Shown in pieces: positions 1 through 10,914 of a stretch of DNA of 10,914 nt. The notes beneath the pieces were generated by a model. That model was not told the DNA's origin, ran no database searches, and saw only the letters and a program-made list of their open reading frames with translations. How positions within the stretch are numbered: position 1 is the first letter of the stretch; every line of letters begins with the position of its first letter. A program made the position numbers and the translations under genes. The stretch spans positions 1 to 10,914 of the forward strand of contig DMHA01000237.1 of the NCBI GenBank assembly GCA_003449615.1, given 5' to 3'. The DNA is from Flavobacterium sp. (GTDB taxonomy: Bacteria; Bacteroidota; Bacteroidia; Flavobacteriales; Flavobacteriaceae).

Positions 1-125
1 GCCAAAAATTCGGCAGCAAAAGAACCAACGCCTCCCAATCCTACGACCAAAATATTGGCGTTTCTCAGTTTGTCTAATCCTTCTGCTTTAAATAAGAGCT
101 CGGCTCTTTCTGTCCATTCTGCCAT
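1..125 (-). CDS. tcdA: tRNA threonylcarbamoyladenosine dehydratase, N-terminus only (runs off the window)
   Basis: Partial gene: only the first 41 codons lie in the window. The reading begins MAEWTERAELLF and contains a Rossmann nucleotide-binding loop VVGLGGVGS (residues 27-35), the ATP-binding signature of the ThiF/MoeB/E1-like superfamily. The start, the 'W-x-x-R' segment about 25 residues before the loop and the GxGGVGS form fit TcdA (CsdL/YgdL), which uses ATP to cyclise t6A at position 37 of ANN-decoding tRNAs. MoeB and ThiF share the loop, so the assignment rests mainly on the N-terminal segment. It lies 62 bases downstream of the TatD-family gene on the same strand and is probably co-transcribed with it. 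Confidence 0.75.
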   Translation of the reverse strand, partial: MAEWTERAELLFKAEGLDKLRNANILVVGLGGVGSFAAEFL

Positions 126-133
126 AATTTTTT

Positions 134-157
134 GTTTCAAGTTTAATGTTTCAAGTT
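134..157. repeat. Tandem-like direct repeat of GTTTCAAGTT
   Basis: The 10-mer GTTTCAAGTT occurs at 134-143 and again at 148-157, separated by four bases, in the short gap between the TatD-family gene and tcdA. Read in the direction of transcription it is an AACTTGAAAC pair just upstream of the tcdA start. The repetition is seen directly; any role is unknown. Confidence 0.5.
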
Positions 158-187
158 GCTAAAAATCTGAAATGCTTCTCCAGTTCG

Positions 188-868
188 CTATCGCTCGGGG
201 CAGAAATCGTTAATCTTCAATCTGAAATCAAAAACTGTATTGAAATTCTTATTTACAATCTCCTGTAATTCACTTAATTCTAATTCTTTATATTTCGCTG
301 CCAAAGTATAAACAACCTGAATTCCTTCTTCGACCATATCGGTTTCTAACAAGAATTTATCGTTTGGAATATTTTGAAAAACCGATTCTAATTCTGGGTT
401 TCGCAACAAGATTTTCCCAAACGAAACATAAAAACCATTGTCAATCAATTGCTTAGCGAGTTCTATTTTTTTTGAAAATCCGTGAACAATCATTGGAACA
501 CAAATCTTCAATCTTTTCATAATTTCGATTAGTTCCTGAAAAGCGGCAACGCAATGAATCACCACTGGTTTTTGGTGTTTTTCGGCTAATGCCAATTGTC
601 TTTCAAAAACGGATTGCTGTATTTCAAATGAAGTTTCGCTGCGTTTGTCCAAACCACATTCGCCAAGTGCCAAACATTCGGGCAAAGCCAATTTTTCATC
701 CACAATTTGAAAATCACTTTCTAATCTATTTTCGTCAATGTATAATGGATGAATACCCATAGAATAAAACGGAATCCTTGCATCAAATTCCTGAGGATAT
801 TGATTGACCAATTCCAACACTTCGATTTGATTGGTAAATTGATGTGTATGTAGATTAAAGTATTTCAT
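188..868 (-). CDS. TatD family metal-dependent hydrolase
   Basis: A 226-residue amidohydrolase-fold protein of the TatD family (metal-dependent deoxyribonucleases and related hydrolases), presumably cytosolic. The metal and catalytic signature is complete. It has the N-terminal HxH (His7, His9), the GIHP motif (38-41), the glutamate in LGECGLD (Glu70), the histidine in VVIHC (His105), the histidine in IVHGFS (His129) and the aspartate in LLETD (Asp177). It is shorter than the usual ~260 residues, mainly in the loops between motifs, as in other Bacteroidetes versions. The start ATG overlaps the stop of the DUF1684 gene by one base (TAATG), implying translational coupling, and tcdA follows. The last residues (FCPER) are encoded by an unusually GC-rich block around 181-200, so the natural C-terminus may have been altered by a repeat. 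The substrate cannot be told from the sequence. Confidence 0.9.
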   Translation of the reverse strand: MKYFNLHTHQFTNQIEVLELVNQYPQEFDARIPFYSMGIHPLYIDENRLESDFQIVDEKLALPECLALGECGLDKRSETSFEIQQSVFERQLALAEKHQKPVVIHCVAAFQELIEIMKRLKICVPMIVHGFSKKIELAKQLIDNGFYVSFGKILLRNPELESVFQNIPNDKFLLETDMVEEGIQVVYTLAAKYKELELSELQEIVNKNFNTVFDFRLKINDFCPER

Positions 869-1473
869 TATTCGTGAAATTTCTTAACTCCAGCTTTAAT
901 TTCAATTTTCAAATCGTTTTCTAATGGCACTTTTGGACAGGAATACTTATGATTATAAGCGCAATACGGATTGTAAGATGTATTGAAATCAATAACGATG
1001 CTATCGCCAGTTGGAGTTTTCAAATCGATATATTTTCCGCCAATGTAACTCTCCTTTCCGCAAGTCAAATCTGAAAAAGGCAAAAATAAATAGTCATTAT
1101 ATTCCTCTTTTTTAGATAATTCAATGTTCTGGTAAAGGTTTAATTGGCATGATTTTCCGTCAATTTCAAAATGAGCTTCGCCGAATTTTACATACATTGG
1201 TTTTCTGGCAGTTGAAGTTTTCATCTCAAATGGTTTTTCATTCTCGGTTCTAATGAATTTTGCCACGACAAAAAACTTTTCGTTTATGGGATAGAAATCT
1301 AATGCTTTGAAAACCGCTAAATCTTCCGCCATCAACGGACTGCTTTTGGCATCGGCATATTCGGTATTTAACTCTTTTTGAAATTTTTCGACAGCAGCGA
1401 AATCAAATTTTTCTTGAGCAAAACCAAAATTCAAAACTGCTAAAAAAAGAAATGCTAGAAATGTTCTCATCAT
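868..1473 (-). CDS. Secreted DUF1684 domain protein
   Basis: A 201-residue protein from the ATG at 1473 (an adjacent ATG at 1470 is equally possible). The N-terminus MMRTFLAFLFLAVLNFGFAQ is a classic Sec signal peptide, with cleavage probably after the Ala of GFA-Q. The C-terminal half has the DUF1684 hallmark: a YNPYCAYN segment, then YSCP, then PLEN, near the end, preceded by the D-x-x-x-GKYIDL strand. The family has no firmly established function; it is common in Bacteroidetes and seen in other phyla. An ORF extends upstream to an ATG at 1545, but that extension has no signal-peptide logic and contains a good promoter (1486-1516), so the internal start is preferred. It heads the minus-strand group with the TatD-family gene and tcdA. 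Confidence 0.85.
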   Translation of the reverse strand: MMRTFLAFLFLAVLNFGFAQEKFDFAAVEKFQKELNTEYADAKSSPLMAEDLAVFKALDFYPINEKFFVVAKFIRTENEKPFEMKTSTARKPMYVKFGEAHFEIDGKSCQLNLYQNIELSKKEEYNDYLFLPFSDLTCGKESYIGGKYIDLKTPTGDSIVIDFNTSYNPYCAYNHKYSCPKVPLENDLKIEIKAGVKKFHE

Positions 1474-1485
1474 TTTTATTTTGAG

Positions 1486-1516
1486 CAAAAATAGTTTAAA
1501 AGTTAGAAAGTAGCAA
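1486..1516 (-). promoter_or_regulatory. Flavobacterial-type promoter for the DUF1684-TatD-tcdA group
   Basis: On the minus strand a TTG (1514-1516) is followed after 20 bases by TATTTTTG (1486-1493). This is a full match to the Bacteroidetes sigma-A consensus TTG-N(17-23)-TAnnTTTG. The -7 box ends 12 bases before the ATG at 1473, giving a very short leader, and it excludes the upstream ATG at 1545 as the start. Confidence 0.55.
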
Positions 1517-1557
1517 CGTTTATATTTTGGAGAGAATGTTTTCATTAGCGCGAATCC

Positions 1558-1640
1558 TAGCCCAGATAAAAGTGGAAATCCTTTTATTTTTTTCCTTTAA
1601 AAAAATAAAAGATTGAAACGAATAGCTGGAAAAAGCTCCT
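1558..1640 (+). repeat. Structured intergenic element with a 13-bp perfect hairpin
   Basis: A perfect 13-bp inverted repeat, CTTTTATTTTTTT (1581-1593) and its complement (1599-1611), encloses the 5-base loop CCTTT. It is flanked by TAGCCCAGATAAAAGTGGAA (1558-1577) on the left and by GAATAGCTGGAAAAAGCTCC (1620-1639) on the right. The layout of AGCCC-GAT-GGAAATCC, a T-rich/A-rich hairpin, then GAT-GC-GG-AGCTCCT resembles an element I recall from many Bacteroidetes intergenic regions; that is memory, not a search. It sits in the divergent gap between the DUF1684 gene and the MFS gene, ending 11 bases before the MFS -7 box, so it could affect MFS promoter activity or act as a terminator or insulator. 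Confidence 0.6.
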
Positions 1641-1651
1641 AAAAATCTTTG

Positions 1652-1659
1652 TAGCTTTG
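1652..1659 (+). promoter_or_regulatory. -7 promoter element of the MFS gene
   Basis: TAGCTTTG matches TAnnTTTG exactly, 18 bases before the ATG at 1678. No TTG is present at normal -33 spacing; the nearest weak candidate is CTG at 1626-1628. The box overlaps the TTG codon at 1657 that would otherwise open the reading frame, so that codon is not the start. Confidence 0.5.
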
Positions 1660-1677
1660 CAAACTAGAAATTTCCTT

Positions 1678-2904
1678 ATGCTTAGAACAGGTCTTCGTAG
1701 TTACATCAATAATTTTAAGGGCTTCCGGCGTGAGGTATGGATTTTGGCGCTTATTACTTTTATCAACCGCGCTGGGACTATGGTTTTGCCTTTTTTATCC
1801 AAATATCTGAAGGAAAATCTACATTTTACTTATGGTGAAGTGGGATGGATTATGGTGGCTTTTGGTTTGGGTTCGATGCTTGGTTCGTGGTTGGGTGGTA
1901 AATTGACCGATAAAATTGGTTTTTATAAAATAATGGTTTTTAGCCTTTTTACGAGTGGAATGCTGTTTTTTATTTTGCAGTACATCACGAGTTTTTGGGG
2001 ATTGTGTTTTGGAATGTTTTTAATTATGACCATTGCCGATATGTTTCGACCAGCAATGTTTGTGTCTTTGAGTGTTTATGCCAAACCAAAAAACAGGGTT
2101 CGTGCACTGTCTTTAGTGCGTTTGGCTGTAAATCTTGGCTTTGCTGCTGGACCTACTTTGGGCGGTTTGATTATTTTAGGAATGGGTTATTCTGGTTTGT
2201 TTTGGGTAGATGGCAGCACTTGTATCATTGCTATTCTAATTTTTGTTTTGATGGTTAAAGAGAGAAAAAGAATTCCGCTAGCAGTGGGTGAAATCCCCAC
2301 AACTGTAATCCGAAAATCCATTTATAAAGACAAACCATTTTGGTTGCTTTTATACACCATTTTTATCATTGCGATGGTGTTTTTCCAAATATTCACAACA
2401 CTTCCTTTGTATCATCACGAAAAATTTGGATTGACTGAATTTCAAACTGGCTTGCTTCTTTCTCTAAACGGATTTTTGGTTTTCTTATTAGAAATGCCTA
2501 TCGTAAGCATAATCGAAAGGAAAAGAATCAATAAAATTAAAATCATTGCGTATGGTGCGTTGTGCGTTGCCCTAGGATATTACATTTTACTGCTCGATTC
2601 TTGGGCGTTTATTTTAATTTTAAGTATTGTTTTGCTCACTTTTGGAGAAATATTTGCTTTTCCATTTTCAAATGCAGTAGCGCTTAACCGAGCTCCAAAA
2701 GGGCAAGAAGGAGAATATATGGGCTTGTTTACTATGAGTTTTAGCCTGGCTCACATTGCTTGTTCAAAAACAGGACTGGATATCATTGCACATTTTGGAT
2801 ATATGACCAATTGGCTTTTTATGGGTAGTTTAGGAATGTTGGCCGCAATTTGCTGCATTTGGCTGAATCGAATGTTGATAGCTGAAAAGATAAAAACTAT
2901 CTAA
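1678..2904 (+). CDS. MFS transporter, drug-exporter (DHA1) type
   Basis: A 408-residue, highly hydrophobic inner-membrane protein with about 12 predicted membrane segments and a central break near the basic stretch KERKRIP. Two family motifs are visible. The first is motif A in the loop between segments 2 and 3, GGKLTDKIG (residues 73-81). The second is an antiporter motif C-like GFAAGPTLGG (154-163) in segment 5. Motif C is characteristic of proton-driven exporters, so efflux of a drug or metabolite is likelier than uptake; the substrate cannot be predicted. Length is normal for the superfamily. The ATG at 1678 is chosen because the only upstream in-frame candidate (TTG at 1657) lies inside the -7 promoter box. 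It is read divergently from the DUF1684 gene, and a small gene with its own -7 box follows 33 bases downstream. Confidence 0.9.
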   Translation: MLRTGLRSYINNFKGFRREVWILALITFINRAGTMVLPFLSKYLKENLHFTYGEVGWIMVAFGLGSMLGSWLGGKLTDKIGFYKIMVFSLFTSGMLFFILQYITSFWGLCFGMFLIMTIADMFRPAMFVSLSVYAKPKNRVRALSLVRLAVNLGFAAGPTLGGLIILGMGYSGLFWVDGSTCIIAILIFVLMVKERKRIPLAVGEIPTTVIRKSIYKDKPFWLLLYTIFIIAMVFFQIFTTLPLYHHEKFGLTEFQTGLLLSLNGFLVFLLEMPIVSIIERKRINKIKIIAYGALCVALGYYILLLDSWAFILILSIVLLTFGEIFAFPFSNAVALNRAPKGQEGEYMGLFTMSFSLAHIACSKTGLDIIAHFGYMTNWLFMGSLGMLAAICCIWLNRMLIAEKIKTI

Positions 2905-2913
2905 TTATTTTTC

Positions 2914-2921
2914 TATTTTTG
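2914..2921 (+). promoter_or_regulatory. -7 promoter element of the small basic protein gene
   Basis: TATTTTTG matches TAnnTTTG and ends 16 bases before the ATG at 2938, inside the 33-base gap after the MFS stop. No TTG is found at normal -33 distance, so it may be a weak or extended promoter. Its presence suggests the small gene can be transcribed independently. Confidence 0.45.
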
Positions 2922-2937
2922 CAAAAAAAATCTACTT

Positions 2938-3081
2938 ATGTTCAAAATTCTAGCCCAAATAAACAAGCTTATTCTACCGAGTTTCACTAAACAAAGTCTG
3001 GATTTGGCCAAAGCCAAGAAATGGCAAATGGCAATCATTGGTTATCGCTACTATGTAACTACAAGAGCGTTAGGTTGTTGA
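2938..3081 (+). CDS. Small basic 47-residue protein of a Flavobacteriia family
   Basis: An ATG-to-TGA frame of 47 codons, beginning MFKILAQINKLILPSFTKQ and ending YRYYVTTRALGC. It has eight Lys/Arg and a single acidic residue, with an amphipathic N-terminal half and a hydrophobic stretch MAIIGY near residue 31. I recall very similar short proteins in Flavobacterium genomes (LPSxTK..LDLxKA..xQMAxIGxRYYVT), sometimes labelled 'SsrA-binding protein'. That label is doubtful: real SmpB is about 150 residues and its fold is not visible here. A -7 box sits 16 bases upstream, supporting expression. Membrane association or nucleic-acid binding are both compatible with the composition. It is the last gene before the repeat-filled gap. 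Confidence 0.65.
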   Translation: MFKILAQINKLILPSFTKQSLDLAKAKKWQMAIIGYRYYVTTRALGC

Positions 3082-3111
3082 TTTCAGATTTTTTTTATTA
3101 AAAAATATTTC

Positions 3112-3510
3112 GGTTCTACCCCGAATTGTGTGGGTTTTGTAATTATTAAAAAAAGTTAGCCACAAATTACACAAATTTACACAAATTCGTTTAACTCAAA
3201 AATCACACTAATTCTTTTGAAATTCTTGTGATTAAATTTAAAAAAAAAATTAATTAGTGATAATTCGTGTAATTCTATCACTCTTTTCAATTTTTTGTAA
3301 ATCAGCAGTTTATAAATTATTTTCATTATAACTTACAACGACTTTAGTCGGAATTTGTGTAATTTAAGCGACACAAATCTGTGTAAATTTGTGAAATTTG
3401 TGTCAAAAAATTGGAACAAAAATCCAGCAAGTTAGCAACTCTTTGCCAAAGTCCCACCACTTTCTTTAAATTTGTGGATAAAAAATACCCACACAGTTGT
3501 GGTTAGAACC
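3112..3510. repeat. Composite nested inverted-repeat element (MITE/REP-like) filling a gene-free gap
   Basis: The 3082-3612 gap has no plausible gene. Its outer arms, 3112-3135 and 3487-3510, are inverted copies matching at 20 of 24 positions (GGTTCTA...TGTGTGGGT). Inside lie inner arms 3159-3182 and 3381-3404, inverted copies matching at 22 of 24 positions. The inner unit is CACAAATTACACAAATTTAC, and a perfect 14-base inverted piece recurs at 3164-3177 and 3352-3365. Small palindromes CGACTTTAGTCG (3339-3350) and CTTTGCCAAAG (3441-3451) are also present. No transposase and no clear target-site duplication are visible. The gap lies between convergent genes, so bidirectional termination or RNA folding are possible roles. 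A T8 tract (3089-3096) follows the small gene. Confidence 0.7.
3159..3404. repeat. Inner inverted repeat pair of ACACAAATT-type units
   Basis: Arms 3159-3182 and 3381-3404 match at 22 of 24 positions as inverted copies, with 198 bases between them. Further degenerate copies in both orientations occur near 3200-3213, 3250-3275 and 3352-3365, so a single transcript could fold in several alternative ways. Confidence 0.7.
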
Positions 3511-3612
3511 AATATTTCATGAACAAATAAAAAAGCTAAAAGTTAAAAACCAAAAAATAAAATTCATTAAAAATTAAGTTGAAACCCATTTGAATTGGCT
3601 TTTAAAAATCAA

Positions 3613-4896
3613 TTATATAAAATCATTCAATGCTTTTTCGATTATTACCAAACATTCCTGAATTTGAGTTTCAGTGATGACCAAGGGTGGCGCAAAACGA
3701 ATTTTGTTGCCGTGAGTAGGTTTTGCTAATAAACCATAATCTCTAAAACGAAGACAAATATTCCAAGCCAAATCAGAATCCTCGCCACAATTGATGACTA
3801 TTGCATTCAATAATCCTTTGCCACGAACCAATTCAATTAAGGGATTTTGTTGGGCAATTTTGTTCAATCCTTTTCTTAAAAGAAATCCTAATCTTTCGGC
3901 ATTTTGAGCTAAATTTTCCTCACGAACGACTTCAAGAGCTGCGATGGCAACCGCTGCGGCTATAGGATTTCCTCCAAAAGTGGAACCATGTTGTCCAGGT
4001 TTGATGACATTCATGATTTCGTCATTGGCCAAAACAGCAGAAACGGGGTAAACACCTCCCGAAATTGCTTTCCCCAAAATTAAAATATCTGGTTTTACTT
4101 CTGGTTTATTTTTGCAACCATTTTCGCAAGAACAATTTCCACAAGTGGCTAATAATCTTCCTGTTCGAGCAATTCCAGTTTGCACTTCGTCGGCAATAAA
4201 CAAAACATTGTGTGCTTTGCAAAGCGCTTTGGCTTTTGCCAAATATCCTTCGGAAGGTACGTAAACTCCAGCTTCACCTTGAATGGGTTCGATTAAGAAT
4301 CCAGCAATAGTTGCAGAAGATTTCAAAACTTTTTCTAAAGCTTCAATATCATCATAAGGGATTTTTATAAATCCTTCGGTAAAAGGACCAAAACTCTTTC
4401 GAGCTCCTTCATCATTAGAAAATGAGATGATAGTGGTTGTACGTCCGTGAAAATTATTTTCGCAAACTATAATCTGAGCTTGATTTTCAGCAATTCCTTT
4501 AACTTCATAAGCCCATTTTCTACATAGTTTCAAAGCTGTTTCTACAGCCTCGGCACCAGTATTCATTGGTAAAACTTTATCAAACCCAAAATATTTTGTA
4601 ACATATTCTTCAAAAACACCCAATTGGTCATTATAAAAAGCTCGAGATGTCAGAGTCAATGTTTTAGCTTGTTTGATCATTGCCTCAATAATTTTTGGAT
4701 GACAATGTCCTTGATTTACAGCAGAATAAGACGATAAAAAATCAAAGTATTTTTTCCCATCAACATCCCAAACAAAAACGCCTTCTCCTTTTTCTAAAAC
4801 CACAGGAAGTGGATGATAATTATGAGCTCCGTATTTATTCTCTTTTTCGATTAAGGTTTCAGATTTTGGCGAAAGTTCTTGATAATTGAGTTCCAT
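3613..4896 (-). CDS. rocD: Ornithine--oxo-acid transaminase (ornithine aminotransferase)
   Basis: A 427-residue, PLP-dependent class III aminotransferase. It moves the delta-amino group of ornithine to 2-oxoglutarate, giving glutamate semialdehyde (hence pyrroline-5-carboxylate) and glutamate in arginine/ornithine breakdown and proline supply. OAT features: [13 protein letters not shown] near residue 21, [12 protein letters not shown] (58-69), NTGAEAVE (112-119), NNFHGRT (147-153), QGEAGV with the gating Glu208, ADEVQTG with PLP-contacting Asp236, Schiff-base Lys276 in [17 protein letters not shown], and carboxylate-binding Arg400 in IRFAPPLV. Between RTGR and PDILILGK lies a Cys-rich insert (Cys252, 255, 257, 261). 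The ATG at 4896 is preferred to the one at 4938 because the extra 14 residues are unlike the family and a -7-like box lies at 4929-4936. It is divergent from the hydrolase-peptidase operon. Confidence 0.95.
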
Positions 4897-4928
4897 AACA
4901 ATTTGATAAAAGATAATAATTAATTTTC

Positions 4929-4936
4929 CAAATATC
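4929..4936 (-). promoter_or_regulatory. -7-like element of rocD
   Basis: On the minus strand GATATTTG differs from TAnnTTTG only at its first base and ends 32 bases before the rocD ATG. No TTG is seen at normal -33 spacing. It is mirrored by an identical GATATTTG on the plus strand at 4981-4988. Confidence 0.35.
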
Positions 4937-4980
4937 ATAAATTTTAAGCTATTAGAACGTAACTGTACTATTTAATTTTA

Positions 4981-4988
4981 GATATTTG
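4981..4988 (+). promoter_or_regulatory. -7-like element of the dienelactone hydrolase-like gene
   Basis: GATATTTG, one mismatch from TAnnTTTG, ends 18 bases before the ATG at 5007, the same spacing as at the MFS gene. No -33 TTG is seen. The box covers the TTG at 4986 that could otherwise be read as an earlier start. Confidence 0.4.
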
Positions 4989-5006
4989 TCCGAAAAAAAA
5001 AACATT

Positions 5007-5789
5007 ATGCAAAAAGTACACTATTTTTTATTTGTAATACTACCCTTTTCGGTGGTTTCTTTAGCCCAATTGAAACCCATTCAATACAAAGATGGAAATC
5101 AGGTTTTAAATGGTTTTAATATTCAACCTAAATCAAAAAGTAAACAAAAACCAGGAATACTAATACTTCCTGCTTGGAGAGGAATTGATAAACTTTCTAA
5201 AGATACTGCCGAAAATTTAGCCAAATTAGGTTATTTTGCTTTCATTGCAGATATTTATGGAGAAGGAAATTATCCAAAAGATAACTCCGAAGCTGGAAAA
5301 ATTGCAGGATATTATAAAACCAATATTTTGGAATACCAAAAACGCATTTCATTAGCTTTAGAGCAATTAAATTTATCGGGGGCAAATCCAGATAATATAG
5401 TAGTCATTGGTTACTGTTTTGGAGGAACTGGAGCGCTCGAAGCTGCACGAGCTCGGCTAAATATTAAAGGTGTAGTTTCTTTTCACGGCGGATTAGGCAG
5501 AGATGCAAAAAGAACAATTGAAGCTATAAACGCAAAAGTTTTAGTGTGTCACGGTGCAGACGATCCTTATGTGTCTGGAGCAGAAATTTCAGCTTTTCAG
5601 CAAGAAATGCGCGATACAAAAGCCGATTGGCAAATGATTTATTATGCTAATGCGGTACATTCTTTTACCAATCCCGAAGCTGGAACTGACAATGCAAAAG
5701 GAGCTGCTTACAACGAAATGGCGGACAAAAGATCTTGGGAACATTTCAAACTATTTTTGAATGAAGTTTTAATAAAACATTTTAACTAA
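5007..5789 (+). CDS. Secreted dienelactone hydrolase-family alpha/beta hydrolase
   Basis: A 260-residue alpha/beta-hydrolase with an N-terminal signal peptide (MQKVHYFLFVILPFSVVSLA, cleavage probably before Gln21), so it likely acts in the periplasm or outside the cell. The nucleophile elbow is GYCFGG with Cys137, typical of the dienelactone hydrolase family rather than the Ser of most esterases. The acid is in HGADDPYV (Asp186) and the base is His218 in AVHSFTNP, so the Cys-Asp-His triad is complete. The substrate is unknown; these enzymes open lactones or cleave esters, and a role in aromatic breakdown is not implied by the context. The ATG at 5007 is preferred to TTG at 4986, which lies in the promoter. 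The peptidase gene follows after 20 bases, so the two probably form an operon. Confidence 0.88.
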   Translation: MQKVHYFLFVILPFSVVSLAQLKPIQYKDGNQVLNGFNIQPKSKSKQKPGILILPAWRGIDKLSKDTAENLAKLGYFAFIADIYGEGNYPKDNSEAGKIAGYYKTNILEYQKRISLALEQLNLSGANPDNIVVIGYCFGGTGALEAARARLNIKGVVSFHGGLGRDAKRTIEAINAKVLVCHGADDPYVSGAEISAFQQEMRDTKADWQMIYYANAVHSFTNPEAGTDNAKGAAYNEMADKRSWEHFKLFLNEVLIKHFN

Positions 5790-5809
5790 AAATATTTATT
5801 CCATTTATT

Positions 5810-6826
5810 ATGAAAAAATTTCTCTTTCTTTTTTTATCAATTTCCACTTTTTCTTGTTATTCCCAAAAGAATAAAGGTTCAGTAGTTTCAATATCAAAAT
5901 ACATCAATACCATTACCACAACCGACTTAAAAAAACATCTTTACATTGTGGCTTCCGACGAAATGGAAGGTCGTGAAACAGGTTCTATTGGACAGAAAAA
6001 AGCGGGTAAATATCTTATCAATCAATACAAAGCCAATAAAATTTCGTTTCCAAAAGGAGCTACAGATTATTACCAAAAAATTCCTGCTGCCTTTTTGAAT
6101 GCAAAGAGAAACGAAAACTTACCTGATTCTGAAAACATTTGGGCATATATTGAAGGCTCTGAAAAACCCAATGAAATTATTGTAATTTCTGCTCATTATG
6201 ATCATGTGGGTATGAATAATGGAGAAGTTTATAACGGAGCCGATGATGACGGCTCTGGAACTGTTGCGTTGTTAGAAATTGCTCAAGCATTCAAAAAAGC
6301 TCAAAATGAAGGTCACGGGCCAAAGCGTTCAATACTAATTCTTCATGTTACAGGCGAAGAACACGGTCTGCATGGTTCTCGATATTATTCTGAAAATCCT
6401 ATATTTCCAATAGCTAATACCGTTGCAGATATTAATATTGATATGATTGGTCGCCGAGATGAATTTCATAAAGATTTTAATAATTATGTTTATCTAATTG
6501 GTTCGGACTATCTTTCAACTGATTTGTATAACATTTGTGAAGATGCCAATAAAAAGTATGTGAACTTATTTTTAGATTATAAATTCAATGATAGAAACGA
6601 CCCAAATCGTTTTTACTATCGTTCTGATCATTATAATTTTGCCAAAAATGGAATTCCATCGGTCTTTCTATTTAATGGTGTTCACGCAGATTACCACAAA
6701 GCTACTGATGAAGTTGATAAAATTGAATTTGATGCTTTAGCAAAAAGAACACAACTTGCCTTTGCCATAGCTTGGGAATTGGCCAACAGAGAACATCGTC
6801 CTGTGGTTGATAAGGACGGGAAATAA
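5810..6826 (+). CDS. M28 family zinc metallopeptidase, exported (possible lipoprotein)
   Basis: A 338-residue protein with a hydrophobic signal segment MKKFLFLFLSISTFSC. Cys16 could be a relaxed Bacteroidetes lipobox (TFSC), otherwise a Sec signal peptide. The co-catalytic zinc site of family M28 is complete: His129 and Asp131 in SAHYDHVG, Asp145 in GADDDGSG, catalytic Glu183 and ligand Glu184 in TGEEHG, Asp211 in NIDMIGR, and His296 in HADYHKATDE. M28 members are mainly aminopeptidases, with glutaminyl cyclases as a branch; the two glutamates and intact site favour a peptidase. It is the second gene of the plus-strand pair with the hydrolase and likely helps use external peptides. An 18-bp palindrome and a REP-like pair follow the stop. 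Confidence 0.9.
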   Translation: MKKFLFLFLSISTFSCYSQKNKGSVVSISKYINTITTTDLKKHLYIVASDEMEGRETGSIGQKKAGKYLINQYKANKISFPKGATDYYQKIPAAFLNAKRNENLPDSENIWAYIEGSEKPNEIIVISAHYDHVGMNNGEVYNGADDDGSGTVALLEIAQAFKKAQNEGHGPKRSILILHVTGEEHGLHGSRYYSENPIFPIANTVADINIDMIGRRDEFHKDFNNYVYLIGSDYLSTDLYNICEDANKKYVNLFLDYKFNDRNDPNRFYYRSDHYNFAKNGIPSVFLFNGVHADYHKATDEVDKIEFDALAKRTQLAFAIAWELANREHRPVVDKDGK

Positions 6827-6841
6827 TCTGTCAAAAATTAA

Positions 6842-6859
6842 ATTTCAAAGCTTTGAAAT
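6842..6859. repeat. Perfect 18-bp palindrome after the M28 peptidase gene
   Basis: ATTTCAAAGCTTTGAAAT equals its own reverse complement over 18 bases, 15 bases past the peptidase stop. It lacks a following T-tract, so it is not an ordinary intrinsic terminator; a protein-binding site or processing hairpin is possible. Confidence 0.6.
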
Positions 6860-6870
6860 CCACTACCTAA

Positions 6871-6938
6871 CGGTTGAAACCGTTGGCAATGTCAAAGAAG
6901 ATAACCTTGTCCGAGATCATAACCAACGGTTTCAACCG
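6871..6938. repeat. REP-like inverted pair of CGGTTGAAACCG units
   Basis: The 16-mer CGGTTGAAACCGTTGG (6871-6886) reappears as an exact reverse complement at 6923-6938, 36 bases away. Each arm is itself a short hairpin (CGGTT-GA-AACCG). This palindrome-within-palindrome layout is typical of REP/BIME elements. It fills the middle of the 6827-7090 gap; a small ORF across it is an artefact of the repeat. Confidence 0.7.
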
Positions 6939-7052
6939 GTGGGACTTGAGATAAAAGTTTTTAAAAATGCAATTTGTCTTACAGCCTCCTTAATATTGGG
7001 TTAAAATTTTGACATATATTTATACTTTTTGAAAGAGTAAAACCTATTAATA

Positions 7053-7079
7053 TAATTTCTAACTTTACATCAGAAATTA
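7053..7079 (+). promoter_or_regulatory. Dyad around a -7-like box upstream of the SRPBCC/GyrI gene
   Basis: TAATTTCT (7053-7060) and AGAAATTA (7072-7079) are perfect inverted repeats separated by 11 bases. The -7-like TAACTTTA (7060-7067, one mismatch) lies between them, 23 bases before the ATG at 7091. The geometry suits an operator over a promoter. No -33 TTG is seen at normal spacing. Confidence 0.3.
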
Positions 7080-7090
7080 AATAAACTATT

Positions 7091-8266
7091 ATGCGAATTG
7101 TAAAGTATCTTTTTCTATTATTTTTGCTTAGTTTGGTAGCACTATCCATTTTTATTGCCACTCAAAAAGGAGAGTTTAGGGTGGAAAAAAGTATGATTAT
7201 TAATTCTCAAAAATCTACTGCATTTAGTTATGCAAATGAACTAAAAAACTGGGAGGATTGGTATTCCTTGGCAGTTGAAGATTCATTATTGAATATCAAA
7301 TATTCAAACAAAACTGTTGGCAGAGGTTCATTTTGCAGTTGGGAAGGAAAAGAAGGCTATGGAGATTTAAAAATAATAAATCTTAAAGAAAACGATAACA
7401 TTCTGCAAAAAATTAATTTTAATGGAAATTCAGCCGATGTTTTAATGGTTTTTAAAGATACCTTAGGAAAAACAAAAGTGACCTTGAATGCAAAAGGAAA
7501 AATGAATTTTACTTCAAAAATTTGGACATTATTTTATGATATTGACCATAGCATTGGCTTTATTTTTGAAAAAAGTTTAACCAATTTAGATAAAAAATTA
7601 GATTACGAAATAAACACTTATAATGTAAATATAAACGGTGTTGTAAAAAAACTAGAAGCTTTTTATCTGGCGCAAAAGTTCACAAGTAAGTTTTCAAATA
7701 TTGGTAAAAATTCTAGAATTGTCTTTTCTAAAATTACCACTTTTTGTAATGAAAATAATATTAAAGTAAACGGAAAACCTTTTGTAATTTATCATACTTA
7801 CGATACCATAAACAAACAATCCAAAATATCGGTATGCATTCCTATCACAACTCCGATTTTTATCAGCCAAGGAAGCGAAATTTTATCAGACACACTCAAA
7901 TCATTCGAAGCTGTAAAGACAACACTTAGAGGCGATTACACACATACCATCAAAGCATTGAAAAAAACCTCAGAATATTTCAAAAAAAATAACTTGAAAT
8001 TGGACTCTAAGTTTTCACATCTTGAAGTTTATTCTATAGGCAAAAACGAAATCAATAGTCCATCCAAATGGAAAACAGAAATATATTTTCCATTAAGACC
8101 AAAAATTGTTTATAAAAAACCAGCCTTAAATACGGTTACTACCGAAAAAACTGTTCCTAAGCCTATTCAAGAAATGGTTAATAAAAAACCAGCCGTAAAT
8201 CCAGTTACTACCGAAAAAACTGTTCCTAAACCTATTCAAGAAAAAGAAATTCCCTCTGAATTTTAA
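7091..8266 (+). CDS. Membrane-anchored SRPBCC plus GyrI-like domain protein with a repeated Pro/Lys-rich tail
   Basis: A 391-residue protein. Residues 5-23 form one hydrophobic segment (signal anchor or uncleaved signal). Residues ~29-170 resemble the SRPBCC/polyketide cyclase ligand-binding fold, recognised by the start FRVEKSMIINSQKSTAFSYANELKNWEDWYSL, here given as FRVEKSMIINS then NWEDWYSL. Residues ~180-337 resemble a GyrI-like/AraC effector-binding domain (HTYDT, then VCIPI, then a final KWKTEIYFPL). Both folds bind small hydrophobic ligands; no DNA-binding or enzyme motif is seen. Residues ~341-386 are two nearly identical 23-residue repeats (KPA.N.VTTEKTVPKPIQE). The tail is probably an exposed spacer. 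It stands alone between a repeat-bearing gap and the sigma cluster, and a candidate terminator overlaps its stop. Its function is unknown. Confidence 0.75.
   Translation: MRIVKYLFLLFLLSLVALSIFIATQKGEFRVEKSMIINSQKSTAFSYANELKNWEDWYSLAVEDSLLNIKYSNKTVGRGSFCSWEGKEGYGDLKIINLKENDNILQKINFNGNSADVLMVFKDTLGKTKVTLNAKGKMNFTSKIWTLFYDIDHSIGFIFEKSLTNLDKKLDYEINTYNVNINGVVKKLEAFYLAQKFTSKFSNIGKNSRIVFSKITTFCNENNIKVNGKPFVIYHTYDTINKQSKISVCIPITTPIFISQGSEILSDTLKSFEAVKTTLRGDYTHTIKALKKTSEYFKKNNLKLDSKFSHLEVYSIGKNEINSPSKWKTEIYFPLRPKIVYKKPALNTVTTEKTVPKPIQEMVNKKPAVNPVTTEKTVPKPIQEKEIPSEF
8112..8243 (+). repeat. Two 63-base near-identical direct repeats at the 3' end of the SRPBCC/GyrI gene
   Basis: Copies at 8112-8174 and 8181-8243 (period 69 bases, 23 codons) differ at only four positions, three of which are spread over the first 25 bases. 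The near identity at DNA level, including silent sites, points to a recent in-frame duplication. A further 12-base piece TAAACCTATTCA recurs downstream of the stop at 8286-8297. Confidence 0.85.
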
Positions 8267-8276
8267 TTTTTTTTTT
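8247..8276 (+). terminator. Candidate intrinsic terminator overlapping the SRPBCC/GyrI stop codon
   Basis: A 6-bp stem AAATTC (8247-8252) / GAATTT (8258-8263) with loop CCTCT is followed by the stop codon and then ten Ts (8267-8276). The stem is AT-rich and weak, but the T10 tract and the position between two transcription units make it plausible. Confidence 0.4.
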
Positions 8277-8330
8277 GACTGTGATTAAACCTATTCAGAA
8301 AATTCCAATCTAAAACCATAAATTACAGCT

Positions 8331-8873
8331 TTGCAAGAGGAAAAGGAATTTATTCAAGAGTTATTAAACCCAAAAACGCAAAATCAGGCGTTTGAAAAAC
8401 TATTGAAAGAATATCAAAAACCGCTGTACAGCCACATTCGGAATATCGTTTTGAACCACGATGATGCCAATGATGTTTTGCAAAACACTTTTGTTAAAGT
8501 GTTTCAAAATTTGATAAAATTTAAAGGAGAGAGCAAACTTTTTTCGTGGATGTATCGAATTGCAACTAATGAAGCCTTAACTTTCTTGGCGCAGAAAGCA
8601 AAAAAAAGTGGGATTTCGTCTGAAAGTTTGCAAAACAAAGCCATCGATAATTTGAAAGCCGACGTTTACTTTGATGGAAACGATATTCAGATAAAATTGC
8701 AAAAAGCAATTGTATTATTGCCCGAGAAACAGCAACTCATTTTTAAAATGAAATATTTTGAAGAACTGAAATATGAAGAAATTTCGGAAATACTTGGCAC
8801 TTCGGTTGGAGCTTTGAAAGCCTCATACCATCTTGCCGTAAAAAAAATTGAAGCCTTTGTTACAAAAAATTAA
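8331..8873 (+). CDS. ECF-type RNA polymerase sigma factor (sigma-70 family)
   Basis: A 180-residue sigma factor with only regions 2 and 4. Region 2 covers ~22-92: YQKPLYSHI, then DDANDVLQNTFVKVFQNL, then SWMYRIATNEAL, the last being the -10-recognition part. Region 4 covers ~122-176: LPEKQQLIFKMKYFEELKYE followed by the helix-turn-helix EEISEILGTSVGALKASYHL. The start is TTG at 8331. No in-frame ATG occurs before residue 74, which is inside region 2, and an in-frame stop lies at 8319-8321; the N-terminus also fits family members beginning M-x-E-x-EFI. The gene leads a cluster with a 137-residue membrane protein 30 bases downstream and a secreted sensor-like protein, implying control by a signal at the cell envelope. 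The TTG start may lower expression. No clear promoter is seen upstream. Confidence 0.92.
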   Translation: MQEEKEFIQELLNPKTQNQAFEKLLKEYQKPLYSHIRNIVLNHDDANDVLQNTFVKVFQNLIKFKGESKLFSWMYRIATNEALTFLAQKAKKSGISSESLQNKAIDNLKADVYFDGNDIQIKLQKAIVLLPEKQQLIFKMKYFEELKYEEISEILGTSVGALKASYHLAVKKIEAFVTKN

Positions 8874-8903
8874 ACCTTATGACTTTGATGAAGTCTAACA
8901 AAT

Positions 8904-9317
8904 ATGAAAACATTTAAACTAGATACCGAGCCAAAAATAAACACTGGATTTATTGTTCCCGAGAATTATTTTGAGGATTTTTCGGCAAAAATGATGCAAC
9001 AGTTGCCAAAAAAAGAAACCAAAATAATTTCAATTTTTGGAAGGAAAAAAAATTGGATGTATGCAGCTGCCGCCATTTTGATTTTGGCATTATCACTTCC
9101 TATATATACTAATTTTTTTAGTCATTCATCTGAAATAGATGAAGCCACTTTAGAAAATTATATTTCCTATCACTCTACTGTTTCAGATACAGATTTATTG
9201 AATCTTCTCGACGAACAAGACATTCAAAAAATGAGTGTTGATATGGACATTGAAGATATCACTATCGAAAATGAACTTTCACAAAGCAATAATTTAGAAC
9301 AATACCTATTAAATTAA
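8904..9317 (+). CDS. Single-pass membrane protein, candidate anti-sigma factor
   Basis: A 137-residue protein with a cytosolic N-terminus (1-50), one membrane helix (~51-69, MYAAAAILILALSLPIY) and an outward C-terminus. Basic residues GRKKNW sit just before the helix, giving an N-in/C-out topology. The part after the helix is strongly acidic: 16 Asp/Glu and one Lys in the last ~60 residues. The zinc anti-sigma motif (HxxxCxxC) is absent and there are no cysteines, so it is not a ZAS-type anti-sigma. It resembles unnamed proteins that follow ECF sigma genes in flavobacteria. By topology and position (30 bases after the sigma gene) it is the best candidate for the sigma antagonist, comparable in role to CnrY; no sequence similarity is claimed. 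The assignment is inference. Confidence 0.8.
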   Translation: MKTFKLDTEPKINTGFIVPENYFEDFSAKMMQQLPKKETKIISIFGRKKNWMYAAAAILILALSLPIYTNFFSHSSEIDEATLENYISYHSTVSDTDLLNLLDEQDIQKMSVDMDIEDITIENELSQSNNLEQYLLN

Positions 9318-9323
9318 TACAAA

Positions 9324-9381
9324 ATGGAACGCCTACAAAAATCCTCATTTACACACTGGGTTATAATTATAGGCGTTCCAT
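9324..9381 (+). promoter_or_regulatory. 12-bp perfect stem-loop between the membrane protein and sensor genes
   Basis: ATGGAACGCCTA (9324-9335) and its exact complement TAGGCGTTCCAT (9370-9381) enclose a 34-base loop. The stem is much richer in G and C than its surroundings and begins six bases after the preceding stop. It is followed by A-rich sequence instead of a T-tract, so it is not a standard terminator on this strand. mRNA stabilisation or processing that sets different levels of the two proteins, or a split operator, are possible. Confidence 0.6.
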
Positions 9382-9412
9382 CTGACCGATAAAAAAAAAT
9401 AAAAATAAACAG

Positions 9413-9865
9413 ATGAAAACAAGCAAATTGATACCTATTATTATATTTCTAATTTCAATTCATTCATTTGCACAATCGCATTTAGAAGAAAAGAAAGAAC
9501 AAATTAGAGCTTTGAAAGTTGGTTTTATAACCAATGAATTAGCTTTAACTACTGATGAAGCAACCAAGTTTTGGCCCATTTTTAATGCTTATGATGACAA
9601 ACAATTTGAAATAAGACATCAAAAAATGAAAACATTCAAGCAGCGAATGGATGCTGATTTAGACAAAATGAGCGAAAAAGATGCCTCCGCCCTACTTGCA
9701 CAAATGGAAAATACAGAGGATGAACTGCACCAAATGAGAAAAAAATTTATCGCCAATCTTAAAGGCGTTTTACCATCGGTAAAAATTATAAAACTTAAAA
9801 AAGCTGAAGACGATTTTAATAGAAAACTGCTACAACAATATCGAAATAAAAGACCAAGAAAATAA
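9413..9865 (+). CDS. Secreted Spy/CpxP-like protein, candidate periplasmic sensor of the ECF sigma system
   Basis: A 150-residue protein with signal peptide MKTSKLIPIIIFLISIHSFA (cleavage before Gln21) and an otherwise helical, highly charged mature chain. The segment LALTTDEATKFWPIFNAYDD (43-62) is the LTxxEAxxFWPxxN signature of Bacteroidetes proteins often labelled 'sensor of ECF-type sigma factor', related to the Spy/CpxP/CnrX helical-hairpin fold. Met and His residues (His69, Met72, Met79, Met86, Met98, His106, Met108) are spread along the predicted hairpin and could bind metal as in CnrX, but this is unproven. The C-terminus is basic (RNKRPRK). It is the third gene of the sigma operon, preceded by a stem-loop. 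It could equally be a periplasmic chaperone like Spy. Confidence 0.82.
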   Translation: MKTSKLIPIIIFLISIHSFAQSHLEEKKEQIRALKVGFITNELALTTDEATKFWPIFNAYDDKQFEIRHQKMKTFKQRMDADLDKMSEKDASALLAQMENTEDELHQMRKKFIANLKGVLPSVKIIKLKKAEDDFNRKLLQQYRNKRPRK

Positions 9866-9898
9866 AATTAGATTGTTTTAAAAATTCAATTTTATTTT
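9859..9898 (+). terminator. AT-rich hairpin at the end of the sensor gene (possible terminator)
   Basis: AAAATAAAATT (9859-9869) pairs perfectly with AATTTTATTTT (9888-9898) over 11 bases around an 18-base spacer. It overlaps the stop codon of the sensor gene, and its right arm supplies a T-rich end. All pairs are A-T, so stability is modest. Confidence 0.35.
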
Positions 9899-9922
9899 AA
9901 AAATATTATTAATCGTAATCAA

Positions 9923-9951
9923 TTGATTTAAAGAATCTTAAAATAACTTTC
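9923..9951 (+). promoter_or_regulatory. Possible promoter of the last gene
   Basis: TTG (9923-9925) is followed after 18 bases by TAACTTTC (9944-9951), one mismatch from TAnnTTTG. A perfect 12-bp palindrome AATCAATTGATT (9917-9928) overlaps the TTG, as an operator could. The predicted leader would be about 70 bases, longer than elsewhere in the window. An ECF-type promoter cannot be excluded. Confidence 0.3.
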
Positions 9952-10030
9952 GTGAAATAAACACACATCAATATAATTTATTGGCACAGTAATTGGATTG
10001 CTTGAATCAAATCACTAAATCTTAATTATT

Positions 10031-10914
10031 ATGAAAACTCAACTACTTTTATTAGCCTTAATCAGTTCGGTATTTTCAACCCAAATACAAGGACAAAACA
10101 GAACAATTGTAAATGCACAAAACTCTGAAATTAGCGACAATTTAGATTTAAGGGTTGTGGCTTCCATTTTTGGAGATTCAAGAAACTTGCAGGAATTTGA
10201 AAGACAATTGAATGATCCTAAACTTCAAATATCAAATTTGGATTTGAATAATGATGGACAAGTAGATTATCTAAGAGTCATAGAATCTGTTGAAAAACGA
10301 ACCCATCTTGTGATCATTCAATCGGTTCTTAATCGAGATATTTATCAAGATGTCGCTTCTATTGAAGTGGAAAAAAACTGGAATAACAATATTCAAATTC
10401 AAGTGGTAGGTAATCCTTATTTTTACGGGCAAAATTATATTTATGAACCTGTTTTTTATAGAACACCATTAATTTATGCTAGTTTTTGGATGACTAATTA
10501 TCGACCCTATTATTCCATTTGGAACTGGAATTATTATCCAAGTTATTTTTATGCTTGGAATACCTACCCAGTGTTTCGATACAGAAATAACGTAAATATT
10601 TGCTTAAACAATTACAGCAATAATCATTACAACTACGTAAATTACAGAAGAAGTAGTTATGCAGCAAATAATTATAACAGAAGCCGCTCGAATGGATATG
10701 AAAGCCAACATCCTAATAATTCTTTTTCAAGAAGAAACGCTACCGTAAGTAATCGTCACGAATTAGACCAGATAAGAAATACTAGAAATGGAGGCACTAG
10801 AAGCGAAATTGGATATTCACAAAGAAGAACTGAATCTTCAAGAGAAAATACCCCTCAAAGAAATGTAAATCAAAGAGATTATTCTCAAAACCGAACTGAA
10901 ACTCCAAGAGAAGC
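10031..10914 (+). CDS. Secreted protein with EF-hand-like loop and Tyr/Trp-rich region (3' end outside the window)
   Basis: An open frame of 294 codons with no stop before the window edge. It begins MKTQLLLLALISSVFSTQIQ, a signal peptide. Residues 33-128 form a compact domain (SEISDNLDLRVVASIFGDS ... IQIQVVGN) containing DLNNDGQVD at 71-79, the calcium-loop pattern DxNxDGxxD of EF-hand and dockerin repeats, but lacking the usual acidic residue at position 12 (Arg82). Residues ~130-185 are rich in Tyr, Trp and Phe (NYIYEPVFYR, then YRPYYSIWNWNYYPSYFYAW). From ~205 the chain is low-complexity, rich in Arg, Ser, Asn and Gln, with repeats such as RRTESSREN and NRTETPREA. I recall related proteins next to ECF sigma genes in flavobacteria, without known function. 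It is likely exported and envelope-associated, and may be a target or partner of the sigma system. Confidence 0.8.
   Translation, partial: MKTQLLLLALISSVFSTQIQGQNRTIVNAQNSEISDNLDLRVVASIFGDSRNLQEFERQLNDPKLQISNLDLNNDGQVDYLRVIESVEKRTHLVIIQSVLNRDIYQDVASIEVEKNWNNNIQIQVVGNPYFYGQNYIYEPVFYRTPLIYASFWMTNYRPYYSIWNWNYYPSYFYAWNTYPVFRYRNNVNICLNNYSNNHYNYVNYRRSSYAANNYNRSRSNGYESQHPNNSFSRRNATVSNRHELDQIRNTRNGGTRSEIGYSQRRTESSRENTPQRNVNQRDYSQNRTETPRE

Follow-up and report, generated by a model that had tools for sequence, protein, structure and literature searches.

A conserved ECF sigma factor locus of Flavobacterium encodes a candidate anti-sigma protein with a repeatable motif and a Spy/CpxP-like protein

On one strand of a Flavobacterium contig, three consecutive genes encode an ECF sigma factor, a membrane protein with a single pass, and an exported protein that resembles Spy/CpxP. 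We propose that they form an autoregulated envelope-stress module: a motif-bearing antagonist would hold the sigma factor, the Spy-like protein would report the state of the envelope, and two promoters (P1 and P2) would provide feedback. We give this reading a probability of roughly 70%. The window that we analyzed (10,914 nucleotides; Table 1) is the entire contig, from a genome that is 76% complete, and because the window ends with the contig, genes further downstream cannot be read. The initial annotation had described a cluster of a sigma factor, a Spy/CpxP-like protein, and a membrane protein that lacks HxxxCxxC, and our reading of the sequence confirmed it. What is new is a repeat motif on the inner arm of the membrane protein, a modelled docking of this motif on a linker of the sigma factor, and conserved ECF-type promoters at two sites of the locus. 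The initial annotation did not describe repeats, because the window holds a single copy, and did not remark on the promoters.

Table 1. Features of the window, with positions counted from its first nucleotide
Feature	Positions	Strand	Basis
P1, candidate ECF promoter AAACC-N16-ATCTA, upstream of sigma gene	8287..8312	+	Relaxed motif
ECF sigma factor, 180 aa, TTG start	8331..8873	+	Pfam Sigma70_r2 and Sigma70_r4_2 above cut-off; NCBIfam sigma70-ECF
DVYFDG (residues 111-116), linker between sigma2 and sigma4, with docking predicted around F114	8661..8678	+	DSSP bridge mark, two models
P2, candidate ECF promoter AAACC-N16-GTCTA, between sigma and antagonist genes	8872..8897	+	Relaxed motif; -35 over sigma stop codon
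Single-pass membrane protein, candidate anti-sigma factor, 137 aa	8904..9317	+	Kept beside sigma
Docking motif GFIVPENYFEDFSAKMMQQL, residues 15-34, single copy	8946..9005	+	Alignment, copy counts, pLDDT 89-90
Predicted transmembrane segment, residues 54-72	9063..9119	+	Hydropathy scan
Acidic outer tail, 65 residues, net charge -15	9120..9314	+	Charge count
Spy/CpxP-like exported protein, candidate sensor, 150 aa	9413..9865	+	Database names; relatives match Pfam LTXXQ; neighbor in 79/79
Gene 4, exported ORF	from 10031, runs off window end		ORF reading

Linkage of the three genes

The first gene encodes an ECF sigma factor: it scores 42.9 bits against Sigma70_r2 (cut-off 24) and 53.5 bits against Sigma70_r4_2 (cut-off 25.7) from Pfam, and 95.1 bits against sigma70-ECF from NCBIfam (cut-off 42.9). 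We also considered PRK11922, TIGR02985, and NF058625 as its exact family, and all of them scored below cut-off.

The initial annotation proposed that the three genes form a unit, which a survey of gene neighborhoods could have contradicted. Instead, when we took the 80 best of the 566 named loci that were confirmed with a Spy-like alignment as query, all 79 testable loci keep the three genes in the order sigma-antagonist-sensor (in the remaining one, L109, the contig end cuts the locus). A single-sequence search with the membrane protein found matches in 83 of 120 genomes from the family (each from another genus, with the window's own included), in 81 of them once; in the best 29 foreign loci, a sigma gene lies beside the match in all 29 and a Spy-like gene in 28. 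A second set of 29 loci contains all three genes in every case. At the level of the class, 19 of 20 regions have all three in order; the other one (L088) is FecR-type, and when it is left out, the sigma factor and the Spy-like protein are each present in 19 of 19. Because these sets overlap in part and were chosen by similarity, the counts show linkage, not frequency. In a phylum-wide profile search, 52 of 247 genomes matched: 27 of these are from the same family, none of the 20 misses that were listed (175 more were not) is a family member, and just one weak match lies beyond the class.

We rejected the idea that the repeat marks a general anti-sigma factor of the Bacteroidota. We surveyed the neighbors of ECF genes in 60 regions from G222, G121, and part of G152; 58 of the regions yielded 62 sigma ORFs (L282 and L307 yielded none), and downstream neighbors were scored for the 52 that have one on the same strand. 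Only a triad (L266) was clear, at 59.5 bits. The runners-up had whole-protein scores of 6.1, 5.3, and 4.7, which are above the calling level of 4.0 but below the highest score of 785 shuffled sequences (6.6). Because the other ECF genes in these three genomes lack such a neighbor, the family is not the general answer for Bacteroidetes. At another locus (L261, G222:C1:601000-606000), an ECF sigma factor is followed by a 138-residue protein with one transmembrane segment, a short inner arm, and no VPxxYF (6.1 bits), which is perhaps a different type of small anti-sigma factor. According to a coevolution study, just 6% of Bacteroidetes ECF sigma factors have a class I anti-sigma domain nearby, as compared to 32% across all phyla, and the authors suggest that other classes may dominate in Bacteroidetes (PMC7406223). 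The family described here supplies a concrete candidate of this sort for one conserved ECF sigma factor.

The fourth gene of the window, which contains LDLNNDGQVDYLRV, had been suggested as an output or calcium-responsive partner of the unit, and this part of the initial annotation did not hold up. A relative lies downstream in just 23 of the 80 named loci (21 of these 23 have Flavobacterium in the title), and in 20 of these 23, it is separated from the triad by an opposite-strand gene of 346-364 residues; we therefore rejected gene 4 as a member of the unit. It has no EF-hand match in Pfam at E<=1. The relaxed promoter motif (described below) is found upstream of the relative in 2 of the 23 loci, where it is weak and distant, and upstream of the window's gene 4 there is no relaxed-motif site. 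A distant relative in L228 (28% identity over 170 columns) does carry the promoter pattern upstream, so relatives of gene 4 may belong to the regulon elsewhere.

Three other features of the window deserve mention. First, the gap between the antagonist and Spy-like genes is filled by a hairpin-forming repeat (9318-9415; -21.3 kcal/mol, z -5.5) that ends at the Spy-like start codon. It has at least partial matches at 10 other places in the genome and in 10 of 40 other Flavobacterium genomes, and an ORF starts at its end in 4 of the 7 copies that we read. Second, there is a Flavo-1 RNA (RF01705) at 1555-1636, with 76.2 bits versus a gathering score of 42. Third, the GyrI-like protein that precedes the cluster ends with two near-identical KKPA.N.VTTEKTVPKPIQE stretches (8120-8263).

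The membrane protein and its inner arm

The membrane protein contains neither cysteine nor HxxxCxxC. Its inner part (about 53 residues, net charge +4) is followed by one hydrophobic segment and by an outer tail with 16 Asp or Glu residues and a single Lys or Arg. This charge pattern is family-wide: across 157 family proteins, the outer net charge ranges from -27 to -4, with a median of -16. Besides charge, the tail columns E112, Y114, E150, and Y152 are conserved in the alignment of relatives, which suggests that recognition of the tail goes beyond charge. No Pfam family scored above cut-off for the window's protein or for four relatives, and the protein possibly represents an undescribed type of anti-sigma protein. 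Several relatives are labelled "flagellar basal body-associated protein FliL" by JGI, which looks like a wrong transfer; otherwise they are named "hypothetical protein."

The inner arm consists of a motif of about 31 residues, GFxVPxxYF, which is present once in the window's protein and in 1-7 copies in its relatives. Column counts from the alignment of relatives give the consensus G-F-x-[VT]-P-x-x-Y-F-x-x-L-x-x-x-I, and tandem copies follow each other at a median period of 31 residues (quartiles 29 and 32). The 146 distinct proteins divide into 51 with a single copy, 82 with two, 10 with three, and one each with five, six, and seven, as called at 4.0 bits (a level reached by 2 of the ten best scores from 785 shuffled sequences). 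These counts exclude a false third repeat in L033/L089, which we corrected by hand, and L080 was entered with one repeat, with a second weak copy visible by eye. Flavobacterium proteins have one copy, most of the other family members that we read have two, and proteins further out have up to seven; L081-L086, which come from other families in the class, likewise show single copies. Several of the seven copies in L070 are nearly identical, which points to recent duplication. We tentatively suggest, as an unlikely extension, that every GFxVPxxYF repeat suffices for docking on its own: one membrane protein might then hold several sigma factors, and lineages that gained or lost repeats might thus tune how much sigma factor they store and at what threshold they respond. 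Repeat number offers a direct test of whether the valency of an anti-sigma factor sets a stress threshold.

The initial annotation had also predicted that the membrane protein contacts the sigma factor, and here the support comes from structure prediction. AlphaFold models of read-through fusions, in which the fusion linker itself forces nearness, place the membrane-proximal motif on the sigma2-sigma4 linker, both for a protein with one repeat and for a protein with two, whose distal repeat is left undocked. Both models have a DSSP bridge mark at sigma residue 114, and the blocks that carry the first part of the docking motif have a pLDDT of 89-90. The DVYFDG region is not kept in paralogs of the sigma factor. 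The best structural neighbor of the sigma part of the model is SigW/RsiW. When mutual information between the sigma factor and the motif was computed over 149 pairs, the docking site did not stand out. We infer that the membrane protein inhibits the sigma factor: the motif is predicted to grip it by the linker, and a gripped sigma factor would be kept off RNA polymerase.

FecR-type proteins can act as a membrane tether or co-activator of a sigma factor, and the membrane protein might instead assist its sigma factor in this fashion. The present evidence is compatible with either regulatory sign, and P2 would raise the membrane protein along with the response. However, the predicted docking on the linker argues against a helper, as does the finding that the closest structural neighbors are inhibited sigma complexes, and we consider this explanation improbable.

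Promoters, candidate targets, and the Spy-like protein

A conserved ECF-type promoter pattern, AAACC-N16-GTC, lies before the sigma gene and again between the sigma and antagonist genes. In the named loci, the spacer between these genes is 30 or 33 bp long in 47 of 79 cases, and it carries TAAACCTTT-N13-GTC-W-W-A, with the -35 half covering the sigma stop codon. The relaxed motif is present in 74 of the 79 spacers and the strict motif in 62; within 200 bp upstream of sigma, the corresponding counts are 53 and 16 of 77. Background frequencies were 282/11421 windows (relaxed) and 35/11421 windows (strict). At the class level, the motif occurs in 11 of 19 spacers and upstream of sigma in 6 of 19 regions. 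Judging from the spacer length, the sigma and antagonist genes share a frame in 58 of 79 named loci. Because the conserved promoter explains the spacing, recoding or read-through is not needed, and we rejected it as the cause.

The sigma factor of the triad presumably reads this conserved motif. If so, the freed sigma factor would transcribe its own gene from P1 and the genes for the antagonist and the Spy-like protein from P2. Because P2 is located after the sigma gene, it would raise the antagonist over the sigma factor and so end the response. An ECF motif with a CGT box has been described in Flavobacterium psychrophilum (PMC9723704), and it is not obviously the GTC box found here.

The freed sigma factor may also transcribe a small set of mostly exported proteins. 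In 51 Flavobacterium genomes, the strict pattern has 74 sites (in 37 genomes) versus 10 for the reversed control, an enrichment that is inflated by triad sites because the pattern was derived from triad promoters; without the 25 triad sites, some 44 strict sites remain, versus 10 in the control. A wider pattern gave no excess in seven genomes (22 sites versus 21 for the control). We read 69 distinct strict sites; the G402 site, whose surroundings were not fetched, was dropped. Sixteen of them are before the antagonist and 9 before sigma. Another 6 precede a second small exported protein, which is LTxxQ-like by eye (best Pfam LTXXQ E 0.011) and has a copy in the window's own genome (L173). Five sites are upstream of a Porph_ging protein, 4 of DUF1800, 4 of a protein that weakly matches CarboxypepD_reg and Plug, 3 of a Beta-lactamase-family protein, and 3 of an HlyD-type adaptor, where each family name is that of one representative. 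The other 11 sites with a downstream ORF are a pair and nine singles, 8 sites have no downstream ORF, and 4 are inside an ORF. The candidate output looks like envelope upkeep.

Relatives of the Spy-like protein are named "sensor of ECF-type sigma factor" by NCBI and "Spy/CpxP family protein refolding chaperone" by JGI, and the sensor idea is an existing database annotation, not a new one. Among the open-licence papers searched, we found none on the "sensor of ECF-type sigma factor" of Flavobacterium. At E<=1, Pfam LTXXQ matches 6 of 17 relatives (best E 2.3e-8) and not the window's protein, and a profile of the Spy-like proteins had no match at E<=1 among PDB sequences. AlphaFold models the Spy part of the fusion as long helices (pLDDT 92-98 in core blocks), and sigma chains fill the neighbor lists of a fold search with the fusion model. 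The aligned sensors have a FWPIYN core, which was favored by the selection of sequences because the gathering scan used it.

From the far side of the inner membrane, the Spy-like protein may signal the state of the envelope to the acidic tail; this is the weakest step of the proposal. The simplest trigger would be misfolded protein that draws the Spy-like protein away. The Spy-like protein ends in RNKRPRK, and the last 15 residues are at +3 or above in 72 of 80 cases; the initial annotation had expected an electrostatic contact with the tail. The membrane-free model gave no confident contact (outer tail pLDDT 46-76, pTM 0.47).

A serious competitor, to which we give somewhat less than even odds, is that the membrane protein is the anti-sigma factor, the Spy-like protein is a mere output chaperone, and the tail is what senses the signal, perhaps through regulated proteolysis of the kind that acts on the membrane anti-sigma factor RseA. 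In this reading, P2 would make the Spy-like gene part of the output, and the LTxxQ-like protein with the pattern upstream, the tail residues conserved beyond charge, and the model's lack of a confident tail-Spy contact all fit as well. However, the Spy-like gene adjoins the antagonist gene throughout, which is more than an output requires.

A metal-sensing system of the CnrYXH type would also pair a small antagonist that has one transmembrane segment with a helical periplasmic partner; among 17 relatives of the sensor, 6 match Pfam Metal_resist (best E 7.8e-5), and the sites before an HlyD-type adaptor point the same way. However, no His, Met, or Cys column reaches 60% conservation among 81 aligned sensors, and CnrX-like metal sensing is not supported. 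In addition, the gene order differs, and most of the other candidate targets have no link to metals. We consider metal sensing very unlikely and continue to favor an envelope-stress module.

Comparison with known systems

Overall, the triad resembles in its workings an anti-sigma module that has a periplasmic partner. As in class I zinc anti-sigma factors (RsiW, RseA), a membrane antagonist is encoded beside its own sigma factor, but HxxxCxxC is found in 0 of 157 family proteins, which places them outside the zinc group. In class I anti-sigma factors without zinc, an ASDI fold sits between sigma2 and sigma4; the antagonist of the triad has no Pfam match above cut-off, and its arm is modelled as one short motif plus a helix. 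We found no evidently relevant open-licence paper on tandem-repeat anti-sigma factors for ECF sigma factors in Bacteroid- taxa.

Spy/CpxP chaperones (Pfam LTXXQ) are small, exported, helical proteins; the Spy-like family is likewise small and exported, and helical in the model, but it has its own FWPIYN core and is always beside a sigma factor in the loci that we read. NCBI's "sensor of ECF-type sigma factor" is the same protein family (up to 87% identity) and provides a name only. None of the open-licence papers searched treats at least three of CnrX, CnrY, Spy, and CpxP together.

The initial annotation likened the unit, in a different gene order, to the class II anti-sigma system CnrY/CnrX/CnrH (PDB 4cxf) from Cupriavidus metallidurans; the evidence does not place the triad in that group. 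The order of cnrYXH is antagonist-sensor-sigma, whereas here the sigma gene comes first, and the aligned sensors have no conserved metal-binding residues. The antagonists share a short inner arm and one transmembrane segment (by hydropathy only); that of our family has a repeated motif. CnrY was not among the matches at E<=10 when the antagonist profile was compared to PDB sequences, a search that arms this short may escape. CnrY binds by two helices on sigma4 and sigma2 (PMC7406223), whereas the family antagonist is predicted to dock on the linker between sigma2 and sigma4.
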